A stretch of 64,000 nt of DNA from Catenuloplanes atrovinosus (lineage in GTDB: Bacteria; Actinomycetota; Actinomycetes; Mycobacteriales; Micromonosporaceae): assembly GCF_031458235.1 (NCBI RefSeq), contig NZ_JAVDYB010000001.1, forward strand, positions 5,380,001 to 5,444,000. The letters run 5' to 3'. A program made the translations under genes and the position numbers. The notes under the pieces are model-generated. The model did no database searches. It was not told the origin of the DNA and worked only from the letters and a program-made list of their open reading frames with translations. Positions 1-64,000 of this stretch are shown here, in pieces. Every line of letters begins with the position of its first letter. Within the stretch, counting starts at the first letter, position 1.

Positions 1-2
1 TC

Positions 3-323
3 CTCGTCCAGGTGAAGAACCCCTTCGGCTTCTTCATCGTCGGCCTCTACGGCACGCTGTTCTTCCTCCTCGCCCGCTACGGCTCGCCCGGGGTCCGCGC
101 GCTGGGGGCGTACACGCTGATCTGGTTCCTGCTCCTCGGCGGCGTGATCCACACCGCGCTCGGCAACCTGCGCGCGGGCGACTCCGTCAACCTGCGCAAG
201 GCCACCTACATCCCGGTCGGGTTCTGGGGCGCGTTCTGGTGGCTGGCGACGCTGGCAGCGCTGATCTACGGCGGTGGCGTCCTGTTCGGAATCATCGATC
301 CGGTCTTCCGGCGCGAGCCCTGA
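3..323 (+). CDS. Membrane M50-like peptidase, C-terminal fragment
   Basis: This is the 3' end of a gene whose start lies outside the window; the frame is open to the left edge. The visible ~106 residues form three to four hydrophobic segments separated by short basic loops, ending in a short polar tail (FRREP). The pattern (a Q-V-K-N-P-F-G helix start, two central membrane segments, a basic loop with a D-S-V-N-L-R-K motif, a last membrane segment) matches my recollection of the C-terminal half of actinobacterial M50B-like integral membrane metallopeptidases. The HExxH zinc motif would lie upstream and cannot be checked. The last 32 bases overlap tail-to-tail with the converging ATPase gene on the other strand. 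A GTG at position 12 is internal and is not taken as the true start. Confidence 0.6.
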   Translation, partial: LVQVKNPFGFFIVGLYGTLFFLLARYGSPGVRALGAYTLIWFLLLGGVIHTALGNLRAGDSVNLRKATYIPVGFWGAFWWLATLAALIYGGGVLFGIIDPVFRREP

Positions 324-3300
324 GCACCACCTCTTCCGTCGACAGCGGGCTCGCCGGGTGGTGGGTGAGGCAGAGCGGCGTGCGCAGCTTGCGAGGTGGG
401 GCGCCCTCCGCCGCCAGGTAGAACTCGCCGCTGGTCAGCCGCGCGATGTCGGGCACGTCGCCGCCCTTGGCCTTGGCCATCTCGCGGGCGGTGTCCATCT
501 GGATCGGGCTGTTCAGCCGCCCGTAGAGCTGCGTGGCCGAGTTGCCGGGGATCTGGTTGTGCAGGCCCTTCGGCGACTGCGTCGCGAAGATCAGGCCGAG
601 GCCGTACTTGCGGGCCTGGGAGACCAGCGCGAGCGTGCTGCGCGTGCAGGGCGTCATGCCGCTGGACGGCGCCAGGTTCTGCGCCTCATCCATGATCAGT
701 AGCCCACCGAGCGGCCGGTCACCGGCCGGGTTCCGCTTGATCCAGGCGAACAGCGCCATCTGCAACTGGTTGACGAAGCTCTGCCGCATCTCGTCGCCGC
801 CCAGCCCGACCATGCTGATCACCGACACCCGCGCGCGCTTGCCCGGCGCCGGCGTGAGCAGCATGCCCGGGTCCATCGCGGTACCGGCGCCGCCGAACAG
901 CGGGTCGTTGTACTTCGCGGCGGTCAGCGACTGGGCCAGCCCGTTCGCGATCTTCGCCGCGTCGTCCAGCTCGATGATGTCCTCCGGGAAGTCGGACAGC
1001 GTGTCGATCAGACCCTGGAGGCGGTTGCCGCCCTGCCGCCCGTAGTGCTCGATCGCCCGGCGCAGCACCGCGAGCTGCAGGTTCGCCTTCACCCCGCGCC
1101 CGCTCAGCGCCCGCGGCTCCAGCGACGCGACCGCGGACTCGACCGCCTCGTTGAACTCGTCCGGGTCGTCCCGCACGCCCGTGAAGTCCGGCAGCGCCTG
1201 GAACACCAGCGGGCGCCCGGCGTCGCGCCGCGGCGTCCAGACCACCACGTCCGTGTGGGCCAGGTAGTCGGCCGCCTTCGCCGCGTCGCCGGTGCCCCAC
1301 GCGGCGGGCTCCTCCGGCCACGCGTCGCCCAGCCGGGCCAGGTCGTTGTTCAGGTCCAGCACGATCGAGGACACGCCCCGCAGGGCGCACTCCTCCACGA
1401 TCCGCCGGATCAGCACGGTCTTCCCGGAACCCGAGCCCGCGAAGATCGTCATGTGCTTCCGCAGCGCCTCCAGCCGCAGCGACACGGCGGTTCCGGACCC
1501 GTACCCGTGCCCGATCACGAACTCCGCGGAACCCGCGGCGGCGTCCGGAACCGACTGCCGCGGAATCCGGCCGACCGCCGGCGCGGAGCGCTGATCCGCA
1601 CCGCCGGCGTCCTCCTGCGGGGCGGTGCCGGTCGCGGACCGGCCGGGATTCCACGGCGGCGCCGGGGCCGGGTCGCCGAACATCGTGGCCCGCTCGTTCG
1701 CCGGACCGGTGCGGTCGGCGAACACGGCGGCGCGGTCACCCGCCGCGGCGGCCCGGTCGCCGGACGCGGGTGGCGGGCCGTCGAACGCGGTCGCGCGGTT
1801 GGCGGGCGGCGCCGGCCGCCCCGCCGGCACGGCGACGCGCTCCGGCAGCCAGGCGTCCGCGTCGGCGAGCGCGGCCTGGAACACCGCGACGCTGCGGGTC
1901 GGGCGGCGGGCGGCCAGCCAGGCCCGCAACCCGGCGGACGGGTCCTGGAACATCATCCGCAGCGCGAACAGGATGCGCAGGTCCTCGTCGTCCAGCGGCA
2001 GCCGCACGCCGCCGTCCTTGGCGAACGCGGCCACCGCCTCGCGCATCTTCGGCCCGCCGGTCAGCTCCGTGTTGCGGAGCACGAACAGCTTGCGCTTCGG
2101 TACGCGATGGTCGAGCCCCGCGGCCGTGCACGCCTTGCGCAGCCGGGCCAGCGCCGCGTTCCCGTGGTGGCCGTCGCTGATCGCCCGGAAGCACCAGTGC
2201 ACCTGGTCCTCCCGCTCCTCGTCCACGGTCAGCCGCAGGCGCGCGTGCAGCGACGGCCGCGAACTGGGCGGCGGGTCGAGGCTGAACCGCTCCCCCGCCT
2301 CGCCGCGCTCGGTGATCCAGGCGTGCAGCCCGGCCGCGAGCAGCGCCGGGATCTCCACGTCCTCCCGCGCGCCGGACAGCGGCCCGGTCACGTCCGCCAC
2401 CCGCTTGAACTCCACGAACCGCGCGTCGAACCGGTCCAGCTCCCCGATCGCCACGTCCGGCACCGGCACCTCGACCCGGGGCGCCGCCGGCCCGCCGAGC
2501 CGGGTCAGCTCGCGCACCTCGCCGGCGAGCAGGCAGGCGCGCACGTGCGCGTCGATCTCGATCAGCAGTTGGCGCGGCGTGAAGTCGCCGACGTCCGCGA
2601 ACGCCTGCTCGCTCACCGGCCACGTCGGGTACGGCGGCCGGAACCCGATCTCCTCGAACCGGACCGCGAACCGCTTCTCGACGATCTCCCGCCCCAGCCG
2701 GTCGTCCTTGATCGTGCTGAGGATCGGGGAGAGCCGGAAGCGGCTGCCCACCGAGGCCGTCGCCTTGGTCCGGACCAGCGTCCAGGTCGCCGGGATGCAG
2801 GAGACCACGGTCAGCGTGCGGCGGGTCCGCTCACGCAGCGTCATCAGGCCACCCGCGATCTGCTCCAGCGCGGCCGACTCCGCCGGGTCGAGGGACTGGG
2901 CGGCGGCGCCCACGCCGGTACCCGCCGACTGCGCGATCAGCGTGTCGATCTGGTCGACCGCGATCACGGTCGGGCCGGTCAGCGCCAGCAGCCGGGAGAG
3001 CTCCTGGACGATCTCCTCCGACGTCTTCGGCATCCGGCGCATGCCCCACGCCGCGCGCTCCCCCGGCGCGCCCTCGTCCAGCAGCGCGAAGAAGCCGTCC
3101 GCCAGGTCCTGGTGCAGCACGTCGTCGGACGCGCTCAACGCCAGCGCCCGGGCGGTGTCCTGGCTGTTCCGGCCCACGTACGGGTCGTACGCCGAGAGGC
3201 CCTGGATGAACGCGTCCAGCGTCTCGCGGGTCAGCTCCGTCTCGCCCATGAACGCGCGCCGGGCCAGCCGGGGCGCGCCGACCTTCGAGGAGAGCCGGCG

Positions 3301-3681
3301 CAGCAGCAGTTGCAGCTGGGTCTCGCTGCCCGGGATCGGCCGCGCCAGGCCGTCCAGCATGGAGGCCAGCACGCTGTCCCAGAATCCCTTCGAGTCGAGC
3401 AGGCTGACCAGGAAGAAGTAGCCGCCGAGCTGAGACGTGTGCTGGCGGACCCAGCCCAGCATGTGGGTCTTGCCGGAGCCGGGCGGCCCCTGCAGCACCA
3501 CGCCGATCGGGCTGCTCTCCCGGCTCCTGTCCGCCTCGGCGATCCCCTCCACCACGTTCTGCACCACCGTGGGGTGCAGCCCGTCCACGTGGAACCGCGA
3601 CGGGCGCCAGACGTCGTCCGGCACCCGGGCCCAGTCGAAGTTGAGCGCCTGCAGGGCGGCCCGCTCCTCCTCGGTCATCAC
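292..3681 (-). CDS. Dual ATPase: N-terminal AAA domain plus C-terminal HerA/FtsK-like DNA translocase
   Basis: The protein has 1129 residues and two separate P-loop modules. The first has Walker A GPPGSGKT at residues 65-72 and Walker B VIAVDQID at about 239-246, inside an AAA/ORC-like fold. A middle region (about 410-610) has no motif I can name. A Pro/Ala-rich linker (about 615-715) follows. The C-terminal module starts with F-V-I-G-x-G-x-G-S-G, has Walker A AGSGSGKT at 748-755, Walker B LLIMDEAQ at 994-1001 and an ATQSPK sensor-like motif at about 1033. This is the layout of HerA/DUF87 hexameric translocases. It is the last gene of a four-gene operon; its GTG start overlaps the preceding stop by 4 bases, and an ATG one codon later is possible. 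HerA-type pumps usually work with a nuclease, and a nuclease is encoded two genes upstream. The role (repair or phage defence) is inferred. Confidence 0.8.
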   Translation of the reverse strand: MMTEEERAALQALNFDWARVPDDVWRPSRFHVDGLHPTVVQNVVEGIAEADRSRESSPIGVVLQGPPGSGKTHMLGWVRQHTSQLGGYFFLVSLLDSKGFWDSVLASMLDGLARPIPGSETQLQLLLRRLSSKVGAPRLARRAFMGETELTRETLDAFIQGLSAYDPYVGRNSQDTARALALSASDDVLHQDLADGFFALLDEGAPGERAAWGMRRMPKTSEEIVQELSRLLALTGPTVIAVDQIDTLIAQSAGTGVGAAAQSLDPAESAALEQIAGGLMTLRERTRRTLTVVSCIPATWTLVRTKATASVGSRFRLSPILSTIKDDRLGREIVEKRFAVRFEEIGFRPPYPTWPVSEQAFADVGDFTPRQLLIEIDAHVRACLLAGEVRELTRLGGPAAPRVEVPVPDVAIGELDRFDARFVEFKRVADVTGPLSGAREDVEIPALLAAGLHAWITERGEAGERFSLDPPPSSRPSLHARLRLTVDEEREDQVHWCFRAISDGHHGNAALARLRKACTAAGLDHRVPKRKLFVLRNTELTGGPKMREAVAAFAKDGGVRLPLDDEDLRILFALRMMFQDPSAGLRAWLAARRPTRSVAVFQAALADADAWLPERVAVPAGRPAPPANRATAFDGPPPASGDRAAAAGDRAAVFADRTGPANERATMFGDPAPAPPWNPGRSATGTAPQEDAGGADQRSAPAVGRIPRQSVPDAAAGSAEFVIGHGYGSGTAVSLRLEALRKHMTIFAGSGSGKTVLIRRIVEECALRGVSSIVLDLNNDLARLGDAWPEEPAAWGTGDAAKAADYLAHTDVVVWTPRRDAGRPLVFQALPDFTGVRDDPDEFNEAVESAVASLEPRALSGRGVKANLQLAVLRRAIEHYGRQGGNRLQGLIDTLSDFPEDIIELDDAAKIANGLAQSLTAAKYNDPLFGGAGTAMDPGMLLTPAPGKRARVSVISMVGLGGDEMRQSFVNQLQMALFAWIKRNPAGDRPLGGLLIMDEAQNLAPSSGMTPCTRSTLALVSQARKYGLGLIFATQSPKGLHNQIPGNSATQLYGRLNSPIQMDTAREMAKAKGGDVPDIARLTSGEFYLAAEGAPPRKLRTPLCLTHHPASPLSTEEVVLRARAGRPDR

Positions 3682-4325
3682 ACTCCGATCGCCAGCAGGT
3701 GCTTGTCCTGACCGCCGCTGCGCACCGCCGCGTCGATCTCGGCGGCGGTGAGCGTCTTCTGGTTGTCCTCCGGCGCCAGGTGCACGCCGTCCTCGCGGGA
3801 GAGCCGCTTGAGCGCCTCGTCCAGCTCCGCACGCGGCACGTCGGCGAAGTGCGGCCGCAGCGTCGCCAGGCTCACCCAGGCACCGCGGTCACTCGCCAGC
3901 GACGCGTAGACCTCCCGGATTCGCTCCGTCAGGCCGTCCGCCCGCGCCGGCTCGGCCCGTTGCGCCGGCACCACCGAGCCCTGCGCGAGCGCCTCGCCGA
4001 ACGTCTGGAACTGGGTCTTCGGCAGCACCCGGTCCCGCATCGCCGCGTGGAACGCGGACAGCGCGGCGCCCAGCACGCGCGGCGTGGACCGCGGGAAGTG
4101 CAGGTCGCCCTCCATCAGCGCCCAGCCCTTGTCGCCGAGCGCGTGCACGAGGATCCGGCCCTCCTTGCGGCTCTCCAGATAGCCGAGCCGGTTGAGCTTG
4201 TCCCGGCTCGGCTTCTTCAGCTCGACCCCGAAGTCCTTCACCAGCTCGGTGTTGGGGATCTCCCGCGCCTCGGACATGAGCAGGATGAGCAGCGCGCTCT
4301 CGCTGGCGGTGAGGCTGTCGGTCAT
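3678..4325 (-). CDS. Winged-helix-like protein of the STAND/nuclease/HerA operon
   Basis: This is a 215-residue soluble protein. Residues ~5-75 look like a winged helix of MarR/PadR type: two helices around L-T-A-S-E-S-A-L-L, a recognition-helix-like stretch, then a beta wing around E-S-R-K-E-G-R-I. Residues ~130-205 look like a second helix-turn-helix-like unit (G-A-W-V-S-L-A-T-L-R-P-H-F followed by A-E-L-D-E-A-L-K-R-L). There are no catalytic motifs. The ATG overlaps the upstream nuclease stop (ATGA), has a GAGAGGG ribosome site about 8 bases ahead, and its own stop overlaps the start of the HerA gene. Its place between a nuclease and a DNA translocase suggests a DNA-binding adaptor or an operon regulator. 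I do not recognise a named family. Confidence 0.75.
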   Translation of the reverse strand: MTDSLTASESALLILLMSEAREIPNTELVKDFGVELKKPSRDKLNRLGYLESRKEGRILVHALGDKGWALMEGDLHFPRSTPRVLGAALSAFHAAMRDRVLPKTQFQTFGEALAQGSVVPAQRAEPARADGLTERIREVYASLASDRGAWVSLATLRPHFADVPRAELDEALKRLSREDGVHLAPEDNQKTLTAAEIDAAVRSGGQDKHLLAIGV

Positions 4326-5308
4326 GGTTGGTGCCCTCTCAGGTGGTCGTGTCGTCGTTGGTGGATGAAGGAGCCGATCTGGCGTACGACCGCCTCGACG
4401 TCGTGGCGTACCCGCGCGTTGGTGAATCGCAGGACGGCGAAGCCGTCGAGCTGAAGCTGCACGTCCCGCTGCCGGTCGGCCTCGAACCGCTCCGGCCGGC
4501 AGTGCTCCGGCCCGTCGATCTCCACGACGCAGCGCTCGTCCCGCCACAGCAGGTCCAGCCGCACGGGGCTGGCCAGCGCGTGCGACTGGTACGTCTGATT
4601 CCAGGCGCGCCCGGCCGCCCACGGGTGCCGGGCCAGCGCGGCCTCCAGCGCCGCCTCGGACGCGCTGCGCGGGTGCGGGCGCCCGGCGACCGGCGCGATC
4701 GCGGCGTCCGCCGGTGCCGACGGCAGCCGGGCCACGCTCAGCCGGTCGACCGTGCGCAGCGGCGCACCGCACAGCCACACGCCGATGCCGGCGCGGTCCG
4801 CCAGCCACTCCGCGCCGGACACCACCGCGCGTTCCCCGGCCGCGCCCAGGCCGTCCGGCAGCCGGATCAGCAGCACCAGCCGCGCACGGCCCAGCCCGTC
4901 CGCGACCGCGCGGGCCAGGCCCCGGGCCCGGATCTCCACGGCGAAACGGCGCCGTGCCGGTACGCCGGACAGCGCCGCCGCGGCCAGATCCGCCAGGAAC
5001 GGCCCGAAGTGGACGGTGCGCGCCGCGTGCTCGGCCGCGAGCGCGCGGACCGCCGCGAGCCCGGCGCCACCGGGCGTGTCCAGGTGCTCCGCGCCCGGCA
5101 GCCACGCCGGGAACAGGCCGGTCGCGGCCGTCTCCAGCTCGTCCAGGGCCGCCGCGACGACGCCGTCGACCCGGTGCGCGGCGCGCAGCCGGTGGCCGAG
5201 CACCGCGGGCAGGTCCGGTCCGCCGCGCGCGGCGAGCAGCGCGATCCGGTCCGGGTCGCCGCCGCGCACCTGCACGACCCGGTCGACCGGCAGCGCGGTG
5301 AGCATCAC
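4322..5308 (-). CDS. PD-(D/E)XK nuclease of DUF559/Vsr-like type
   Basis: The protein has 328 residues. The last ~115 form a DUF559-like endonuclease fold: a leading S-E-A-A-L-E helix (E218), R-L-D-L-L-W with D252, the core V-V-E-I-D-G-P-E-H with E263 and D265, then R-F-E-A-D-R-Q-R-D and a final beta strand V-L-R-F. This fits a PD-(D/E)XK active site with all acidic residues present, so the enzyme is probably active. The first ~200 residues are Ala/Leu-rich and match no domain I recognise; they could be a protein-interaction module. The gene is the second of four in an operon and overlaps by 4 bases at both ends. Start is GTG at 5308, or ATG one codon later. DNA as substrate is inferred from the fold and from the HerA partner. 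Confidence 0.8.
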   Translation of the reverse strand: MMLTALPVDRVVQVRGGDPDRIALLAARGGPDLPAVLGHRLRAAHRVDGVVAAALDELETAATGLFPAWLPGAEHLDTPGGAGLAAVRALAAEHAARTVHFGPFLADLAAAALSGVPARRRFAVEIRARGLARAVADGLGRARLVLLIRLPDGLGAAGERAVVSGAEWLADRAGIGVWLCGAPLRTVDRLSVARLPSAPADAAIAPVAGRPHPRSASEAALEAALARHPWAAGRAWNQTYQSHALASPVRLDLLWRDERCVVEIDGPEHCRPERFEADRQRDVQLQLDGFAVLRFTNARVRHDVEAVVRQIGSFIHQRRHDHLRGHQP

Positions 5309-7458
5309 GGTGCGCCCTCCGCGTCCGTGCCGTCCGGGTTGATGCCGAAGACGCGCAGCAGGTGCAGCGTCTCGCGGTCGGTCTCCTCGCGCGCGGTGAG
5401 CAGCGCCAGGTAGCGGTCGATCGCGCCGGGCGTGCCCGCGTTCACCTCGGCCAGCAGTGCGTCCGCGGCGCCGAGGTCGAACAGCAGCGCGGTGAGTTCT
5501 CGGGCGGCGTCGTCGTCGCCGGCGTCGACCCGGGCGCGCAGCGCGTCCGCCTGGCGGGCCGCGGCCTCGGTCTGGCCGGACGCGCCGTCGGACATCAGCT
5601 TGTTGTAGCGGCGGGCGGCGGCCTCGTCGCGCTCCGCGCGCGCCTTCAGCTCGGCGGTCCGGCCGTGCACCGCGAGCAGGTCGGCGAGCTGTTCCGCGGC
5701 GTACCGGTGGCCGCGGTCGGCGCGCTCCCGCAGCTCGTGCAGCGCGCCCCGGTCGACTAGCAGGTCGACCAGTTCCTCGGCGGCCAGCGCGTCACCGGCG
5801 TCCGCGCGCTCGCGCAGCGTGGCGGCGCGCCCGGCGTCGGTGAGCAGTTCGTCGAGCGCGTCCGCCGCGTACGGACGGAGCCGGTCGGCACGGCTTCTCA
5901 GCTCGCACAGTTCGGCGTGGCGGTCGCGCAGCGCGGATGCCGGGCTGACCGCCATCCGGCGGACCAGCACGTCGATCGCCTCGTCCAGCCGGTCCTGCCG
6001 GGCGAGCAGCGCGGCGAGGTCGAGCGTGGCCAGGTCGTTGCGCTCCGGGAGGCGGCGCAGCGCGGCCTCCGCGTACCGGTAGCGCATGCGGGACTGCGCG
6101 GCGACCGCGAGCCGGCGCAGGTCGTCCGGGTTTGTCACGTGGCGCAGCAGCGCGTTCCACAGGCTGGGCGGCGGGCAGCTGGTGCGGTGGACGCGCCGGA
6201 TGTGCTGGGCGAGGAAGTCGGCTATCACGTAACCGTCGAGCGCGCCCGCGCGCCGGGCGTACGGCGCGAGCGCGGTGACGCCGCCCTTGAGCTTGGTGGT
6301 GGCGTGCGGCAGTGCCTCGCTGAGCCAGGACTCGGGCGGTGCCGCGCGGTCGCTGTGGCCGAGGTAGCCCTCGATCGCCTCGCGGAGCAGCGCCTCCGGC
6401 AGCGGTGATCCGACGCCGAGCCGGCGCGCGTCGGCCGCCGCGGTGATCACGGCCTGGGCGTACGGGTTCGGCGCGTGCTCCCACCACTTGACCAGCGCGG
6501 GCGCGCCGGCGAGTGCCTGCGGCAGCCCGGTCCCGCCGCCGGACTCCAGCGCCTCCCGGATGCGGTTGTCCGTGGCGGCCAGGGCCATGGCGGTCTCCCG
6601 CTCGCGGTCGGAGAGCGCCGCGTGCACGTCGATCACGATGGCGGAGTCGAGCAGTTGCCGGTCGTGCAGGTACTTGTCGGGGCCGGCCGGGCGGCGCAGC
6701 GCGGTGCGCGGCAGGTACTCCTCCGACCAGAGCGTCCCGACGATGATCATCCCGGCCCGGCGCAGCCCGTCCAGCACCGCGCGGGTCAGCGGCGGGTCGG
6801 CGCCGAGGAAGTTCTGCAGCTCGTCCAGCCACAGCACGGTCCGCTCGGTGGGCGCCTCGTAGGCGCGGATCACCTCGCGGGTGCCGGCCGGTTGCAGCAG
6901 CCACCAGTCCGGCACCACGGCGAGGACCGCCTCGTAGAGCGAGCGCGTCTTCCCGGTCGACGAGCCGCCGACCATCAGCACGAAGCAGCCCTCGTCCACG
7001 CCCTTCGCGATGTGTGCGCGGAGTTCGTCGTCGAAGTCGCGGCCGACATAGGCCGGCAGTTCGCTGGCGGATTCGCCGGCGCGGATCGACGCGTGGATGC
7101 CGAGCGTGCGGGGTGCGGCGTCGCGGCATCGTCCCGCGTTCTCCGGGCCGGTGCCGGCGGCGGCGTCCAGGCGCCGCCACACCTCGCGCACCCGGTCGCG
7201 CGCGCCGTCGTGGATCGGCCAGGCCGCCAGCAGCCGTTCCAGCAGCGCCCTCCGGACCGGGCGGCGACCGCTCAGGGCGTCGGTGACCGCGCCGCGCCGC
7301 AATTCCCGGTCGCCCGGCCGGTGCCGGCCCGCCTCCGCCTCTTCCAGATCGGCGAAGCTCATTCCGGTGCCCTGGTGGATCAGGCTCAGCCAGACCGCGA
7401 AATCCGGCCAGGTGCGGATCTCGGGAAGATCAGCATTGGCGGAGAACAGCGTGCTCAA
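5305..7458 (-). CDS. STAND-like NTPase with N-terminal helical/HTH segment and C-terminal helical repeats
   Basis: The protein has 717 residues and three parts. Residues ~15-100 form a helical, XRE-like segment of the kind seen at the front of actinobacterial STAND proteins (W-P-D-F-A-V-W-L then G-M-S-F-A-D-L-E-E-A). Residues ~135-420 form a P-loop NTPase with Walker A GGSSTGKT (164-171) and Walker B TVLWLDELQ (207-215). Residues ~440-700 are Ala/Leu-rich helical repeats; from ~530 units of about 35 residues recur (R-E-R-A-D-A-G-D-x-x-A-A-E-E-L), like TPR/SEL1 solenoids. A switch NTPase with a solenoid often senses a partner or invader, which is inference here. It is the first gene of the four-gene operon. 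The start is a TTG that directly follows a GAGGGG stretch, so the exact start is uncertain. Confidence 0.75.
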   Translation of the reverse strand: MSTLFSANADLPEIRTWPDFAVWLSLIHQGTGMSFADLEEAEAGRHRPGDRELRRGAVTDALSGRRPVRRALLERLLAAWPIHDGARDRVREVWRRLDAAAGTGPENAGRCRDAAPRTLGIHASIRAGESASELPAYVGRDFDDELRAHIAKGVDEGCFVLMVGGSSTGKTRSLYEAVLAVVPDWWLLQPAGTREVIRAYEAPTERTVLWLDELQNFLGADPPLTRAVLDGLRRAGMIIVGTLWSEEYLPRTALRRPAGPDKYLHDRQLLDSAIVIDVHAALSDRERETAMALAATDNRIREALESGGGTGLPQALAGAPALVKWWEHAPNPYAQAVITAAADARRLGVGSPLPEALLREAIEGYLGHSDRAAPPESWLSEALPHATTKLKGGVTALAPYARRAGALDGYVIADFLAQHIRRVHRTSCPPPSLWNALLRHVTNPDDLRRLAVAAQSRMRYRYAEAALRRLPERNDLATLDLAALLARQDRLDEAIDVLVRRMAVSPASALRDRHAELCELRSRADRLRPYAADALDELLTDAGRAATLRERADAGDALAAEELVDLLVDRGALHELRERADRGHRYAAEQLADLLAVHGRTAELKARAERDEAAARRYNKLMSDGASGQTEAAARQADALRARVDAGDDDAARELTALLFDLGAADALLAEVNAGTPGAIDRYLALLTAREETDRETLHLLRVFGINPDGTDAEGAP

Positions 7459-7488
7459 CCCCTCGGTCGCGGGCCGGGATTCCGGGAC

Positions 7489-7517
7489 AGCCTAGAAGCA
7501 CGCGGGTACGGAATCCA
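7489..7517 (-). promoter_or_regulatory. Possible promoter of the STAND/nuclease/HerA operon
   Basis: On the minus strand a TAGGCT (7494-7489) resembles the HrdB-type -10 TANNNT. It sits about 31 bases upstream of the TTG start. A TGGATT lies 17 bases further up in the -35 position and is a poor match. Transcription would begin near 7482, leaving a leader of about two dozen bases. Confidence 0.25.
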
Positions 7518-7766
7518 TAGACGCCGCGGGGTGGGCCCGATCGGGTGTGGAGGGTCCGCCGAACGGCCAATCCGTTCCGGGTGAATGGGACCGGGAAATG
7601 ATCGTCCACACGCTACTCGCGGGATTCGCATAACGGTGGAATAGCGCGGACCAACGGCCCGCAACCGGGGACCTCCGGCCCTGATCGACAACGCGCGCGG
7701 CGGGACATGCTTGATCACGCAGCCGCGGCCGGAGCCACCGGCCGGGAAGCCCGAGGGAGAAACGCG

Positions 7767-7955
7767 ATGCATGCGACCAGCCAGTCCACCGTTCTCGCAC
7801 CGGCTCGCCTGCGCGGCGGCTTCGGCGCCTACCGCGGCACCACCGGCCGCACCCGCCGTAACCCGGCGGTCCCGGTGCCGGGCCCGCGCTCGGCCGCCGC
7901 GCCCGCCCCGGCCGAGCCGGACGCCGACTGGTTCGTCCACCCGTTCGTCGACTGA
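7767..7955 (+). CDS. Small protein of 62 residues, unknown function
   Basis: An ATG with a good ribosome site (GAGGGAGA, 7 bases upstream) opens a 62-codon frame. The product is basic in the first half (R-L-R-G-G-F-G-A-Y-R-G, then G-R-T-R-R-N), Pro/Ala-rich in the middle and ends in an aromatic, acidic tail (D-A-D-W-F-V-H-P-F-V-D). It has no membrane segment, no cysteines and no signal peptide. A strong hairpin lies 33 bases after the stop, so the gene looks like a self-contained transcription unit. It sits alone in a 677-base gap between the accessory operon and rbpA; apart from its terminator I see nothing else in that gap. I do not recognise the family. A peptide-precursor role is possible, but nothing in the sequence shows it. 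Confidence 0.5.
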   Translation: MHATSQSTVLAPARLRGGFGAYRGTTGRTRRNPAVPVPGPRSAAAPAPAEPDADWFVHPFVD

Positions 7956-7988
7956 CGCCGCGGACGTTTTCCCACCCCCGAGGAGCCC

Positions 7989-8034
7989 GAGTGGTCAGCC
8001 GGCCGCGGCTGGGTGACCACTCAGGCCTTTTCCT
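7989..8034 (+). terminator. Hairpin terminator after the small gene
   Basis: A perfect 9-base stem GAGTGGTCA/TGACCACTC (7989-7997 with 8014-8022) continues inward after one mismatch with further pairs around a CGCG loop. It is followed by AGGCCTTTTCC. Stem length, GC content and the T-rich tail fit an intrinsic terminator. Confidence 0.7.
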
Positions 8035-8135
8035 GCCCACCGCGACACCGGCAGGGAGGCCGGCCACGGCCGACCGGTGCCCGCGGGAGCATGCGGGAAG
8101 CGCCCGGCCGGAAGCGGGAAGATGAAAAGGGTTTT

Positions 8136-8480
8136 CTAGACCTCGCCGCGCCGGGCCCGGACGGCCGCTAGCGCCTCGGCGAGGATGGCCTCGCCGTCCT
8201 CGGGCGAGCGACGCTCCTTCACGTAGGCGAGGTGCGTCTTGTACGGCTCGGCCCGCGCCGGTCCGGGCGGGTTCTCCCGGTCGCGGCCGGCCGGCTGCCC
8301 GCACCGCGGGCAGTCCCAGGACTCCGGCGCCGGCGCGTCCGCGGCGAGCAGCAGTTCCGTGGTGTGGCCGTTGCCGCACCAGTAGCTGACGGGGACGCGC
8401 GGCGCGGGTTCGCTTCTCTCGGTGGGGCGCACGGGGCTGGAGCCCACGCGGGTGCCTCGGATAGCGCTGCCGTTCGGCAC
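8136..8480 (-). CDS. rbpA: RNA polymerase-binding protein RbpA
   Basis: The 114-residue product matches RbpA, the actinobacterial activator that binds RNA polymerase and group 1/2 sigma factors and stabilises the open promoter complex. Recognisable parts are the N-terminal N-G-S-A-I-R-G-T-R-V-G, the core zinc-finger-like region with W-C-G-N-G-H and W-D-C-P-R-C-G-x-P-A-G, and the C-terminal sigma-interacting segment E-P-Y-K-T-H-L-A-Y-V-K-E-R-R-S then A-I-L-A-E-A-L. The length is typical. The start is the GTG that gives V-P-N-G-S-A-I-R-G. A GAGGAG lies about 7 bases upstream, and longer frames run into the secG terminator. Confidence 0.93.
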   Translation of the reverse strand: MPNGSAIRGTRVGSSPVRPTERSEPAPRVPVSYWCGNGHTTELLLAADAPAPESWDCPRCGQPAGRDRENPPGPARAEPYKTHLAYVKERRSPEDGEAILAEALAAVRARRGEV

Positions 8481-8555
8481 GGTCTCGCTCCTCTGTCCGT
8501 TGGGGATTCGGTGGAAGCGGTTACGGTCCTGGCCGGCGGTCTCACCGGTTTCGGA

Positions 8556-8604
8556 CAATAAAAACTCTGCGCCTGGTCCCGAGGACGGGGACCAAGCGCA
8601 GAGT
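8556..8604 (-). terminator. Intrinsic terminator of secG
   Basis: The arms 8564-8580 and 8587-8604 pair almost perfectly (ACTCTGCGC with GCGCAGAGT, then CTGGTCCC with GGGGACCA, with a small irregularity) around a short GAGGAC loop. On the minus strand the stem is followed by TTTTTATTG. This is a classical stem plus U-tract, which is rare in such GC-rich DNA. Confidence 0.9.
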
Positions 8605-8623
8605 GTACGACTATGAATGCGTT

Positions 8624-8881
8624 TCAGGCACCGTCGACGGCCAGTTTCAGCCAGAAGCCGAGGCCCACGATGCAAGCGAACCACACGATTCCGACCAGAA
8701 CGGTATAGCGGTCGAGGTTCTTCTCCGCCACGGACGAACCGGCCAGGCTGGAGGTCACGCCGCCGCCGAACATGCTGGACATGCCGCCACCCTTGCCCCG
8801 GTGGAGCAGGATCAGCATGGTCAGAATGGCGCTGGTGATGATCAGCAACACGATCAACGTGTAGGCGAACCAGATCGGCAT
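8624..8881 (-). CDS. secG: Preprotein translocase subunit SecG
   Basis: This is an 85-residue protein with two membrane segments (residues ~3-24 and ~55-77) joined by the SecG loop: L-L-H-R-G-K-G-G-G-M-S-S-M-F-G-G-G with S-L-A-G-S-S-V-A-E-K-N-L-D-R. SecG is the small auxiliary subunit of the SecYEG channel and acts in the cytoplasmic membrane. The start M-P-I-W-F-A-Y is chosen because it opens the first membrane helix; an upstream start would add 13 polar residues. The gene follows tpiA, as in many actinobacteria, but a hairpin separates the two, so read-through or its own promoter must supply it. Confidence 0.92.
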   Translation of the reverse strand: MPIWFAYTLIVLLIITSAILTMLILLHRGKGGGMSSMFGGGVTSSLAGSSVAEKNLDRYTVLVGIVWFACIVGLGFWLKLAVDGA

Positions 8882-8961
8882 GATCGGGTCGTTCCTCTCT
8901 TCGGGCGGGGCCGTCGACAAGGATAGCGGGCGGTCGAAGTCGCGGTCACGCGGGGCACGCG

Positions 8962-8989
8962 GAAGGGGGCCCGGTAGTGGGCCCCCTTC
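8962..8989 (-). terminator. Hairpin after tpiA
   Basis: A perfect 11-base stem (8962-8972 with 8979-8989) around a 6-base loop begins 12 bases after the tpiA stop. No T-run follows, so it is of the stem-only type common in actinobacteria. Confidence 0.75.
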
Positions 8990-9001
8990 TTCGGAACCGC
9001 G

Positions 9002-9793
9002 TCAGCGGGCGACGTGTTCCGGGAAGCGAACGATCTGCACGAACTGCTCGGCGTCGATGCTCGCGCCGCCGACCAGAGCGCCGTCCACGTCCGGCTGCGC
9101 CATGATCTGGGCGACGTTGTTCGCCTTGACCGAGCCGCCGTAGAGCACGCGGACCGTGGCCGCGGTCTCCTCGCCGTACTTCTTCGCCAGGCGGGCGCGG
9201 ATGTCGCCGCACACCTCCTGCGCGTCCTCCGGCGTGGCGGTCTTGCCGGTGCCGATCGCCCAGACCGGCTCGTACGCGATGACGATCTTCTCGACCTCGG
9301 CGGCGGTGAAGCCGTCGAGCCCGGCCTCCAGCTGGTCGGCGCAGTGGGCGATGTGCCCGCCGGCCTCGCGCACGTCGAGGCCCTCGCCGATGCAGAGGAT
9401 CGGGGTCAGGTCGTTGGCCAGCGCGGCCTTCGCCTTCGCGTTGACCAGCGCGTCCGACTCGCCGTGGTACTCACGGCGCTCGGAGTGACCGACCACCACG
9501 TAGGTGCAGCCGAGCTTCGCCAGCATGGCACCGGAGATCTCGCCGGTGTACGCGCCGGACTTGTGCGCCGAGATGTCCTGCGCACCGTAGCCGATCAGCA
9601 GCTTGTCCCCGTCGACCGCGGTCTGCACGGTGCGGATGTCGGTGAACGGCGGGAGCACCACGGTCTCCACGTCGGTCAGCTGCTTCTCGGTGAGCCCGGC
9701 GGCCAGCTTCTGGACGAGAAGGTTCGCCTCGAAGTGGTTGAGGTTCATCTTCCAGTTGCCGGCCATCAGCGGCCGGCGCGACGAGGTCGCCAT
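9002..9793 (-). CDS. tpiA: Triosephosphate isomerase
   Basis: The 263-residue enzyme interconverts dihydroxyacetone phosphate and glyceraldehyde 3-phosphate in glycolysis. The TIM barrel landmarks are present: M-A-G-N-W-K-M-N with the active-site Asn and Lys near the start, the catalytic His in V-V-G-H-S-E-R-R, the catalytic Glu in [12 protein letters not shown] and the phosphate-binding Y-G-G-S-V-K near the end. The ATG overlaps the pgk stop by one base (TGATG), so translation is probably coupled. A GTG one codon earlier is possible. It is part of the gap-pgk-tpiA unit. Confidence 0.97.
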
Positions 9794-10989
9794 CACTTCT
9801 CCAAAGCGGCGATGCCGGGGAGGGTCTTGCCCTCCAGGTACTCCAGGGAGGCGCCGCCACCGGTGGAGATGTGGCCGAAGGCCGCCTCGTCCAGGCCGAG
9901 CGTGCGCACGGCCGCGGCCGAGTCGCCGCCGCCGACCACGGTGAAGCCGTCGACCTTGGTGATGGCCTCGGCGACGCCCCGGGTGCCGGCCGCGAACGGC
10001 GCCAGCTCGAAGACGCCCATCGGGCCGTTCCAGAAGACGGTCTTCGCCTTGGCGATCTCGCCGGAGAACAGCGCGACCGACTCGGGCCCGATGTCGAGGC
10101 CCAGGCGATCAGCGGGAATCCCGTCAGCGGGAACGACGTCGTGATCGGCGTCAGCGGCGAAGGAGGAGGCCGCCACCACGTCCACCGGCAGCACGATGCG
10201 ATCGCCGGCACGCGCCAGCAGGTCGCGGCAGGTGTCGACCATCTCGTCCTGGAGCAGCGACTTCCCGACCTCGTGGCCCTGGGCCTTGAGGAACGTGAAG
10301 CACATGCCGCCGCCGATGAGCAGCTTGTCCACCTGCGGCAGCAGCGCCTCGATCACGGCCAGCTTGTCGCTGACCTTCGAGCCGCCGAGCACCACCACGT
10401 ACGGCTTCTCCGGCGAGGTGACCTTCTTCAGCACCTCGACCTCGCGCTGAACCAGCCCGCCCGCGTAGTGCGGGAGCAGGGCCGGCACGTCGTAGACGCT
10501 GGCGTGCTTGCGGTGCACCGCACCGAAGCCGTCGCCCACGTAGACGTCCGCGAACGCGGCCAGCTTCGCCGCGAAGGCCTGGCGCGCGGCCTCGTCCTTG
10601 CTGGTCTCGCCCTCGTTAAAACGCAGGTTCTCCAGCAGCAGGACGTGCCCGTCCTCCAGCGCGGCGACCGCGGTCTCCGCACCGGGGCCGACCGTGTCCT
10701 CCGCGTAGACGACGGCGGAGCCGAGCAGCTCACGGAGCCGCTCCGCGACCGGCGCGAGCGTGAACGCGGGGTCCGGCGCGCCCTTGGGACGGCCGAGGTG
10801 GGACATGACGATGACGCGGGCGCCCGCGTCGCGGAGCGCGACGATGGTCGGCAGCACCGCGCGGATGCGGCCGTCGTCGCTGATCACGCGCGGGTCGGAG
10901 TCCTTCTCGAACGGGACGTTCAGGTCGGCGCGCACGAGCACGCGCCGACCCGAGACACCCTCGCCGAGCAGGTCGTCGAGAGTCTTCAC
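9793..10989 (-). CDS. pgk: Phosphoglycerate kinase
   Basis: This 398-residue cytoplasmic enzyme makes ATP from 1,3-bisphosphoglycerate and ADP. Diagnostic stretches are the N-terminal [11 protein letters not shown] with the substrate-binding Arg and Asn, [33 protein letters not shown] and the C-terminal nucleotide-binding [11 protein letters not shown]. The length is normal. It starts with GTG 12 bases after the gap stop and runs directly into tpiA, so gap, pgk and tpiA are one transcription unit. Confidence 0.97.
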
Positions 10990-11001
10990 GGTCGTCGTCC
11001 C

Positions 11002-12316
<1,315 letters not shown>

Positions 12317-12345
12317 GGAGGGTACGGCCGGCGACCGTACCCTCC
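12317..12345 (-). terminator. Hairpin terminator after whiA
   Basis: A perfect 11-base stem GGAGGGTACGG/CCGTACCCTCC encloses a 7-base loop and starts 11 bases after the whiA stop. There is no T-run. It separates whiA from the gap operon. Confidence 0.8.
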
Positions 12346-12356
12346 GTACACGGCGG

Positions 12357-13337
12357 TCAGCAGGCGAGCATCTCCGGGGTGACCGCCGCCTCGGTGTCCG
12401 GTATTCCCAGATCACGCGCGCGCTTGTCGGCCAGCGCGAGCAGCCGCCGGATGCGCCCGGCGATCGCGTCCTTGGTCAGCGGCGGGTCGGCGAGCGCGCC
12501 CAACTCCTCCAGCGACGCCTGCCGGTGCTGAAGCCGCAGGTGACCGGCGGAGGTCAGGTGGTTCGGCGCGTCCTCCGCGAGGATCTCCAGCGCGCGGGTG
12601 ACGCGCGCGGCGGCCGCGACCGCGGCGCGGGCGGAACGGCGCAGGTTCGCGTCGTCGAAGTTCGCCAGCCGGTTCGCCGTGGCGCGGACCTCGCGGCGGA
12701 CCCGGCGCTCCTCCCAGGAGAGCACGCTGGAGTGCGCGCCGATCCGGGTGAGCAGCGCGGCGATCGCGTCACCGTCCTTGACCACCACCCGGTCCACGCC
12801 GCGCACCTCGCGCTGCTTGGCCGTTATCCCGATCCGCCGGGCCGCGCCGACCAGCGCGAGCGCCGACTCCGGGCCAGGGCAGGTGATCTCCAGCGCGCAG
12901 GAGCGGCCCGGCTCGGTGAGCGAACCGTGCGCCATGAACGCGCCGCGCCACGCCGCCACCGCGCAGCAGGCGTTGCCGGAGATCACGTGGTGCGGGAGGC
13001 CGCGCACCGGCCAGCCGCGCACGTCGAGCAGCCCGGTCTGGCGGGCCAGCGCCTCGCCGTCCTTGACCACCCGGACGATGAAGTGGCTGCCCTTGCGCAG
13101 GCCTCCGGAGGCGAGCACGTGCGTCTCACTGGGGTAGCCGTACACCTCGGCGATCTCCCGCCGGAGACGGCGCGCCGCGACGCCGGTGTCGAGCTCGGCC
13201 TCCACGACCACCCGGCCGGACACGATGTGCAACCCGCCCGAGAAGCGCAGGAGCGCGGTCATCTCGGCCCGCCGGCAGCACGGCTTCGCCACTTCCACGC
13301 GGCTCAGCTCGTCCTTGACGGCCGCAGTCATCGCCAT
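12357..13337 (-). CDS. whiA: Sporulation/cell-division regulator WhiA
   Basis: The 326-residue product is WhiA, a DNA-binding protein with a homing-endonuclease-like N-terminal domain and a C-terminal helix-turn-helix. In Streptomyces it works with WhiB to switch on division and sporulation genes. Recognisable stretches are [56 protein letters not shown] and the [21 protein letters not shown]. The ATG is preceded by GAGGTGA at 8 bases and matches the known family N-terminus. The position after rapZ and yvcK is the standard one in Gram-positive bacteria. A TTGAGA/AAGGAT pair close upstream could be its own promoter but would leave a very short leader. Confidence 0.96.
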
Positions 13338-13386
13338 ATCGTCGTCACCTCGTGCACGCAATCCTTGAGTTGTATTGAGCCATTCT

Positions 13387-13445
13387 CAACCTGGCCTGTG
13401 GCCGGACGGCAGGGCGCCGTTCGACGGTCCGGGTGCGCCAGGTTG
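13387..13445. repeat. Inverted repeat between yvcK and whiA
   Basis: The 8-base arms CAACCTGG (13387-13394) and CCAGGTTG (13438-13445) are separated by 43 bases with further internal pairing. A run of six A follows on the plus strand, i.e. a T-run precedes the structure on the transcribed strand, the wrong order for a yvcK terminator. It could be an operator or RNA structure in the whiA leader. Confidence 0.4.
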
Positions 13446-13482
13446 AAAAAAGCTCACCGTCCCAGCTCGCCTCGCCCATGGC

Positions 13483-14451
13483 TTAACGATCGACTTCCAG
13501 CACCGGCACCAGCGCGGCGCCGAGTGTGACCGGATCATGCCGCGGGCTGCCGTCCGGCACCGCGACGGGCGCCAGCACCAGCCGGGCACCCAGCGATTCT
13601 GCCGCACCCGCGACCGGTTCGGGGTCACCGACCGCCGCGGGATCGGCCAGTACCACGTCCGCGCAGAATCCCGGCAGGTACCACCCGAGCGCGGCCAGGT
13701 GATCGGCGGCGGAGAGGCCGAGCGTCTCCTTCTCCGCCGCGAGGTTGAGCAGCACCAGCCGCCGCGCCCGGCTGGCCAGGATGGCCGTGGCCAGCTCCGG
13801 GACCAGCAGGTGCGGGATGACGCTGGTGTACCAGCTGCCCGGCCCGAAGATCAGCCAGTCCGCCTCGGCCACGGCGGTGAGCGCCTCCGGGCAGGCGGGC
13901 GGGTCCTTGGGCAGCAGCCGGACCTGCTGCACGGTGCCGCGGGTGACCGCCACCTCGTGCTGGCCGTGCACGGTGCTCACCTCGTCCGGCGCGGCCGGGT
14001 CGGCGCCGCGCACGTCCGCCTCCAACTGCACGCCCTGCTTCGACATCGGCAGCACCCGGCCCTGCGCGCGGACCAGGCCGGCCGCGTGGTCGAGCGCGGC
14101 GATCGGGTCGCCGAGCAGCTCCATCAGGCCGCAGAGCAGCAGGTTGCCGACCGCGTGACCGGTCAGCGGGTCCTCGTCGCCGAAGCCGGCCGCGGTGAAG
14201 CGGTGCTGGAGCAGCGCGGCGGTCAGCGCCGACGTCTCATCCTCCGCGGAGAGCGCGGCCAGCGCCTGGCGCAGGTCGCCGGGCGGCAGGATGCCCCGCT
14301 CCGCGCGAAGCCGGCCGCTGGAGCCGCCGTTGTCACCCACGGTGACCACGGCGGTCAGCTCCAGATCCAGTTCCGGCCGGATCCGCCGCAGCGCCCGCAG
14401 CGACGCGCCGAGCCCGTGCCCGCCGCCGAACGCGACGACCTTCACCGTCAC
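13483..14451 (-). CDS. yvcK: YvcK/CofD-like protein (gluconeogenesis factor family)
   Basis: The 322-residue protein belongs to the YvcK family, which binds UDP-sugars. In Bacillus and mycobacteria it is needed for normal cell-wall synthesis on gluconeogenic carbon sources. The fold starts with V-V-A-F-G-G-G-H-G-L and continues with the signature T-V-G-D-N-G-G-S-S-G-R-L-R-A-E-R-G-I-L-P-P-G-D-L-R. Also present are G-N-L-L-L-C-G-L, G-P-G-S-W-Y-T-S-V-I-P-H-L-L and N-L-A-A-E-K-E-T. Its ATG overlaps the rapZ stop by 4 bases (ATGA). The rapZ-yvcK-whiA order is strongly conserved. It could also be annotated as a 2-phospho-L-lactate transferase-like protein, but there is no F420 context here. Confidence 0.92.
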   Translation of the reverse strand: MTVKVVAFGGGHGLGASLRALRRIRPELDLELTAVVTVGDNGGSSGRLRAERGILPPGDLRQALAALSAEDETSALTAALLQHRFTAAGFGDEDPLTGHAVGNLLLCGLMELLGDPIAALDHAAGLVRAQGRVLPMSKQGVQLEADVRGADPAAPDEVSTVHGQHEVAVTRGTVQQVRLLPKDPPACPEALTAVAEADWLIFGPGSWYTSVIPHLLVPELATAILASRARRLVLLNLAAEKETLGLSAADHLAALGWYLPGFCADVVLADPAAVGDPEPVAGAAESLGARLVLAPVAVPDGSPRHDPVTLGAALVPVLEVDR

Positions 14452-15407
14452 TCGCGCCCCAGGTCGCGGTGCTGGGCGTTGGCGGAGAGACGGGCCTCGC
14501 GCAGGCGGGAGGCGAGCTCCTCGCTGATCGCGACGCTGCGGTGCTTGCCGCCGGTGCAGCCGACCGCGACGGTCAGGTAGCGCTTGCCCTCGCGCTCGAA
14601 ACCGGACGCGGTGGCCGCGATCAGCGACGCGTACGACCCGACGAAGTCGAGCGCGCCGTCCTGGCCCAGCACGTACGAACTGACCGCCTCGTCCCGGCCG
14701 GTGAAGTCGCGCAGCTCGGGCACCCAGTACGGATTCGGCAGGAATCGCGCGTCGAGCACGAAGTCCGCGTCCGGCGGCAGGCCGTACTTGAACCCGAAGG
14801 ACAGCACGGTCACCCGCAGCCGGCGCGCGTCCTCGCCGCCGAACAGCTCCTCCACGCGCCGGCGCAGCTGGTTGACGTTGAGGTGGCTGGTGTCGATGAT
14901 GACGTCGGCCTGGTCGCGCGCCTCCTCGAGCAGCTTTCGCTCGGCCGCGATGCCCTCCTCCAGCCGCCCGTCACCCTGCAGCGGGTGCGAGCGGCGGACG
15001 CTCTCGAAGCGCCGGATCAGCACCTCGTCGTCCGCGTCCACGAACACCACGCGCGGGTGGAAGCCCTTGTCGCGCAGTGCCTGGATGGCGCCGGCCAGGT
15101 CGGTGGAGAACGCGCGGCTGCGCACGTCCAGCACCATCGCGGTCTGCCGGGTGGCGCCGCCGGCCGCGAACGCCAGCTCGGCCATGTCGACCATGAGCGC
15201 CTGGGGCAGGTTGTCGACGACGTAGAAGCCGACGTTCTCCAGCGCGCGGGCCACGGTGCTGCGGCCGCCGCCGGAGACGCCGGTGACGACGACGAGGCTG
15301 GTCTCCTCGCGGGACGCGGCGTCGCCCTCCGGTCGCTGCTCGCCGTGCCGGTCGAGCCGGTCGGTCACTGTGTCCTCCGGTCGCTCGTCGTCGCGCCGAT
15401 CGGTCAC
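14448..15407 (-). CDS. rapZ: RNase adapter/nucleotide-binding protein RapZ (YvcJ)
   Basis: The 319-residue protein is a RapZ-family P-loop NTPase. The N-terminal kinase-like fold carries V-V-T-G-V-S-G-G-G-R-S-T (a modified Walker A, GVSGGGRS), with F-Y-V-V-D-N-L-P after it. The C-terminal domain has the family pattern F-G-F-K-Y-G-L-P-x-D-A-D, D-A-R-F-L-P-N-P-Y-W and V-A-V-G-C-T-G-G-K-H-R-S-V. In E. coli RapZ senses glucosamine-6-phosphate and steers sRNA decay; the actinobacterial role is less clear. The GTG start is chosen because GAGGGGG precedes it and because upstream sequence runs into uvrC. About 45 acidic, charged residues precede the conserved domain. The uvrC stop is 40 bases upstream. 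Confidence 0.92.
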   Translation of the reverse strand: MTDRRDDERPEDTVTDRLDRHGEQRPEGDAASREETSLVVVTGVSGGGRSTVARALENVGFYVVDNLPQALMVDMAELAFAAGGATRQTAMVLDVRSRAFSTDLAGAIQALRDKGFHPRVVFVDADDEVLIRRFESVRRSHPLQGDGRLEEGIAAERKLLEEARDQADVIIDTSHLNVNQLRRRVEELFGGEDARRLRVTVLSFGFKYGLPPDADFVLDARFLPNPYWVPELRDFTGRDEAVSSYVLGQDGALDFVGSYASLIAATASGFEREGKRYLTVAVGCTGGKHRSVAISEELASRLREARLSANAQHRDLGRE

Positions 15408-15447
15408 GACGGCCCCCTCGTGGTCGAAAGTCTGTCGGGCGCCAATC

Positions 15448-17610
15448 CTAGAGTTCGCCCGGTGCGGGGTGCGCGCCCGCGTCGACCTCAACATCGTGGG
15501 TGGATGCGCTGTTCCCCGGCATATCGGCCGTCTCCGGGCGGGCGGGCTCGGCCGGCTTTTCACCCGTCAGGGCGGCGATGATGGCCTCGGCCGTGCGCGG
15601 GCCGATCCCCGGCACCTCGGCGATCTCCGCCGGGGAGGCGGCCGCCAGCTTCTTCACCGAGCCGAACCGGCGCAGCAGTGCCTTGCGGCGCACCTCGCCC
15701 AGGCCCGGCACGTCGTCCAGCGCGGAGACCGTCATCCGCTTGGAGCGGCGCTGCCGGTGGAACGTGATGGCGAACCGGTGCGCCTCGTCGCGGACGCGCT
15801 GGAGCAGGTAGAGCGCCTCGGAGTTGCGCGGCAGGATGACCGGGAACTCGTCGTCCGGCAGCCACACCTCCTCCAGCCGCTTGGCCAGGCCGCAGAGCGC
15901 CACGTCCGTCACGCCCAGCTCGGCCATCACCGCGGCGACGGCCGCGACCTGCGGCGCGCCGCCGTCGACCACGATCAGATTCGGCGGGTACGCGAAGCGG
16001 CGCGGCCGCCCCGTGGTCGGGTCGATGCCGGGCAGCTCGGCCGGGACCGGCTCGCCGCGCGCGGTCAGCTCCTCGCTCAGCGCCGTCTCGCCGCCCGGGG
16101 TCAGCTCGCCGTCCGCGCCGACCTCGTCGTTCGCCACCGGCTCGCCCGCCGCGGCCCAGCCGCTCCCGCCCGCCGCGTCCGCCTCCGCTCCGGCCTGCGC
16201 GGTCTCCGACTTGAGCCGGGCGAAGCGGCGGCGCATCACCTCGGACATGGCGGAGAGGTCGTCCATGCCGCCGCCGTGCCGGTCGCCGCGCACGATGAAC
16301 CGCCGGTACTCCCCCTTCCGGGGCAGCCCGTCCTCGAACACCACCATGCTGGCCACCACGTCGGTGCCCTGGATCTGGGAGACGTCGAAGCACTCGATGC
16401 GCAGCGGCGCGGTGTCCATGCCGAGCGCGTCCGCGATCTCCTCCAGCGCCTTGCCGCGCGTGGTCAGGTCGCCGGACCGCTTCAGCTTGTGCCGGGTCAG
16501 CGCCTCCGCCGCGTTGCGCGCCACGGTCTCCATCAGCGTCTTCTTGTCGCCGCGCTGCGGCACCCGGATCTGCACCCGGCTGCCGCGGTGGTCGGAGAGC
16601 CAGTCGGCGAGCGCGTCCGCGTCGTCCGGCAGCGCCGGGACCAGCAGCTCGCGCGGGACGTCCGTCTCGCCGTGCTCGGTGCCGTAGACCTGGGTGCAGA
16701 AGTGGTGGACCAGGTCGCCGAGGCTGAGCTCCTCGTTCTTCTCCACCACCCAGCCGCGCTGGCCGCGGATCCGGCCGTCGCGCACGTGGAAGACCTGGAC
16801 CGCGGCCTCCAGCGGGTCGTCGGCGAACGCGACCACGTCCGCGTCGGTGCCGTCGCCGAGCACCACGGCCTGCTTCTCCAGCGCGCGGCGCAGCGCGGCG
16901 ATGTCGTCGCGCAGCCGGGCGGCGAGCTCGAAGTTCAGCTCGTCGGAGGCGGCCATCATGTCCCGCTCCAGCCGCTTGACCATGGTGTCGGTCCGGCCGG
17001 CCATGAAGTCGCAGAAGTCCTCCACGATCGCGCGGTGCTCGTCCGCGCTGACCTGGCCGGTGCACGGCGCGGAGCACTTGCCGATGTAGCCGAGCAGGCA
17101 GGGGCGGCCGACCTGGCCGGCGCGCTTGAACACGCCGGTGGAGCAGGTGCGGGCCGGGAAGACGCGCAGCAGCAGGTCGAGCGTCTCCCGGATGGCCCAG
17201 GCGTGCGAATACGGCCCGAAGTAGCGCACGCCCTTGCGCTTGGCGCCGCGCATCACCTGCAGTCGCGGGTACTCCTCGTCCAGCGTGACGGCGAGGAACG
17301 GGTACGACTTGTCGTCCCGGTATTTCACGTTGAAGCGCGGGTCGAACTGCTTGATCCAGGTGAACTCGAGCTGGAGCGCCTCGACCTCGCTGCCCACCGT
17401 CACCCAGTCCACCGAGCCGGCCGTGGTGACCATCTGCTGGGTGCGCGGGTGCAGCGTGAACGTGTCGGCGAAGTACGAATTGAGCCGGCTGCGCAGGCTC
17501 TTCGCCTTGCCGACGTAGATCACCCGCCCGGTCGGGTCGCGGAACCGGTAGACACCGGGCGACTCGGGAATGGTCCCCGGGGCGGGGCGGTAGGTCGACG
17601 GATCGGGCAC
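15448..17610 (-). CDS. uvrC: Excinuclease ABC subunit C
   Basis: The 720-residue nuclease makes both incisions in nucleotide excision repair. The domains in order are the GIY-YIG domain (P-G-V-Y-R-F-R-D and [14 protein letters not shown], residues ~15-95), a cysteine cluster ([19 protein letters not shown]) and a UVR helix pair that binds UvrB (~210-245). The RNase H-like 3' nuclease follows ([21 protein letters not shown]) and two helix-hairpin-helix motifs near the end (V-P-G-L-G, V-P-G-I-G). A low-complexity, acidic insert of about 65 residues (~475-540) splits the RNase H-like part, and a ~35-residue disordered tail follows. Actinobacterial UvrC often has such inserts. It heads the uvrC-rapZ-yvcK-whiA run. 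Confidence 0.97.
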
Positions 17611-17647
17611 TCGTCCAGCCTAATCCGGGGGTACGACAGGCGGCCCC

Positions 17648-17677
17648 GGCGGCCGGGTGCGCGGGCACCCGGCCGCC
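17648..17677 (-). terminator. Hairpin terminator after the Rieske gene
   Basis: A perfect 13-base stem (17648-17660 with 17665-17677) with a 4-base loop lies 13 bases after the stop. It has no T-run, and its stability is very high. Confidence 0.8.
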
Positions 17678-17690
17678 GCGGGACGTGGTG

Positions 17691-18194
17691 TCAGGCGAGC
17701 GTGATCGACTCACCCTCGACGGTGATCTGCTTCTCCTCCAGCGGCTGGCGCGCCGGGCCGGAGGTCGGCGAGCCGTCCTCGATCGAGAACAGGCTGTTGT
17801 GGCACTTGCAGACGATGGAGCCACCGTCCACGCTGCTCACCGGGCAGCCCTGGTGGGTGCAGATGTTGCTGAAGCACTTGAACGTGCCCGCGGTCGGCTG
17901 CGTGACGACGACCTGCTGCTCCGCGAAGATCACACCACCCTGGACCGGGATGTCGCTGGTCTTGGTGAGCGCGTTGGCCGCCGCGTCGCCGCCGGTGGTG
18001 GGTGCGCTGCTCGACGCGCCACCGGTCGCCGAGGGGGCGCCGGTGGTCGGGTCGGCCCCGGCCCCCGAGCTCGTGCCCGGCGAGTCGGAATCGGTGCCGC
18101 ACGCCGCCAGCGCGGTGACCGCACCCACGGAGCCGACGCCGGCCAGCAGCGTCCGGCGCGACGTTCCGGCCTCGAGCACCTGCTCGTTCTTCAT
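17691..18194 (-). CDS. Rieske [2Fe-2S] lipoprotein, exported
   Basis: The 167-residue protein begins with an S-R-R-T-L-L-A TAT-like motif, a short hydrophobic stretch and a lipobox-like L-A-A-C (Cys ~32). A Ser/Thr/Gly-rich spacer follows to about residue 75. The rest is a Rieske fold with both cluster-binding boxes, C-T-H-Q-G-C and C-K-C-H-N-S. It should carry a [2Fe-2S] cluster on the outer face of the membrane and act in electron transfer. TAT export fits a protein that receives its cluster in the cytoplasm. There is no cytochrome b or oxygenase partner nearby. It sits between uvrA and uvrC with its own terminator, so the link to repair is probably positional only. Confidence 0.92.
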   Translation of the reverse strand: MKNEQVLEAGTSRRTLLAGVGSVGAVTALAACGTDSDSPGTSSGAGADPTTGAPSATGGASSSAPTTGGDAAANALTKTSDIPVQGGVIFAEQQVVVTQPTAGTFKCFSNICTHQGCPVSSVDGGSIVCKCHNSLFSIEDGSPTSGPARQPLEEKQITVEGESITLA

Positions 18195-18391
18195 GCTGTG
18201 AACCCTCCTGTTAGCCCGCGGAGCGCCCGCCGGTGTGGCGGGGCGCGCCCACGTCCATGGACACGGGTGGCGGGCCCGGCCGGTTCAGGAAAGATCCGGC
18301 CGAGCCGCCCCACGTCCGTTACTCACGGTAGAGAACAAGCCTGTGTGTAACGGATGAACCCGGGCACGGTTCGCTGACAGAGGGTGTACCG

Positions 18392-21367
<2,976 letters not shown>

Positions 21368-21569
21368 AGCCCGCCCACTTCCCAGCTCAAAAATGTCATA
21401 TCTGTGGTCTGTGTCACATCGGGCCGGTCAACGGCCCGGGATGTTCCAACGCCCGCTCCCCCGGTTGAACTCCCGCTTCCCCGATCGGGGTACTAACAGC
21501 AGGTCAGACCGCAGACGAGCGCCGCAGGCGACTGTAACCGGGGGGTCTGACATTTTTCGGCGGCGACGG

Positions 21570-23357
21570 TCAGACCGGCAGGTCCGACACCTCCCACACC
21601 CAGGCCCCGCCGACCAGCCGCGGCTCCCGGCCCAGCAGGTCCGTCACCGTGGCGCGCAGCGGCGCCGCCTGCGGGTGCCGCTCCCCCAGCACCAGCGCAC
21701 CGGCCCTCCAGTATTTCAGGTCGGCCAGCGCGGCCGACCGGTCGGCCGGGGTCACCACCGGCGCGCGGCCGGACCGGACGATCTCGTACAGGATGTCCGA
21801 GGTGCGGCGCGCCGGCGCGTTCCACGTGCCGGTGGGGTCCGTCTCACCGTTCGTCGGGCCCATGAAGTAGCCGCGCGGCACCGGCGCGTCCAGCGCGGAG
21901 AACGCCGCCATCCGCATGCCCTCGCGGCCCACCGTCACCTCCGGCGGCGGCACCGGGACCAGCGAGCGCCCCTCCGGCACGAACTCGCGCCACCGGCCGG
22001 ACGTGATCAGCTCCGGCATCGGCGTGGCCGGCGCGGTGACCAGCGGCTTCGGCGCGACCGGGATCAGCGCCACCGCGACCGCGACCCACCAGATCAGCGC
22101 GCGCCGCGGGGCCCGGTCGCGGGCGGGCACCCGGTCGGCCGCGACGGCCAGCAGGAACGCGCACGCCCACACCACCACCATGGTGAACCGAGTGGTGGTG
22201 ATCAGGTTGATCAGCGGCAGATGACTGACGAAGAACAGCGGCATCGGCACGCCGGTGTCGGTGCCACCGACCACCAGCGTCGGGCCGGACCCGATGATCA
22301 CGAAGACCAGCCCGGTGATCACGACCGCGCGCATCGCCCTGATCCGCCAGGTCAGCACCGCGCACACCACCAGCAGCACGACCAGCGGCAGCCCGAAGAA
22401 GCTGTTGTCCTCGGTGGCGCTGACGCTCAGCGACTCGGCCAGCGCGGTGTCACCGGCGATCGACTGCCGCGCGTAGACCAGGTACGACGCGAGGTCGGTG
22501 ACGTAGACGTCCGGCTCGAACGGCAGGCCGCGGTAGTGCTGGCGGCCGAGGAACTGCTGGAACAGCGGGTACGCGAGCAGCACGCCCGAGGTGCCGGCCG
22601 CCACCGCGAGCCCCTTGATGCCCGGAATCGCATATGACGTGAAATCCGCCCGGTGCATCAGCACCCAGCAGATCGTGAAGATCGCGCAGGCCAGCGCCAC
22701 GAAGAGCAGGATCTCCTCGTTCACGAAGACCTGGGCGGTGATCAGCAGGCCGAGGATCACGCCGTTCCGCACGGACCGGCCGGGCTCGCGCAGCACGGCG
22801 ACGCGCCAGAACAGGAACGGCACCAGGATCAGCACCGTGAAGTTGATGTGCCCGTTCGCGTGGGAGATCATCGCGGGCGCGAAGCCGGCCCACAGCCCGC
22901 CGGCGAACGCGGCGCTCCGCGTGCGCACGAAGTGCCGGCCGAGCACCCAGTACCAGGCCGCGGCCGTGCCGCCCAGCCCGATCGTGAGCAGCAGCGCCAG
23001 CGACACGCCCGGCCCCAGCCAGTGCGTGATCGGCGAGACCGGGACGCCGAGCGCCAGGATCGACGTGTTGGCCATCATGTTGATGCCGTCGGGGAAGTTC
23101 AGCCGGTCGGTGAAGAACGGGTTCTCCCCGTGGAAGACCGCGCGCTCCGCGTGCGCCAGCACGAAGAGGAAGAAGCCGTGATCGTCCTCGTTCGCCCGGA
23201 GGACGCGGCCGTCCGGGTCGGCCCACAGGCGCGACATGACCAGCACCGCCAGCGCCGGGTAGACGACGCCGGCTATCGCGTCCCACACCCACGGGGCTCG
23301 ACGCCGGCCGGCGGGCTGTGGTGTCGCCTCCTCGGGCGCGCTCTCCAGGACTCGCAC
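21570..23357 (-). CDS. Polytopic membrane protein, GT-C glycosyltransferase-like
   Basis: The ~595-residue protein has about ten to twelve membrane helices between residues ~25 and ~450 and a C-terminal outside domain of ~140 residues. The first extracytoplasmic loop carries E-D-D-H-G-F-F-L-F and E-N-P-F-F-T-D-R-L-N-F-P-D-G-I-N. The acidic pair after helix 1 plus a loop of this type is what lipid-linked-sugar (GT-C fold) transferases show. Sugar and acceptor cannot be told. The start is uncertain: GTG at 23357 (V-R-V-L-E-S-A-P-E-E) is chosen because longer frames would overlap the diverging hydrolase gene, but no ribosome site is visible. It has its own promoter region, away from uvrA. Confidence 0.7.
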   Translation of the reverse strand: MRVLESAPEEATPQPAGRRRAPWVWDAIAGVVYPALAVLVMSRLWADPDGRVLRANEDDHGFFLFVLAHAERAVFHGENPFFTDRLNFPDGINMMANTSILALGVPVSPITHWLGPGVSLALLLTIGLGGTAAAWYWVLGRHFVRTRSAAFAGGLWAGFAPAMISHANGHINFTVLILVPFLFWRVAVLREPGRSVRNGVILGLLITAQVFVNEEILLFVALACAIFTICWVLMHRADFTSYAIPGIKGLAVAAGTSGVLLAYPLFQQFLGRQHYRGLPFEPDVYVTDLASYLVYARQSIAGDTALAESLSVSATEDNSFFGLPLVVLLVVCAVLTWRIRAMRAVVITGLVFVIIGSGPTLVVGGTDTGVPMPLFFVSHLPLINLITTTRFTMVVVWACAFLLAVAADRVPARDRAPRRALIWWVAVAVALIPVAPKPLVTAPATPMPELITSGRWREFVPEGRSLVPVPPPEVTVGREGMRMAAFSALDAPVPRGYFMGPTNGETDPTGTWNAPARRTSDILYEIVRSGRAPVVTPADRSAALADLKYWRAGALVLGERHPQAAPLRATVTDLLGREPRLVGGAWVWEVSDLPV

Positions 23358-23443
23358 CCGCGCATCATGCCAGAACCCGCCCGTGGCGTCCCTGTCGCTA
23401 CGCTGGGCCCGGAACCGATCATCGATGCGCGGGGGGTTCGCTC

Positions 23444-24100
23444 GTGACGTACACCGGCCAGGTCTCACCGGGCTCCGCCCCCGCCGTGCGCACGCTGCCG
23501 GCGCTGACCATCACCAAGCTGTCGGTCGGCGGCGCCTGGAACAACAACGCGTACCTGTTGCGCTGCCGCGCGACCGGCACCCAGCTGCTGATCGACGCGG
23601 CGGCCGACGCACCGGAGCTGCTCGCCCTGATCGGTGACGGCGGCCTGGAGACCGTGGTGACCACGCACCGGCACGGCGACCACTGGGGCGCGCTGGCGGA
23701 GGTGGTCGCCGCCACCGGCGCCGCCTCGGTCGCGCACCGCGACGACGCTCCCGAGCTGCCGGTGGTCTCCCGCACCGTGGCGGAGGGCGACGTGATCACG
23801 GTGGGCGAGGTGTCGCTGGAGGTCATCCACCTGGTCGGGCACACGCCGGGCTCCATCGCGCTGCTCTATCAGGACCCCGCCGGTACGCCACACCTGTGGA
23901 CCGGCGACTCCCTCTTCCCGGGCGGCGTCGGCAACACCCGCGGCGACCGCGACGCCTTCCGGTCCCTGATCACCGACGTCGAGACCAAGCTCTTCGCCCG
24001 CCTCCCCGACGACACCTGGTTCTACCCCGGCCACGGCGACGACTCCACCCTCGGCACCGAACGCCCCTCCCTCCCCGACTGGCACGCCCGCGGCTGGTAG
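23444..24100 (+). CDS. MBL-fold (glyoxalase II-like) metallohydrolase
   Basis: The 218-residue protein is a metallo-beta-lactamase-fold hydrolase. The zinc ligands are in T-H-R-H-G-D-H (residues ~73-79), [17 protein letters not shown] and Y-P-G-H-G-D-D-S. The last two motifs are of the type found in glyoxalase II-like hydrolases of small thioesters, so a thiol-ester or similar small substrate is likely. The GTG start has a GGGGGG ribosome site 8 bases upstream and gives V-T-Y-T-G-Q-V-S. The gene stands divergent from the membrane protein. Genes of this family often lie near uvrA in actinobacteria (from memory). Confidence 0.85.
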
Positions 24101-24106
24101 TCATAC

Positions 24107-24142
24107 CCCGTATATACTTCATCGTGTCTCCGGATATACGGG
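24107..24142 (+). promoter_or_regulatory. Promoter and likely operator of vapBC
   Basis: The arms CCCGTATAT (24107-24115) and ATATACGGG (24134-24142) form a perfect 9-base inverted repeat with an 18-base centre. The left arm overlaps a TATACT -10 (24113-24118); the right arm runs into the GGAGG ribosome site of vapB. This is the usual position for autorepression by a VapB-VapC complex. Confidence 0.65.
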
Positions 24143-24150
24143 AGGAACAC

Positions 24151-24360
24151 GTGGCCAAGGTGCTCATCGACGTCGACGACGACGCTCTCGCCGAGGCGTC
24201 GAGGCTGCTCGGTACGAAGACCAAGAAGGACACGGTGAACGCCGCGCTGCGGACGACCGCGGAGCAACTTCGGAGGGCGCAGGCTCTCAGCCGGCTCGCC
24301 GAGCTCGGCGAGGCGGGCGCGTTCGACGAACTGCTGGACAAGAGCACATATCGGGCATGA
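24151..24360 (+). CDS. vapB: VapB-type antitoxin
   Basis: The 69-residue protein starts [16 protein letters not shown], a beta strand and helix of ribbon-helix-helix type. [12 protein letters not shown] follows as second helix, and a charged C-terminal half ([14 protein letters not shown]) would wrap the toxin. This is the pattern of DUF2191-like VapB antitoxins. The GTG has GGAGG 5 bases upstream. The stop overlaps the vapC start by 4 bases (ATGA), so antitoxin is made before toxin. Expected to neutralise VapC and repress the operon through the inverted repeat just upstream. Confidence 0.85.
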
Positions 24361-24782
24361 CGACGGCCAGGTTCCTGATCGACACCAGCGCGGTCGTGCG
24401 GCTCCTGCGGAACCGTGCCGTCAGAGAACGCTGGCAGTCCCAGATCACCGCCGGGGTGATCGGCATGTGTCCGCTCACCGAGCTCGAGTTGCTCTACACC
24501 GCGCGCTCCAAGGCCGATCGTGAGGAGTTGGTCGGCCTGCTCGACGCCGCCTTCACCTGGGTGGGCATACCTGACCGCGGCTACGCTCAGGCCTCCCGGA
24601 CACAGCAGCACCTGACGGACGACGGCACCCATCGCTCCGCGGGGACCGTCGATCTGCTCGTGGCGGCGACCGCCCACCTCGAGGGTCTGACCCTCGTCCA
24701 CTACGACCACGACTTCGAAGCGATCGCGAGGGTTACCGGGCAGCCCACCGTCTGGCTGGCGCCGCCCGGTTCCATCCCCTGA
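24357..24782 (+). CDS. vapC: VapC toxin, PIN-domain ribonuclease
   Basis: The 141-residue PIN-domain protein should cut RNA (tRNA or rRNA in studied VapC toxins) with Mg2+. The acidic active-site residues are visible: D in F-L-I-D-T-S-A-V-V near the N-terminus, E in [10 protein letters not shown] in G-T-V-D-L-L-V-A-A and D in [10 protein letters not shown]. All four conserved positions are filled, so the toxin looks active. It is translationally coupled to vapB. A strong hairpin ends the operon 20 bases after the stop. Confidence 0.9.
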
Positions 24783-24802
24783 CACCCGTCGCGACCTTGG
24801 TG

Positions 24803-24834
24803 CGAACGGCGGTACGCGCACGCACCGCCGTTCG
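24803..24834. terminator. Bidirectional hairpin between vapC and the small acidic gene
   Basis: A perfect 11-base stem CGAACGGCGGT/ACCGCCGTTCG (24803-24813 with 24824-24834) with a 10-base loop lies between two converging units. It could stop both. Confidence 0.75.
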
Positions 24835-24846
24835 TGAGATCGGGAA

Positions 24847-25053
24847 TCAGTCCGGGGGGCCGACCGGGCTGCCCTGGTCGGCGGGGCTGTCCGGGGAACG
24901 GCCCGGGACCGCGGGGGCGTGGTCGCCGGTGGCGAGGTCCTCGTGGTCGGTGTCGAGGTCGCCGGGGTTGCCGGTGTCGGGCTCGGTCATGGTGTCGGGG
25001 GACATCGAGCCGGGGTCGGCGATGTGACTCAGGTCGTCCTGCGGGTTCGTCAT
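24847..25053 (-). CDS. Small acidic Asp/Pro-rich protein, unknown
   Basis: A 68-codon ATG frame lies after the cholesterol-oxidase-like gene. The product (M-T-N-P-Q-D-D-L-S-H-I-A-D-P-G-S-M-S then many D, P, G, T) is very acidic and probably disordered, with no signal peptide or membrane part. It ends next to the hairpin shared with vapC. No ribosome site is clear, and in DNA this GC-rich a 68-codon frame can arise by chance. The low-complexity but codon-biased composition and its position between a stop and a terminator favour a real gene. Confidence 0.45.
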   Translation of the reverse strand: MTNPQDDLSHIADPGSMSPDTMTEPDTGNPGDLDTDHEDLATGDHAPAVPGRSPDSPADQGSPVGPPD

Positions 25054-25088
25054 GGCGGGCGGGTACCCGGGCGGCCACGGGTCAACCG

Positions 25089-26714
25089 TCAGAAGACGGT
25101 CCCGGCGTCGGCGGGGACGAGGGTGTCGAGGCAGCGTTCGGCCAGGGCGGCGACGGTCAGCGCGGGGTTGCAGGCGGCGGTGGAGCCGGGGATCAGCGAC
25201 GCGTCGAGGACGTAGAGGCCGGGGTGGTCGTGGACGCGGCCGTACAGGTCGCAGGCGCGGTCCAGCACGGCGCCGCCGAGCGGGTGGAACGTGTAGGGCT
25301 CCAGCGCGTTCATGTCGAGCAGGCCGTAGGGCGCGGCAGCGGCGGCGGAGAGCAGGCCGTCCAGCACGGCGATGCCGGTCAGCGGTGGTTGCGGGCCGGG
25401 CGACGGCGTGCCGGCGACCAGGGTTCGCAGGGTGTCGCGGATCGACGCCTGCGCGACGGCGTCGGCCGTGGACGGCCAGGTCAGCCGCACCTCGTCGGTG
25501 AGCGGACGGTACGTGAAGCGGCCCGCCGGCTCGCACAGGCCGATGCCGGGGACGGGCATCGCGTGCGTCTCCACCGGGAACGGCGCCGGGCCGAACTCGA
25601 CGGTGGTCGCGCGCGCCGGATCGGACCAGCGCATGATCGCCACGCTGGTCGGGCCGCCCTGGTACGCACCGGTCGGCTCCGGGATCAGCGCGCGCAGGTA
25701 GAGGCGCAGGCCGTTGTTGCCCCAGTGCAGGCCGACCTGGTCGTTGAGGCGGGGCAGCGCGCCGGTGTCGCGCGCGCGGACCAGCAGCCGGGTGGTGCCC
25801 ATCGCGCCGGCCGCCAGAATCAGCGCGTCCGCGGTCAGGACCAGCTCCTCCACCAGGTCGCCGTCCGCGGTGATGTGCCGGGCGCGGACGGCGTACCGGC
25901 CGGTCGAGGACGACGCGGCGACGTCCGTGACCACGTGCAGCGGCCGCACCTCGGCCAGCCCCGACGCCTCGGCCCAGGCCAGGTAGTTCCGGTCCACGGA
26001 CGTACGCGCGCCGCTGTTGATGCCGGTCAGGTACTCACCGATGGACGCGGCCGGTACGGCGGTGCCGGCCAGTTCGGCGCGGACCACGGACCAGTCGCAG
26101 GCCTCGTCGAGCCGGCCGGCGGGCAGGCCGGCCCGGGCGGCCTGGTCCAGGAAGAGGCGGGTGGGCGCGTACCGCTGATGGGCGAGCACGTCGTCGGGGA
26201 TCGACCGCGCGCCGATCCGCGCCCGCACGCGCGGATAGTGCACGTCGGCCATCTCCTGGTAGTCGACGCCGGCCGGCATCACCCGGCTGAACACGTCCCC
26301 GTCCGGCTGCAGCATGACGCCGTCGACCAGGGACAGCCCGCCGACGCCGGCCCCGGTGATCACGTCCATGCCGTCGCCGCGGACGCGCTCGAACAGCCCG
26401 GCGTACGGCCGGTACACCGTGGGCGGCATGCCGGGGTAGACCGGCGCGGGCGTGAACCAGGAGGAGCGGCGGTCCGGTGCCAGGAACGGCGGGAACGTGT
26501 CGCCGCCCGGCAGGATCGGCCAGCGGCGGCCGCGTTCCAGGACGAGCGACCGGACGCCGGCCTCGGCCAGCCGGTACGCGGCGATCGCGCCGCCGTACCC
26601 GGACCCGATGATGATCACCCGGTGGTGCTCGCGCCGGACCCGCGAGGGCGGGCCGGGCAGCAGCGCGGCGGCGGACAGGGCGAGCACGCTCCGGCGGGTC
26701 AGCTCGGCGGCCAC
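25089..26714 (-). CDS. GMC-type flavoprotein, cholesterol-oxidase-like, exported
   Basis: The ~541-residue protein begins with a TAT-like signal (L-T-R-R-S-V-L-A-L-S-A-A-A-L-L-P). The FAD-binding G-S-G-Y-G-G-A-I-A-A-Y-R-L-A follows at about residues 37-50. The C-terminal part has the cholesterol-oxidase pattern: H-P-L-G-G-A-V with the active-site His, V-H-D-H-P-G-L-Y-V-L-D-A-S-L-I-P-G and N-P-A-L-T-V-A-A-L-A-E-R with the active-site Asn. It should oxidise a sterol-like secondary alcohol with O2 outside the cell; the true substrate is not shown. The GTG at 26714 is preferred over the GTG two codons earlier because GAGGAG then sits 5 bases upstream instead of overlapping the start. Confidence 0.82.
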   Translation of the reverse strand: MAAELTRRSVLALSAAALLPGPPSRVRREHHRVIIIGSGYGGAIAAYRLAEAGVRSLVLERGRRWPILPGGDTFPPFLAPDRRSSWFTPAPVYPGMPPTVYRPYAGLFERVRGDGMDVITGAGVGGLSLVDGVMLQPDGDVFSRVMPAGVDYQEMADVHYPRVRARIGARSIPDDVLAHQRYAPTRLFLDQAARAGLPAGRLDEACDWSVVRAELAGTAVPAASIGEYLTGINSGARTSVDRNYLAWAEASGLAEVRPLHVVTDVAASSSTGRYAVRARHITADGDLVEELVLTADALILAAGAMGTTRLLVRARDTGALPRLNDQVGLHWGNNGLRLYLRALIPEPTGAYQGGPTSVAIMRWSDPARATTVEFGPAPFPVETHAMPVPGIGLCEPAGRFTYRPLTDEVRLTWPSTADAVAQASIRDTLRTLVAGTPSPGPQPPLTGIAVLDGLLSAAAAAPYGLLDMNALEPYTFHPLGGAVLDRACDLYGRVHDHPGLYVLDASLIPGSTAACNPALTVAALAERCLDTLVPADAGTVF

Positions 26715-26785
26715 GGGCACTCCTCACGGTGATCGGCTGCACGCAGTGTGGCCCGGCCCGGACCACGACGCACGTCGATCAAGGA

Positions 26786-29584
26786 TCAGGCGGCCATCGC
26801 GTGCCGGAGGCGATCGTGCAGCGCGCGCGTCTCCGGCGAGGCGGACGCGCCGACCTCGGACCGGAGCAGGCCGACCAGGTCGTCGTACTGGCGGAGCGCG
26901 CGGGCCGGGTTGCCGAGCGCGGCGTGGCAGCGCATCAGCCCGCGGTGCGCCGCCTCCAGCAGCGGGTCGTGCTCGATCAGCCGGGTGAACACCTCCGCGG
27001 CCTCGGCGAACCGGCGCTCCCGGCCGAGCAGCACGCCGCGGGTCAGCATGACCTGCTCGTAGCGGCGGCGCAGCCGGTCGCGCGGGACCGCGGCCCAGTC
27101 GCCGGCCGGCACGCCGGCCAGGAAGTCGCCGGTGTAGCGGCGGGCCGCCTCGGTGAGCGCGGCGAGGTCCTCGCCGTCGGCCGCCGCCAGGAACGCGTCC
27201 ACGTCGTAGCGGACGTCACCCTCGACGCGGTATCCGCCCGCGGTGAACCGGACCGTGACCGCGCCGCCGAGCGCGCGCCGCAGGTGCTTGAGGCAGGTGT
27301 GGAAGCTGTTGCGCAGCTCGGCCGGGCCGGCGTCGGGCCAGAGCGCGGCGCCGATCTCGTCCTTGCCCGCGCCCGGATGGGTCAGCAGGTGGTACAGCAG
27401 CTCGCGCGGCTTGGCGTAGGTCCAGTCCTCCGGCCCGAGGACCCGGCCGCCGGCCAGCACGCGCGCCCGGCCGAGCGCCTCCACGACCAGCCCGGCCGGG
27501 GGCGTCCTCACCACCGGGACGGCCGCGGGCCCGGCGAGCGCCAGCTCCACCGCGCGGTCCAGCGGCATCGCCGCGCCCTCCGCCGCGGCGCGCTCCCGCT
27601 CCCCGCCGGCCAGCCGCGCGGTCACCGTGCGCACGCAGTACTCCCGGTCCAGCCGGTCGCACGGCGGCAGCGGCGTCCCGATCGCCGCGCGGGCCGCCGC
27701 CGCGGCCGACAGCAACACCGCGGCGGTACGCGCGTCCGCCAGCAACCCGGCCAGCACGTCCAGCACCCCGGCGGTACGCCACCGGTCGCCCACCTCGTGG
27801 TGCAGCCGCAACCCCTCGCGGAGCAGCCCGAGCGCGTCCTCCCGCTCGCCGAGCAGCAGCGCGGCCAGCCCGAGCTGCTCGGTCGACCACGCGATCCCCT
27901 CCGCCGACCCGAGCCGCCGGGACAGCTCCAGCGCCTCGCGCAGCAGCGGGCGGGCGCCCGCCGGGTCGCCGCCGCGCAGCGTGGCCGCGCCCAGGTCGAC
28001 CAGCGCGCCGATCATCCCGTCCGGGTCGTCCAACTCGCGGAACTGCCGCAGTGCGTCCGTGGCGAGCGTGGCCGCGTGCGCGTAGTCGCCCTCCAGCCAG
28101 GCCGTGAAACTCAGCGCCTTGACCGCGCGCGCCGTGCCGGCCGGATCGCCCAGCCCGCGCCACGCGGCCAGGCTCCGCTCGTGCCGGGCGCGCGCCTCCG
28201 CGTACCGCCCCTGCTCGCGCGCGATGCCGCCGAGCCGGTGCAGCGCCAGGGCCGCGCCGTGCGTGTCGCCGGCGCGCTCGAACAGCGCCACCGCGCGGTG
28301 CAGGCGCGCGGCGGCCGACTCGTACGCGCACTGCAGGAACTCCAGCGCGCCCAGCCCGGCGAGCGCCTTGGCCAGCACGGCCGGTGGCGTGCTCGCGTCG
28401 GCCAGTTCCAGCGCGGCCCGGAGCCGGTCGCCGCCCTCCGCGTACCGGCCGCGCAGCCGGTGGTAGTGGCCGAGCGCGACGGCGAGCCGGACCGCGGCGG
28501 CCGGGTCGTGCTCGCGCGCCCAGCCGAACGCGGCCCGCAGGTTGTCCCGCTCCAGGTGCAGCCGGTCGAGCCAGACCTCCTGACCCGGGCCGGTGAGCCG
28601 GGCGTCCGCGTGCTCGGCGAACGCCACGTAGTAGTGCGCGTGCGCGCCCGGGTCCGCGGCCGGCCCGCGCGCGGACGCGTATTGCCGGACCACGTCGAGC
28701 AGCCGGTACCGCTCCTGGTCGCCGTCCGCCTGGGCCTGGACCAGCGACTTGTCCACCAGCCGGGCGAGCAGCGGCAGCGCGTCCGGGCCGCCGACCGCCT
28801 CGGCCGCGTCCAGCGTGAAGCCGCCGCGGAAGACCGCGAGCCGGGCGAAGAGGTCGCGCTCCGGCCCGGGCAGCAGGTCGTAGCTCCAGTCCAGCGCGGC
28901 GCGCAGCGTGGCGTGCCGCGCGGGCACGTCCCGGTCCGCGGTCACCAGCAGGCCAAACGCGTCGTCCAGGCGGTCCAGGATGCGCTGCGGCGGCAGCATC
29001 CGGACCCGGGCGGCCGCCAGTTCCAGCGCCAGCGGCATGCCGTCGAGGCGGCGGCACAGCCGGGCCACCGCGTCCGCGTTGCCCTCCCCGACCGTGAAGC
29101 CGGGCGCGACCCGCCTCGCCCGGTCCGCGAACAGCCGCACGGAATCCGCGTCGGGCAGCCCCTCGACCCACCAGACGTGCTCGCCCGCCACGGCCAGCGG
29201 CTCGCGCGAGGTGGTGAGCACGCGCAGCCCCGGGCAGGCGCGCAGCAGCTCCCCGGCGAGCCCGGCCGCGGCCGCGACCAGGTGCTCGCAGTTGTCCAGC
29301 ACCAGCAGCAGCGGCCGGTGGCCGATCAGGTCCGCCGGCCCGCGCCCCGGCACCTCGGCGACCCCCAGGGCATCGAGCACCGCCGGTACGACCTGGTCCG
29401 CGCCGGCCTCGGCGAGCGCCACCCAGGCCGTGTCCGGGCCGGTGCAGACCTCCCGGGCCAGCCGCGTCTTCCCGCTGCCGCCCGGGCCGACGAGACTGAG
29501 CAGGCGTGACTCGCCGAGCAGGCGACGGATCTCGCTGACGTCGCGGCGGCGGCCGATGAATCGGGTGAGCGGGGGCGCGGTCAT
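26786..29584 (-). CDS. AfsR/SARP-like regulator with reversed domain order (NB-ARC, TPR, then HTH-BTAD)
   Basis: The ~932-residue protein starts with a STAND/NB-ARC ATPase: Walker A GPGGSGKT (33-40), Walker B PLLLVLDNCE (~91-100), then V-L-T-T-S-R-E-P-L and G-M-P-L-A-L-E-L-A-A-A-R. An Ala-rich TPR region spans about 350-650. A PhoB/OmpR-type winged helix (Y-A-K-P-R-E-L-L-Y-H-L, A-A-L-W-P-D) lies at about 690-780 and a bacterial transcriptional activation domain (Y-T-G-D-F-L-A-G-V, L-A-R-R-R-Y-E-like helices) closes the protein. Classical AfsR has HTH and BTAD first. The ATG at 29584 directly follows GGGAG, so either a leaderless mRNA or a start further up (to 29695) is possible. The gene is divergent from a secreted-protein gene, a natural target. 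Confidence 0.85.
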   Translation of the reverse strand: MTAPPLTRFIGRRRDVSEIRRLLGESRLLSLVGPGGSGKTRLAREVCTGPDTAWVALAEAGADQVVPAVLDALGVAEVPGRGPADLIGHRPLLLVLDNCEHLVAAAAGLAGELLRACPGLRVLTTSREPLAVAGEHVWWVEGLPDADSVRLFADRARRVAPGFTVGEGNADAVARLCRRLDGMPLALELAAARVRMLPPQRILDRLDDAFGLLVTADRDVPARHATLRAALDWSYDLLPGPERDLFARLAVFRGGFTLDAAEAVGGPDALPLLARLVDKSLVQAQADGDQERYRLLDVVRQYASARGPAADPGAHAHYYVAFAEHADARLTGPGQEVWLDRLHLERDNLRAAFGWAREHDPAAAVRLAVALGHYHRLRGRYAEGGDRLRAALELADASTPPAVLAKALAGLGALEFLQCAYESAAARLHRAVALFERAGDTHGAALALHRLGGIAREQGRYAEARARHERSLAAWRGLGDPAGTARAVKALSFTAWLEGDYAHAATLATDALRQFRELDDPDGMIGALVDLGAATLRGGDPAGARPLLREALELSRRLGSAEGIAWSTEQLGLAALLLGEREDALGLLREGLRLHHEVGDRWRTAGVLDVLAGLLADARTAAVLLSAAAAARAAIGTPLPPCDRLDREYCVRTVTARLAGGERERAAAEGAAMPLDRAVELALAGPAAVPVVRTPPAGLVVEALGRARVLAGGRVLGPEDWTYAKPRELLYHLLTHPGAGKDEIGAALWPDAGPAELRNSFHTCLKHLRRALGGAVTVRFTAGGYRVEGDVRYDVDAFLAAADGEDLAALTEAARRYTGDFLAGVPAGDWAAVPRDRLRRRYEQVMLTRGVLLGRERRFAEAAEVFTRLIEHDPLLEAAHRGLMRCHAALGNPARALRQYDDLVGLLRSEVGASASPETRALHDRLRHAMAA

Positions 29585-29746
29585 CTCCCGGCCAGCATTC
29601 GATTCGCGGCCGTCACCGTCAAGCGGACTGTCGGCTCCGCGATGACCTGTATTTTCAGCGCTTCCCCCCGCGTCACCCCGCGTCTCCCCCCGCACCCGGA
29701 CGGCACTGTCATGAGGTCAGTTCCGACTCCTCAGAAGGGGAAACAG

Positions 29747-30550
29747 ATGCTCAGGCGTCTCGCCGTCATCGCGATCACCACCGGTGCCGTCACCGCGGCC
29801 CTGCTTCCGTCGTCCGGCCCGGCGTCGGCGGCTCCGGCGGCTCCGGCGGCGTTCACCAAGATCCAGGGCGCGGCCGCCAACGCCGCCGGCCTGCAGGGGA
29901 CCGTGGACGCGTACCGGCTGCTGCTCGGCAACCCGAACAACGGCAGCGCGCTCGGCACCCAGCCGGCCGGCCGTCGTGAGATCAACTGGGACGGTACGCC
30001 GGACGCGCAGTCCTCGCCGAACGCGTTGCCGCGCGACTTCTTCAACACCACCGTGCCGCGCGGTGCGGTCTTCTCCGGCGCGTCGGCCTTCCAGGTCAGC
30101 GCGGACAGCTCCAACCCGTCGTCGGCGCCGGTCCGGTTCGGGAACATCAACTCGACGTACCCGTCGGTCTTCGGCACGTTCAGCCCCGAGCGGCTGTTCA
30201 CGCCGATCAACTCGAACAAGACCACGATCAAGTTCTTCGTGCCGGGCAGCACCACGCCCGCGGCCGTGAAGGGCTTCGGCGCCGTCTTCACCGACGTCGA
30301 CAAGGCCGGCACCACCCGCGTCGAGGTCTACGACCGCTGGGGCGGCCTGCTCTGGGGCGACTGGGTGCCGGCCGGCACCACCTCCTCGAAGAGCCTGTCC
30401 TTCCTCGGCGTCACCACCGACGCGGACATCGCCGAGGTGCGCATCACCACCGGCAACGCCGCGCTCGGCGCCTGGACCAACGACACCTCCAGCACCGACC
30501 TGGTCGTCATGGACGACTTCCTCTACGGGGAGCCCAAGGCCCTCTCCTGA
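29747..30550 (+). CDS. Secreted protein of unknown function
   Basis: The 267-residue protein has a Sec signal peptide (M-L-R-R-L-A-V-I-A-I-T-T-G-A-V, cleavage after A-S-A at about residue 27). The mature part carries V-D-A-Y-R-L-L-L-G-N-P-N-N-G-S, G-R-R-E-I-N-W-D-G, a central beta-rich region with T-F-S-P-E-R-L-F-T-P-I, K-G-F-G-A-V-F-T-D-V-D, and a closing D-L-V-V-M-D-D-F-L-Y-G-E. I recall similar 'R-R-E-I-N-W-D-G ... V-M-D-D-F-x-Y-G-E' exported proteins in several phyla, with no known role; the G-F-G-A-V-F-x-D-V-D part resembles a carbohydrate- or calcium-binding beta sandwich. The ATG has AGAAGGGG upstream. The gene is monocistronic and divergent from the AfsR-like gene. Confidence 0.85.
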   Translation: MLRRLAVIAITTGAVTAALLPSSGPASAAPAAPAAFTKIQGAAANAAGLQGTVDAYRLLLGNPNNGSALGTQPAGRREINWDGTPDAQSSPNALPRDFFNTTVPRGAVFSGASAFQVSADSSNPSSAPVRFGNINSTYPSVFGTFSPERLFTPINSNKTTIKFFVPGSTTPAAVKGFGAVFTDVDKAGTTRVEVYDRWGGLLWGDWVPAGTTSSKSLSFLGVTTDADIAEVRITTGNAALGAWTNDTSSTDLVVMDDFLYGEPKALS

Positions 30551-30560
30551 CACCACCACC

Positions 30561-30599
30561 GCCGGTGGCCGGGTAACGAGGGCCCGGCCACCGGCCTTT
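30561..30599 (+). terminator. Terminator of the secreted-protein gene
   Basis: A perfect 13-base stem GCCGGTGGCCGGG/CCCGGCCACCGGC (30561-30573 with 30583-30595) with a 9-base loop and a short CTTT tail lies 10 bases after the stop. Confidence 0.88.
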
Positions 30600-30832
30600 C
30601 CATGCCCCGAGGCGTGCCGCGGCAGCGGTCTCGACGGGCCGAGATGAAGTCGGCCGCTCAGCTGCGGGCCGGTCGGCAGCCGGCCCGCCCCGGAGCTGAG
30701 CGGCCAATCAGTGAGCGACATGGCCCGGCCAGCGCTGGTGACCCGTCGTTCGCCCAGCTGATCGGCCGTTCAGGGTCTGCGACGACGCGGCCCCGGCGAC
30801 GTGGTGGGCGGCAGCGCATAGAGTGGCGCGCG

Positions 30833-33511
30833 ATGGACCCGCGGAAGATCCTTGTGGCGTTGGCGGATCTGGCGCCGGCCAGGTCGGAGCTGGTGCTGGA
30901 CGTGGCGCGGGCCGGGCAGCCGTTCGCGTGGCTGGCGGATCCGGAGCGGGCACCGCACGGGCGGGTCGGCGATCGGTTCGCCGGGCTGGACGCGCTGCAC
31001 CGGGAGGAGCGGGTGCTGCGGCGCGGCTGGGGGTGGGTGCTGGGCCGCGCGGAGATCGGCGGGACGCTGCGGCGGGTGCGGGTGCCGCTGGTGTCGCAGC
31101 CGGTACGCATCGAGCGCGGCCTGCGCAACCGGCTGCTGCCGGCCGGCGACCTGGAGATCACGCCGCTGCTGGCGGACCGGGCGCTGGCGGCGCGGTTCGA
31201 GGAGGCGTCGGGGCTGGGCGGGCCCGGGTGGCTGACCGCGCCCGGCACCAGGGCGTGGATCTCGTCGCTGGCGTGGGCGGCCGAGCTGCCGGTACGGGAC
31301 GTGCTGTCGCCGCCGGTGACGAAGGCGCCCGCGGAGCACCTGGTGGCGTACGCGGCGGCCGCGCTCTACATCGCCCGGGACGTGGCCTCCACCGGCCCCC
31401 GGGACACGCTGCTGACCTGGGCGAACCGGACCGGCCTGGAGCACACCGCGCTGGCCGCGGTCTACACCGGCGCGCCGGGCGACGCGACGGCGGCGGAGCA
31501 GGAGGTCAGCTCGCCGCTGCCGCTGAACGCGGCGCAGCGCACGGTGGTGGCGCGCACCCGGTCCGAACGCGTGGTGGTGGTCTCCGGGCCGCCCGGCAAC
31601 GGCAAGTCGCACGCGGTGGTCGCGGCCGCGCTGGACACCGTCGCCCGCGGCGGCTCGGTGCTGGTCGCCACGCAGTCGCGGCACGCGGCCGAGGTGCTGG
31701 GCGGGCTACTGGAGCGCTATCCGGGGCCGGTCCCGGTGCTGTTCGGCGACGCCGAACGGCGCGACGAGATCGCCACGACGCTGACCTCGGGGCTGGGCGA
31801 GGGCGTCCCGCCGGGCCGGCTGGCCGAGGACGCGCGCGCGGTGGACGAGGCGGCCGCGGCCGTGCGGCGCGCCGAGCGGGAGATCACCGCGGCGCTGGCC
31901 CGGGAGGCGCTGGCCGAGGAGTTGGAGGACTGGCTGCCGCTGCTGCCGGCGCTGCGCGCGGACGTACCCGCGGCCTTCGCCCCCGACGCCGATCTTCAAC
32001 GGGCCCGGCGCCTGCACGACGAGGCCGCGGCGGAGCCGGTCGGCTGGTGGCGGCGGTTCCGGCGGCGGCGCGCCGAGCGACGGCTGCGCGCCATGCTGGG
32101 AACCCACGACCGCGCCGGTACGGCGTTGCGCGCGGCCGAGAGCGTGCGGGCCGCCGCCGAGCTGGCCGCGTGCGGCGGCACCGACCTGGCCGCGCGGTGG
32201 GACGCGCTGGCCCGCGCGGACGACGCGCTCGCCGCCGCGATCGGCACCCGCCTGCGCCACGATGCCACCAGCGCCGCGCGCTGGGACGCAGCCGCCCGCC
32301 GCAGCGCCGCCGCGCTGGCCGCCGCGCTGCGCGCCGGTCGCGCCCGCCGCCGGGAGGCGCTGGCCGCGCTGGACGGGTCGGCGCTGGTCCGGGCGCTGCC
32401 GCTCTGGGTCGGCACGGTCACGGACGCGGAGGACCTGCTCCCGGCCGTACCGGCGCTGTTCGATCTGGTCATCCTGGACGAGGCCGCGCACATCGACCAG
32501 ATCCGGGCCGCGCCGGTGCTGGCTCGCGCCCGCGCCGCGCTGGTCGTCGGCGACCCGCGCCAGCTGCGGTTCGTGTCCTTCGTCGGCGACGCGGACGTGG
32601 CCGTGACGCTGGAGACCCACGGCCTCGGCGGGTACGCGGACCGGCTGGACATCCGCCGGATCAGCGCGTTCGACCTGGCCGCCGGCGCCGCCGCGGTGAC
32701 CGTGCTGGACGAGCACTACCGGTCGGTGCCGCACCTGATCGAGTTCTCCGCGCGGCGCTTCTACGACGACCGGATCGCGCTGGTCACCCGTCATCCGCGC
32801 ACCGAGGGCACGGACGCGGTGGAGGTCCGGCAGGTCGCGCCGGGGACCGAGGTCGAGGCCGTGGTCGAGGAGGTGCGGCGGCTCTCCGGCGGGACCGGCA
32901 TCGGCGTGGTCACGCCGTTCCGGGGGCAGGCGGACGCGCTGGAGGCCGCGCTGCTGGCCGCGTTCCCGGTCGAGCGGATCGAGGCGATGGGGCTGCGGGT
33001 CGGCACGGTGCACGCGTTCCAGGGCGCGGAGGCCGACGTGGTGATCGCGTCGCTCGGCCTGTCCGACGCGGACCCGGCGTCCCGGCACCGGTTCGCCGCG
33101 GACCCGAACCTGTTCAACGTCATGATCACCCGAGCCCGCCGCCGCCTGGTGGTGGTGACCGCGCAGCAGCGGCCGGCCGGCCTGATCGGGGACTTCCTGG
33201 CGTACGCCGCGGAGCCGCCGCGCCCGGCGCACGCGCCGCCGGACGCGGCCAAGGGCTGGGCCGCGCGGCTCGGCCGCGAGCTGGCCGAGGCCGGCGTGAC
33301 CGTACGCGCGGACTACCCGGTCGGCCGGTGGACCGTGGACCTGTGCGCGGGCGAGACCGGCCTGATCTGCCGGGTGCACCCAGACGGCCCGGCCGCACAC
33401 CTGGAACGGCAGCGCACGCTGCGGCGCGCCGGCTGGGACCTGCGCGACGCGTTCCCGAGCCGCTGGGACGGCGACGCCGCGCGGGCCGCCATGGAGATCG
33501 TCAGCCGGTGA
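30833..33511 (+). CDS. SF1 (Upf1/DNA2-like) helicase with a degenerate nuclease-like C-terminus
   Basis: The 892-residue protein has an N-terminal region without known motifs (~1-225). An AAA_11/AAA_12-type helicase core follows: Walker A GPPGNGKS (252-259), Walker B V-I-L-D-E-A-A-H at about 546-553, V-V-G-D-P-R-Q-L, V-L-D-E-H-Y-R-S, V-H-A-F-Q-G-A-E-A-D-V-V and the motif VI-like N-V-M-I-T-R-A-R-R-R. A coiled-coil-rich insert separates motifs I and II (~330-520). The last ~85 residues have the layout of a Vsr/DUF559-type fold (R-W-T-V-D-L ... L-R-R-A-G-W-D-L-R-D), but the E-x-D/K core is replaced by C-R-V-H-P-D-G, so cleavage is unlikely. ATG chosen at 30833; the ribosome site is weak. The gene stands alone. 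Confidence 0.82.
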   Translation: MDPRKILVALADLAPARSELVLDVARAGQPFAWLADPERAPHGRVGDRFAGLDALHREERVLRRGWGWVLGRAEIGGTLRRVRVPLVSQPVRIERGLRNRLLPAGDLEITPLLADRALAARFEEASGLGGPGWLTAPGTRAWISSLAWAAELPVRDVLSPPVTKAPAEHLVAYAAAALYIARDVASTGPRDTLLTWANRTGLEHTALAAVYTGAPGDATAAEQEVSSPLPLNAAQRTVVARTRSERVVVVSGPPGNGKSHAVVAAALDTVARGGSVLVATQSRHAAEVLGGLLERYPGPVPVLFGDAERRDEIATTLTSGLGEGVPPGRLAEDARAVDEAAAAVRRAEREITAALAREALAEELEDWLPLLPALRADVPAAFAPDADLQRARRLHDEAAAEPVGWWRRFRRRRAERRLRAMLGTHDRAGTALRAAESVRAAAELAACGGTDLAARWDALARADDALAAAIGTRLRHDATSAARWDAAARRSAAALAAALRAGRARRREALAALDGSALVRALPLWVGTVTDAEDLLPAVPALFDLVILDEAAHIDQIRAAPVLARARAALVVGDPRQLRFVSFVGDADVAVTLETHGLGGYADRLDIRRISAFDLAAGAAAVTVLDEHYRSVPHLIEFSARRFYDDRIALVTRHPRTEGTDAVEVRQVAPGTEVEAVVEEVRRLSGGTGIGVVTPFRGQADALEAALLAAFPVERIEAMGLRVGTVHAFQGAEADVVIASLGLSDADPASRHRFAADPNLFNVMITRARRRLVVVTAQQRPAGLIGDFLAYAAEPPRPAHAPPDAAKGWAARLGRELAEAGVTVRADYPVGRWTVDLCAGETGLICRVHPDGPAAHLERQRTLRRAGWDLRDAFPSRWDGDAARAAMEIVSR

Positions 33512-33610
33512 GGTCCCGCGCCCACGGGAGCACCGGCACGATCACCGAGCCGAACCCGCGCCCCCGGGTCGCGGTCAGCCCGGCCGAGGCCGGCGGTGAC
33601 AGCACCCGGG

Positions 33611-34387
33611 TCACCGGCGCCGGCCGGCGGTGGAGTAGAGCAGCGGCGCGCGGATCACCATGCGCGGGTCGGACATCAGCGCGGTGACCCGGTCGAGCAG
33701 CCCGTCGTCCAGCCCGGCCGAGCGCAGTCCGTCCCGCTGCTGCGCGATGTTCGCGGCGTTGAGCAACGCGCCGGCCGTGCCGCCGGGCCAGGAGCGCGCG
33801 TGCACCTCGGTGTCCACCCCGGTCAGCCCGGCCGCCAGCATCGCCGCGTGCACGCGCAGCGCCCAGCCCGGGTCGTTGCCGAGCGCGGGCAGCACCCGGC
33901 CGGTCAGCACGTCGAGGTAGGTCTCGAACGCGACCTCGTCGGCGGGCTCGGGCGCGGCCAGCACCGCGTGGCGGACCCGGGTGGCGAGATCCTCCAGCAG
34001 CAGCACGCCGCCGGGCGCGAGCGCGCCGGCCAGCCGGCGCAGCACCTCCTCCCGCTCCGGCAGGTGCATCAGCAGCAGCCGGGCGTGGATCACGTCCCAC
34101 TCGCCGGGCGGCAGCGGCTCGGTCACCACGTCGTGCCGGAGCACGTGGTAGCCCGCGCCGGCCGGCAGGTGGCGGACGTTCACGTCGGTGGCCAGCACGG
34201 ACGCGCCGCGCCCGGCCAGCCAGCGCGCGATGCCGCCGCCGCCCGCGCCCAGCTCCAGGCAGCGCCGGCCGGCGAGGTCGCCCAGCGCGGACAGGCGCGC
34301 GGCGGTGCCGCCGTCGTACATCTCGGTCAGGTAGCGGTGCCGGTCGGCCGCGGCCGGGTCGTCGTTGTCGAACGCGTACCGCAGCAT
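33611..34387 (-). CDS. Class I SAM-dependent methyltransferase
   Basis: The 258-residue protein has motif I C-L-E-L-G-A-G-G-G-G at about residues 43-52, the acidic end of strand 2 (V-L-A-T-D-V), W-D-V-I-H-A-R-L-L-L-M-H-L as motif post-I/II and A-L-A-P-G-G-V-L-L-L-E-D as motif III. The substrate is not shown; the M-H-L-P-E-R-E-E-V-L-R-R-L pattern is that of small-molecule methyltransferases of UbiE type. It is divergent from hmgA with about 175 bases between, which could hold shared control. Its 3' end converges on the helicase gene. Confidence 0.85.
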   Translation of the reverse strand: MLRYAFDNDDPAAADRHRYLTEMYDGGTAARLSALGDLAGRRCLELGAGGGGIARWLAGRGASVLATDVNVRHLPAGAGYHVLRHDVVTEPLPPGEWDVIHARLLLMHLPEREEVLRRLAGALAPGGVLLLEDLATRVRHAVLAAPEPADEVAFETYLDVLTGRVLPALGNDPGWALRVHAAMLAAGLTGVDTEVHARSWPGGTAGALLNAANIAQQRDGLRSAGLDDGLLDRVTALMSDPRMVIRAPLLYSTAGRRR

Positions 34388-34563
34388 GCCTCAGCTCCCC
34401 GGGGTGAGCGGGAACGCGACCACCCCGGTCCCCGGCGCGCCGCCGGCCGGGCGGTCGGCGGTGCCAGCGGCCGGGTGCCGCGCGCATAGAAGTCTAACGA
34501 TGCCTAAGTCAACCCGCGACGAACCGTCCTCGATCTGATAGAGATGAGCCGGAGGTGGGGACA

Positions 34564-35742
34564 ATGGCGTTCTATCGTTCCGTCGGCGAGGTGCCGCCGA
34601 AGCGGCACACCCAGCACCGGCGCCCGGACGGCGGGCTCTACTACGAGGAGCTGATGGGTGAGGAGGGCTTCTCCTCCGACTCCTCGCTGCTCTACCACCG
34701 CGAGATCCCGTCCGCGATCGTGGACGCGTCGCCGTGGGAGCCGCCGGGCCTGGGCACCACGGCGAATCATCCGCTGCTCCCCCGCCACCTCCGGCTGCAC
34801 GAGCTGTTCAAGGACGCCCAGTCGGAGGACGTGGTCACCGGCCGGCGGCTGGTGCTCGGCAACGGCGACGTGCGCATCTCGTACGCGGTGGCCGACGAGC
34901 CGTCGCCGCTCTACCGCAACGCGATCGGCGACGAGTGCGTCTACGTCGAGTCCGGCGCCGCGACCGTGGAGACCGTGTTCGGCGCGCTGGACGTCACGGC
35001 GGGCGACTACGTGATCCTGCCGCGCGCCACCACGCACCGCTGGCTGCCGACCCCGGGCGAGCCGCTGCGCACCTACATCATCGAGGCGAACAGCCACATC
35101 GCGCCGGCCAAGCGCTACCTGTCCCGGTACGGGCAGTTCCTGGAGCACGCGCCGTTCTGCGAGCGGGACCTGCGCGGGCCCGGCGCGCCGCTGCTGTCCG
35201 AGGACACCGACGTGCCGGTGCTGGTCAAGCACCGCGGCAGCCGCGGGGTTACCGGCACCCGCTACGTCTACCCGAAACACCCGTTCGACGTGGTCGGCTG
35301 GGACGGCTGCCTGTACCCGTACACGTTCAGCATCCACGACTTCGAGCCGATCACCGGCCGGGTGCACCAGCCGCCGCCGGTGCACCAGGTCTTCGAGGGC
35401 GGCGGCTTCGTCATCTGCAACTTCGTGCCGCGCAAGGTCGACTACCACCCGCTGGCCATCCCGGTGCCGTACTACCACTCCAACGTGGACAGCGACGAGG
35501 TGATGTTCTACTGCGGCGGGAACTACGAGGCGCGCAAGGGCTCCGGCATCGGCCAGGGCTCGATCTCGCTGCACCCCGGCGGGCACCCGCACGGGCCGCA
35601 GCCGGGCGCGACCGAGCGCTCGATCGGCGTCACCGAGGTCGACGAGCTGGCCGTCATGGTGGACACGTTCCGGCCGCTGGAGCTGGGCGAGGGCGGCACG
35701 GCCTGCGAGGACCCGGCCTACGCGTGGAGCTGGGCCCGGTGA
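34564..35742 (+). CDS. hmgA: Homogentisate 1,2-dioxygenase
   Basis: The 392-residue iron enzyme opens the ring of homogentisate in tyrosine/phenylalanine breakdown, giving maleylacetoacetate. The cupin-type iron site is visible: H305 and E312 in Y-Y-H-S-N-V-D-S-D-E and His in S-L-H-P-G-G-H-P-H-G (~341). The N-terminal F-Y-R-S-V-G-E-V-P-P-K-R-H-T-Q and E-G-F-S-S-D-S-S-L-L-Y-H are typical of the actinobacterial form. GGAGGTGGGG stands 8 bases before the ATG. The stop overlaps the next gene start (GTGA). Maleylacetoacetate isomerase is not in the operon and must be elsewhere or be thiol-dependent. Confidence 0.95.
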   Translation: MAFYRSVGEVPPKRHTQHRRPDGGLYYEELMGEEGFSSDSSLLYHREIPSAIVDASPWEPPGLGTTANHPLLPRHLRLHELFKDAQSEDVVTGRRLVLGNGDVRISYAVADEPSPLYRNAIGDECVYVESGAATVETVFGALDVTAGDYVILPRATTHRWLPTPGEPLRTYIIEANSHIAPAKRYLSRYGQFLEHAPFCERDLRGPGAPLLSEDTDVPVLVKHRGSRGVTGTRYVYPKHPFDVVGWDGCLYPYTFSIHDFEPITGRVHQPPPVHQVFEGGGFVICNFVPRKVDYHPLAIPVPYYHSNVDSDEVMFYCGGNYEARKGSGIGQGSISLHPGGHPHGPQPGATERSIGVTEVDELAVMVDTFRPLELGEGGTACEDPAYAWSWAR

Positions 35743-36809
35743 CGTACGGCGTCTTCAGCGTGGCGGGCGGGCCGCGCCGGCTGGGCGCGCTGGTCGGCGA
35801 CCGGGTGGTGGACCTGACGTCCGCGGGCGTGTTCGCGGCCGCCTCGCTGAACCCGCTGATGGCCGCCGGCCCGGCCGTGTGGCGCGCGGTGCACGACCGG
35901 CTCGCCGACGTGGACCTGGACCGGCATGCACACCCCGCCCACACGGTACGGATGCACCGCCCCTTCGAGGTGGCCGACTACGCGGACTTCTACGCCTCCG
36001 AGCATCACGCCACCAACGTGGGCCGGATCTTCCGCCCGGACGGCCCGCCGCTCCGGGAGAACTGGCGCCACCTGCCGATCGGCTACCACGGCCGGGCCGG
36101 CACGGTGGTGGTCTCCGGCACCGACATCCGCCGCCCGGCCGGCCCGCTCGGGCCCGGCGAGTTCGGGCCGACCCGCAAGCTGGACTTCGAGGCGGAGATC
36201 GGGTTCGTGGTGGGCGTGCCGTCCGAGGGGCCGGTGAGCGCGGACGCGTTCGCGGAGCACGTCTTCGGCGTCTGCCTGGTCAACGACTGGTCGGCGCGGG
36301 ACGTGCAGCGCTGGGAGGCGACGCCGCTCGGCCCGTTCCTCGGCAAGTCGTTCGCCACGTCGATCGGCGCGTGGGTCGTACCGCTGCATGCGCTGGACCA
36401 CGCGCGCGTGCCCGCGCCGCGGCAGGAACCGGAACCGCTGCCCTACCTGCGCCCGGCGAAGCCGTGGGCGCTCGACCTGGCGATCGAGGTGCGGATCAAC
36501 GGGCACGTGGTGTCCGCGCCCCGCTTCGCGGACATGTACTGGACGCCGGACCAGCAGCTCGCGCACCTGACCGTGAACGGTGCCACGCTGCGCACCGGCG
36601 ACCTGTTCGCGTCCGGGACGGTCAGCGGCCCGTCCCCGGACCGGCACGGCTGCCTGCTGGAACTGTCCTGGGACGGCCGCGACCCGATCGCGCTGCCGGA
36701 CGGCACCACCCGCGCCTACCTGGAGGACGGCGACACGGTCACCATCTCCGCGACCGCGCCCGGCGGCCCGTCGCTCGGCGCGGTCACCGGCACGGTCCGC
36801 GCTCACTGA
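35739..36809 (+). CDS. fahA: Fumarylacetoacetase
   Basis: The 356-residue enzyme is the last step of the homogentisate route and yields fumarate and acetoacetate. It has an N-terminal SH3-like domain, then the FAH fold: D-F-Y-A-S-E-H-H-A-T-N, L-P-I-G-Y-H-G-R, K-L-D-F-E-A-E-I-G metal-binding acidic residues, V-N-D-W-S-A-R-D-V-Q-R-W-E and the K-S-F-A-T-S loop. It also has G-D-L-F-A-S-G-T-V-S-G, typical of true FAH rather than acylpyruvases. The GTG start overlaps the hmgA stop by 4 bases, so both are co-translated. Confidence 0.92.
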   Translation: MTYGVFSVAGGPRRLGALVGDRVVDLTSAGVFAAASLNPLMAAGPAVWRAVHDRLADVDLDRHAHPAHTVRMHRPFEVADYADFYASEHHATNVGRIFRPDGPPLRENWRHLPIGYHGRAGTVVVSGTDIRRPAGPLGPGEFGPTRKLDFEAEIGFVVGVPSEGPVSADAFAEHVFGVCLVNDWSARDVQRWEATPLGPFLGKSFATSIGAWVVPLHALDHARVPAPRQEPEPLPYLRPAKPWALDLAIEVRINGHVVSAPRFADMYWTPDQQLAHLTVNGATLRTGDLFASGTVSGPSPDRHGCLLELSWDGRDPIALPDGTTRAYLEDGDTVTISATAPGGPSLGAVTGTVRAH

Positions 36810-36882
36810 GCGATTCTCACCCCGGCCCGAGGTGCTCGGCGAGCCGCGGTCATCCGTCCGTGGGCGCCAGGTCGGAAGAGAC

Positions 36883-37539
36883 TCACTCCTGACGGCGGCC
36901 CACGTGGTGGACGGTGGCGGCGGCCGCGGCGACCATCAGCACGGAGACCGCGCCCAGGCCGGAGAGCGGCGTCAGCATGGTCTCCGGCGCCGCCTCGCTG
37001 CCGAGCAGCACCAGCATCGGCGCGACCGGCGGGATCACCCGGATCAGCACCATCACGCCCACCGCGCCGACCGCGACGAGCACCGCCACGCCGGTACGCC
37101 GGATCAGCAGCCGCGAGCAGAGCAGGCCCACCGCGATCCCGGCGAACCCGGCGGTGAGCTGCGCGATCACGCCGACCGCCAGGCCCGCGCCGGTGATCGG
37201 GTGCCGGCCCGCGTAGAGCGGATAGATCAGCCCCACCAGCATCAGCAGCACCGCGATCGAGGCGGCGGCCAGCACGTTTCCCGCCAGCACCCGGGTCTCG
37301 CCGCCGGCCGCGGTCGCGGTCATCGCGCGCTGCGTGCGGTCCTCCGTGTTGATCAGCACCACGGTCAGCCAGGTCATGCTCAGGAACAGCGTGAGCGCGC
37401 AGGCGGAGTACGTCTCGGCCAGCGGCCCGGCGTCGCCGGTGGTGAGCACCGTGACCGCGGTGCCGTGGAGCAGGATCGGCGCGATGTAGCCCTGGCTGCG
37501 CACCAGCATGGACAGCGAGTAGCGGACCAGCGCGATCAT
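36883..37539 (-). CDS. ABC transporter permease-like membrane protein
   Basis: The 218-residue protein has about six hydrophobic helices and begins M-I-A-L-V-R-Y-S-L-S-M-L-V-R-S-Q, the usual amphipathic start of ABC-2 type permeases. No specific substrate motif is visible. Its ATG overlaps the stop of the ATPase gene by 4 bases, which makes the pair one transporter. Direction is probably export, as there is no binding protein. Confidence 0.78.
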   Translation of the reverse strand: MIALVRYSLSMLVRSQGYIAPILLHGTAVTVLTTGDAGPLAETYSACALTLFLSMTWLTVVLINTEDRTQRAMTATAAGGETRVLAGNVLAAASIAVLLMLVGLIYPLYAGRHPITGAGLAVGVIAQLTAGFAGIAVGLLCSRLLIRRTGVAVLVAVGAVGVMVLIRVIPPVAPMLVLLGSEAAPETMLTPLSGLGAVSVLMVAAAAATVHHVGRRQE

Positions 37540-38921
37540 CGGACCTCCTCCGCCACGTCGGTGTTCTTCACCAGCGTGAGGTTCGGCCGGGGCTTCCGCG
37601 GCGCGGGTGCGGGCCGCGGGGCGCCGGGCTCGTCGTCGGCCAGTTCGCCGGCCGCGCGCCAGGCGTCGCCGGGCCGGCCACGCGACCGGCCGTCGTCCCG
37701 GCCCGGGTCGTCGTCACGCCCGCCGACCGCATCCGGGCCGTCGTGCGGATCGCCGTCACCGCCAGGATCGCGGTCGCCGTGCGGGTCGCGCTCGTCGCGC
37801 GGATCGCGGTCGCCGCGAGCCGGGGCAGGGCCACCTCGACCCGCCTCCGGCTCGTCCCACCTCCTGGCGGCGCGGGTGCTTTTCTCCCGGTCGCCGGGAT
37901 CGGAGCCGGTCAGCGCACCGTCATCGTCCCGGAAGCCGGGATTCCGGCCGCCGCCGGTGTCGGCGTCGCCCGGCGCATCGCGATCAGGTGAATCGTCGTC
38001 CCGGCGGTCGCGCCCGTCCCCGGCGTCGGGCGCGTCCCGCTCGTCCGCGTCCGCCACGTCGTCCCCGCCGCCCCTCCCGGCCACCACCGGCACCGGCGCG
38101 GAGCGGCGCACCGACTGCACGGACCAGCCGTTGCCGAGCGCCTGGAAGATCAGCTCGTCCGCGTACTTCGCGACGATCTCCAGCGTCACCACCGCGTCCT
38201 CGCGGCCCGCCTCCAGCACGCCCGGCAGCCGCCACCAGTCCGGCTCCGGCGCGTCCAGCGCCGCGTCGACCAGCTCCACGAAGGCCAGCGCCTCGCCGGA
38301 CGGCGCGGTGGAGAGCCGCCCGCCCGCGATCCGGTAGATCACCGACGCGCTGGCCGACACCACGGCCTCGCGGTGGTCGGTGAACACCACCGCGCCGCCC
38401 TCGCGCGCGGTCTCCGCGATCAGCTCGGCCAGCACCTCGTGCGCGGCCGCGTCCAGCCCGGACCAGGGCTCGTCCAGCACCAGCAACTGCGGCGGGACCA
38501 TCAGCGCCTGCGCGACCGCGACCTTCTGCGCGTTGCCCTTGGAGAGCCGGCGCAACTCCGCGTTCGCCCCGCCGACCAGTGCGAGCCGGCTGAGCAGTTC
38601 GTCCGCGCGGGCGCGCGCGGCGCGCGTGCCGAGCCCGCGGATCCGGCCGATGTGCGTGAGGTAGGAGCGCGCCGAGACGCGCGCCTGGGTGGGGAAGCGC
38701 TCCGGCACGTACCCGATCGCGCGGGGCCGGGCCACCACGGTGCCGGACGTGACCGGCGAGAGCCCGGCGACGATGCGCAGCAGCGTGGACTTGCCCGAGC
38801 CGTTGCCGCCGATCACGCCGACGACCTCGCCCGGGTAGATCACCAGGTCGATGTCGTCCAACACGGTGCGTGATCGGCCGTACCGCTTGCCGACGCCGCG
38901 CAGCTCGACGAGGCCAGCCAT
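37536..38921 (-). CDS. ABC transporter ATPase with long charged C-terminal tail
   Basis: The 461-residue protein has an ordinary ABC ATPase in the first ~215 residues: Walker A GGNGSGKS, Q-like and signature region R-L-S-K-G-N-A-Q-K-V-A-V-A (a variant of LSGGQ with S-K-G-N), and Walker B L-L-V-L-D-E-P-W-S-G-L-D. Residues ~215-295 form a small extra domain. About 140 residues (~300-440) are Asp/Arg/Gly/Pro-rich and disordered (repeated D-R-D-P, D-x-D-P and G-G-D blocks). A short K-P-R-P-N-L-T-L-V-K-N-T end closes the protein. GGAGG precedes the ATG by 4 bases. It forms a unit with the overlapping permease gene. Confidence 0.85.
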   Translation of the reverse strand: MAGLVELRGVGKRYGRSRTVLDDIDLVIYPGEVVGVIGGNGSGKSTLLRIVAGLSPVTSGTVVARPRAIGYVPERFPTQARVSARSYLTHIGRIRGLGTRAARARADELLSRLALVGGANAELRRLSKGNAQKVAVAQALMVPPQLLVLDEPWSGLDAAAHEVLAELIAETAREGGAVVFTDHREAVVSASASVIYRIAGGRLSTAPSGEALAFVELVDAALDAPEPDWWRLPGVLEAGREDAVVTLEIVAKYADELIFQALGNGWSVQSVRRSAPVPVVAGRGGGDDVADADERDAPDAGDGRDRRDDDSPDRDAPGDADTGGGRNPGFRDDDGALTGSDPGDREKSTRAARRWDEPEAGRGGPAPARGDRDPRDERDPHGDRDPGGDGDPHDGPDAVGGRDDDPGRDDGRSRGRPGDAWRAAGELADDEPGAPRPAPAPRKPRPNLTLVKNTDVAEEVR

Positions 38922-39039
38922 GACACCTCCATTGTCGCAGGCATCCGCCCTTCGCCCCGGCCCAGCATACAAACCCGCGGGGCTTCGCGGGGGTACGCCG
39001 TCGCACCGTCACCCGCCCGGCGACGATCACCCACAGTGG

Positions 39040-40458
39040 TCATCCGGTTGCGATCAGATCCACGACGATCAGCAGCGCCACCACGTCCCAGCCCCGTCCC
39101 AGCTGCCGCAGCAGGTCCGCCGGGATCAGCCCGAACGGCGTCTCCACCACCGGCCCGTCGTAGACCATCGCGCGCCGGGTGCCGGACCGGTACACCGCGC
39201 CGACCGCGCCGGCCAGCAGCACCGCGTCCGTCCACAGCGGACGCGTGCCCGCGACCGGCGTGGTGACCAGGAAGAACAGCGTCGCGGCCAGCGCGGGCAC
39301 GACCAGGTGGGCCAGCTTCAGCGCGGTGTCGCCGCCACCGAGCGCGCGGCGCAGGCCGGGCGAGCGGGTGATCGCGCGCAGCCCGCCGGCCAGCCGGTCG
39401 CCGGCCAGGAACGTGGTGAGCACGTGCGCGGGCCCGGCCAGCCCGGGCACGGCCAGCGCCACCGCGTACTGCACCAGCACCAGCGCGGCCCAGCCGAGCA
39501 GCGCGCCGCGCCGCCGCACCGCCCGCCGCAGCTCCGCCTGCACCAGCGCCCAGGCGCGGGGCGGGCCGCCGAGCGCCGGCCCGCGGTGGAAGCGGCGGCT
39601 GCGGACCCGGCCGATCGCGCGCCAGCGGCGCACCTCCAGCAGGTCCGCGATCAGCGTGGGGTCGAGCATCACCGCGGCCGCGGCGGCGCTGCCGGCGAAC
39701 TGCGCGCCGGTCGTGGTCACCGCGCGGTCCACCCGGGCCAGCGCCCGGACCGCGAACACCACGGCCGTGCCGGCCGCCAGGAACACCAGCGGCGGTACGG
39801 CGGCCGGCACGCGCAGGCCCGGGTGCACCATGGCCGTACCCGTGAAGTGCAGCGCCACCACCGCGGCGGCGGTGAGCGCGCCCGCGCCGATCAGCACGCG
39901 CCCGGGCAGCTCCGCGAGCCCGCGGGCCCGGCGCGCGCCCTGCATCACCACCGCGCCGGCGCCGGCCAGCAATCCGGTCGCGGCACCGAGCAGCGTCGCG
40001 TGCACGGTCCCGCCCGGGCCGCCCGCGAACCCGGACAGCGGGCCCGGCAGGAAGCCCAGCACGGCCACGGTCGCGGTGGCGCCGGCCAGCAGGCCGGTGA
40101 ACCGGGGCAGCAGCAGCGCCCGCCGGTCGACCGGTGCGCTGGCCACCCAGGACTGCAGCGCCGGGCCGACGAAGACCGGCCCCATCGCGCGCAGCCCGGC
40201 CCAGCCGAACCCGGCCGCGGTCAGCATCGCGGCCACCAGCAGCCAGCGCTGCTCCGCCGGGTCGCCGGCGCCGACCAGCGGCGACCGCAGGAACGAGCGG
40301 CTCATGTCGGCCAGCACCCAGCCGTAGAGCGCGGCCAGCAGCGCCAGCATGTACAGGTCGGTGAGCACGTCCCCGAACGAGGTGCGGTGGTGCCGGCGCC
40401 GGAGCCGCCGCAGCCGGGCCCGGACCTGCCGGACGCCGGGCCCCGGCCGTCCGCTCAT
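39040..40458 (-). CDS. DUF6297-type membrane protein, permease partner of an ABC ATPase
   Basis: The 472-residue protein has a basic, cytoplasmic N-terminus (R-A-R-L-R-R-L-R-R-R-H-H) and about ten to twelve hydrophobic helices. This fits the actinobacterial DUF6297 family, found beside ABC ATPases. GGGAGG stands just upstream of the ATG. The ATPase gene lies 70 bases upstream on the same strand, and the second ABC pair follows 118 bases downstream. All four may be one export system. The cargo is unknown. Confidence 0.75.
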   Translation of the reverse strand: MSGRPGPGVRQVRARLRRLRRRHHRTSFGDVLTDLYMLALLAALYGWVLADMSRSFLRSPLVGAGDPAEQRWLLVAAMLTAAGFGWAGLRAMGPVFVGPALQSWVASAPVDRRALLLPRFTGLLAGATATVAVLGFLPGPLSGFAGGPGGTVHATLLGAATGLLAGAGAVVMQGARRARGLAELPGRVLIGAGALTAAAVVALHFTGTAMVHPGLRVPAAVPPLVFLAAGTAVVFAVRALARVDRAVTTTGAQFAGSAAAAAVMLDPTLIADLLEVRRWRAIGRVRSRRFHRGPALGGPPRAWALVQAELRRAVRRRGALLGWAALVLVQYAVALAVPGLAGPAHVLTTFLAGDRLAGGLRAITRSPGLRRALGGGDTALKLAHLVVPALAATLFFLVTTPVAGTRPLWTDAVLLAGAVGAVYRSGTRRAMVYDGPVVETPFGLIPADLLRQLGRGWDVVALLIVVDLIATG

Positions 40459-40528
40459 GCCGGACCTCCCGGCACGTCGCGGTCCCGCCGGGGCCGGCGC
40501 TGCACCGATGATTCGCTCGCCCGCTCGC

Positions 40529-41146
40529 TCATCCGCCGATCTCGATCCGGACGTCCGCGACGGCCTCGATCAGCTCCTCGTCGTGCGAGGCCATCAGCAC
40601 CGCCACGCCGGCCGCCTTCTCGCGCAGCAGCCGCTCGGCCAGCCAGCCGCGGCCACGGACGTCCAGCCGCTGCTCCGGCTCGTCCAGGATCAGCAGCCGC
40701 CGCGGCCGGACGAAGCACGACGCCAGCGCGAGCCGCCGCCGCTGCCCGCTGGAGAGCGTGGCCGGCAGCTGGTCGCGCGCCCGGTCCAGGCCCAGCTCGG
40801 CCAGCACCTCGCCGACCGGGTCACCGCCGCCGCCGTGCGCGGTCGCCAGCAGCTCCAGGTGCTCGGCCACGGACAGGTCCGGGAAGAAGTCGATGTCGTC
40901 CAGCGCGGCCGCCATGATCGAGCGCGTCCACGGGTCCGCCTCGTCCAGCCGCCGGCCCGCCGAGGTGATCTCGCCGTCGTCCGGCCGGTCCGCGCCCACC
41001 ACGCAGCGCAGGAGCGTGGTCTTGCCCGATCCGTTCGGCCCGGTCACCACGCCGGCCTGGCCCGCGCGCACCGTGAAGCTCACGTCGTCGAGCACCACCA
41101 GGTCCCCGAAGCTGCGCCGCAGCCCCCGCACATCCAGCGCGTCCAT
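40529..41146 (-). CDS. ABC transporter ATP-binding protein
   Basis: This is a 205-residue single ABC ATPase: Walker A G-P-N-G-S-G-K-T-T, signature L-S-S-G-Q-R-R-R-L-A-L-A, Walker B L-L-I-L-D-E-P-E-Q-R-L-D and switch His in M-A-S-H-D-E-E. It is the short form, with no extra domain. The ATG at 41146 has an AGGGTGA ribosome site; a GTG three codons earlier also fits. It probably drives the DUF6297 protein encoded next. Confidence 0.9.
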   Translation of the reverse strand: MDALDVRGLRRSFGDLVVLDDVSFTVRAGQAGVVTGPNGSGKTTLLRCVVGADRPDDGEITSAGRRLDEADPWTRSIMAAALDDIDFFPDLSVAEHLELLATAHGGGGDPVGEVLAELGLDRARDQLPATLSSGQRRRLALASCFVRPRRLLILDEPEQRLDVRGRGWLAERLLREKAAGVAVLMASHDEELIEAVADVRIEIGG

Positions 41147-41188
41147 GGCGGTCACCCTGCCATGCGGTCCCGCCGGGCGATCATCGGG

Positions 41189-42403
41189 TCAGGCCGGCAC
41201 CGTCGTGGCCGCGACCATCCGGGCGGACCAGCGCCAGCCGTCCACGTACGCGCGGACCAGGTCGGTGCCGCGCGCGGAGGGCGCGACCGCGTCCAGGTCG
41301 CCGCGGGAGAACGCGTCCACGGTACGGAGCACGTCGCCGAGCGTGCCGGAACCGTCGATCAGCGCGCCGGCCACGTCGTCCGCGAGCGGCAGCCGGTCGG
41401 CGAGCATGGCCGGGGTCACACTCAGCACCTCGGCCACGCCGCTGATCAGGCCCGCGGTGAACGCGGCGTCCGGCGACGCGCGCATGCCCTCGGCCAGACT
41501 CTCGCAGAACCGGGCGCGCAGCAGCGCGGTGGTGAGCTGCTCGTCGGTGGCCTCGACCGCGTCGCCGAGCGCCATGATCATCGCCCACTGGCGGATCTGG
41601 GTGAGGCCGAGCAGCACCACGGCCTGGCGTACCGAGGAGACCTTGTACGCGGCACCGGCCGCCGCCGAGTTGGTGGCGCGCAACACCCGCAGCGCCAGTG
41701 CCGGATCGCTGACGATGGTGCTGATCACGCGGTCCATGTCCGCGTCGCCGAGCGCCGGCACCAGCTGCAGCCGGACCAGCCGGGACGGGGACAGGCTGGT
41801 CGCGGTCATCACCCGGGGGCGGCTCAGCGCGTAACCCTGGCGCAGCTCGAAGCCGTAGCGGTCGGCGAGCGCGACGTGCTCCGCGGTCTCCAGCCGCTCC
41901 GCCACGATCTGGATGCCCGGGTACTCCCGGCAGACCGAGGCCACCTCGTCGAACCGGGCCTCGTCGCCGTCCAGCATGTCCAGCTTGAGGTAGGAGGCCA
42001 GCGGCAGCAGCCGCTCGTGCCCGGAGCCGTGCACGTAGTCGTCCAGCGCGATCCGGTAGCCGGCCTCGACCAGCGCGGTCACGCCGGCCACCACCTCGTC
42101 GTCCGGGACCACGGTCTCCAGGATCTCCAGCACCACGTTCTCCGGCCCGAACGGCAGCGCGACCTTGCCGACGATGAACTCGCGGGTCAGGTTGATGAAG
42201 CAGAGCCGGTCGCCGGCCACCTCCGCGATGCCGAACTCGGTGAACACGTTGATCAGCACCTGGCTGGTCGCGTACGCGTCCCGGGCGGACGCGTCCACCG
42301 CCTCCATGCTGCCGCGGAAGAGCAGCTCGTACGCCACGACCGTGCCGCGCGAGTCGAAGATCGGCTGGCGGCCGACGTGCACGCGCTGGGTGATCGACGG
42401 CAT
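41189..42403 (-). CDS. EAL/HDOD (YuxH-type) signalling protein
   Basis: The protein of ~404 residues has an EAL-like domain (~1-215) and an HDOD domain (~215-400). The EAL motif reads Y-E-L-L-F-R instead of E-x-L, the D-D-F-G-T-G motif reads D-D-Y-V-H-G, and L-E-I-L-E-T, F-I-N-L-T-R-E and K-L-D-M-L are present. So the domain probably binds but does not cleave c-di-GMP. The HDOD part has V-S-S-V-R-Q-A-V-V-L-L-G-L and N-S-A-A-A-G. The start is unclear; M-P-S-I-T-Q-R-V-H-V-G-R-Q-P-I-F at 42403 matches the family start, while ATGs at 42451 and 42466 are possible. The gene is divergent from the DinB-fold gene. Confidence 0.82.
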   Translation of the reverse strand: MPSITQRVHVGRQPIFDSRGTVVAYELLFRGSMEAVDASARDAYATSQVLINVFTEFGIAEVAGDRLCFINLTREFIVGKVALPFGPENVVLEILETVVPDDEVVAGVTALVEAGYRIALDDYVHGSGHERLLPLASYLKLDMLDGDEARFDEVASVCREYPGIQIVAERLETAEHVALADRYGFELRQGYALSRPRVMTATSLSPSRLVRLQLVPALGDADMDRVISTIVSDPALALRVLRATNSAAAGAAYKVSSVRQAVVLLGLTQIRQWAMIMALGDAVEATDEQLTTALLRARFCESLAEGMRASPDAAFTAGLISGVAEVLSVTPAMLADRLPLADDVAGALIDGSGTLGDVLRTVDAFSRGDLDAVAPSARGTDLVRAYVDGWRWSARMVAATTVPA

Positions 42404-42477
42404 GGGGTTCACGCGCCGACGATCGGTGCCGCCCGCCCGCTCCTGAGACATTCCGGAGTGAGGCATATTACGTACCC

Positions 42478-43107
42478 ATGACATGGTCTTATCTGTCCGC
42501 CGCCGAGGCGGTGGCCGCGCTGGTGGCCGACGAACGGGTGGCCGCGGTCTGGGACCGGCCGAGCGCGCTGGAGCGGATGACCGTCGCCGCGCTCGCCGGC
42601 CACCTGGCCCGCGCCGTGACCCAGGCCGCGCAGGTGCTGCGGGCGCCCGCGCCGGACGCCGCGCCGATCCCGCTGGTCGAGCACTACACGCGGTCCGCCT
42701 GGGTCGGCGCGGACCTGGACGACCCCGCCAACACGATGATCCGCGACACCGGCGACGCCGAGGCCGCGGAGGGCCCGGCCGCGCTGGCCGCCCGTACCCG
42801 CGCCGCGCTCGACGCGCTCCGCGAACATCTGGCCACGGAGCAGCCGGCGCGCCCGGTGCTGCTGCCGTGGACCGGCTGGGCGCTGACCGTGGAGGACTTC
42901 CTCACCACCCGCATGCTGGAGATCTCGGTGCACGTGGACGACCTGGCGGTCAGCGCCGGCATCCCCACGCCCGCGCTGCCCGAGGAGGTGCTGGACCCGG
43001 TGCTCACGCTGCTGCACCGGCTGGCGGTCCGCCGCCACGGCCCGCTCGCCGTGCTGCGCGCGCTCAGCCGCGCCGAGCGTGCCCCGCGCACGATCGCCGC
43101 GATCTGA
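42478..43107 (+). CDS. DinB/maleylpyruvate-isomerase-N-like protein
   Basis: The 209-residue four-helix protein belongs to the DinB superfamily as found in mycothiol-dependent maleylpyruvate isomerase. Expected metal ligands are present: His in M-T-V-A-A-L-A-G-H-L-A-R-A (near residue 41) and the E/H/D cluster in L-E-I-S-V-H-V-D-D-L. Many such proteins use mycothiol, but the catalytic role is not shown here. The ATG has no strong ribosome site; a CATATT 9 bases upstream may be a -10 and would make the mRNA leaderless. The gene is convergent with the terpene synthase gene, two bases apart. Confidence 0.75.
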   Translation: MTWSYLSAAEAVAALVADERVAAVWDRPSALERMTVAALAGHLARAVTQAAQVLRAPAPDAAPIPLVEHYTRSAWVGADLDDPANTMIRDTGDAEAAEGPAALAARTRAALDALREHLATEQPARPVLLPWTGWALTVEDFLTTRMLEISVHVDDLAVSAGIPTPALPEEVLDPVLTLLHRLAVRRHGPLAVLRALSRAERAPRTIAAI

Positions 43108-43109
43108 GC

Positions 43110-44108
43110 TCAGACGAGGTCCTCGGACGGAACCGGCGGCGCGGCCGGGTCGTAGCGGGACGTGTGGCGCTGCCAGTCGTAGTTGCCGCGGATCAGCGCG
43201 TGCAGCGCCACCCGGATGTAGCGGTCCACCGCGGCGCGCTCGGCCGCGTCCAGCCCGATCGCGGCCGCGGTGTCCGGAACCAGCCGCTCCAGCCCGGTCA
43301 GCTCCGTGATCAGTGCGTGCGCCTGGCGTACCGTCTCGGTGACCGCGTCGGCGCGGGCGTGGCCACCGGCGTCCTCCAGGATCAGGACCGCGTTGCGCCG
43401 GGTGCCGCGGCGCTCCTCCACCTCGACCGAGGCCACGTCGTTGCAGAGTCCGGCGATGTCGGCCGTGAGCGTGCGCAGGCGTTGCAGCAGCGGCGTGTGG
43501 AACGCGACGTCCGGCAGCTCGCAGCCCTGGACACGCTCGGCCAGGTCGAGCACGGGGTACGCGCCGACGGTCGGCCGCCGCAGCGCCAGGTGCTCGGTGA
43601 CCGTGGCGGGCGGCGCGAGCGCCGGCGGCTGCGCCTCGACCAGCACGCCGGCCAGGTATCCGGCCCAGTCCTGCGCGGCCCGGGTGCGCCACGCGGCGGA
43701 CATCCCGGCGCAACTGCGCGCCCACACGTCCGCCCAGGCGAGCGTGGCCGGCACGGCGTGCGGCGGCGGCGTGCCCGGCGGCTCGTGCAGCAGCGCGAGA
43801 AGTTGCCGGGCGGCCGCGACCGCGGCGGCGCGCGGGCCCGCGGGCGCGTCGTCGAACTGGTCGTCGAAGAGGAACAGGAAGCACTGCAGGTGCGCGGCGA
43901 GCAGCAGGTCGTCGCCGTGCGCGGCCGGGTTGAAGCGCGCCGCCAGCTCGGCGAGCCGCCAGCCGGCGACCCGGTCCGCGGCGGCGCCGCTGCGGATCAG
44001 GCCGAGGTCACGCGCCCAGCCCAGGGTGCCGGCCGCGGCCCGCTCGATCTCCGGAGGGGCGACCGCAGCCGACGGGTACGGGATGTCGAAGGCGACGCCC
44101 TGCGGCAC
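43110..44108 (-). CDS. Class I terpene synthase (probably sesquiterpene cyclase)
   Basis: The 332-residue protein has an all-helical terpene cyclase pattern. The metal motifs are F-L-F-D-D-Q-F-D-D (Asp-rich motif, residues 82-87) and the NSE triad N-D-V-A-S-V-E-V-E (223-231). The active-site Arg pair R-R-P-T-V-G (177-182) and the terminal R-Y dyad (318-319) are present. The length is normal for a bacterial sesquiterpene cyclase. A monoterpene product cannot be excluded. GTG start. There is no adjacent P450, methyltransferase or prenyl-diphosphate synthase, so it would draw on the general farnesyl pool. The product is unknown. Confidence 0.9.
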   Translation of the reverse strand: MPQGVAFDIPYPSAAVAPPEIERAAAGTLGWARDLGLIRSGAAADRVAGWRLAELAARFNPAAHGDDLLLAAHLQCFLFLFDDQFDDAPAGPRAAAVAAARQLLALLHEPPGTPPPHAVPATLAWADVWARSCAGMSAAWRTRAAQDWAGYLAGVLVEAQPPALAPPATVTEHLALRRPTVGAYPVLDLAERVQGCELPDVAFHTPLLQRLRTLTADIAGLCNDVASVEVEERRGTRRNAVLILEDAGGHARADAVTETVRQAHALITELTGLERLVPDTAAAIGLDAAERAAVDRYIRVALHALIRGNYDWQRHTSRYDPAAPPVPSEDLV

Positions 44109-44157
44109 GGGGACCCCCGGAAAATATCGATTTCCTCCGGTCCACCATACGTGAGGG

Positions 44158-44994
44158 TCACTCGGCGCCGAGGCGTCCGCGGCGGATCAGGCCGACCGCC
44201 AGCAGCAGCACGCCGAACGCCGCCACCAGCGGCAGCACACCGATCCGCTCCACCGTGGACACCAGCGCCTCCTGCACGCCCAGCGCGGCCTCCACCACCG
44301 GGTCCGCGCCCGCCCACCGGGCGTCGTGGAGGACGCGCAGTTCGTACCAGCCGTAGTAGGTGATGTAGAGGCCGGCGACCGCGAGCAGCACGCCGCCGGC
44401 GCGCGGCGCCACCGCGCTCGCCCGGCGCACCCGGGACAGCAGCGACGTGCGGACCAGCGCCACCGCGAGCGCGGTCACCCCGACCACCAGCGCCATCCCG
44501 GCCGCGTACGCGCCGAACAGCGCGGCCGAGCCGCCGCTCAGCGACACCCCCACGATCGCCAGGAACGGGACGATCGTGCAGCTCACGGACGCGAGCGCGT
44601 ACGCGGCGCCGAACAGGGCCATGGACGGCAGCGAGCGGGTGAGCGCGGGCGCGCGGCGGATCAGCGGCAGGCTCGGCAGCCGGCGCCCGGTCGCCAGCAG
44701 CACGCCCAGCACGGCCAGGATCGCACCGGAGGCGAGCGTCAGCCAGGGCAGCCGCGGCTGCAGCCACCCCATCGCGGGCGCGAGCGCGAACCCGAGCGTG
44801 CCGAACACGGCCACGAAGCCCGCGGTCATCGCGAGCGTGGAGGTGACCACACGGCCGGCCGCGGCCCAGCGCCCGCCGGGCGCGTCCGCGGCGACCAGCA
44901 CGGAGAGGTACGCGGGCAGCATCGCGAAGCCGCACGGATTGAACGCGGCCAGCATGCCCGCGGTGAGCGCCAGCAGCAGCCCGGCGGTGTCCAC
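44158..44994 (-). CDS. ccdA: CcdA/DsbD-type thiol-disulfide membrane transporter
   Basis: The 278-residue protein has six to seven membrane helices and the two redox Cys positions of the family, in F-N-P-C-G-F-A-M-L-P (helix 1) and A-S-V-S-C-T-I-V-P-F (helix 4). CcdA passes electrons from thioredoxin in the cytoplasm to periplasmic thiol proteins, often for cytochrome c maturation. It starts 3 bases after the TlpA-like lipoprotein gene, so the two form a redox pair. A second extracytoplasmic loop of ~40 residues and two additional helices lie C-terminal of the core. Confidence 0.88.
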   Translation of the reverse strand: MDTAGLLLALTAGMLAAFNPCGFAMLPAYLSVLVAADAPGGRWAAAGRVVTSTLAMTAGFVAVFGTLGFALAPAMGWLQPRLPWLTLASGAILAVLGVLLATGRRLPSLPLIRRAPALTRSLPSMALFGAAYALASVSCTIVPFLAIVGVSLSGGSAALFGAYAAGMALVVGVTALAVALVRTSLLSRVRRASAVAPRAGGVLLAVAGLYITYYGWYELRVLHDARWAGADPVVEAALGVQEALVSTVERIGVLPLVAAFGVLLLAVGLIRRGRLGAE

Positions 44995-44997
44995 GGC

Positions 44998-45582
44998 TCA
45001 GGCCGCCAGCCGGTCGAGCCAGGCCACGAAGTCCTGCTCGTCGAGCCAGCCCTTGTGCACGACCTCGCCCTTGGCATCGATCATGACGTAGTAGGACTGC
45101 CGGGTCACCTCGAACCGCTTCCACAGCTCGCCGGCGCCGTCGTTGATCTGCGGCACGGCGCCGAGCTCGTAGGTGGTGACGAACGAGTCCATCGCGGCGG
45201 TGTCCGTGCTGAGCCCGGCCACGCCGACGATCGGCACCCGGCCCGCGTAGCGCGGCGCCTGCTCCGCGATGATCCAGCCCTGGCCGGCACAGGTCGCGCA
45301 CCACGGCGCCCAGAACCACAGCACGGCCGGCTTGTGCGCCAGCGACGTACCGTCGAAGGTTCTGCCGTCCAGCGTGGTGCCGGTGAATCGCAGCAGCTCC
45401 GGCACCGGGCCGGTCGGCGCGGGCTCGGACGGCGCGGCCGGGGCCGGCGCGGACGGCGCGGCGGCGGACGGCGCGGAGACCGGCGGCGGGGCCGACACCC
45501 ACGACTCGGGTGGCGATCCGCACGCGCCCAGCGCCAGCAGCGCGGCCCCCATCACCAGCGCCGTGAACCGCCGTGCCCGCAT
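44998..45582 (-). CDS. TlpA/DsbE-like thioredoxin lipoprotein
   Basis: The 194-residue exported protein has a lipoprotein signal (L-L-A-L-G-A-C-G-S, Cys ~22). A Pro/Ala/Ser-rich spacer to ~55 follows, then a thioredoxin fold with the redox motif W-F-W-A-P-W-C-A-T-C. The second half includes the cis-Pro-like G-A-V-P-Q-I and the end A-W-L-D-R-L-A-A. It resembles the mycobacterial MPT53/DsbE group. It is expected to receive electrons from the CcdA protein encoded directly downstream. The start M-R-A-R-R-F-T-A-L is chosen as it begins a signal peptide; a longer frame lacks one. Confidence 0.88.
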   Translation of the reverse strand: MRARRFTALVMGAALLALGACGSPPESWVSAPPPVSAPSAAAPSAPAPAAPSEPAPTGPVPELLRFTGTTLDGRTFDGTSLAHKPAVLWFWAPWCATCAGQGWIIAEQAPRYAGRVPIVGVAGLSTDTAAMDSFVTTYELGAVPQINDGAGELWKRFEVTRQSYYVMIDAKGEVVHKGWLDEQDFVAWLDRLAA

Positions 45583-45662
45583 GCCGCCCCCAGAGGATCG
45601 TGGCGAGAAAACCCCGTCGACCATGAGGTACGGCGGGCACCCACGATCCGGTTCAGACACGG

Positions 45663-45700
45663 CTCCGGCCGGCGCGCCACACGGGGCACGCCGGCCGGAG
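45663..45700 (-). terminator. Terminator of the conservon operon
   Basis: A perfect 12-base stem CTCCGGCCGGCG/CGCCGGCCGGAG (45663-45674 with 45689-45700) with a 14-base loop begins 15 bases after the cvnD stop. No T-run. Confidence 0.78.
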
Positions 45701-45715
45701 CACGGTGTCGTCGGT

Positions 45716-46312
45716 TCAGCGGGTGGCCATGGCCCGGCCGTGGCCCAGCCGGGCCGCGAGGACCTGCTCGATCAGGGACACCAGGATGCCCTTGACCGAT
45801 TCGCGGGACCGGGCGTCGCACTCGACGACCGGCACGTGGTCGGCCACGCCGAGCGCCTCGCGGATCTCCCCGAGGTCGAACCGGTTGACCGACTCGAACA
45901 CGTTCACCCCGAGCAGGAACGGGATGTTGTGCTCCTCGAAGTAGTCCAGCGCGGGGAAGCAGTCCTCGATCCGGCGCGTGTCGACCAGCACCACGGCGCC
46001 GAGCGCGCCGTCGACCAGGTCGTCCCAGAGGAACGCGAACCGGTCCTGTCCGGGCGTGCCGAACAGGTACAGGACCAGCGACTCGTCGAGGGTGATGCGG
46101 CCGAAGTCGAGTGCCACCGTGGTGGTGGTCTTGGCCGCGACCTGTGACGTGTCGTCGATGCCGATCGACCGTTCGGTCATCTCGGCCTCGGTGATCAGGG
46201 GCTCGATCTCGGAAATCGCACTCACGAAAGTGGTCTTCCCGACGCCGAACCCACCGCTCACCACGATCTTCACCGAGATCGGTGTCGTCAGGCGGCTAGA
46301 GGGCGCGTACAC
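45716..46312 (-). CDS. Conservon GTPase (CvnD-like)
   Basis: The 198-residue small G-protein-like ATP/GTP-binding protein has the P-loop G-G-F-G-V-G-K-T-T, switch region D-F-G-R-I and F-G-T-P-G-Q-D-R-F as the DxxG-equivalent (T-P-G-Q). Family members bind GTP. It is the last gene of a four-gene conservon and overlaps the preceding DUF742 gene by 17 bases; start GTG at 46312. In Streptomyces, CvnABCD complexes work like eukaryotic GPCR-G-protein modules at the membrane and affect development. Confidence 0.93.
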   Translation of the reverse strand: MYAPSSRLTTPISVKIVVSGGFGVGKTTFVSAISEIEPLITEAEMTERSIGIDDTSQVAAKTTTTVALDFGRITLDESLVLYLFGTPGQDRFAFLWDDLVDGALGAVVLVDTRRIEDCFPALDYFEEHNIPFLLGVNVFESVNRFDLGEIREALGVADHVPVVECDARSRESVKGILVSLIEQVLAARLGHGRAMATR

Positions 46313-46757
46313 GATCCCTGATCCTTTCGATCAATTCGATGGACAGCTCGTTCTGCTGTTCGGAGACCTGGATGTACTTCTCGGCGATCAGGTCTCCGAC
46401 CAGCACCCGCGTCACGCCGAGCGGCGTGCGCAGCGCGGCGGCGAGGTCCGCCAGGGACATCGGCGCCTGGCAGAGCTGGACGATCCGCTCCGCCTCGAAC
46501 CGCAGCGGCGCGGAGAGCGCCGCCGGCTGCGCGAAGAGCAGCGTCTCGATGCGGAGGTTGTCCGCGAGCGGCCGGGTCCGGCCGCCCGTCACCAGGAACG
46601 GCCGGACGACCGGGTCCTCCGCCTCGGAGGAGGACCCGTCCGGGGCGCGGTGCCCGGCGTGGTCGTCTGTCCGGCGCCGCTCCGGCTGCTTCTGCTGCCA
46701 TTGCGGGAACATCCGCGGATCCGGCATCCGCAGTCCGGACTCCGGGTCGACGTTCAC
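46296..46757 (-). CDS. Conservon DUF742 protein (CvnC-like)
   Basis: The 153-residue protein has a proline/charged N-terminal half and a DUF742 winged-helix-like C-terminal half: V-R-P-F-L-V-T-G-G-R-T-R-P, E-R-I-V-Q-L-C and L-A-D-L-A-A-A-L-R-T-P-L-G-V-T-R-V-L-V-G-D-L-I. The start is the GTG giving V-N-V-D-P-E-S-G, which overlaps the roadblock-gene stop by 4 bases. DUF742 proteins bridge the roadblock protein and the GTPase. Confidence 0.9.
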   Translation of the reverse strand: MNVDPESGLRMPDPRMFPQWQQKQPERRRTDDHAGHRAPDGSSSEAEDPVVRPFLVTGGRTRPLADNLRIETLLFAQPAALSAPLRFEAERIVQLCQAPMSLADLAAALRTPLGVTRVLVGDLIAEKYIQVSEQQNELSIELIERIRDRVRAL

Positions 46758-47179
46758 AGGCCCAGGTGACGTCGGGACTCGGCGATCAGGGCCGGCGTGA
46801 GCAGCGTGCCGAACCGCTCGGTCAGCGTGGAGATCTCGTAGCCGATCAGGCCCAGATCGCTGTCGCCGGTGGCCACCACGCCGAGGACGCTGCCGCCGGT
46901 GATGACGGAGACCAGCAGGAAGCCCCGCTTCATCTCGATCATGATCAGCTTCAGGCCCTCGAACTCGTACTTCTTCGAGGCGCTCCGGGCCAGGCTGGCC
47001 ATGCTGGAGACGATCGCCGCCAGGTGGTCCGCCTCGGTCCGGTTGAGCCCGTCCGAGCACGCGATGAGCAGGCCGTCGGAGGAGACCGCGACCGCGTCCT
47101 TCACCCCGTCGGTCTGGTGCACGAAGTTGCCGAGCAGCCAGTTGAACTGGTGCCGGTCGGTCTGAGTGTCGACGCTCAT
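46754..47179 (-). CDS. Conservon roadblock/LC7 protein (CvnB-like)
   Basis: The 141-residue protein has the roadblock/LC7 fold: N-W-L-L-G-N-F-V-H, G-V-K-D-A-V-A-V-S-S-D-G-L-L-I-A, H-L-A-A-I-V-S-S-M-A-S-L and R-G-F-L-L-V-S-V-I. It acts on the GTPase of the same operon as partner or GTPase activator. ATG overlaps the sensor gene stop by 4 bases (ATGA). Confidence 0.93.
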   Translation of the reverse strand: MSVDTQTDRHQFNWLLGNFVHQTDGVKDAVAVSSDGLLIACSDGLNRTEADHLAAIVSSMASLARSASKKYEFEGLKLIMIEMKRGFLLVSVITGGSVLGVVATGDSDLGLIGYEISTLTERFGTLLTPALIAESRRHLGL

Positions 47180-49737
47180 GCGCTGGTGCCTCCGCCTTCG
47201 GTGCCGTGGGGGTGGTTGGTTCGTACATCGGTGTTCGCACGCTGCATGCCCGCCCGCAGCGCCGTGAGGCGGTTGCGCACCTCGGCCGGCGAGGAGTCGA
47301 CCATCGCCGCGGGTGCCTCCGGCACGCTCGGCGCGGCCGGTGCGGCCTCGGCCGCGGGCCGGCTGGTCCGCGGTGCGCGCTTGCGCAGACCGTTCCGGGT
47401 GCGCTCGACCTCGCCGGTCTCGATCGTCCGGGGACGCGGCGAGGACTGCTCCGCGACCGCCTCGGCGGCGGCCTCCGCGGCCGCGACCTCGGGGGACGGC
47501 GGCACGGTCAGGTACTCGACCACGCTCGGCTTGACCCGTCCGCCGATCGCCAGGTACGGCGCGTCCGGTGCCTGGGTCGGCGCGCCGGAGCTGACCAGCG
47601 GCCGGCTGACCTCGGGGGCCTGCGGAGCCTGCGGGGCCTGCGGCGGCCGGAAGGCCGGTGCGGGCGCGATCGACGCCGGCGGCTCCGGCGGCTGCGGCCG
47701 GACCGGGATGACCGGCATGGCGGGCCGCTCGTCCACGATCTCCCCGTCCCGGACCGCCGGCGTCGCCGCGGAGGCGATCACCGAGGAGGGCAGCAGCACG
47801 CGGGCCGTGACGCCGGTGACCGGCGAGGACGCCAGCTTCACCTCCGCGCCCATGTCCCGGGCGAGCTGACCGACCACGTAGTGGCCGAGGTAGCGGGCCG
47901 GCGCCGTGATGAAGTCGCCCTCACCGCGCAGACGCGCGTTGGCGGCCTCGATGTCCGTGTCGCTCATGCCGACGCCCTGGTCGACGATCGCGATCAGGTA
48001 CTGGTCGCCGACGCGGCGGCCCTGGATCTCCACGTCCGAGTCCGGCGGGGAGAACGTCAGGCCGTTCTCGATCAGCTCGGCGAGCAGGTGCGCCACGCCG
48101 CTGACCACGGCACCGACGATGTTGGCGTCGTCGATGCGGCGGAACGAGACCCGGCGGTACTCCTCGACCTCGGAGACCGCGGCCCGGATGACGTCCGCCA
48201 TCGGCAGCGGCGCCGACCACTGCCGCGGGCTGGACGTGCCCACGAGCACCAGGAGGCTCTCCGCGTTCCGTCGCATACGGGTGGCCAGGTGGTCCAGCTC
48301 GAACAGGTTGGCGAGCGCGGACGGGTCCGTCTCCTCCCGCTCCAGCGTGGTGATGAAGCCGAGCTGACGGCGGAGCAGGTTCTGGTTGCGGCGGCCCAGG
48401 TTGGCCAGCGACTCGGTCGTCGACTTCCGCAGCAGCGCCTGCTCGGTGGCGAGCGTGTACGCGGTGGCCTGCACGTGCTCGAACGCCTCGGCCAGCGACC
48501 GCATCTCGGAGGACGCGCCGCGGGCCAGCCGGACCGGGGTCAGGCGCGGACGCTCCTCGTCCGGCGACATCTCCTGGGCGATGGCCACCGCCTGCGGCAG
48601 CCGCACCTCGGCGATGTGGTCGGCCTCGGCGGCCAGCGCCGCCAGCGGCCGGGTGATCGACCGGGACGCGAAGATCAGCACCGTGATCGCGACCGCGAAA
48701 CAGGCCACCACGATGGCGGTCAGCAGCAGGATCGCGTTCAGCGTGAGCGTCTGCAGCTCGGACGCGCGGCCCCGGATCTCGTTGCCGACCTCCTCCTGCA
48801 CCTTGGTCACGCCGTTCAGGAACTGCGTCATCGCGTTGGAGTAGAGGCCGGTGTCCGCGAAGATCTCCCGGCCGTCCGCGGACTCGTCCGCGATCTCCCG
48901 GAACCGCTCCACGGTCCGGGCCGAGCCGGTGTCCATCACCGCGGCGAGCCGCTCCCGCTGCGACTGGGTCGCGGAGGAGGAGAACTCGGCGATCGCCGCG
49001 TCGTTCTGCGCGATGAGGCTGGCGTAGTCGACGTATTCGTTCACGCCGTTGACCTCGAACGTGCCGCGCAGGAACACCTCGTTGAGGCGCACCGCCTCCT
49101 GCGAGGACGACTCCTTGATCACGTTCAGCGCGTTCAGCACGGTCACCATGCGGCGCAGCGAGGTGTCGCCCAGCCGGTCCAGCTCGAAGTCGATCGTGTT
49201 CAGCGCGGTGATCTTGTCCGTGAAGAACACGACCGCGCTGTTCAGCTTGGCGGACTTCGCGTCGACCTGGCCCCGGAAGTTGTCCAGCGCGGTCAGCGAG
49301 GCGAGCGTGGAGCTGATCCGGTCGTCGATCGCGGCCTGGTCGTCCTCGGCCACCATCGCGGCGACCTCGCGCCGCCGCTGGTCGACGGCCTCGCGGGCCG
49401 GCGCCAGCCGGGCCGCGACCAGATCGTTGCCGGTGAGCAGGCCGGCGGTGGCGCCGCGCTCGTCCTGCAGCGCCTGAACCAGCTGCTGCACGCCGAGAGC
49501 GAGCGTGACGCTGCGGGTGGTGTCCCGCGCGTCGTTGTAGTCCTGGGCGCTGTCCACGGCGAGCACGCCGAGGAGAGCGAGAATACCGGCGAGCGGGACA
49601 GCCAACAGTGTGGCCAGGCGCTGACGGATCGGGCGGCCCTGCCGGAGCTTCTGCCCCGACGTGGTGACGCTCGATCCGCGACCAGGCCTGAGGATCCCGC
49701 TCAGCCGCGATTTGCGGTGCACGGCTGCACTCAACAC
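47176..49737 (-). CDS. Conservon sensor protein (CvnA-like, NIT sensor plus HATPase)
   Basis: The ~853-residue protein has a membrane helix (~45-65), a ~260-residue outside sensor of nitrate/nitrite-sensing (NIT) type (Q-D-E-R-G-A-T-A-G-L-L motif) and a second helix (~335-360). HAMP (S-R-S-I-T-R-P-L-A-A-L), a helical H-box-like region without a clear phospho-His, and a HATPase_c domain (N-box L-L-A-E-L-I-E-N-G-L, D-Q-G-V-G-M-S) follow. The last ~230 residues are a disordered Pro/Ala-rich tail. The start is uncertain: GTG 49737 or TTG 49734, both after GGAGG; TTG has the better spacing. It is the first gene of the four-gene conservon. Confidence 0.92.
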   Translation of the reverse strand: MLSAAVHRKSRLSGILRPGRGSSVTTSGQKLRQGRPIRQRLATLLAVPLAGILALLGVLAVDSAQDYNDARDTTRSVTLALGVQQLVQALQDERGATAGLLTGNDLVAARLAPAREAVDQRRREVAAMVAEDDQAAIDDRISSTLASLTALDNFRGQVDAKSAKLNSAVVFFTDKITALNTIDFELDRLGDTSLRRMVTVLNALNVIKESSSQEAVRLNEVFLRGTFEVNGVNEYVDYASLIAQNDAAIAEFSSSATQSQRERLAAVMDTGSARTVERFREIADESADGREIFADTGLYSNAMTQFLNGVTKVQEEVGNEIRGRASELQTLTLNAILLLTAIVVACFAVAITVLIFASRSITRPLAALAAEADHIAEVRLPQAVAIAQEMSPDEERPRLTPVRLARGASSEMRSLAEAFEHVQATAYTLATEQALLRKSTTESLANLGRRNQNLLRRQLGFITTLEREETDPSALANLFELDHLATRMRRNAESLLVLVGTSSPRQWSAPLPMADVIRAAVSEVEEYRRVSFRRIDDANIVGAVVSGVAHLLAELIENGLTFSPPDSDVEIQGRRVGDQYLIAIVDQGVGMSDTDIEAANARLRGEGDFITAPARYLGHYVVGQLARDMGAEVKLASSPVTGVTARVLLPSSVIASAATPAVRDGEIVDERPAMPVIPVRPQPPEPPASIAPAPAFRPPQAPQAPQAPEVSRPLVSSGAPTQAPDAPYLAIGGRVKPSVVEYLTVPPSPEVAAAEAAAEAVAEQSSPRPRTIETGEVERTRNGLRKRAPRTSRPAAEAAPAAPSVPEAPAAMVDSSPAEVRNRLTALRAGMQRANTDVRTNHPHGTEGGGTSA

Positions 49738-49858
49738 CGACCTCCAATTAGCAGATGCGGACAACGGCTACCTCCCGGTGGTGACCGGGCCGCATCAGCT
49801 GTGGCGGTCTAGGTGGCCTGGGTTGCAGTTCGACAGGAATCGCGCGTCTCTTAGGCGA

Positions 49859-51025
49859 TTACGTCGGTACTGCACCCGAACCGTGGGCGAGTCGGGGGCG
49901 CCGGGCGTCGAACAGCGCGATCGGATGGGCGGTCGTGCCCGTGATGGCCAGGTCGGCCAGGATCTCGCCGACCACCGGGACGAACTTGAAGCCGTGCCCG
50001 GAGAAGCCGCACGCGACCGTGACGGTGGGGTGCTCCGGGTGCGCCGCGATGACGAAGTGCTCATCCGGCGTGTTCGTGTACATGCAGGTCTTGGCGCGCA
50101 GGAACCGCCCGGCCCCGCCCGGCAGCAGCCGGCCGAACCGCGCGGCCATCGCGGCGACCTCCGCCGGATGCACCTCGCGGTCGATCGTCTCCGGCGTGCA
50201 GCTCGCGCCGCCGCGGAAGAACGCGACCTTGACGCCGCCCTCCGGGCCGTCCAGCGCGGGGAAGCCGTAGATCTGCGAACCGTCCGCGTCCTCCCAGACG
50301 TAGATCGGGTGCCGGTCCGGCGTGAAATTCGCGATCGACGCGCCGGGCGCGAACCAGAACTGCACCTGCCGCTCCACCTCCAGCGGCACGCCCAGGCCGG
50401 CCAGCACCCGCGGCGCCCACGCGCCCGGCGCCACCACCAGGTGACCCGCGTCGTACCGGCCGGTGGCGGTGGTCACCCGCACGCCGGCCGCGGTCGCCTC
50501 CCAGGCCAGCGCGGGCTCGCCGAAGCGCAGCTCCGCGCCGGCCCGCGCGGCCAGGTTCAGGTGCCCGCGGACGGTCGGCTCCGGGCGGACGAACCCGGCC
50601 TCGGCCTCGTAGAGCGCCACGTCGTCCGGCCCGGGGTGCAGCGTCGGGAAGCGCCGGTGCAGTTCGGCCGCGTCCAGCATCTCGTGCCGCAGGCCCCACC
50701 GCTGCGCGCTGCGCCGTGATCCGGCGACCGTGCGGCTGCCGGGCGGGCCGATCATCACGCCGCCGCACCGCGTGATCACGTCCGCGCCGGAGTCCACGGC
50801 CAGCCGGTCCCACAATTCATAGGAGCGGAGCAGCAGCGGTACGTACGCCGGATCCTCGAAGTACGCCTGCCGGATGATGCGCGAGCCGCCGTGGCTGGAG
50901 CCCTGGTCGTGCGCGGGCCCGAACCGCTCCAGGCCGAGCACCCGCCGGCCGCGCGCGGCCAGGTGATACGCGGCGGCGCTGCCCATTCCGCCCAGTCCCA
51001 GCACGATCACGTCATAGGCCGGCAT
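49859..51025 (-). CDS. solA: FAD-dependent amine oxidase, N-methyltryptophan/sarcosine oxidase family
   Basis: This is a 388-residue flavoprotein with the N-terminal Rossmann motif [12 protein letters not shown] and [11 protein letters not shown]. The covalent-flavin Cys is in [17 protein letters not shown], which marks the MSOX/MTOX group. H-in-S-S-H-G and K-F-V-P-V-V-G-E complete the active-site pattern. Substrate is an N-methyl amino acid, but sarcosine versus N-methyltryptophan cannot be told. It is followed by the MFS gene with two hairpins in between, so it has its own transcript. Confidence 0.85.
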
Positions 51026-51079
51026 CCGCGTCCCCTCTGGCGAGCCCCAGGATCGCGCGGTACAGCCGGAACGTCAACA

Positions 51080-51108
51080 GGCCCCGCGACCTGCGTGGTC
51101 GCGGGGCC
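51080..51108 (-). terminator. First of two hairpins downstream of the MFS gene
   Basis: A perfect 12-base stem GGCCCCGCGACC/GGTCGCGGGGCC (51080-51091 with 51097-51108) has a 5-base loop. With the next structure it forms a tandem between the MFS stop and the solA start, both read on the minus strand. Confidence 0.75.
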
Positions 51109-51124
51109 GTCGCCCCAGGGCGTG

Positions 51125-51180
51125 TCTGGTGGATCTTCGCCGGCCTGCGGCGTGGCCTCGGCTCGACGAGATCCACCAGA
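51125..51180 (-). terminator. Second hairpin after the MFS gene
   Basis: The arms TCTGGTGGATCT (51125-51136) and AGATCCACCAGA (51169-51180) pair perfectly over 12 bases with a 32-base loop. It ends 6 bases after the MFS stop and touches the sequence ATCCGCCCTAG, which also occurs in the 53.9-kb inverted repeat. Confidence 0.72.
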
Positions 51181-51186
51181 TCCGCC

Positions 51187-52785
51187 CTAGCGGGCGGCCT
51201 TCGCCACCGGGCCGCCCTCGGTGACCTGCGAACCCTCCGCGACCTCCAGCTTCTCGCCCAGGTCGAGGCTGGAGCGGAGCATGGTCGGCTTGAGGAGGAT
51301 CGCGGCCAGGATGCCGATCACGCCGATCGCGGCGGAGATCAGGAAGATGTGGCCGGTCGCGTCGCCGTACGCGGCGCGGACGATCTCCTGCACCGGCGCC
51401 GGCAGCGCGGCCAGGTTCAGCGCGCTGGTGCCGGAGTCGCCGCCGGCCGGGATGCCGGCCGCGGTCAGGTCGCGGGTGATCGAGTCGCCGACCCGGCGGG
51501 CCAGCACCGCGCCGAGCACCGACACGCCGATCGTGCCGCCGAGCGAGCGGAAGAACGTGACCGTGGCGCTGGCCGCGCCGATGTCCTTGAGCGGCACGTC
51601 GTTCTGCACGGCCAGGATCAGGTTCTGCATGGAGAGGCCGACGCCGGCGCCGACCAGCAGCATCGCGCCGCCGACCAGGTAGAGCGACGTCTGGTGATCG
51701 ATGGTGGAGAGCGCCAGGAAGCCGAGGACCAGCACGACCGTACCCGTGATGATGTAGGGCTTGACCCTGCCGCTCTTGGTGATCATTCGGCCCGCCACGA
51801 TCGAGGAGATCAGCACGCCGGCCATCATCGGGATGGTGAGCAGACCGGCCTCGGTCGGGCTGTAGCCGCGGCCGATCTGGAAGTACTGGCCCAGGAAGAC
51901 CGCGCCGCCGAACATCGCCATGCCGACCGCGAGACTGGCCAGGATGCTGAGCGCGGGCGTGCGCTGCCGCACGATGTCCAGCGGCACGATCGGCTCCTTG
52001 GCCCGCGACTCCACCAGCACCGCCAGTGCCAGCAGCAGCAGGCCGCCACCGACCATCACACCGGTCTGCCAGGAGACCCAGGCGAACGAGCCGTCGACGA
52101 ACGAGATCCAGATCAGGATGACGCTGACGCCGGCCGCGATCAGGAACGCGCCCAGGTAGTCGATCCTCACGTCGTCCCGCCGGGCCACCGGCAGGCGCAG
52201 CGTGATCTGCAGCAGCACCAGCGACACCAGCGCGAACGGGATGCCGGCGAAGAAGCACCAGCGCCAGCCGAGCCAGTCGGTGTCTACGATCACGCCGCCG
52301 ATCAGCGGGCCGGCCACCGTGGCCAGCGCCATCACGCCGCCGAGGTAGCCGTTGTACCGGCCGCGCTCGCGCGGCGGGATCATCGCGGCGATCGCCACCT
52401 GGACCAGGGCCTGGAGGCCGCCGACGCCGATGCCCATGAACGCGCGGGCCGCGATCAGCTGCGGCGTGTCCTGCGCGAAGCCGCTGACGATCGAGCCGAG
52501 CACGAAGATGACGATGGAGATCTGGATCAGCGTCTTCTTGCTGATCAGATCCGACAGCTTGCCCCAGATCGGAGTGGTGGCGGTCGAGGTCAGCAGCGTG
52601 GCGGTGACGACCCAGGTGTACTGGGTCTGCGATCCGTTGAGCGAGCCGATGATCTGGGGCAGCGCGTTCGAGACGATGGTGGCGCTGAGCATCGCCACGA
52701 AGAGCGCCAGCAGGAGGCCGCTGAGCGCCTCCAGGATCTGGCGGTGACTCATCGTCTCCGGTGCGGGTACGGTCTGGGCGCTCAT
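51187..52785 (-). CDS. DHA2-type MFS multidrug exporter
   Basis: The 532-residue protein has 14 membrane helices. The N-terminal S-A-T-I-V-S-N-A-L-P-Q-I-I matches motif D1 (L-D-x-T-V-x-N-V-A-L-P-like) of drug-H+ antiporters of the 14-TMS group, and G-K-L-S-D-L-I-S-K-K is motif A. R-E-R-G-R-Y-N-G and G-P-L-I-G-G-V-I are present (motif C region). It is probably a drug exporter. Its ATG overlaps the stop of the MarR gene by 4 bases; the two form one operon, in which the MarR protein likely represses. Confidence 0.92.
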   Translation of the reverse strand: MSAQTVPAPETMSHRQILEALSGLLLALFVAMLSATIVSNALPQIIGSLNGSQTQYTWVVTATLLTSTATTPIWGKLSDLISKKTLIQISIVIFVLGSIVSGFAQDTPQLIAARAFMGIGVGGLQALVQVAIAAMIPPRERGRYNGYLGGVMALATVAGPLIGGVIVDTDWLGWRWCFFAGIPFALVSLVLLQITLRLPVARRDDVRIDYLGAFLIAAGVSVILIWISFVDGSFAWVSWQTGVMVGGGLLLLALAVLVESRAKEPIVPLDIVRQRTPALSILASLAVGMAMFGGAVFLGQYFQIGRGYSPTEAGLLTIPMMAGVLISSIVAGRMITKSGRVKPYIITGTVVLVLGFLALSTIDHQTSLYLVGGAMLLVGAGVGLSMQNLILAVQNDVPLKDIGAASATVTFFRSLGGTIGVSVLGAVLARRVGDSITRDLTAAGIPAGGDSGTSALNLAALPAPVQEIVRAAYGDATGHIFLISAAIGVIGILAAILLKPTMLRSSLDLGEKLEVAEGSQVTEGGPVAKAAR

Positions 52786-53225
52786 CGCGCATCCTCCTTG
52801 GACAGGTACGTGGTCATGTCCCGCGAGAAGCGGGCGAGCATCGCGGCGAAGTCGGCGATCTCCATGGGGGTCCAGCCCGCCAGCGCGGCGGCGGCGACGG
52901 TGCCGAACCAGTCGTGCGTCTCGGCCAGCACCTCGCGCCCGGCCGGCGTCACGCTGAGCACGCTGGCGCGGCGGTCCCCGGGGTCGGGCGTGCGCGCCAC
53001 GTATCCCAGCGAGACCAGGTGCGCCACCGCGCGACTGACCGTGGACGGGTCCAGGTAGGTGTGCGCCGCGAGCTCCTTCAGGTGGCACCCCTGCCCGGCC
53101 ATCCGGTCCAGTTCCGCCAGCAGACCGATCAGACCCGGCGGTACGCCGTCGGCGGGTCTTGCCTGCTTGGCCAGGCGCAGCACCCGCTGCTGCTCCTGAA
53201 GCAGGCGGATCAGTTCGGTCTCCAT
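52782..53225 (-). CDS. MarR-family transcriptional regulator
   Basis: The 147-residue protein has a MarR winged helix: L-K-E-L-A-A-H-T-Y-L-D-P-S-T-V-S-R-A-V-A-H-L-V-S-L-G-Y-V and the wing D-P-G-D-R-R-A-S-V-L-S-V-T-P-A-G. The dimerising helices are at both ends. It is co-transcribed with the downstream exporter and divergent from a TetR gene; the spacer holds probable operators. Confidence 0.92.
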   Translation of the reverse strand: METELIRLLQEQQRVLRLAKQARPADGVPPGLIGLLAELDRMAGQGCHLKELAAHTYLDPSTVSRAVAHLVSLGYVARTPDPGDRRASVLSVTPAGREVLAETHDWFGTVAAAALAGWTPMEIADFAAMLARFSRDMTTYLSKEDAR

Positions 53226-53238
53226 CGCGGATGCCCCT

Positions 53239-53303
53239 CATGTGGTTGGCACATGCAAGCATCCTCCAAATTTGCCCACTGCGCAAGATTGCTCATTGGG
53301 AAC
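53239..53303. promoter_or_regulatory. Divergent promoter/operator region of marR-MFS and tetR
   Basis: A perfect inverted repeat CATGTG/CACATG with a 5-base centre (53239-53244, 53250-53255) lies 14 bases before the MarR start. Further on, TTGC-N7-GCAA (53272-53286) and a related TTGC copy 17 bases later (53289) make a tandem. Such symmetric elements fit MarR or TetR binding. Confidence 0.55.
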
Positions 53304-53332
53304 CGGGTCACACAGGGCTTACCCTCGTGACC

Positions 53333-53971
53333 ATGGATTCGCAGCCACCCGGGCTCCGGGAGCGCAAGAAGGCCGCCACCCGCCTCGCGCTGCACGAGGC
53401 GGCCCTGCGGCTCGTGCTCCGTGACGGGCTGGCCAACGTGACGGTCGAGGCGATCGCGGACGCGGCCGACGTCTCCCGCCGCACGTTCTCGAACTACTTC
53501 TCCGGCAAGGAGGAGGCGCTGCTCTACGGCGACCAGACCCGCATGCGCGCATTCCTGGACACCATGCGGGCCCGGCCCGCGGACGAGACGCCGTGGACCG
53601 CGCTGCGCGAGACGCTGGTCGCGCTGCGCGACACGTTCGGTTCCCGCGGCCCCGGCGTCACCGGCCAACTGCGGCTGCTGCGCCAGCAGCCCGACCTGAT
53701 CAGCCGGCAGGCCGCCATCTACGCCGAGGTGGAGCAGGAACTGGCCGCGGAGTTCACCGCGCGCGGCGCCGCACCCGGCCTCCAGGCCCGCATCCTGGCC
53801 GCCACCAGCATGGCCGCGATCCGCGTCGCCACCACCCGCTGGATCGAGGACAACGGCACCACCCCCCTCCCCGACCTCGTCGACACCGCCCTCCTCCTCA
53901 TCCGCCCCGCCTTCCCCACCCCGCCCACCGTTCCTCCCCGCGCCGATCTAGGGCGGATTCCGGCGGTTTGA
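53333..53971 (+). CDS. TetR-family transcriptional regulator
   Basis: The 212-residue protein has a TetR N-terminal HTH: L-R-E-R-K-K-A-A-T-R-L-A-L-H-E-A-A and V-T-V-E-A-I-A-D-A-A-D-V-S-R-R-T-F-S-N-Y-F-S-G-K-E-E-A. The ligand-binding part has the MftR-like/TetR C-terminal pattern. ATG at 53333 or GTG two codons earlier. The end of the gene forms the left arm of a 20-base inverted repeat. Divergent from marR, so it may regulate the same exporter. Confidence 0.92.
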   Translation: MDSQPPGLRERKKAATRLALHEAALRLVLRDGLANVTVEAIADAADVSRRTFSNYFSGKEEALLYGDQTRMRAFLDTMRARPADETPWTALRETLVALRDTFGSRGPGVTGQLRLLRQQPDLISRQAAIYAEVEQELAAEFTARGAAPGLQARILAATSMAAIRVATTRWIEDNGTTPLPDLVDTALLLIRPAFPTPPTVPPRADLGRIPAV

Positions 53972-54004
53972 TCTCCGATCACGTGAATCCGCCCTAGATC
54001 GGCG
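53941..54004 (+). terminator. 20-base perfect inverted repeat at the end of the TetR gene
   Basis: The arms 53941-53960 and 53985-54004 are perfect complements over 20 bases, with a 24-base loop. The left arm is inside the coding end, and the stop lies in the loop. It would act as a strong terminator. The core ATCCGCCCTAG recurs at the MFS gene end (51179-51189). Confidence 0.7.
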
Positions 54005-54006
54005 AC

Positions 54007-54059
54007 GGGGGGGCGGGGGTGCGCGGGGGGGCGGGGGGTGGCGGGGGACGGGATAGGAT
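54007..54059 (+). promoter_or_regulatory. G-run promoter of the TetR-thioredoxin-like gene with TAGGAT -10
   Basis: The plus strand has G-runs of 7, 5, 7, 6 and 5 bases within 41 bases (54007-54047), a G-quadruplex-like pattern. A TAGGAT at 54054-54059, an exact HrdB-type -10, follows. The GTG lies 8 bases further, which suggests a leaderless mRNA. No -35 is visible in the G-tract. Confidence 0.5.
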
Positions 54060-54067
54060 CGGCCGTT

Positions 54068-55111
54068 GTGGGGCGCATGACCCGGGCGGAGATGCAGGAG
54101 CACAACCGCCGCAAGGTGATCGCGGCCGCGCGTGCCGAGTTCCTGGCCCGCGGGTTCCGGGACGCGAAGATCGACGACATCGCGGAGCGGGCGGAGCTGA
54201 CCCGCGGCGCGGTCTACTCCAACTTCCCCAGCAAGCGCGCGCTGTACCTCACGGTGCTCGCCCAGGACCTGTCGGTCCCCTCCCCCGCCATCACGGACGC
54301 GCCGCGTACCGCCGCCGACGCGCTCGCCGCGTTCGCCCGCGCCTGGACCGCCCGCCTCCCGCTGATCGCCGACACGCCCCGCCTGGACGCCGAACTGCTG
54401 CCGGAGATCGTCGTCGCCCGCTCGCTGCACCAACCGTTCGCCCAGCTCACCCAGCTGGCCGCGATCACGCTCGGCCTCACGCTGGAGGCGTTCCCGGACG
54501 CGCGCGACCGCATGGTGCGTACCGCGGAGGCCGCGCTCACCACGCTCTACGGCGCCACCCAGCTCAGCGCCGCCGCGCCGATCTTCACCGACCCGATCGC
54601 GGTCACCGCGGCCGTGGCCCACCTGGCCCGGCTCGACCTGGGCGACGGCTGGCCGCCGCCACACCTGCCGTTCACCGACGCGGCCGTACCCGCGGACGAC
54701 CCCTGGACCCCACCGCCCGCCGTCGACGCGCTGCGCGACGCGCCCGCGCCGCTGACCGGCGACGGCGTGGTCGCGGTGCTCGGCCTGCACCGGCTCGCCG
54801 CCGTCGAGGAGGCGCTGCGCGCCACCAGCGGCCCGGTCACGCTGGTGCCGGTCACCGCGGACCCGGCCGAGCTGGGACCGCTCGTCCGCCTGTGCGTCGC
54901 CGACCTCGCCGGCTGCCTCCGCGCGACCGTGCCGATGTCCGGATTCCCCCGCCTCCACGTGGTCCACGACGAGACCGGCGCCCTGGCCGCGGCGGCCGGC
55001 ATCGCATCCCCGGCCGACGGAACCGAGGCCGCGATCCGAGTCTCGGGCGGCCGGATCGTGGCGCGCGCCCACGGCTTCGGCGCCTGCCACGCCGCGGCGT
55101 CCCATTCCTGA
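54068..55111 (+). CDS. TetR-family protein with C-terminal thioredoxin-like domain
   Basis: The ~347-residue protein starts with a TetR HTH (R-A-E-M-Q-E-H-N-R-R-K-V-I-A-A-A-R, I-D-D-I-A-E-R-A-E-L-T-R-G-A-V-Y-S-N-F-P-S-K-R-A-L-Y). The TetR-type ligand domain runs to about 190. Residues ~230-347 look like a thioredoxin/peroxiredoxin fold: V-V-A-V-L-G-L-H-R-L, F-P-R-L-H-V-V-H-D-E-T-G-A-L-A-A-A-A-G-I and a closing strand with G-G-R-I-V-A-R-A-H-G. There is no C-x-x-C; the Cys residues are in the R-L-C-V-A, G-C-L-R and A-C-H-A positions. Domain match is from pattern only. GTG 54068 would be the first codon after a TAGGAT promoter; ATG three codons later is the alternative. Confidence 0.75.
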   Translation: MGRMTRAEMQEHNRRKVIAAARAEFLARGFRDAKIDDIAERAELTRGAVYSNFPSKRALYLTVLAQDLSVPSPAITDAPRTAADALAAFARAWTARLPLIADTPRLDAELLPEIVVARSLHQPFAQLTQLAAITLGLTLEAFPDARDRMVRTAEAALTTLYGATQLSAAAPIFTDPIAVTAAVAHLARLDLGDGWPPPHLPFTDAAVPADDPWTPPPAVDALRDAPAPLTGDGVVAVLGLHRLAAVEEALRATSGPVTLVPVTADPAELGPLVRLCVADLAGCLRATVPMSGFPRLHVVHDETGALAAAAGIASPADGTEAAIRVSGGRIVARAHGFGACHAAASHS

Positions 55112-55286
55112 CCGCGGCACTCGGCCCGACCACCGCCATGTCCGCCGCGACCACTCCCCGACGGGTACTCCGCCGCCCTGGCTCACAACCTCGGCCAGCT
55201 TCCTAGGAGGCTACCCTTATATCGTGGCGGCCGCCGTAGCGGACATCAGTGCAAAGTCCCGGCTCGCCGAAACACCGCCGCGGATA

Positions 55287-55400
55287 GAAAAACGACGGCC
55301 CGAGGAAGCCCGCCGGCGGCCGGCAGACGTCCGCGGCAAACAGACGGTCACAAGCCACGGCCCCGCAGGCGTCCGCGGAAAGAAAACGACGGCCCGGAGG
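55287..55400. repeat. Partial duplication of a terminator stem in the 55.1-55.4 kb gap
   Basis: Nearly identical 19-base sequences GAAAAACGACGGCCCGAGG (55287-55305) and GAAAACGACGGCCCGGAGG (55382-55400) flank a GC-rich stretch with a second pair of related segments around CGTCCGCGG. The second copy is part of a terminator. I see no gene in 55112-55403. Confidence 0.6.
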
Positions 55401-55405
55401 CCGTC
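55382..55405 (-). terminator. Intrinsic terminator of the STAS gene
   Basis: A 7-base stem GACGGCC/GGCCGTC (55388-55394 with 55399-55405) with a 4-base loop is followed, on the minus strand, by GTTTTC. It overlaps the STAS stop codon. Confidence 0.75.
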
Positions 55406-55748
55406 AGGAGTCGGTGGTACGGACGTGCTGGTGCGGGATGCCCGCCGCCGCCAGCTGGCCGGCCAGGATCGGCGGCGGGTTGTCGTAGTAGATCGGGACC
55501 CGTTGGTCCGCCGCGATCTCGCCGGCCGCGATCAGCGTGCCGAGGTTGATCGGGTCGACCGCGGCCACGTCCGCCAGGTCCAGGATGACCAGGGACGGCC
55601 GCTCGCGGCGGAACGCCTGGACCAGGATGCGGCGCAGCGGGCCGGCGTGCTCGGCACCGACCGTGCCGTGCGGGACGACGACGAGCGTGCCGTCGTCGCC
55701 TCTCTCGATGTCGACGAGACTGGGCTGCCTGTCGGAGGTCTGTGGCAT
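55404..55748 (-). CDS. STAS-domain protein (anti-sigma-factor-antagonist-like)
   Basis: The 114-residue protein has the STAS fold: V-V-V-P-H-G-T-V-G-A-E-H-A-G-P-L-R-R-I-L and L-V-I-L-D-L-A-D-V-A-A-V-D-P-I-N-L-G-T-L. At the position where SpoIIAA-type antagonists carry a phosphorylated Ser, the motif here reads V-D-P-I-N-L-G. The usual D-S-x-G-L Ser is therefore missing, so a classic phosphoswitch is uncertain. The ATG at 55748 has GGAAGG 7 bases upstream. No sigma or kinase gene is adjacent. Confidence 0.82.
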   Translation of the reverse strand: MPQTSDRQPSLVDIERGDDGTLVVVPHGTVGAEHAGPLRRILVQAFRRERPSLVILDLADVAAVDPINLGTLIAAGEIAADQRVPIYYDNPPPILAGQLAAAGIPHQHVRTTDS

Positions 55749-55847
55749 GGGTCTGCCTTCCGCCACCACTCGTTCACCGGCACCTCAGCCTAACGCCTCC
55801 GCGCACATGCGCACGTCACACCCACTGACCGGCGGGTGAACATCGCG

Positions 55848-56297
55848 TCACCCGAGGTGGCCGGAGAGCACGTGGGCGTTTATCCGGCGCACCTCGTCGG
55901 CCAGGTCCTCCAGGTGCACCACCTGGACGCCGCAGGCGGTGAGCAGCGCGGCGCCGTCGCCCTCGACGAAGACCGGTGGCTCGCGGAGCGCGTAGACCAC
56001 GCGCGGGATGCCGGCCTCCAGGATCAGCTCCGCGCAGGTACGCGGATGCGACGCCCGCCGGCTGCACGGCTCCAGCGAGCTGTAGATGGTGGCGTCCCGG
56101 AGGTTCACGCCGCGCAGCTTGCGCAGCGCGGTCTCCTCCGCGTGGTCCAGCGGGTCGGTCTCCCGGGAGTAGCCGGTGGCCAGCTCGCGCCCGTCCGCGC
56201 CGACCACGACCGCGCCCACCGCGAACGCGGTCTCCGAGACCGGGCAGAGCCGGGACAGCTCGACGGCCCGGCGCAGCCACAGCAGGTCAGGCGTCAC
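55848..56297 (-). CDS. Riboflavin-type cytidine-like deaminase
   Basis: The 149-residue protein has the zinc deaminase motifs H-A-E (D-H-A-E-E-T-A-L) and P-C-S-R-R-A-S-H-P-R-T-C. The S-S-L-E-P-C-x(8)-C spacing with H-P is like the deaminase domain of RibD and differs from cytidine deaminase. It overlaps the reductase gene before it by 4 bases. As one protein is deaminase and the other reductase, they together match bifunctional RibD, which acts on 2,5-diamino-6-ribosylaminopyrimidine phosphate. GTG start. Confidence 0.82.
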   Translation of the reverse strand: MTPDLLWLRRAVELSRLCPVSETAFAVGAVVVGADGRELATGYSRETDPLDHAEETALRKLRGVNLRDATIYSSLEPCSRRASHPRTCAELILEAGIPRVVYALREPPVFVEGDGAALLTACGVQVVHLEDLADEVRRINAHVLSGHLG

Positions 56298-56992
56298 ACC
56301 GGCACCTCGAACCGGTCGGTGAGCAGATAGCGCAGCAGCACCACGTCGCCGATCTGGCGCACCTCGGCCACGGTCATCCGCCGGTCCGGTTCCCAGGGCA
56401 GTTCGCCACCGCCGGCGAAGCGCGGCGCGGCCGGGTCGCCGACCAGGAACGGCGCCACCACGAGCTGCAGCTCGTCGACCAGCCCGGCGGTGAGGAACTC
56501 CGCGTGCACGGCGGCGCCGCCCTCGACCATCAGCCGGTGGACCCCGCGCGCGGACAGGTCCGCGAGCACCCAGTCGAGCGCCACGTCCGCGCCCGCGTCG
56601 ATCACGGTCGCCGCACCGGCCAGCGACGCGGAGAGCGCCGGGAACGCCGGCGACGCGGTGTAGACCAGCTTGTCCGACTCACCGACCGTGAAGAAGTGGG
56701 ACGCCGGGTCCAGCGAGCCGGAGCGGGTGAGCGTCACCTTCACCGGGGACGCCGGCTGCCGGCGGGCGACCCGGTCGTCACGGCGGGTCCGGGAGCGGAC
56801 CACCAGGCGCGGGTTGTCCCGGCGCACCGTGCTGGCGCCGACCAGGATCGCGTCGCAGGTGGAGCGGATCAGGTCGACGCGGTCGAGGTCGGCGTCGTTG
56901 GAGAGGATGAGGCGCTCGGCGGACGCGTCGTCGATGTAGCCGTCGACGGACATCGCGCAGCTGAGCAACGTGTAGGGACGCTGCGACCCCAT
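56294..56992 (-). CDS. RibD C-terminal-type pyrimidine reductase
   Basis: The 232-residue NADPH-dependent reductase of DHFR-like fold has R-P-Y-T-L-L-S-C-A-M-S-V-D-G-Y-I, D-A-I-L-V-G-A-S-T-V-R-R-D-N-P-R-L and a final L-M-V-E-G-G-A-A-V-H-A-E-F. This matches the RibD_C/pyrimidine reductase. It probably reduces the ribosyl chain after deamination by the next gene product. GGGGGG stands upstream of the ATG. The rest of the riboflavin pathway (ribA, ribE, ribH) is not in this window. Confidence 0.87.
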   Translation of the reverse strand: MGSQRPYTLLSCAMSVDGYIDDASAERLILSNDADLDRVDLIRSTCDAILVGASTVRRDNPRLVVRSRTRRDDRVARRQPASPVKVTLTRSGSLDPASHFFTVGESDKLVYTASPAFPALSASLAGAATVIDAGADVALDWVLADLSARGVHRLMVEGGAAVHAEFLTAGLVDELQLVVAPFLVGDPAAPRFAGGGELPWEPDRRMTVAEVRQIGDVVLLRYLLTDRFEVPV

Positions 56993-57093
56993 GGCACAAC
57001 CCCCCGGCGCCGGACGAACTCGACAGCGCAAGCGTAGTGGCCCGGACGGGCCGGAAATGCGCTAATGCCCACGTGACGCGCGTCAAATGCGGG

Positions 57094-59442
57094 TCAGTAC
57101 GCCAGCGCCCGGTCCGCCGCGAGCAGCCGTTCCACCGCGTCCGCCGTGATCGGCCGGGAGAAGTGGTAGCCCTGCCCGAGCTGGCAGCCGAGGTTGTGCA
57201 GCAGCCGCGCCTGGTCCGCGGTCTCCACGCCCTCCACCACGGTGCCGAGCGCGAGACTGCGCGCCAGGTCGATGATCGCCCGGATCAGCGATACCTGTTG
57301 CGCGCCCTCCGGCCCCTCGACCGGCACGAACGCCTTGTCGATCTTGATGCTGTCGATCGGCAGGTGCTGGAGGTAGGCCAGCGAGGAGTAGCCGGTGCCG
57401 AAGTCGTCGACCGCGACCTTCACGCCGATCCGGCGCAGCGCGGTGAGGTGCGTGATCGCCTGCCCGCCGCCGTCCGCGACCAGCACGCTCTCGGTGATCT
57501 CCAGCGTGAGCGCGTGTGCGGGCAGCCCGGAGGCCTCCAGCGCCTCGCGGACCACCTGCTCGAAGTCGGGCTCGCGCAACTGCCGCACGGAGACGTTGAC
57601 GGAGAGCCGCACGCCGTACCGGTGGTGCCAGGCGACCGCGTCCAGGCAGGCGCGGCGCAGCACCCAGGCGCCGAGCGGCACGATCAGCCCGCTGTCCTCC
57701 GCGACCGAGATGAACTGGTCCGGCGGGATCGGCGGGCCGTCGCTCGGCGTCCACCGGACCAGCGCCTCGACCGACACGGTCTGCTCGTCGCGCAGGTCCA
57801 CCAGCGGCTGGTAGTGCACGGCGAAGTCGGCGCGGTCGATCGCGGCGCGCAGCCCGTCGACGGTACGGGTGCGGTGCAGCTGGTCCGCCCGCAGCCGCTC
57901 GTCGAAGCTGACCACGCGGTCCTTGCCGGCCGCCTTGGCCGCGTACAGCGCGAGGTCGACGTCGCGGAGCATCTCGGAGGTGCTGAGCCGGGAGTCGAGC
58001 GTGCGCAGGCCGACGCTGGCGGTGGTGTGCAGCCGGTGGTCGCCGACCTCGACCGGCAGCCGTACCGACCGGACCAGCTTCTCGCCGATGGTGACCGCGT
58101 CCAGGCCGCAGACGTCCTCCAGCAGCACCGCGAACTCGTCGCCGCCGAGCCGGGCGAGCGTGTCGCCGGCCCGCAGCCCGCCCTGGAGGCGCTCCGCGAT
58201 CACCGCGATCAGCGCGTCGCCGGTCGGGTGCCCGAACCGGTCGTTGATGTCCTTGAACCCGTCCAGATCCAGCATGATCAGCGTGGCCGGCACCGGGCCG
58301 GTCAGCGCGGCCTCGACGCGCTGGCGCAGCAGCAGCCGGTTCGGCAGCCCGGTCAGCGGGTCGTGCAGCGCCTGGTGGCTGAGCTCGTCCTGGAGCGACT
58401 CCTGGCGGGCGAGCGCGCGTTCCAGCGCGGCGCCGCGGCGGTCGAGCGCGCGGGCGCGGGACTCCGCCAGGCTGGCGATCTGGGTCAGGCGCGTCACCAG
58501 CAGCACCAGCGTGACCACGGTGGCGGCCATCGGCACCACGACGTCCGGCGTGTCGGCCACGCCGGAGCGCACCGCGGTGAGCAGCGAGACCGTGGTGGCG
58601 GCCGGCACGATCAGCACCAGCGCCAGGTAGGTGGCGAACATCCAGCGCGGATGGGTACGCCGTTCGCCCGCGGGCCGCCGGGCCACGGCCATCGCCGGGT
58701 GCAGCGCGGCGGCGCCCACCAGCACGGCGCCGACCAGCCAGCACAGCGACGCGTTGAGCAGGCTGAGCCGGCCGTCGCCGCCGTCCACGACGTGGATGAA
58801 GAACGTGGTGTCGCCGGCCGCCAGCGCGAGCCCGGCCAGCACGACCAGCGCGCTCCACGCGGCCCGGCGGCTGCCGATCACCGCCAGGCGCACCGCGCCG
58901 CAGATGATCAGAAGATCCATCAGGGGGTACGCGAGCGCGAAGCTCGCGGCCGGCGTCAACTGCGTGTCCCGGGCGGTCAGCACCGGGTCGACCAGCACCG
59001 TCCAGTAGAGCACCGCGCCGGCGCAGGCGAAGATGCCGGTCTCCAGCGTGCCGGCCCGCCACGAGTCCCGGCCGGCCCGCTCCGGCAGCCCCAGCATGCC
59101 GAGGAAGAGCAGCGGGTACATGAGGACGTAGAACGTGTCGACCGGACCCGGGTAGGGGGACCGCAGGCCCGCCGCCTCCAGCACGATCCAGACCACGTTC
59201 GCGACCAGCGGCACGGTGAGCCCGGCGAGGATGCACCACCACGGCACCATCCGGCGCGGCCGGTACCGGCGGATGCCGACCGCGACCGCGCCGACCGCCG
59301 CGAGCTCCATGGCCAGGAAGGCGAACGGCCGGAGCACCGGCACCGCGACTCCGAGGGCGGTCACCGCCGCGCCGCCGAGCACGAACCACAGCCACAGCGA
59401 CGGCCGCGTCCGCGACGGCGCGGCCCGCTCAGCGATCGTCAC
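57094..59442 (-). CDS. Membrane GGDEF-EAL c-di-GMP enzyme
   Basis: The 782-residue protein has about eight to nine membrane helices in the first ~325 residues (7TM/MASE-like sensor) and a short coiled coil. A GGDEF domain (R-L-G-G-D-E-F-A-V-L-L at about 432-438, intact) and an EAL domain (V-S-V-E-A-L-V-R-W at about 557) follow, with L-E-I-T-E-S-V, D-D-F-G-T-G and K-I-D-K-A-F in order. Both synthase and phosphodiesterase active sites appear complete. It may shift the local c-di-GMP level in response to a membrane signal. It begins with GTG. Confidence 0.92.
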   Translation of the reverse strand: MTIAERAAPSRTRPSLWLWFVLGGAAVTALGVAVPVLRPFAFLAMELAAVGAVAVGIRRYRPRRMVPWWCILAGLTVPLVANVVWIVLEAAGLRSPYPGPVDTFYVLMYPLLFLGMLGLPERAGRDSWRAGTLETGIFACAGAVLYWTVLVDPVLTARDTQLTPAASFALAYPLMDLLIICGAVRLAVIGSRRAAWSALVVLAGLALAAGDTTFFIHVVDGGDGRLSLLNASLCWLVGAVLVGAAALHPAMAVARRPAGERRTHPRWMFATYLALVLIVPAATTVSLLTAVRSGVADTPDVVVPMAATVVTLVLLVTRLTQIASLAESRARALDRRGAALERALARQESLQDELSHQALHDPLTGLPNRLLLRQRVEAALTGPVPATLIMLDLDGFKDINDRFGHPTGDALIAVIAERLQGGLRAGDTLARLGGDEFAVLLEDVCGLDAVTIGEKLVRSVRLPVEVGDHRLHTTASVGLRTLDSRLSTSEMLRDVDLALYAAKAAGKDRVVSFDERLRADQLHRTRTVDGLRAAIDRADFAVHYQPLVDLRDEQTVSVEALVRWTPSDGPPIPPDQFISVAEDSGLIVPLGAWVLRRACLDAVAWHHRYGVRLSVNVSVRQLREPDFEQVVREALEASGLPAHALTLEITESVLVADGGGQAITHLTALRRIGVKVAVDDFGTGYSSLAYLQHLPIDSIKIDKAFVPVEGPEGAQQVSLIRAIIDLARSLALGTVVEGVETADQARLLHNLGCQLGQGYHFSRPITADAVERLLAADRALAY

Positions 59443-59544
59443 GCAGGCCTCCGGGTTGCCTCAAGCTGTCCTCGCCCGCCACCATCGGCCACCCGACGGG
59501 CGACATATGTGGTTTTCCGGAAAGCGGGGTGGGGCCCGTCACGC

Positions 59545-59574
59545 TTGGTCACCACGGGCGGAGACGGCTATAGT
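59545..59574 (+). promoter_or_regulatory. Promoter of the Gdt1-like gene
   Basis: TTGGTC (59545-59550) and TATAGT (59569-59574) stand 18 bases apart. Transcription would begin at about 59581, right at the 5' edge of the riboswitch. Confidence 0.6.
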
Positions 59575-59580
59575 CGGCAT

Positions 59581-59696
59581 CGCGAAGGGGAGTAGCTCCC
59601 AATGTCGTGGTCGACATACTGACGCCCCGCGGTCCGCCGCGAGCGTCCGGCCACGCGGCCCCGGCCCTCCGGCCGAGGCGGGCGAGACCTTCGACT
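59581..59696 (+). ncRNA. yybP-ykoY (Mn2+) riboswitch
   Basis: The leader has the conserved GGGGAGTAGC block (59587-59596) followed by TCCCAAT, and GGCGAGACC (59681-59689) near its end. CGAAGG (59583-59588) pairs with CCTTCG (59688-59693) to close the P1 stem. These are the core features of the yybP-ykoY motif, which senses Mn2+ and usually controls manganese export genes. A Gdt1 family gene follows, as expected. How it switches expression here (transcription or translation) cannot be told from the sequence. Confidence 0.85.
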
Positions 59697-59784
59697 CTGG
59701 CTGGTGCACGCCTGTGCGCAGGACACTCGGCCGGGTCGAGGTCGCCCGCGCCCTGATCCGGCTCCGATAGACCGGAAGGGCTCC

Positions 59785-60372
59785 ATGGACGGCTTTGTAG
59801 TCGCGTTCCTCGTCAGCTTCGGCGTCATCTTCGTCGCCGAGCTGGGCGACAAGTCGCAGCTGATGGCGATGACCTTCGCGCTGCGTCACCGCGCGTGGCC
59901 GGTGCTGCTCGGCATCACGATCGCCACGTCGGTGGTGCATCTCGCCTCCGTCGGCATCGGCTACGGCCTCGGAGCCGCGCTCCCGACCGGCTGGATCGCG
60001 CTGGTCTCGGGCATCGCGTTCATCTTCTTCGGCGCCTGGACGCTGCGCGGCGACAGCCTGACCGACGACGAGAAGAAGAAGGCGGAGCGGTCGACCGGGT
60101 CCGCGGTGCTCGCGGTCGGCATCGCGTTCTTCGTGGCCGAGCTGGGCGACAAGACCATGCTCGCCACGATCACGCTGGCCACCCAGTACGGCTGGTTCGG
60201 CACCTGGGTCGGCTCCACGCTCGGCATGGTGGCCGCGGACGCGCTGGCGATCGTGGTCGGCCGGCTGCTCGGCCGGCACCTGCCGGAGAAGGCCATCAAG
60301 ATCGGCGCGGCCGTGCTGTTCGCGCTGTTCGGCGTGTGGATGATCGCCGAGGCGATCGCCGAGCTGACCTAA
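59785..60372 (+). CDS. Gdt1/TMEM165 (UPF0016) family cation exporter, probably Mn2+
   Basis: The 195-residue membrane protein has six helices in two homologous halves, each with the family motif: F-V-A-E-L-G-D-K-S-Q and F-V-A-E-L-G-D-K-T-M. Glu and Asp of the motif form the cation site. Gdt1 proteins move Mn2+ (and Ca2+) out. Control by the yybP-ykoY riboswitch upstream supports Mn2+. GGAAGGG lies 4 bases before the ATG. Convergent with the glycosyltransferase gene, 16 bases apart. Confidence 0.92.
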   Translation: MDGFVVAFLVSFGVIFVAELGDKSQLMAMTFALRHRAWPVLLGITIATSVVHLASVGIGYGLGAALPTGWIALVSGIAFIFFGAWTLRGDSLTDDEKKKAERSTGSAVLAVGIAFFVAELGDKTMLATITLATQYGWFGTWVGSTLGMVAADALAIVVGRLLGRHLPEKAIKIGAAVLFALFGVWMIAEAIAELT

Positions 60373-60388
60373 GCCTGGGCGCCGCGCT

Positions 60389-61453
60389 CTACAGGTGCGT
60401 GCTGTAGAACGCGGCCAGGTCGTCGCGCAGGCCGTCGGCCGCGTACCGGTCCCGGATGTGGTGGTACGCCAGGCGCCCCATCGCCCGTACCCCCGCGGGG
60501 TCCTGATCGTAGGTCTGCAACGCCTGCTCGGCGCGCTTGGCGAAGGCCAGCACGTCGTCCTCCGGCACCGGCACGCTGAACATCTCGTCGAAGAACTCGC
60601 GCCCGGCCAGCCCGGTGAACCCGACCACGTAGGCGCCGCTGGCCATCGCCTCCGCCGGCGGCAGGCCGAAGCCCTCGCGCTCGCTGAAGCTGAGGAAGAT
60701 CGGGCACCCGCGCAGCAGCTCCGCGACCCGCGCCTCCGGTACGCCGTCGATCGGCACCAGTTCCCAGCCGGTCAGCGCGCCGCGCGCCCGCAGCAGGTGC
60801 AGCACCTGTTCCGCGTCGGCCCGGCGGCGGCGCGGCAGGTACGCGATCCGCCGCGCCGGCAGCTCGTCGCGGTCGCCCGGGAAGAACAGCTCCGTGTCCA
60901 CCACCACGCGCGCCCGCCCCACCGGCAGGTCCGGGAACGCGTACCGCAGGAACCGCTCGTTGTCCTCGGAGACGGCCAGCAGCGCCAGCACGTTCGCCAC
61001 GCCGGCCAGCGGCGCGCCGGCCGGCGTGGACTCGAACGGCACCTGCTCGAACGTCCGGTACGCGTTCTGGTTGAAGATCACCTTGCGCAGCGCGGCCGGC
61101 AGGCGGCCGAGCGCCGGCCCGTACCACTCCGCGACCACCAGCAGGTCCGCGGGCGTGAGCACGGCGTCGGCCGCGGACGTGACGCGGGTGGCGTTCGGGA
61201 ACCAGTCGCACCGGAAGCCGCGCTCGTGGTGTAGCACGGACGCGGTGATGCCGGACGCGTTCAGCAGGTCCACGTGCCGGTAGATCTGCCGCAACCCGCC
61301 GCTCGGCCGCGGGTTGTCCGGCGTCAGGTAGTAGACGACCGGCGGCCGGTCGCCCCCGGCCGGCGCGGTGCGCAGCGACGGCGGCTGCCGCACCTTGAGA
61401 TCGGACGCGCGCTGCACCGCATGCGCCATCCGGCGCGCCGCGCCCATCACCAT
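60389..61453 (-). CDS. GT4-like glycosyltransferase
   Basis: The 354-residue cytoplasmic protein has a GT-B-type layout: L-T-P-D-N-P-R-P-S-G-G-L-R-Q-I-Y in the N-terminal half and E-R-E-G-F-G-L-P-P-A-E-A-M-A-S-G (E-x7-E motif) in the C-terminal half. Sugar and acceptor are unknown. It starts 10 bases after the peptidoglycan-hydrolase gene, with GAGGTGAGGGG inside the spacer and the end of that gene, so both form one operon. This suggests a cell-wall or surface glycan role. Confidence 0.82.
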   Translation of the reverse strand: MVMGAARRMAHAVQRASDLKVRQPPSLRTAPAGGDRPPVVYYLTPDNPRPSGGLRQIYRHVDLLNASGITASVLHHERGFRCDWFPNATRVTSAADAVLTPADLLVVAEWYGPALGRLPAALRKVIFNQNAYRTFEQVPFESTPAGAPLAGVANVLALLAVSEDNERFLRYAFPDLPVGRARVVVDTELFFPGDRDELPARRIAYLPRRRRADAEQVLHLLRARGALTGWELVPIDGVPEARVAELLRGCPIFLSFSEREGFGLPPAEAMASGAYVVGFTGLAGREFFDEMFSVPVPEDDVLAFAKRAEQALQTYDQDPAGVRAMGRLAYHHIRDRYAADGLRDDLAAFYSTHL

Positions 61454-61463
61454 GCGCCACCCC

Positions 61464-62633
61464 TCACCTCAGGTCGAACCGGGTGAGATCGTAGCGGCGC
61501 ATGATGTTGATCAGATTGTCCGCGTACGTCGGCGAGGTGGCGTAGCCGGCCTTGTGGATGGCGCGGGCGAACCGCTCCGGCGCGTAGTCCCACTGGAACG
61601 CGGGCGCGTACCGCGGGTTCACGGTGAGGAAGCGGCCGTGGTCGACCATCGAGCCGGAGGCGTTGCGGTACGCCCGGAACGACGCCCGCGTCCGGTAGCA
61701 GCCCTTGCTGTTGCACTCGCTGGTCTCGTACGTCCGGCAGCCGACCGCGATCCCGCCGGGCGTGCCGAAGCACTTGATGCCGAAGTAGTTGTGGTCGCGC
61801 CGGGTCAGCCCGCTGCCGCCCCACCCCGACTCCAGGATGGCCTGCGCGATCGTCACGGACGCCGGCACCTTGTACTGCCGCATGCCCTCGCGGGCCGGCT
61901 CGGCGACGCGCGCGATGAACGCCTCCGGCGTGCCCGCCGGCACGGTCGGGGGCGCCTGCCCGCACCAGGGCAGCGTCGGCGAGGACGGCCAGGCCACGTT
62001 CGCGTCCGCCACGTACCCGCCCTCGGCCAGCCGGTTCCACGCCGCGCTGCGCCGCTGCGTGCCGGCCACCGACTCGCCCCAGTCCTGGCAGACCACGTGC
62101 AGCGTCTCGCCGTTCTTGATCTTTCGGAGCTCCCGGCCGCCGGTGTTGGAGACGGACCGGACGTTCAGCCCGGACGTGCCGCCGGGGCGGGCCACCGGCA
62201 CGGTCGCCGCGGTCGGCCCGCACCAGGCGACGTGCGGCCGTTCCGGGCGCCACCGCACGTACGCCTCCGTGACGTAGCCGCCGCCAGTCAGCCGCAGCCA
62301 GTACGGGCTGCTCCGCACGCTGCCCGCGATCTGCTGGCCGAAGACCTGGCAGCTGACCGTGATCGCGGCGCCGTCCGCCACCGTGCCGATCTTCTTGTGC
62401 GCGCTCGACCCGCCGGAGCGGATGTTGAGCGGCGTGTCCGGGCTGTCCACCGTGGCGCCCGCCGGCGCGCCGAGCGCCTCGACCGGCGCGCCGCCGAGCG
62501 CGGCCAGCGTGCCGACCATGGCCAGCGCCATCGGGCCGAACCGGCGTATGCCGGCCGCGTCCCGAACCCGGACCGTCCTCCGATGCCGCCCGCCACCCTT
62601 TCGCAGGTGGCGAGCCGCGGAACCGCTGCGCAT
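61464..62633 (-). CDS. Secreted peptidoglycan hydrolase (glucosaminidase) with two SH3-like domains
   Basis: The 389-residue protein has a long basic N-terminus and a signal-peptide hydrophobic stretch (A-L-A-M-V-G-T-L-A-A-L). Two bacterial SH3-like units (L-N-I-R-S-G and L-N-V-R-S-V, ~65-135 and ~150-215) and a C-terminal glucosaminidase (FlgJ/LytG-type, ~230-389) follow. The catalytic Glu is in A-Q-A-I-L-E-S-G-W-G (about residue 267); N-Y-F-G-I-K-C and F-R-A-Y-R-N complete it. It likely cuts GlcNAc-MurNAc linkages. Four Cys in the glucosaminidase domain and others in the SH3 units could form disulfides. Confidence 0.9.
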   Translation of the reverse strand: MRSGSAARHLRKGGGRHRRTVRVRDAAGIRRFGPMALAMVGTLAALGGAPVEALGAPAGATVDSPDTPLNIRSGGSSAHKKIGTVADGAAITVSCQVFGQQIAGSVRSSPYWLRLTGGGYVTEAYVRWRPERPHVAWCGPTAATVPVARPGGTSGLNVRSVSNTGGRELRKIKNGETLHVVCQDWGESVAGTQRRSAAWNRLAEGGYVADANVAWPSSPTLPWCGQAPPTVPAGTPEAFIARVAEPAREGMRQYKVPASVTIAQAILESGWGGSGLTRRDHNYFGIKCFGTPGGIAVGCRTYETSECNSKGCYRTRASFRAYRNASGSMVDHGRFLTVNPRYAPAFQWDYAPERFARAIHKAGYATSPTYADNLINIMRRYDLTRFDLR

Positions 62634-62720
62634 GCCGGTTCCCCCTTCCCGACATAGACGAAGTGCGCCACCGAGCGTAAGTGCCTTTTCGGGTGATAGA
62701 GGGAAATTACGGAAATCGGC

Positions 62721-64000
62721 TCATAACTCGACGGGCAGGTACACGGCGGAACGCCGTACCCCGTCGTGGAAGATCTCGCGCGCGGCGGACCGCAGCGTGA
62801 CCGCAGCGCCCAGCGGGTCACCGGTGCCGGGATTGCGCGCCCAGCGCGGATGCGCACCGCCGCTGACCTGCACCCGCAGCCGGTGCCCGACCCGGAACAC
62901 GTGCCCGATCGGCCACAGCGGCACGGTCACCCGGTGCACGCCGTCCGCGTCCGCCGGGAACCGATCCGGCGTCACCCGCACCAGCCCGTCGCACACGTTC
63001 CGGGACACGCCCGCCCGGTCCACGTCGCAGACCCGGACGAACACATCGTGGTACGGACGGGAACTGCGCTCCCAGATCTCCGCGCGCACCGGCCCGATCG
63101 CGGTCAGGTCGCGCTCCAGCGGCGCGCTCGTGTAGGTGAGCACGTCCGCCCGCGCCTCCAGCGGCGCGTTGTCCACCGGCCCGGACCGGTGCGCCACCAG
63201 CACCGGCCCACCCAGCGACGGCGTCGGGTCCCGCGGGTCGTAGGTGAACGCGTCCGGCGGGCTGGCCGGCGCGGGCGCGGTGCCCAGCCCGCGGTCCGGC
63301 CGCAGGTACCAGGCGGTGGGCCGGTGCGGCGGCGGCCAGGCGTCGCGCCGCTCGGGCCGGCCGGTCAACGTCACGCCGACCGTGCCGCCGTCCCGCCCGC
63401 CCGCCCCGGTCAGGTGCTCCAGCAGGAACGACACGCCGGTCCGGATCGTGGCCGTGAACAGCGCGACGCTGCCGTGCGTCCACGGCCCGACGAGCAGGCT
63501 CGGCCGGTGCCCCGCCTCGCGCAGCACCGCGAAGTCGTCCAGCTGGGCCGGGAGGAAGATGTCGTGCCAGCCGGCCACCATCAGCACCGGCGCGTCCACC
63601 TCGGCCAGCCGCCGGTCGAAGACCCGGTCCCGCCAGTACTCGGCGCCGGCCGCGTGCTCGGCCAGCCACTCCTGGAAGAACGGCACGGTGCCGCCGGTCG
63701 CCACCCGGTCCGCCTCGGCCAGCGGCAGGTGCGCGAACCCCGCGGTCAGCCGCGGCTGGCCGCGCCGCAGCTCCACCAGGCGGGGCAGCCACGGCGCGGT
63801 CTGCGCGGACAGCAGTTCAGTCCAGGTCAGCACCGTGTCCAGGGAGAACGCCTCGCCCGCGTAGGTCAGGTCGCGCATCGCCGACGTGGTCACGGCCGCC
63901 ACCACGGCCGCCAGGTCCGGTGCCGCGTCCGGCGCGATCGCCCAGTGCGCGGCGCCCTGATAGCTCACGCCGAACATGCCGAGCCGGCCGTCGTACCACC
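62721..64000 (-). CDS. CocE/NonD-family hydrolase, 5' end missing
   Basis: The gene runs off the window; the N-terminal part of the protein is not visible. The frame continues to the edge with W-Y-D-G-R-L-G-M-F-G-V-S-Y-Q-G, the nucleophile Ser motif of the X-Pro-dipeptidyl-peptidase/cocaine-esterase family. V-L-M-V-A-G-W-H-D-I-F (Asp) and L-L-V-G-P-W-T-H-G (His) complete the triad. The C-terminal ~230 residues form the jelly-roll domain (X-Pro_dipeptidase_C: H-R-L-R-V-Q-V-S-G). Substrate (ester, amide or peptide) unknown. Confidence 0.88.
   Translation of the reverse strand, partial: WYDGRLGMFGVSYQGAAHWAIAPDAAPDLAAVVAAVTTSAMRDLTYAGEAFSLDTVLTWTELLSAQTAPWLPRLVELRRGQPRLTAGFAHLPLAEADRVATGGTVPFFQEWLAEHAAGAEYWRDRVFDRRLAEVDAPVLMVAGWHDIFLPAQLDDFAVLREAGHRPSLLVGPWTHGSVALFTATIRTGVSFLLEHLTGAGGRDGGTVGVTLTGRPERRDAWPPPHRPTAWYLRPDRGLGTAPAPASPPDAFTYDPRDPTPSLGGPVLVAHRSGPVDNAPLEARADVLTYTSAPLERDLTAIGPVRAEIWERSSRPYHDVFVRVCDVDRAGVSRNVCDGLVRVTPDRFPADADGVHRVTVPLWPIGHVFRVGHRLRVQVSGGAHPRWARNPGTGDPLGAAVTLRSAAREIFHDGVRRSAVYLPVEL

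Follow-up and report, generated by a model that had tools for sequence, protein, structure and literature searches.

We found that a two-domain winged-helix (wH) protein and a large protein that fuses an AAA+ ATPase to a HerA ATPase are the constant part of a gene cluster whose other genes change from locus to locus. The four-gene operon that carries this pair in the window (the whole 64,000-nt stretch of Catenuloplanes atrovinosus DNA that was analysed) is one version of the cluster, and on balance we lean slightly towards reading it as mobile and of the Orc/Cdc6-HerA kind, directed against invaders such as phages or plasmids.

The operon comprises four open frames, all on one strand, encoding a STAND-like NTPase, a DUF559 nuclease, the wH protein and the AAA-HerA fusion (Table 1), with 4-base overlaps at all three junctions (5305-5308, 4322-4325 and 3678-3681), as the initial annotation had read it. 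The operon has no methyltransferase gene. For the STAND gene the gene finder favoured an ATG at 7362 over the TTG; the TTG start is plausible because the N-terminus continues in two relatives (L060 and L059). A tRNA-Leu call within the nuclease gene overlies the codons of the nuclease active site and has no Rfam match at the gathering score (positions 1-12000 scanned), and was therefore taken as false.

Table 1. Features of the operon (positions within the window).
Feature	Position	Strand	Details
STAND-like P-loop NTPase	5305..7458	-	717 aa, TTG start; N-terminal HTH-like segment, NTPase domain, TPR-like C-terminal half; accessory
DUF559 / Vsr-like PD-(D/E)XK nuclease	4322..5308	-	328 aa; N-terminal half conserved, unnamed
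Nuclease active-site stretch, D252 to H269	4502..4555	-	
Two-domain winged-helix protein	3678..4325	-	215 aa; domains at about residues 7-72 and 129-213; constant core
Fusion of an AAA+ ATPase (fold match to ORC/Cdc6) with a HerA ATPase	292..3681	-	1129 aa; constant core
AAA+ domain, about residues 37-386	2524..3573	-	AlphaFold2; Walker A G70 K71 T72
Walker B Asp243-Gln244 replacing Asp-Glu (AAA+ domain)	2950..2955	-	Alignment
Alpha/beta middle domain, residues 437-561	1999..2373	-	AlphaFold2 helix/strand order; candidate inactive restriction-endonuclease fold
HerA ATPase domain, about residues 720-1120	322..1524	-	Walker A K754, Walker B D998 E999, Q1035

The wH and AAA-HerA genes were present in all 23 loci of the first set of relatives, the nuclease in 18/23, the STAND gene in 10/23 and both of the latter in 5/23. 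The gene order and co-occurrence that had initially been expected of all four genes therefore held for the wH-HerA pair; the exact four-gene set was rejected as a unit, since either the STAND gene or the nuclease can be missing, and the idea that the four proteins form one fixed working set was not borne out. Among the 78 loci with HerA, the wH and HerA genes were adjacent in 74, and their junction overlapped in 65 of these 74 pairs, with an overlap of 4 bases in 49 and of a single base in 16; the gap between nuclease and wH was at most 25 bases in 49/49 pairs, and the STAND and nuclease genes overlapped in 8/9. The recurrence of such tight junctions across relatives (65/74, 49/49 and 8/9) argues that the operon arrangement is not due to chance. 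The locus set, from which duplicates were dropped (L062, L064, L065, L066 and L082), includes 40 loci fetched from the family genome scan, mostly for better-scoring wH matches; one locus (L090) has no HerA gene, and HerA (L019, L143) or the nuclease (L017, L070) is split in others, some of which may be sequencing errors.

The nuclease matched DUF559 in Pfam (E = 2e-11) and 3hrl in a profile search of the PDB (1e-10). Residues E218, D252, E263, D265 and H269 were kept in 49/49 aligned nucleases, the one in the window included (proteins shorter than 270 aa were excluded from the count), which upheld the earlier reading of an intact DUF559/Vsr-like active site with E263 and D265.

That the largest gene encodes a double ATPase with a HerA part was likewise confirmed, by Pfam matches to AAA_22 (1.3e-9), HerA/DUF87 (4e-9) and AAA_16, and by Foldseek, whose top matches were HerA-NurA (the best being from Thermococcus), HerA and SIR2-HerA, with TdpAB and DUF4297-HerA lower and 9zll (BrxC complex) also listed. 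In the HerA half, K754, D998 and E999 were present in 75/75 aligned proteins and Q1035 in 73/75. The AAA half of the same proteins has Asp-Gln rather than Asp-Glu as its Walker B motif in all 74 rows covering the site. Foldseek also gave weaker matches to ORC2/Cdc6 structures (1w5t, 7.6e-4; 1fnn, 2.3e-3; 1w5s), with low TM-scores and no alignment ranges; a profile of the AAA half searched against PDB sequences returned no ORC/Cdc6 chain among the best 60 of 68 matches, only short generic P-loop matches. The resemblance may reflect kinship or fold alone. Between the two ATPases lies a middle domain whose modelled order of helices and strands fits an inactive restriction endonuclease (REase). 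The alignment contained no conserved catalytic motif in residues 437-561, profile searches gave no match, an hhalign profile comparison with the nuclease and other operon parts gave nothing, and a following wHTH could not be made out; we regard this domain as an unproven candidate for such a fold.

The protein initially described as DNA-binding-like holds up as a winged-helix protein: AlphaFold2 modelled two winged-helix-like domains (mean pLDDT 81, pTM 0.48), and the 50 Foldseek matches listed were mostly winged-helix regulators, at modest E-values (best 2.6e-3, none at or below 0.001) and with no DndG, SspB or FokI relative among them. Pfam winged-helix matches were weak (DUF6293_C and MCM4_WHD, each in 8/50 members). 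Calmodulins returned by a profile search against PDB sequences (best 60 of 179, 7e-4 at best) were dismissed as chance helix matches.

The STAND label is the weakest of the four domain assignments. Walker A and B were invariant in 15/15 aligned family members, in keeping with the NTPase initially proposed; the window protein itself had no Pfam match, and its family matched nSTAND3 only weakly (7/15, best 0.065), TPR_14 in 11/15 and HTH_31 in just 1/15. No PADLOC model matched the protein at E up to 1, the models for Avs, a STAND defence system, included. It is conceivable, if rather unlikely, that the operon combines two separate systems, nuclease-wH-HerA and an originally independent STAND defence protein: the STAND gene is absent from 13/23 loci, none was noticed at the loci of Methylobacterium and Tsukamurella, and the missing PADLOC match would fit. 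The junctions speak against this: the STAND and nuclease genes overlap in 8/9 pairs, and where the nuclease is lacking the STAND gene directly precedes wH-HerA within 22 bases (6/6 such pairs) and so seems tied to the wH-HerA core rather than to the nuclease.

The core also occurs beside other partners, namely TIR-nuclease fusions (with DUF559 as the nuclease part in L150, the locus tested), DUF4365, AIPR/AbiU, PDC-M55, trypsin/WD40 genes and CRISPR genes. The initial annotation had suggested looking for defence genes nearby, and PADLOC found them among the neighbours (PDC-M55A, 1.9e-156; M55B, 2.1e-91; AbiU, 1.5e-109; Cas7g, Cas56g and Cas10); the TIR-DUF559 fusion, DUF4365 and Trypco1 count as defence neighbours as well. 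The partner is encoded on the opposite strand in L094 and at the trypsin/WD40 loci, and could there be no more than a neighbour. PADLOC models matched were 23 among adjacent genes and 4 among distant genes (70 proteins each), a modest contrast in which the matching proteins are not named. The comparison drew on 95 adjacent and 105 distant candidates (at least 100 aa, clusters counted once, proteins above 1400 aa dropped) and took the first 70 per group, leaving out later loci, class-level ones among them; models discounted as generic were DEDDh, HEAT-ARM_XIII (WD40) and Csa3 among adjacent genes and C3a156 among distant ones. Partner type tracked HerA clades, with 9 changes on a quick tree (74 rows, proteins shorter than 950 aa excluded) as compared with a minimum of 7 for 8 labels, which gives no evidence of frequent partner swapping.

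The distribution of the core is patchy. The wH gene was found in 62/101 genomes of the family, at sites that differ between genera, with no match in the other 39 (34 of the 89 good-quality genomes); the AAA half was found in 21/197 class genomes, with no match in 176 (at most 6 candidates scored per genome), and the wH profile matched in 8/296 phylum genomes, 4 of them convincingly. Presence in nearly all Micromonosporaceae at this site, which had been named as evidence against a defence role, thus fails at family level and applies in part, within the genus Catenuloplanes, where the operon lies near rbpA in 5/5 sampled genomes, ameliorated and at one chromosomal site. The C. atrovinosus genome holds a second, diverged copy with a PDC-M55 partner, of lower GC content (64-65%, flanks 71-75%) and placed between 573-base direct repeats of 85% identity, and a Methylobacterium plasmid carries the nuclease-wH-HerA trio. 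An empty-site comparison with the gene downstream of the operon as marker was uninformative, because that gene matched in 92/101 genomes while its close matches (54-62% identity to the query) were confined to the genus. Across the four genes dN/dS was 0.12-0.58, and dN was 0.08-0.30 as compared with 0.01-0.04 for tpiA; the dN/dS of HerA (0.21-0.27) overlaps that of the neighbouring pgk (0.17-0.27).

The plasmid copy, together with islands flanked by gene-fragment repeats, would also suit a core that serves a mobile element in replication, segregation or DNA transfer, the defence genes being fellow travellers in variable regions. Orc/Cdc6 and HerA/FtsK are described as element functions too in the accessible part of PMC10853773, and genes that we read as ParA-like follow HerA in L150 and are found 9 kb further on in L015. 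We nevertheless consider this explanation unlikely: the third gene is usually a nuclease whose active site is intact and which lies at most 25 bases from wH (49/49 pairs), the core matched none of 50,697 phage records, and no integrase or relaxase was noticed among neighbours judged by their first residues alone. Housekeeping double-strand-break repair by a complex like HerA-NurA with STAND as a regulator, the alternative raised at the outset, is very improbable despite the Thermococcus HerA-NurA match, the single site in the genus and purifying selection on the operon, given the patchiness in family, class and phylum, the varying sites, two diverged copies in one genome, a nuclease of the DUF559 type and the occurrence of split HerA and nuclease genes.

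For the anti-invader reading we count the patchy and mobile occurrence, the constant core, the fold matches of the large protein, the kept active residues, the constrained evolution of the four genes and the defence neighbours; of the HerA-nuclease complex first suggested, the operon-like HerA and nuclease, the DNA-binding partner, the patchy distribution and the defence neighbours stand, and the exact four-gene unit does not. Counted against it are the single site in the genus and the ameliorated operon, which might suit a domesticated function, the partner types that track HerA clades, the opposite-strand partners, the ParA-like genes, which would suit a mobile-element function, the AAA-half profile without ORC/Cdc6, the overlap of HerA dN/dS with pgk and the modest PADLOC contrast. 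In an anti-invader system of this kind, DNA would be held by the two-domain wH protein together with the ORC/Cdc6-like half of the AAA-HerA fusion. The invariant Asp-Gln Walker B suggests that the AAA half can probably bind ATP and hydrolyses it poorly, and on this ground we propose for it the role of a clamp or switch in the ATP-bound state. HerA, whose active site is intact, would form a hexamer pumping duplex DNA, and the DUF559 nuclease would dock on HerA and cut the DNA delivered to it, with the STAND protein, where present, as a possible accessory sensor or licence. Because no methyltransferase is among the four genes, discrimination of self from non-self would probably rest on a protein trigger or on the form of the DNA, namely ends or intermediates of replication or transfer.

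More tentatively, the two-gene platform of wH and Asp-Gln-frozen ORC-like clamp fused to a HerA pump could be a common loader for lineage-specific killers (DUF559, TIR-DUF559, DUF4365, AIPR/AbiU, the PDC-M55 pair and STAND), in which an ATP-locked ring formed by the ORC-like half would hold the invader DNA, and HerA would then either pass that DNA to the effector present or switch the effector on. The operon would offer, in culturable actinobacteria, a testable member of the computationally predicted Orc/Cdc6-HerA capture class; the fixed Asp-Gln Walker B would give a sharp prediction on how such systems grip DNA, and the partner range would show how one DNA-handling core, itself lacking a methyltransferase, is used with different effectors.

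Several known systems share parts of this design. DUF4297-HerA and SIR2-HerA (Nezha), both among the Foldseek matches, pair HerA with a separate effector, as here; the effectors differ, no SIR2 or DUF4297 domain being found in the four window proteins, and to our knowledge neither system has an AAA+ half or a winged-helix protein. MADS is an eight-gene set that includes methylation genes; its mad8 is the nearest PADLOC model for the operon's HerA half (5.1e-23), and no other mad model gave a match to any of the operon's proteins up to E = 1, which places the operon outside MADS. HerA-NurA also joins a pump to a nuclease, whereas the window operon is a patchy accessory locus (62/101 genomes rather than broad conservation) with DUF559 in place of NurA. 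DUF4297-HerA combines dsDNA cleavage with ATP hydrolysis, and a section heading of the same paper credits it with abortive-infection defence (PMC11291478). BREX-related capture (BRC) brings together an ORC/Cdc6 ATPase, a STAND NTPase, a multi-wHTH protein and HerA, along with PglZ and DUF6079 components according to the available part of PMC12839542; neither family is among the operon's Pfam matches listed. Titles and abstract openings in the open-licence PMC literature yielded no description of DUF559 and HerA as one system, and the open-licence PMC literature searched did not name PDC-M55. DUF559 and HerA are each mentioned once in the accessible portions of PMC6712171 and PMC8861277.

We place the operon next to the Orc/Cdc6-HerA/FtsK capture systems and regard it as a variant of that kind. 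The capture systems were predicted computationally in 2024 (Rakesh, Aravind, Krishnan, PMC10853773), and the portion of that paper available describes AAA+ with HerA/FtsK, an active REase, a multi-wHTH protein, mobile neighbourhoods, and STAND and TIR links. The operon and its relatives share these: the HerA domain is the HerA/FtsK ATPase, and the DUF559 protein, to judge by its kept active-site residues, is predicted to be the active REase. In the window, AAA+, middle domain and HerA lie in one protein; the same portion mentions varied fusions too, and describes an inactive REase that sits after the AAA+ core and ahead of a C-terminal wHTH, with HerA domains of clades 2, 4 or 5. It speaks of two active REase families and names only the AbiJ type. 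The nuclease here is DUF559, the wHTH protein is bipartite in nearly all loci, and AIPR/AbiU, PDC-M55, DUF4365 and TIR-DUF559 are further partners. As regards placement in a named system, the published prediction covers the general design, and the window version and its partner range may be new.

The genes of the operon do not all travel together to the same extent. Re-reading of the frames recovered the four minus-strand genes and three 4-base overlaps of the initial annotation at their coordinates (Table), but of the four, which it took to work together, only the winged-helix gene (wH) and HerA proved constant. Among 23 loci retrieved by searching with that protein, AAA-HerA, a sample tilted to near relatives because exact peptides of the window protein were used as query, both were found in 23/23, as compared with 18 for the nuclease, ten for STAND and five for nuclease and STAND together. 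In the family Micromonosporaceae, wH was detected in 62 of 101 sampled genomes (55/89 of those of good quality; 32/44 genera), and a HerA gene was present at 39 of the 40 wH places fetched there, which were mainly high-scoring ones. Combining the 23 and 40 loci with 19 from the class Actinomycetes, the own genome's second copy and the window, minus 5 duplicates and the place without HerA (L090), gave 78 HerA loci, of which 74 had wH adjoining HerA (65 with overlap); in one of the four non-adjacent loci, L084, a wH match falls within the gap preceding HerA, in which the gene finder called nothing. With just the first few candidates per genome scored, the wH profile matched 8/296 genomes of the phylum Actinomycetota, four convincingly (E of 1e-48 or better, including the own genome and one family relative) and four partially (4e-7 or weaker), and the AAA half matched in 21/197 class genomes.

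Coordinates of features in the window and in related loci
Feature	Record	Position	Strand
STAND-like NTPase	window	5305-7458	minus
DUF559 nuclease	window	4322-5308	minus
wH	window	3678-4325	minus
AAA-HerA	window	292-3681	minus
Convergent frame	window	3-323	
tRNA-Leu(gag) call	window	4467-4553	
Antitoxin-like and PIN-like genes	window	24151-24782	
Radical-SAM-like 5'-part copies	L028	4555-5094; 12418-13749	reverse
Radical-SAM-like 5'-part copies	L015	2998-3576; 4780-5334; 13402-13950	
Nuclease-wH-HerA and VapB/PIN pair	L187	5544-11519	

Partner labels on 74 HerA rows were nuclease (33), nuclease with CRISPR (4), STAND with nuclease (7), STAND (6), trypsin/WD40 (7), TIR-DUF559 fusion (3), AIPR (3), PDC-M55 (2), CRISPR alone (1), DUF4365 (1, assigned by hand) and none (7). 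Families matched on one or two representatives of each group were AIPR/AbiU, Cas7g, Cas56g, Cas10, PDC-M55A/B, WD40 and Trypco1, with DUF4365 and Abi_2 likewise found among partner genes; a single protein of L150 carries both TIR_2 (1.4e-34) and DUF559 (1.4e-12). Two partner types look like one operon with the core, given their short gaps: the M55 pair of L028 (24 bases before wH) and AIPR, at 18, 3 and 10 bases 3' of HerA in L092, L096 and L098. The divergent partners, M55 in L094 and the trypsin/WD40 group, may be mere neighbours. Genes of the latter group encode a WD40-repeat protein of ~1300 aa at seven loci (L072, on which the assignment was tested, L075, L077, L084, L091, L093 and L142, L113 region), beside which a Trypco1-type small gene lies in L091, L093 and L142; to judge from that small gene and from its own N-termini, the protein would start with a trypsin-like domain. 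On a quick HerA tree the labels require 9 changes, against a minimum of 7 for 8 labels; partners are therefore stable inside clades and change between them, and the tree speaks against frequent partner swapping.

Other neighbours were also seen. Cas7g and Cas56g genes (Type I-U/I-G; tested on L070) lie 3' of wH-HerA in the same direction in L070, L073, L074, L078 and L086, which share one HerA clade with L081, where Cas10 comes after. Three Phytohabitans loci (L003, L007, L019) carry a divergent phosphorylase-domain gene before STAND (PNP_UDP_1, PADLOC PDC-M60C; tested on L003). Ser/Thr-kinase-like genes (by reading) stand divergent beside AAA-HerA, two each in L145, L149 and L154 and one, at a contig end, in L155; two of these AAA-HerA proteins, at 1447 and 1412 aa, exceed the usual length.

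The upstream neighbourhood of the window copy, comprising rbpA, secG, tpiA, pgk, gap and whiA (identified by reading of translations), is a core chromosomal stretch, and a convergent frame runs into the end of the last operon gene downstream. In each of the five genomes sampled from the genus, the own one and those of four congeners, the operon lies close to rbpA, separated from it by one or two small genes. The GC3 of the window copy (0.93-0.97) equals that of neighbouring genes, which marks it as old. The operon genes evolve under constraint, and their divergence outpaces that of the genes around them: in comparisons of the window with four congeners, dN/dS was 0.21-0.27 (HerA), 0.26-0.37 (nuclease), 0.24-0.58 (wH) and 0.12-0.47 (STAND), compared with 0.06-0.19 (tpiA), 0.17-0.27 (pgk) and 0.13-0.15 (gap, three pairs only). 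Both dN (0.08-0.30 versus 0.01-0.06 for tpiA and pgk) and dS (0.31-0.77 versus 0.20-0.25) were higher in the operon, and the raised dS could reflect recombination. A tRNA-Leu(gag) called by ARAGORN on the nuclease active-site codons is probably false, Rfam giving no match there at gathering score. Elsewhere in the window, a possible VapBC pair consists of a PIN-like gene and a small gene resembling an antitoxin (by reading of translations).

Operon sites vary from genus to genus. The own genome's second copy (GC 64-65%) shares 37% identity with the window copy in its AAA half and 58% in HerA. It has PDC-M55A/B in front and a HigA/HigB-like pair behind, and is flanked by direct repeats, 573 bases long, that correspond to the 5' part of a radical-SAM-like gene (both by reading). 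Copies of this gene family flank the Dactylosporangium locus L015, and 5'-part copies bracket cargo in three genera: the wH-HerA islands L028 and L015, and L188, with a Uma2-like gene (by reading). The radical-SAM-like gene is present in 9/61 family genomes at 1e-20. No integrase was noticed among the neighbouring genes that were read, and the gene is perhaps a recombination-driven cassette site. A Methylobacterium aquaticum plasmid bears nuclease-wH-HerA (large protein 38% identical). The Tsukamurella locus L187 has these three genes and a VapB/PIN pair between the ribosomal-protein genes rplN and rpsQ, which makes the record's plasmid label doubtful, and a third "plasmid" match, a Nonomuraea record of 11.85 million bases, is plainly chromosome-sized. 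No match at 1e-10 occurred in 50,697 phage records. At 1e-10, 70 proteins encoded next to the core hit 23 PADLOC models, including AbiU, PDC-M55B, LmuC, PDC-S27, Cas10, PDC-M60C, Aga_Helical-REase, PDC-S48 and Cas7g, versus four (mad3, Cmr5, C3a156, mad8) for 70 more distant proteins of the same loci, an indication rather than a test because models and not proteins are counted. The operon is likely a mobile defence system with an inferred mechanism, a reading that as a whole we rate slightly more probable than not.

The 215-aa wH protein has two winged-helix-like domains in its predicted model (pLDDT 81), and the Foldseek matches listed for it are mainly MarR-, ArsR- and PaaX-like regulators. 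In the nuclease, a DUF559 member, E218, D252, E263, D265, H269, D278, R281 and D282 are invariant in 49/49 aligned nucleases and E222 is kept in 48. The "STAND NTPase" of the initial annotation belongs to the P-loop NTPases, its Walker motifs are invariant and it carries TPR-like repeats, but matches to STAND families were weak. None of the four genes encodes a methyltransferase.

Pfam places an AAA domain at the N-terminus of the large protein and HerA at its C-terminus, and its top PADLOC match is mad8 (5.1e-23, residues 722-1093). Across 75 aligned AAA-HerA sequences, including the window and Methylobacterium proteins, all have HerA K754, D998 and E999, and 73 have Q1035; in the 74 rows that cover the AAA-half sites, K71, D243 and a Gln following D243 are always present. 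The usual residue after this Walker B Asp is Glu, the catalytic residue, and because Gln replaces it the AAA half probably binds ATP with poor hydrolysis. The AlphaFold2 structure, predicted from 22 sequences (mean pLDDT 73.9, pTM 0.52), matched HerA-NurA, HerA, SIR2-HerA, TdpAB, VirB4 and DUF4297-HerA in Foldseek and, lower down amid other AAA+ proteins, archaeal ORC2 (rank 36, 7.6e-4), a BrxC complex and Cdc6 (2.3e-3). We infer that the ORC/Cdc6 matches fall on the N-terminal half, as Foldseek rows carry no ranges; an AAA-half profile gave no ORC/Cdc6 chain among the matches listed from PDB sequences. Between AAA and HerA, the predicted helix/strand order of residues 437-561 would fit a restriction-endonuclease fold without catalytic residues, which remains a proposal because sequence searches with this domain gave no matches.

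The nearest description to the operon is the predicted Orc/Cdc6-HerA/FtsK capture system (PMC10853773). Shared features are HerA, a putatively active REase and the multi-wHTH protein of a subset; the Orc/Cdc6 identity has structural matches but no match among those listed for the AAA-half profile, and the inactive REase has a candidate by model (437-561) but none by sequence. Because of this mix, we place the operon beside the capture systems as a variant. The operon would resemble DUF4297-HerA (PMC11291478) in coupling HerA to a nuclease.
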